From a bacterium (GTDB lineage Bacteria; AUK180), in assembly GCA_030622125.1 (NCBI GenBank), contig JAUXGM010000101.1:1-7961 (forward strand): DNA of 7,961 nucleotides. The letters are read 5' to 3'. Positions 1-7,961 of this stretch are shown piece after piece (positions within the stretch are counted from its first letter, which is position 1; each line of letters begins with the position of its first letter). The notes under the pieces are model-generated. The model was not told where the DNA came from. It worked only from the letters and a program-made list of their open reading frames with translations, and ran no database searches. The position numbers were made by a program, and so were the translations under genes.

Positions 1-4
1 TAGG

Positions 5-20
5 AGAAAATTAATTTTCT
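5..20. repeat. AT-rich 16-nt perfect palindrome
   Basis: The sequence AGAAAATTAATTTTCT reads the same on both strands. It lies at the very edge of the window, so its neighbour upstream is unknown. It could be an AT-rich operator-like site or chance in an AT-rich intergenic stretch. No function can be assigned. Confidence 0.35.
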
Positions 21-35
21 AATAAGGAAATCCAG

Positions 36-74
36 TTGCCTGTCTGCGTGCTGTCGCACAGCACAGGCAGGCAA
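36..74. repeat. GC-rich hairpin, REP-like palindrome
   Basis: The arms 36-45 and 65-74 pair over ten positions (one G-T wobble). After a 2-nt bulge at 46-47, arms 48-54 (GTGCTGT) and 58-64 (ACAGCAC) pair over seven more positions around the 3-nt loop CGC. The GC-rich stem stands out sharply from the AT-rich surroundings. No T-run follows it on the plus strand and none is evident at its other end, so it does not look like an intrinsic terminator. It most resembles an intergenic palindromic repeat; copies elsewhere in the genome cannot be seen from here. Confidence 0.6.
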
Positions 75-165
75 ACTCCGTAAACATCATTATTGCAATA
101 TTTAATTCCGTACAATCCGTGGTTAAAGAAATCTTATTTCGCAAAAAACTAACGAATATAAATTC

Positions 166-194
166 TTGATTTAAAAATAAATTTTTGCTATACT
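166..194 (+). promoter_or_regulatory. sigma70-type promoter with extended -10
   Basis: The -35 box is TTGATT (166-171) and the -10 box is TATACT (189-194, one mismatch to TATAAT), separated by exactly 17 bases. A TGC immediately before the -10 box gives the extended -10 motif. Transcription would start near 201, leaving a leader of about 18 bases before the gene 1 start codon. The spacer contains AAAAAT and ATTTTT as inverted arms (173-178 and 181-186), which might be an operator or only an A/T tract. Confidence 0.7.
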
Positions 195-206
195 ATTTAT
201 ATAGAA

Positions 207-212
207 AAGGAG
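207..212 (+). promoter_or_regulatory. ribosome binding site of gene 1
   Basis: AAGGAG lies six bases before the ATG at 219. This is near-ideal spacing and fixes the start of gene 1. Confidence 0.8.
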
Positions 213-218
213 ATAACT

Positions 219-2948
219 ATGAATAGTAAAAATCTGCAGAAAAAAAAGAAAATGCTTGAAGCGATGATGAGCTTTCTTCCTGACCAGATCATCAATGCCA
301 AATTGAGTGACAAAAAGATTAAACCTTATGAAATCTCGAATTGTGTAATACTATACATGGATATTTCAGGTTTTACTTCAATGAGCGAACTACTTGCCGC
401 AATGGGAAAAGAAGGTGCGGAGAAACTAACTACCATCATCAATTCCTTTTTTAGGCAATTGATCCGAATCATTGTTAGCAATAAGGGAGACATATATCGA
501 TTCGGCGGCGATGCAATAATTGCATTATTTGATGGTGAAGAAGTCAAGCGAGCTGTAATTGCCGCCGATGAAGCCATTAATTTTGTTAATCAATTTGGAA
601 GTGTTGAGATAGCAGAAAAAACAAGTAAAATAAAGGTACATATTGGTATTGCAAAGGGGAATATTTTTTTTAAGGACCTAAGAACAGATTTTTTAGTTGC
701 GGGTAAACTCGGAAACAGGGTGATGAAATTGGTGGATATTGCAAAACCGGGAGAAATTATTCTAAACTCTGAAGCGAGAAAAAATGTGAAAGGAGTTGAT
801 TTCAAAAATGTTGAAAGGGATGCCTGGAAATATGAAAAAATAACGGATAATAAAGTCTTAAAAAAAGAGGTTACTGAAAAGTTGCAAGCTGAAACGATCG
901 GTTCTGTGGAAAAAAATATATTAAAATTAAAAAATTACCTTCCCGAGTGGGTTAATAATAGAATGAAATTAAGAACTTCATTTGGCAGTAGAGATGGAGA
1001 GCACAGAAAAATGTCATTATTATTCATACATTTTTCTGATATTCCTTATGAGAAAGAACCGTTAAGATCCTCTAAAATTGTAGAAAAGATATACAAAAAT
1101 ACAAAGGAATTGTTCGATAGCTATGGCGGTTGGTTGAGTAAGATAGATATTTATATTGACAGTATAAGAATACTTGGGGTATTCGGATTTCCAAGATCTT
1201 ATGAAAATGATGAACAGAGAGCGGTTTTATTAGCTCGTGATCTATTAAACAATCGTGAACTAAAGGATATCAATATGCGAATAGGGATCAACTACGGATA
1301 TACATTTGGAACCCCGGTTGGATCAAGATTAAGAAGAGAATATACGGTAATGGGAGATGCGGTTAATCTTGCTGCAAGGATTGCGGCGAAAACGGAGAAC
1401 AGATCTATCTTTGTAACAGAAGCAATGTATAATAAAACCGCCGATTTTTTTAAATATAAACAATTAAGAGCAAGGTCTTTCAAGGGAAAAAGAAAGAAAA
1501 TATATCTCTATAAATTTATTGAAGAAAAAAAGAGCAGTGCTACTGTTATATCAAAATGGCTTTCCGAAAGTGAAAAACTTATCGGAAGAAAAAATGCGAT
1601 TAGTAAATTCAAAGAGAAAATGGCACTTGTAAAGAAAAGTAAGGGACAGATCATAGGACTCGAAGCAGAAGCGGGAATAGGAAAATCCCGGCTTGTTCAA
1701 GAATTTGAGAAAGAACTTATTGCTAACAGATACAGTGTATTTAACGGGAATTGTATTTCTTACGGAAGTGCTCTTTCTTATCATCCCTGGTTGAGCATTC
1801 TAAAGGATTTTTTTCAAATCACTCCGGATGACTCAATTGAAATAAGAAAAAATAAAATTAGGGAAACCGTCAAAAAAGTTGATCCCAAACTGATAGATTG
1901 GCTTCCCGTTATCGGTGAGGTTATGGGAATAAAATTCCGTGAAACAAGTTTAACAAAATTCCTTGATGCAAAGATCCGTAAACAAAGATTTTTTGATATT
2001 GTATTTGACTTTCTTAAATATGTCGCTGCTAAAAAACCTATATGTATCATAATAGAAGACCTGCACTGGATAGATACCGTTTCATTGGAACTTGTAAATT
2101 ATATCGGGAGAAATCTTTATGATAAAAAGATACTATTTTTGTTTGCATTTAGACCGATAAAAGAAAAGATAGAGTTTATGGAAAAAGATTTTTGGACACA
2201 TATTTTGTTAAAAGAACTTAGTCAAAATGAAACTGTTGAGCTTGTCAAAAACCTTTTGAATATTAAAGCAATGCCTGAAAAAGTAAGAAAACTGATCGTA
2301 AACCGTTCACAGGGAAACCCTTTTTATGTAGAAGAGATCGTTAAATCACTTATTGAGCAAAGTTTTATTGTAGAAGAGAAAACCGGCTGGAAATTTAGCG
2401 GAGATATTAGTAAATTAAATATACCCGATACGGTTGAAGGGGTAATTTTAAGTAGAATTGATAGATTGACTATGCCTGAAAGAGATATTATTCAAACGGC
2501 GTCTGTTATCGGCAGAGAATTTGATGACTTTGTAATATATGGAATATACCCGAATAAAGAGATGCTTAAAAGTGTATTAAATAATCTGAAAAAATTAGAT
2601 CTTATCAAAGTTGAAAAAACAAAAAAAGAAAAAAGGTACTTTTTCAAACACATCCTTACACAAGAGGCTGCCTATAATACCATTTCTTTTTCCAAGAAAC
2701 AAGAGATCCATTTTTCCACTGGAAATTTTATAGAAAAGGAATTGAAAGAGAGAAGAGAGGAATTCCTTGGATTACTTTCATACCATTTTTATAAAGCAAA
2801 CGATTATGATAAATCATTACTTTATTCGGTTGAGGCGGGTGAAAGAGCAAAAAAAGTCTATGCAAATGAAGAGGCAATTGAATTTTTTACAAGAGCAATT
2901 GATTCCTACCATGAATTGGAGAAATTTGAAAAAAGGACTAAGAAATAA
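219..2948 (+). CDS. soluble-adenylyl-cyclase-like protein: tandem cyclase domains plus AAA/STAND ATPase
   Basis: The 909-residue product is probably a cytosolic adenylate cyclase (ATP to cAMP); no signal peptide or membrane segment is visible. Cyclase domain 1 (about 40-190) keeps both metal-binding aspartates, D48 in DISGFT and D98 in RFGGD, but has K163 and K170 where a complete domain has the substrate-selecting Asp and transition-state Arg. Domain 2 (about 262-432) is the reverse: His271 replaces the first metal Asp and the GD motif is lost, while K308, D380, N383 and R387 (YTVMGDAVNLAAR) are kept. One composite site between the two domains is therefore expected, as in ADCY10. The linker with YLP and GEHRKMSLLF is typical of that family. 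The ATPase has a P-loop at 483-490 (AEAGIGKS, first Gly replaced by Ala), Walker B IIIEDLHWID at 610-619, and GNPFYVEE near 699. The protein ends after at most one TPR-like helix pair (about 860-895); relatives normally carry a long TPR tail. The start is fixed by AAGGAG six bases upstream and by the promoter at 166-194. Confidence 0.9.
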   Translation: MNSKNLQKKKKMLEAMMSFLPDQIINAKLSDKKIKPYEISNCVILYMDISGFTSMSELLAAMGKEGAEKLTTIINSFFRQLIRIIVSNKGDIYRFGGDAIIALFDGEEVKRAVIAADEAINFVNQFGSVEIAEKTSKIKVHIGIAKGNIFFKDLRTDFLVAGKLGNRVMKLVDIAKPGEIILNSEARKNVKGVDFKNVERDAWKYEKITDNKVLKKEVTEKLQAETIGSVEKNILKLKNYLPEWVNNRMKLRTSFGSRDGEHRKMSLLFIHFSDIPYEKEPLRSSKIVEKIYKNTKELFDSYGGWLSKIDIYIDSIRILGVFGFPRSYENDEQRAVLLARDLLNNRELKDINMRIGINYGYTFGTPVGSRLRREYTVMGDAVNLAARIAAKTENRSIFVTEAMYNKTADFFKYKQLRARSFKGKRKKIYLYKFIEEKKSSATVISKWLSESEKLIGRKNAISKFKEKMALVKKSKGQIIGLEAEAGIGKSRLVQEFEKELIANRYSVFNGNCISYGSALSYHPWLSILKDFFQITPDDSIEIRKNKIRETVKKVDPKLIDWLPVIGEVMGIKFRETSLTKFLDAKIRKQRFFDIVFDFLKYVAAKKPICIIIEDLHWIDTVSLELVNYIGRNLYDKKILFLFAFRPIKEKIEFMEKDFWTHILLKELSQNETVELVKNLLNIKAMPEKVRKLIVNRSQGNPFYVEEIVKSLIEQSFIVEEKTGWKFSGDISKLNIPDTVEGVILSRIDRLTMPERDIIQTASVIGREFDDFVIYGIYPNKEMLKSVLNNLKKLDLIKVEKTKKEKRYFFKHILTQEAAYNTISFSKKQEIHFSTGNFIEKELKERREEFLGLLSYHFYKANDYDKSLLYSVEAGERAKKVYANEEAIEFFTRAIDSYHELEKFEKRTKK

Positions 2949-3017
2949 AAACGAATAAAAAGAAAACCAAAATCAGGAATATGAAAGGATTAACTTATGT
3001 TTCAACATTTTTTAAAT

Positions 3018-3022
3018 GGAGG
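3018..3022 (+). promoter_or_regulatory. ribosome binding site of gene 2
   Basis: GGAGG lies four bases before the ATG at 3027. It favours this start over the in-frame ATG at 2997, which has no comparable site and would add ten residues (MFQHFLNGGN) unlike the family N terminus. Confidence 0.75.
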
Positions 3023-3026
3023 AAAT

Positions 3027-3308
3027 ATGGAAGAATATGAGGTAAGAACGGTAAATATTTTTAAGGTATTGTCAAATCCTGTAAGGTATAAGATATTGAA
3101 ACTTTTAGGTGAATTTAATGAAATAACACCGGGAAAATTGAGCAAGATGTTAGGCAGGGACTTTGGAAGAATATCATCACATTTAAAGATAATGAAAGAT
3201 GCGAAATTGGTTCGACATAGAACGGAAAGAGGAAGGGTTTACTATAAAATAAAGAAGTTGGATATTTTGGCAGTAATAGAACGGGTTGAGGATATGGAGA
3301 GAAGATAA
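3027..3308 (+). CDS. ArsR-type winged-helix transcriptional regulator
   Basis: This 93-residue protein is a compact winged helix-turn-helix DNA-binding protein. The first helix, IFKVLSNPVRYKILKLL (about 10-26), is the ArsR hallmark. The helix-turn-helix follows (ITPGKLSKML, then the recognition helix RISSHLKIMKDAKLV), with a wing ending RGRVYYKIK. Length is normal for the family. It has no cysteine at all, so it cannot sense metals through the thiolate sites of classical ArsR/SmtB proteins; its signal is unknown. It starts 78 bases after gene 1 and lies directly upstream of gene 3, with no terminator visible in between, so genes 2 and 3 are probably cotranscribed and the protein may control that unit. 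Its last residues (MERR-stop) are read from the left copy of an 11-bp direct repeat, and the original C terminus may have been MERSGLR (see 3294-3365). The family call is firm; target and ligand are not known. Confidence 0.85.
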   Translation: MEEYEVRTVNIFKVLSNPVRYKILKLLGEFNEITPGKLSKMLGRDFGRISSHLKIMKDAKLVRHRTERGRVYYKIKKLDILAVIERVEDMERR

Positions 3309-3365
3309 TTTTATATGAGTTGTTACGGATTTACGCAATTGCGCAAATCCGCAAATGGAGAGAAG
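3294..3365. mobile_element. putative small palindromic insertion with 11-bp target duplication
   Basis: ATGGAGAGAAG occurs exactly at 3294-3304 and again at 3355-3365, flanking 50 bases (3305-3354) whose right end is a 32-nt near-palindrome abutting the second copy. Joining 3304 directly to 3366 lets gene 2 read MERSGLR and stop at TGA 3376-3378, which overlaps the gene 3 ATG (3375-3377) as ATGA. This is what a non-coding element with target-site duplication would leave behind. No transposase lies inside, so mobilisation would have to come from elsewhere. The repeat and palindrome are seen directly; the insertion event is inferred. Confidence 0.5.
3323..3354. repeat. 32-nt near-palindrome between genes 2 and 3
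   Basis: The segment is symmetric around CGCAATTGCG, with 14 of 16 position pairs complementary. Both mismatches are A-C on the plus strand (3325/3352 and 3333/3344), which become G-U wobbles in RNA read from the minus strand. It could be a mobile palindromic repeat or an operator for the adjacent ArsR-type regulator. It lies after the gene 2 stop and before the favoured gene 3 start, so as a plus-strand RNA hairpin it could also affect gene 3 translation. Confidence 0.65.
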
Positions 3366-3374
3366 TGGATTGAG

Positions 3375-6300
3375 ATGAAATGTGAAAATTGTGGATTTGA
3401 AAATCCTGATGGGAACAAATTTTGTGAGAGTTGTGGAGCAAGATTAGAACTAATTTGTCCGAAATGTGGTCATTCAAATAGTCCAGATGCAAAATTTTGT
3501 GGCAGTTGTGGTGTAAAACTACAAGAAGGAAAACCGCAATCAGTTGAGAAATTTACTATTAAGAAAGGTGGCAAGGGAGTTGCAATATCTCTTAATAGAG
3601 TAAAATACGAAGTGCCTGCAATGCCTGAAGAGCTAACAAGGAAGGTAGAATCGGTTGCAGAAAAGTTGAGGGGCTCAAGAAGAAATGTTGCGATAATATT
3701 TGCAGATGTTTCGGGCTTTACAGCAATGAGCGAGAAGCTTGATCCGGAAGAAGTAACAGAAAAGATGAATGCAGTATTCAATTGCTTGTCCAAAATCATT
3801 TACAGTTATGAAGGTTATATAGATAAATTTATTGGTGATTGTGTAATGGCATTATTTGGTGCGCCTATTGCTCATGAAAATGACCCGTTAAGATCAGTTC
3901 TCTGTGCAATTGATATGATGGCGGCGATGAAGGAATTTGAGGAATTGGGGTTATCAATTGGGATAAATTATGGTAAGGTTGTAGCAGGTGGAGTTGGCTC
4001 TGACCAGAAAATAGAATATACGGTTATGGGGGATACAGTTAATCTGGCACAGCGATTGGAAACTGCTGCCGATAAGGGTGAAATCTTTGTCAATGAAACG
4101 ATATACAATGAAACGAAATCGGAGATAGAATATAAGGAACTAAAATCAATCAAGGTGAAAGGTAAAAAGAAGTTAGTAACTCCGTATGTGCCTATTTTTA
4201 TAAAATCAAGATATGTAATGCGCAGAATTACTGAGATTCCAATGGTTGGCAGAGCAAAGGAGTTAAAAACACTAATTGATATATTTAATCAGGTAAGATC
4301 GGGAAAGGGACAGGTAGTTTCAATTTTGGGTGATGCTGGCATTGGTAAGTCAAAATTAGTTTATGAATTTCGGATACGAATAACACAAATGGAAACAGAG
4401 AATAGAAAATTGAGATTGGGAAAACCAATTTGGTTGAAGGGAAGAAGCATAGACTATTTAAAAGATTCTGATTACTGGTCTTTGAAGCAGATATTGCGAC
4501 AATTGATAGGATTTGATGAGACAGATTCAAAAGAAGAAACCGGTAATACGATAGAGAAATTTATAAGATCATTTAATGATGAATCACTTCAACAAATAAT
4601 ACCGCTCTTAAAATATCTTTTCTCATCACAGATGAGCGAAAAAGAAATTCAGATAGTTGAAAAGATGAAGGCGGACGAGAGATCACTAATATTAAACAGA
4701 TTATTAGGTTTATTGTTCAAAAAAGTATCAAAGAACAAGGCGGTTATTATGGTGTTTGAAGACCTTCACTGGGTAGATACATCAACATTAAGTTTCATCA
4801 AGAATTTCATAAAAGAAATTGAGAATTCCAATGTAATGATGGCATTGATATTTAGACCTGAACTTACAGAAAATAAAAGTTACATTTCTGAATTTTCTCA
4901 TTCCAATCAAATTAAATTAAATCCTTTAACAAAATCCCAAAGTAACAAACTCATTCAAAAAATTATAGTATCCGATACGGTTGATATCTCTTTAAAAGGA
5001 TTAATTTTTGAACGAAGCAATGGCAATCCTTTTTATATTGAACAATTGGTAGAACTTCTTTTAAATGAAAAGATGATAGATCTTGATAATAATAAAGCCA
5101 AGTTAAAATCAGGTAATTTTGATAGGATACCCGTTAAATTAAATGAACTGATTCTTGCAAAGGTTGATAAATTAGACAAAGATATTAAACAAATAGTTCT
5201 TGTGGCATCAGTTATAGGCAGGGAATTTTCAACAAGGGTTTTAGAAACCATTATTGAGATCGGTGCCGAATTACGAACTGCACTTAAAATAGTAGAAAAA
5301 AAGAACCTAATTTATAAGATTACAAGGGATATTGAGGAATCTCTTAAAGGTGCAGATAGATATAAGTTTAAAAATATAATTATTAGGAATACGATATATG
5401 ATTCAATCTTAAAGGCGGAACGAAAAAGATATCATAAACAGGTTGGCGAGACAATAGAACAAATACATAAAGATAATCTTGACAATTATCTTGATATCTT
5501 GATCTATCATTTCAGAAAAGGTGAAGATAGAGACAGGTTATTAAAATACCTACAAATGTTGGGTGAAAAACAAGATAAAGCAGGAGATTATAAAAAAGCA
5601 GAGCAATTATATGAAGAATGGATTATTAGCAGAGCACCGGAGCACCAGGGCATCAGAGCACAAGTTAAATATATAGAAATAAACATAAAGTTAGCAGGAG
5701 TAAAAGATTCATTAGCAAAGTATGATGAGGGACTTGAAATACTTGACAGAATAGAAGATAAGGAAGAGGAACAGATGAAGGGCGAATTGTTAGCCCGACT
5801 ATTTTTGCAAAGAGGTGGGATCTTACAATCTAAGGGAGAATATGATAGGGCGCTCAATTTTGCGAAAGAGGCGGAAAATGTCTTGAAAGATATAATTGCC
5901 CCGTTAGATAGTATATCATTAGATAGTAAACATCTAACAGCACTTATTGGAGACTGCTACAACAACATTGGAGGAGTATATTATTACAAAGGCAATTATG
6001 ATAATGCACTAAAATATTATAATAAATCACTAAATATGCGATTGAAAACACTTGGAGATGAACATCCTGATGTAGCAGCAAGTTTCAACAACATTGGGCT
6101 TGTGTATCATAAAAAAGGTGATTATGACAATGCATTGAAATATTATCAGAAAACATTAAAGATAGAATTAAAGACACTTGGAGATGAACATCCTGATGTA
6201 GCAGCAAGTTACAACACTATTGGGCTTGTGTGTCGTGAAAAAGGTAATTATGATAATGCACTAAAATATTATAATAAATCATTAAATATACGATTGAAGA

Positions 6301-7124
6301 CACTCGGATATGAACATCCCGATGTAGGAATGAGTTATAACAATATTGGGATTGTGTATGATTACAAAGGTAATTATGATAGTGCTCTAAGATATCATAA
6401 TAAATCACTAAATATCTGGCTGAAAATACTTGGAGATGAACATCCTTTGGTGGGATCGAGTTACAACAACATCGGGGCTATATATCGCAACAAAGCTGAC
6501 TATGATAGTGCATTAAAATACTATAATAAATCAATGGATATATTGTTGAAGATATATGGAGATGAACATCCTAATGTAGCAACAAATTACAACAACATTG
6601 GGGATGTGTATTGTGAAAAAGGCGATTATGACAGTGCACTAAAATATTATAATAAATCTCTAAATATATTGTTGAAGGCACTTGGAGATGAACATCCTTC
6701 GGTGGGATTGATTTACAACAATATTGGGGATGTGTATTGTGAAAAAGGCGATTATGACAGCGCACTAAAATATTATAACAAATCAATGGGTATCTGGTCT
6801 AAGACACTTGGAAATAAACATCTTTATATAGCATATTCATATATGGGTTTGGGTGATGTTTGTCTTAATACAAATAAGTATAAACAGGCACTCGAATGGT
6901 TTAAAAAAGCACTTGAAATTCATCTTGAAAAGTTAGGAATGGCACATCCCGAAACCGCAGAGACAAAATTCAAAATGGCGAAAACACTTATAAAAAGTTC
7001 CACCCATGAGATGAGTTTAAATGTGGTATTAAGGTATTTAAAAGAAGCAATAAAAGTTGGCAAGAAAAACAAATCCAAATGGTTAACAGAAGCAATAAAC
7101 TTATTGAAAGAGATAGGAAAGTGA
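3375..7124 (+). CDS. zinc-ribbon / adenylate cyclase / STAND ATPase / TPR protein
   Basis: The 1249-residue product is a likely cytosolic adenylate cyclase coupled to an ATPase switch and a TPR scaffold. Two zinc ribbons open it (C3, C6, C17, C20 and C28, C31, C42, C45). The cyclase domain (about 103-270) has every key residue: metal ligands D111 and D155, ATP-selecting K151 and D220, and transition-state N223 and R227. It should work as a homodimer. The ATPase (about 288-720) has VGR at 291, P-loop GDAGIGKS at 319-326, Walker B MVFEDLHWVD at 459-468, and SNGNPFYIEQ near 548. Degenerate TPRs (about 720-850) lead into eight 42-residue repeats (861-1196) of kinesin-light-chain type. The start at 3375 is chosen because MKCENCGFENPDG is the usual beginning of this family. 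The in-frame ATG at 3315 would add 20 residues encoded across the palindrome, an implausible extension. A GGAG at 3357-3360 is rather distant, and coupling to gene 2 is likely. Product specificity for cAMP is inferred from K151/D220. Confidence 0.9.
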   Translation: MKCENCGFENPDGNKFCESCGARLELICPKCGHSNSPDAKFCGSCGVKLQEGKPQSVEKFTIKKGGKGVAISLNRVKYEVPAMPEELTRKVESVAEKLRGSRRNVAIIFADVSGFTAMSEKLDPEEVTEKMNAVFNCLSKIIYSYEGYIDKFIGDCVMALFGAPIAHENDPLRSVLCAIDMMAAMKEFEELGLSIGINYGKVVAGGVGSDQKIEYTVMGDTVNLAQRLETAADKGEIFVNETIYNETKSEIEYKELKSIKVKGKKKLVTPYVPIFIKSRYVMRRITEIPMVGRAKELKTLIDIFNQVRSGKGQVVSILGDAGIGKSKLVYEFRIRITQMETENRKLRLGKPIWLKGRSIDYLKDSDYWSLKQILRQLIGFDETDSKEETGNTIEKFIRSFNDESLQQIIPLLKYLFSSQMSEKEIQIVEKMKADERSLILNRLLGLLFKKVSKNKAVIMVFEDLHWVDTSTLSFIKNFIKEIENSNVMMALIFRPELTENKSYISEFSHSNQIKLNPLTKSQSNKLIQKIIVSDTVDISLKGLIFERSNGNPFYIEQLVELLLNEKMIDLDNNKAKLKSGNFDRIPVKLNELILAKVDKLDKDIKQIVLVASVIGREFSTRVLETIIEIGAELRTALKIVEKKNLIYKITRDIEESLKGADRYKFKNIIIRNTIYDSILKAERKRYHKQVGETIEQIHKDNLDNYLDILIYHFRKGEDRDRLLKYLQMLGEKQDKAGDYKKAEQLYEEWIISRAPEHQGIRAQVKYIEINIKLAGVKDSLAKYDEGLEILDRIEDKEEEQMKGELLARLFLQRGGILQSKGEYDRALNFAKEAENVLKDIIAPLDSISLDSKHLTALIGDCYNNIGGVYYYKGNYDNALKYYNKSLNMRLKTLGDEHPDVAASFNNIGLVYHKKGDYDNALKYYQKTLKIELKTLGDEHPDVAASYNTIGLVCREKGNYDNALKYYNKSLNIRLKTLGYEHPDVGMSYNNIGIVYDYKGNYDSALRYHNKSLNIWLKILGDEHPLVGSSYNNIGAIYRNKADYDSALKYYNKSMDILLKIYGDEHPNVATNYNNIGDVYCEKGDYDSALKYYNKSLNILLKALGDEHPSVGLIYNNIGDVYCEKGDYDSALKYYNKSMGIWSKTLGNKHLYIAYSYMGLGDVCLNTNKYKQALEWFKKALEIHLEKLGMAHPETAETKFKMAKTLIKSSTHEMSLNVVLRYLKEAIKVGKKNKSKWLTEAINLLKEIGK
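5955..6962 (+). repeat. 126-bp tandem repeat array encoding eight TPRs
   Basis: Eight in-frame units of exactly 126 bp encode 42-residue TPRs beginning at residues 861, 903, 945, 987, 1029, 1071, 1113 and 1155 of the gene 3 product. The consensus is YNNIGxVYxxKGdYDxALKYY followed by NKSLnIxLKtLGdEHPxV. Units 1-7 are close and unit 8 has diverged (MGLGDVCLNTNKYKQALEWF). Units 6 and 7 are nearly identical at DNA level: 6588-6657 and 6714-6783 differ at three positions. This indicates recent duplication or gene conversion. The array likely forms a protein-binding superhelix. Confidence 0.9.
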
Positions 7125-7140
7125 ATAGTGAAGAGTGAAG
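7120..7140. repeat. three heptamers AGTGAA[T/G]
   Basis: AGTGAAT, AGTGAAG and AGTGAAG follow one another without spacing. The gene 3 stop codon TGA (7122-7124) lies inside the first unit. The block is one of three heptamer tracts in this gap. Confidence 0.6.
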
Positions 7141-7153
7141 AAAGAAATACAAA

Positions 7154-7181
7154 TGAACAACGAACAATGAACAATGAACAA
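7154..7181. repeat. four heptamers TGAACAA
   Basis: Four adjacent copies of a 7-bp unit (TGAACAA, with the second copy CGAACAA) form a 28-bp tandem tract in the gap after gene 3. It resembles the short heptameric tandem repeats known from cyanobacteria and some other bacteria. Copy number probably varies between strains. Confidence 0.75.
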
Positions 7182-7214
7182 TTAAAAGAAAATACTGGAT
7201 TTTTCACCCGTAAA

Positions 7215-7252
7215 GGGTTCAGAATGACGAGAAATAGGGGTCCAGAATGACG
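7215..7252 (-). repeat. dispersed-type intergenic repeat with GTCATTCTG units
   Basis: GGGTTCAGAATGACG (7215-7229) and GGGTCCAGAATGACG (7238-7252) match at 14 of 15 positions, 23 bp apart. A small inverted repeat, ACCC at 7206-7209 with GGGT at 7215-7218, sits at the left. On the minus strand the units read CGTCATTCTG followed by GACCC or AACCC, a sequence type I recall as a recurrent intergenic repeat in many environmental genomes. No T-run accompanies the small hairpin, so a terminator is not supported. Confidence 0.55.
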
Positions 7253-7266
7253 GAATATAGTGAAAA

Positions 7267-7287
7267 ATGAATAATGAAGAATGGAAA
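7267..7287. repeat. degenerate heptamers ATGAANA
   Basis: ATGAATA, ATGAAGA and ATGGAAA are adjacent and share the 7-bp period of the two other tracts in this gap. The block is short and A-rich, so chance cannot be excluded when it is taken alone. Confidence 0.4.
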
Positions 7288-7312
7288 ACAAGTGAAAAAC
7301 TAAAAGTAAAAA

Positions 7313-7961
7313 ATGAATAACGAAAAGAAAAAAAAAGAACTTTTAATCAAAGCTTATCGAGGTAGAGCAGATGTATATAAATTTATTGGCGAATATGATA
7401 AAGGTATTAGGGATTATAATTGGATATTATTGAGGTGTAAAAAAGAGATAGAAGATCCAATTATAGAGGTAAAAGTGCTGGTTAATAAAGCAGGGATTTT
7501 CAGGAATCAGGGCAGCTACGATGAGGCTTTGAAATTACTTTCAACTGCCAGATATGCACTGGAGACGACAAAGAGCCCCGGTGCGATTTATCGCACTATA
7601 AAGATTGAACAGGCAAAGATTTTATCGGAAGAATGCTGGATTCTTCGTGTTCTGGGTGAGCAGGACAAATCTAAAAACGCCGGAGAAAAGGCGATAGAGA
7701 TATTGAAGAATATACCCCTGTCTGTGGAAAAAGCCGTCCAGCAGTCCGAATCAAATGTTCGAAATAATCTGGCTGCATTAGCATGGAGTCAGGGGGATTA
7801 TACCCGGGCTATTGAACTATGGAAGATAAATCTGCAACTTGCTGAAGAGTTGGGTGATAAACGTGGTATAGCCACCGCAGCCGGTAATGTAGGGCTTGTT
7901 TATGCTGCTAAAGGTGAATATGATGATGCACTGAAATACTATGAGAAACTACTTAAAATCA
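7313..7961 (+). CDS. TPR-repeat protein, 3' end beyond the window
   Basis: The frame from ATG 7313 stays open for 216 codons to the window edge. An in-frame TAA at 7307-7309 lies just upstream, so the visible frame cannot extend further left. The product is all TPR: AYRGRADVYKFIGEYDKGI (about 14-32), KAGIFRNQGSYDEALKLL (about 58-75), a weaker unit near ILRVLGEQDKSKNAGEKA, NNLAALAWSQGDYTRAIELW, and GNVGLVYAAKGEYDDALKYY near the end. The ELGDKRGIA spacing is typical of TPR tails on large ATPase regulators. No catalytic domain is visible and no convincing Shine-Dalgarno sequence precedes the ATG. It may be a detached tail: its opening resembles what normally follows the point where gene 1 stops. 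GC content rises from about 32% to about 45% near position 7500, unlike the sampled upstream coding lines. It could also be an independent TPR gene with an effector further downstream. Confidence 0.75.
   Translation, partial: MNNEKKKKELLIKAYRGRADVYKFIGEYDKGIRDYNWILLRCKKEIEDPIIEVKVLVNKAGIFRNQGSYDEALKLLSTARYALETTKSPGAIYRTIKIEQAKILSEECWILRVLGEQDKSKNAGEKAIEILKNIPLSVEKAVQQSESNVRNNLAALAWSQGDYTRAIELWKINLQLAEELGDKRGIATAAGNVGLVYAAKGEYDDALKYYEKLLKI

Follow-up and report, generated by a model that had tools for sequence, protein, structure and literature searches.

The window considered here, a stretch of 7,961 nucleotides, raises the question of why a 32-nt palindrome lies between the gene of a small regulator and that of a nucleotide cyclase, and whether it was inserted there or belongs to the regulator. 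The features concerned, by position in the window, are as follows.

219..2948, + strand: gene 1, a cyclase/AAA ATPase protein upstream of the regulator, given for context only
3027..3308, + strand: ArsR/SmtB-type winged-helix regulator, 93 aa; ribosome-binding site GGAGG at 3018-3022; translation might also begin upstream, at an in-frame ATG at 2997
3294..3304, + strand: first ATGGAGAGAAG, coding for the regulator's native C-terminal MER-R
3323..3354, no strand: 32-nt dyad palindrome of class A, with boxes TTACGGAT TTACGCAA TTGCGCAA ATCCGCAA; the site that the regulator is proposed to recognise
3355..3365, + strand: second ATGGAGAGAAG, in which GGAGAG (3357-3362) probably serves gene 3 as ribosome-binding site
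3375..7124, + strand: gene 3, a protein with zinc ribbon, class III nucleotide cyclase, AAA ATPase and TPR parts

The regulator/cyclase junction

The regulator ends in DMERR, with its stop codon at 3306-3308. Orthologs of gene 3 begin with MKCKKCGFEN or MKCSECGFEN, and the start of gene 3 is therefore placed at 3375, at MKCENCGFENPDG, rather than at 3315, the start of the longer ORF. The palindrome is located 14 nt past the regulator stop and 20 nt ahead of the cyclase start codon. The initial annotation explained this arrangement as an insertion, with an 11-bp target duplication, into a regulator/cyclase junction coupled by an ATGA overlap. Its description of the sequence is accurate: the exact direct repeat ATGGAGAGAAG is present at 3294-3304 and 3355-3365, the loop-free near-palindrome TTACGGATTTACGCAATTGCGCAAATCCGCAA at 3323-3354 (14 of 16 pairs) abuts the second copy, deletion of 61 bp would yield the MERSGLR end and the ATGA overlap, as confirmed by reading, and a hairpin or putative binding site would sit just before gene 3. 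The further judgement that this combination is hard to get by chance holds for the palindrome, which is far beyond chance for this genome; perfect loop-free palindromes of at least 12 pairs number four in 216 kb from G000, sequence that was selected in part because it contained them, and none in a Markov control. It does not hold for the repeat or the overlap, both of which are common: exact 11-mers repeated 20-100 nt apart occur at ~0.26 per kb in this genome (median contig), four independent exact 11-mer repeats lie within the window, and 21 of 132 adjacent same-strand gene pairs overlap by 4 nt in a crude ORF call. The second 11-mer includes GGAGAG, the probable ribosome-binding site of gene 3, which would simply account for the purine-rich likeness.

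Other genomic copies, for which the initial annotation had called, do exist, and the palindrome is a dispersed element recurring elsewhere, at G000:C178:289-320 and at four places in G002. What recurs is the palindrome alone and not the 50-bp block between the repeats (3305-3354). Each match covers 3323-3354 and extends beyond it by a few bases at the most; with 3290-3376 as the query, DNA searches recover this part alone, and the 18 bp to the left of the palindrome are without match. No exact match to the palindrome pattern was found in the viral collection. Furthermore, the MERR end, supposed to have been made by the insertion, is considered native because paralogs share such ends, each followed by its own palindrome: G001:C47 ends in CMERR, G000:C115 in CMERNKK and G001:C66 in CMERNKR. 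An uninterrupted ATGA junction had been expected in relatives. The closest gene 3 orthologs, G005:C62 (68% identity) and G005:C195 (65%), have unrelated genes upstream, with no regulator, palindrome or ATGA overlap, and thus no relative displays the supposed ancestral junction. No empty site, consisting of the flanks and one repeat copy, and no relative with the same junction was found, nor was the regulator/cyclase operon found as a conserved pair in relatives. The exact repeat, its abutment, the restored frame and the existence of further copies speak for an insertion; the native regulator end, the gene 3 orthologs, the non-recurrent block and the repeat statistics contradict it, and it is now very improbable.

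A regulator clade with its own palindromes

The window regulator matches Pfam HTH_5 (7.6e-07, above the cut-off) and NCBIfam HTH_metalloreg NF033788 (4.7e-16, 58.4 bits, cut-off 55), and its relatives in the PDB include SmtB (1.8e-14), CzrA and HlyU. On these matches it is assigned to the ArsR/SmtB winged-helix fold family, and all 13 sequences of alignment A1 match an ArsR-type domain. No conserved metal-ligand cysteine was found among the 13, and the window protein has no Cys at all; a metal-sensing role would accordingly not be supported by its sequence, whereas the fold-family membership is unaffected. A profile built from A1, in which the window regulator is included and whose score for that regulator is inflated for this reason, retrieved 15 regulators at 84 bits or more in five genomes, one of them also listed in a second, short piece; ordinary ArsR proteins scored at most 57. 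The five genomes (G000-G004) are related MAGs of one GTDB family. All genomes used are fragmented MAGs, and ORF calls were mechanical.

For each gene, the best 24-nt dyad (12 pairs) in the 70 nt that follow the stop codon was scored. All 14 clade genes scored have a downstream dyad of at least 9/12 pairs (nine reach at least 10 and five only 9), whereas 15 ordinary ArsR control genes score 6-9 (P=5e-6, related regulators not being independent data points in this rank test or in the Mantel tests below). The median for all genes is 7, and 9 is attained by 3-9% of them. By contrast, the dyads upstream of clade genes show no significant excess over those upstream of ordinary ArsR genes (P=0.19). 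A scan of ArsR relatives from many phyla revealed no similar AT-rich dyad behind the stop codon outside the clade; one other locus (L301) carries a GC-rich hairpin there. Two clade regulators, in G000:C52 (L053/L373) and G001:C64 (L049), look frame-disrupted, and a palindrome or box repeats still follow them. Separately, the Bathyarchaeal ArsR relatives L276, L289 and L311 have in common a palindrome resembling ATAACAATATTTAAATATTGTTAT upstream of the gene; it is probably an ordinary operator.

The palindromes fall into classes, and most of their arms, centred on the dyad, consist of two 8-bp boxes near TTKCRYAT-NTKCGYAA (by eye).

Class A (window), arm: TTACGGAT-TTACGCAA
Class B, arm: TTGCACGA-TTTCTCAA; in the probable orthologs G003:C6 and G002:C171
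Class C, arm: TGTCGCAT-TGTCGTAA; in the probable orthologs G004:C26 and G001:C64
Class D, arm: CTTCGTAT-CTTCGTAT; in the probable orthologs G000:C115 and G004:C17
Class E, arm: GTTCGTAT-GTTCGTAT
Class F: GTACTTTCGTATTTAG, shifted relative to the other classes
Class G, arm: TTTCGCAT-TTTCGTAA
Class I: in the probable orthologs G002:C327 and G000:C52

The palindrome differs between paralogs and is of the same class in probable orthologs. In the D/E pair (G000:C115 and G001:C66), one base per box differs, CTTCGTAT versus GTTCGTAT, in all four boxes. Protein similarity is correlated with half-site similarity over 12 regulators (Mantel r=0.52, P=0.0007, palindrome centres placed by eye or hand); for the recognition helix alone the correlation is weak (r=0.28, P=0.058). 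Two ~190-bp homologous repeats (88%) from two species of one genus, L182:2510-2701 and L132:13732-13922, carry classes E and D, respectively.

Most palindrome centres are fully self-complementary, a property to be expected of a DNA dyad and not of an RNA loop. The palindromes might instead follow these genes by coincidence, as transcription terminators or hairpins at mRNA ends, in keeping with their location past stop codons and with the fold of the window palindrome as RNA (-16.2 kcal/mol, z -1.88). No U-tract and no intrinsic terminator, defined by a GC-rich stem followed by a U-tract, was found in 2850-3450, however, copies also lie upstream of genes, and the class-specific sequence recurs in distant solo copies; together with the self-complementary centres, these observations render a terminator function quite improbable.

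In at least seven cases, a regulator gene lies between two palindromes of its own class (G000:C115, G003:C6, G001:C66, G004:C17, G001:C39, G001:C71 and G001:C118); the window regulator and some others have the downstream copy only. In G001:C71 and C118, near-identical regulators lie between inverted copies of the asymmetric class F' (TTCCGTATTTAACCAAATACGCAA), the one class in which orientation can be read, the other five bracketed regulators having symmetric sites. The palindrome-regulator-palindrome unit of these two contigs, 483 bp long and 97.5% identical, has unrelated flanks; identity stops a few bases past the downstream site and ~66 bp before the upstream site. Site and gene were thus shown to have been duplicated jointly at unrelated places. 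Class F' or near variants occur at ~15 places in G001.

Solo copies between genes

The classes recur across genomes, including two of a sister family (G005 and G006), in which the profile search found no clade regulator (assemblies 72-80% complete). A class without detectable cognate regulator is carried by some genomes, all of them fragmented assemblies: G002 for class A, and G005 and G006. The solo copies considered, which are search returns rather than a full census and vary in number with the patterns used, total 56, of which 12 lie at locus edges and 44 have a determinable context. None of these 44 is inside an ORF of at least 120 aa, whereas 86% of random positions are. Of the solo sites, 61% lie in tandem, 25% in divergent and 14% in convergent gaps, the figures for random intergenic positions being 68, 18 and 14.5%; the solo copies are intergenic and without clear promoter (divergent-gap) preference. 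Three G001 solo sites were compared with G004, and two of them are missing beside the orthologous gene. The third is an orthologous intergenic site (G004:C13:125637 / G001:C23:15541) with class F in one species and F' in the other; all four differences match the variant of many other G001 copies, which looks like concerted change.

These data bear on whether the sites are ordinary autoregulatory ArsR operators, the paralogs repressing their own promoter and a few targets, with the solo palindromes as their regulon. Known ArsR/SmtB operators are 12-2-12 inverted repeats that lie ahead of the genes under their control or inside them (PMC8790569), and such a repeat fits within the length of the palindrome; the protein family, the dyad near the own gene and an upstream copy at several regulators are shared features. 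The sites here, however, are longer (up to 32-44 nt), most constant past the stop codon instead of in the promoter, distinct for each paralog and scattered between genes without promoter preference. A coherent regulon of solo sites was rejected, the examined neighbours (WG-repeat, GHL13-like, RhuM, methyltransferase, DUF72, TPR and membrane proteins) having no common function, and two of the three compared sites are absent from the congener. Site position and spread do not fit a plain ArsR/SmtB operator, and this explanation is regarded as unlikely.

Alternatively, the palindromes could be parts of unrelated MITE-like or RAYT/REP elements that lie beside regulators for other reasons. Some solo copies are indeed embedded in longer repeats of ~170-350 bp, and CCGTCCC-type repeats occur near several copies. 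When the flanks of all palindromes were compared, the matches were mainly of low complexity. Since downstream dyads follow every scored clade gene and not ordinary ArsR genes, and since the classes follow regulator orthology, such an origin appears improbable. With MITEs the palindromes share their nature as short, dispersed, noncoding repeats, some within these longer repeats; unlike MITEs, the regulator-linked units include no transposase gene, and target-site duplications have not been demonstrated.

A proposed cognate pair of protein and palindrome

With a probability of roughly 0.6, judged from sequence comparison, the regulator and palindrome of the window belong to a family of cognate pairs specific to this lineage, in each of which a dimeric winged-helix protein of the ArsR type is matched with a long dyad palindrome of its own. 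Two dimers of the regulator most likely occupy the four 8-bp boxes next to each other, as suggested by the ArsR fold, the co-divergence and a dyad symmetry in which the centres are self-complementary. Each paralog probably diverged jointly with its own site, in line with the correlation described above; site and gene would duplicate together, and the sites would in addition spread by themselves into intergenic DNA, as REP-like extragenic palindromes, in line with their distribution. The comparisons suggest joint evolution and joint spread of protein and palindrome. Weighing against the model are the weak correlation for the recognition helix, the want of a significant upstream excess, with no upstream copy at the window regulator, the genomes that carry a class but no detectable cognate regulator, and the five imperfect downstream dyads. 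In the window, the site sits between the regulator stop and the ribosome-binding site of the cyclase, and its occupancy could therefore put a self-limiting roadblock in the way of read-through to the cyclase gene or limit initiation of that gene; alternatively, an RNA hairpin may lower cyclase translation or add to the roadblock.

The closest parallel in plan is the RAYT/REP system, in which a gene lies between two inverted palindromes, with which it co-evolves, and cognate copies are dispersed (PMC2817692). Shared features are a palindrome-bracketed gene, at seven of the regulators and with inverted copies at the two where orientation is readable, a palindrome that evolves with the protein, extragenic solo cognate copies and several classes per genome. 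The present proteins, however, are of 93-100 aa and show only HTH-type domains of the ArsR kind, with no HUH/Y1 (IS200/IS605-type) catalytic motif or transposase domain found; they are not RAYTs because this defining HUH transposase is absent. Furthermore, about 1-15 copies were found per class, and the sites are loop-free four-box dyads, often perfect, whereas REPs are tagged imperfect hairpins; inspection of the flanks revealed no GTAG or CGTC end tag common to the classes.

More tentatively, and with a probability that we consider low, the dimeric ArsR-type protein and its palindrome might constitute a self-propagating pair, i.e., a REP-like system without its own transposase. The protein would then promote or protect the copying of cognate palindromes, for example through gene conversion or replication-linked capture, and the paralogs would have separated into address classes that are blind to one another. 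Searches of the open literature turned up no account of ArsR genes having cognate palindromes dispersed through the genome, which indicates only weakly that none exists. Should the pairs prove mobile, a gene between its own palindromes, the plan of RAYT/REP, would have arisen around a protein that only binds DNA, with implications for the copying and upkeep of extragenic palindromes. The cognate-pair family would also provide a naturally occurring series of related regulators, each with a different DNA address written beside its gene, so that changes in winged-helix specificity could be read directly from genomes.

Several repeats of other kinds were observed. In the sister-family genome G005 (L202-L209; for example L203 ~2494-2533), class B palindromes lie in the middle of a MITE-like ~170-bp repeat with inverted ends like CTATATAACTGCGCATA. 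A repeat that includes GGGACGGTGG / CCACCGTCCC is often located 20-60 bp from palindromes (G001:C74, C92 and C71; G002:C66, C308 and C137; G004:C17), and might be a CGTC-type REP of a RAYT. Within the window, a REP-like hairpin (TTGCCTGTCTGCGTGCTGTCGCACAGCACAGGCAGGCAA) occurs at 35-75, upstream of gene 1, and the noncoding stretch at 7125-7312, between gene 3 and the next TPR gene, contains many short repeated phrases (GAACAATGAACAATGAACAATT, CCAGAATGACGG).
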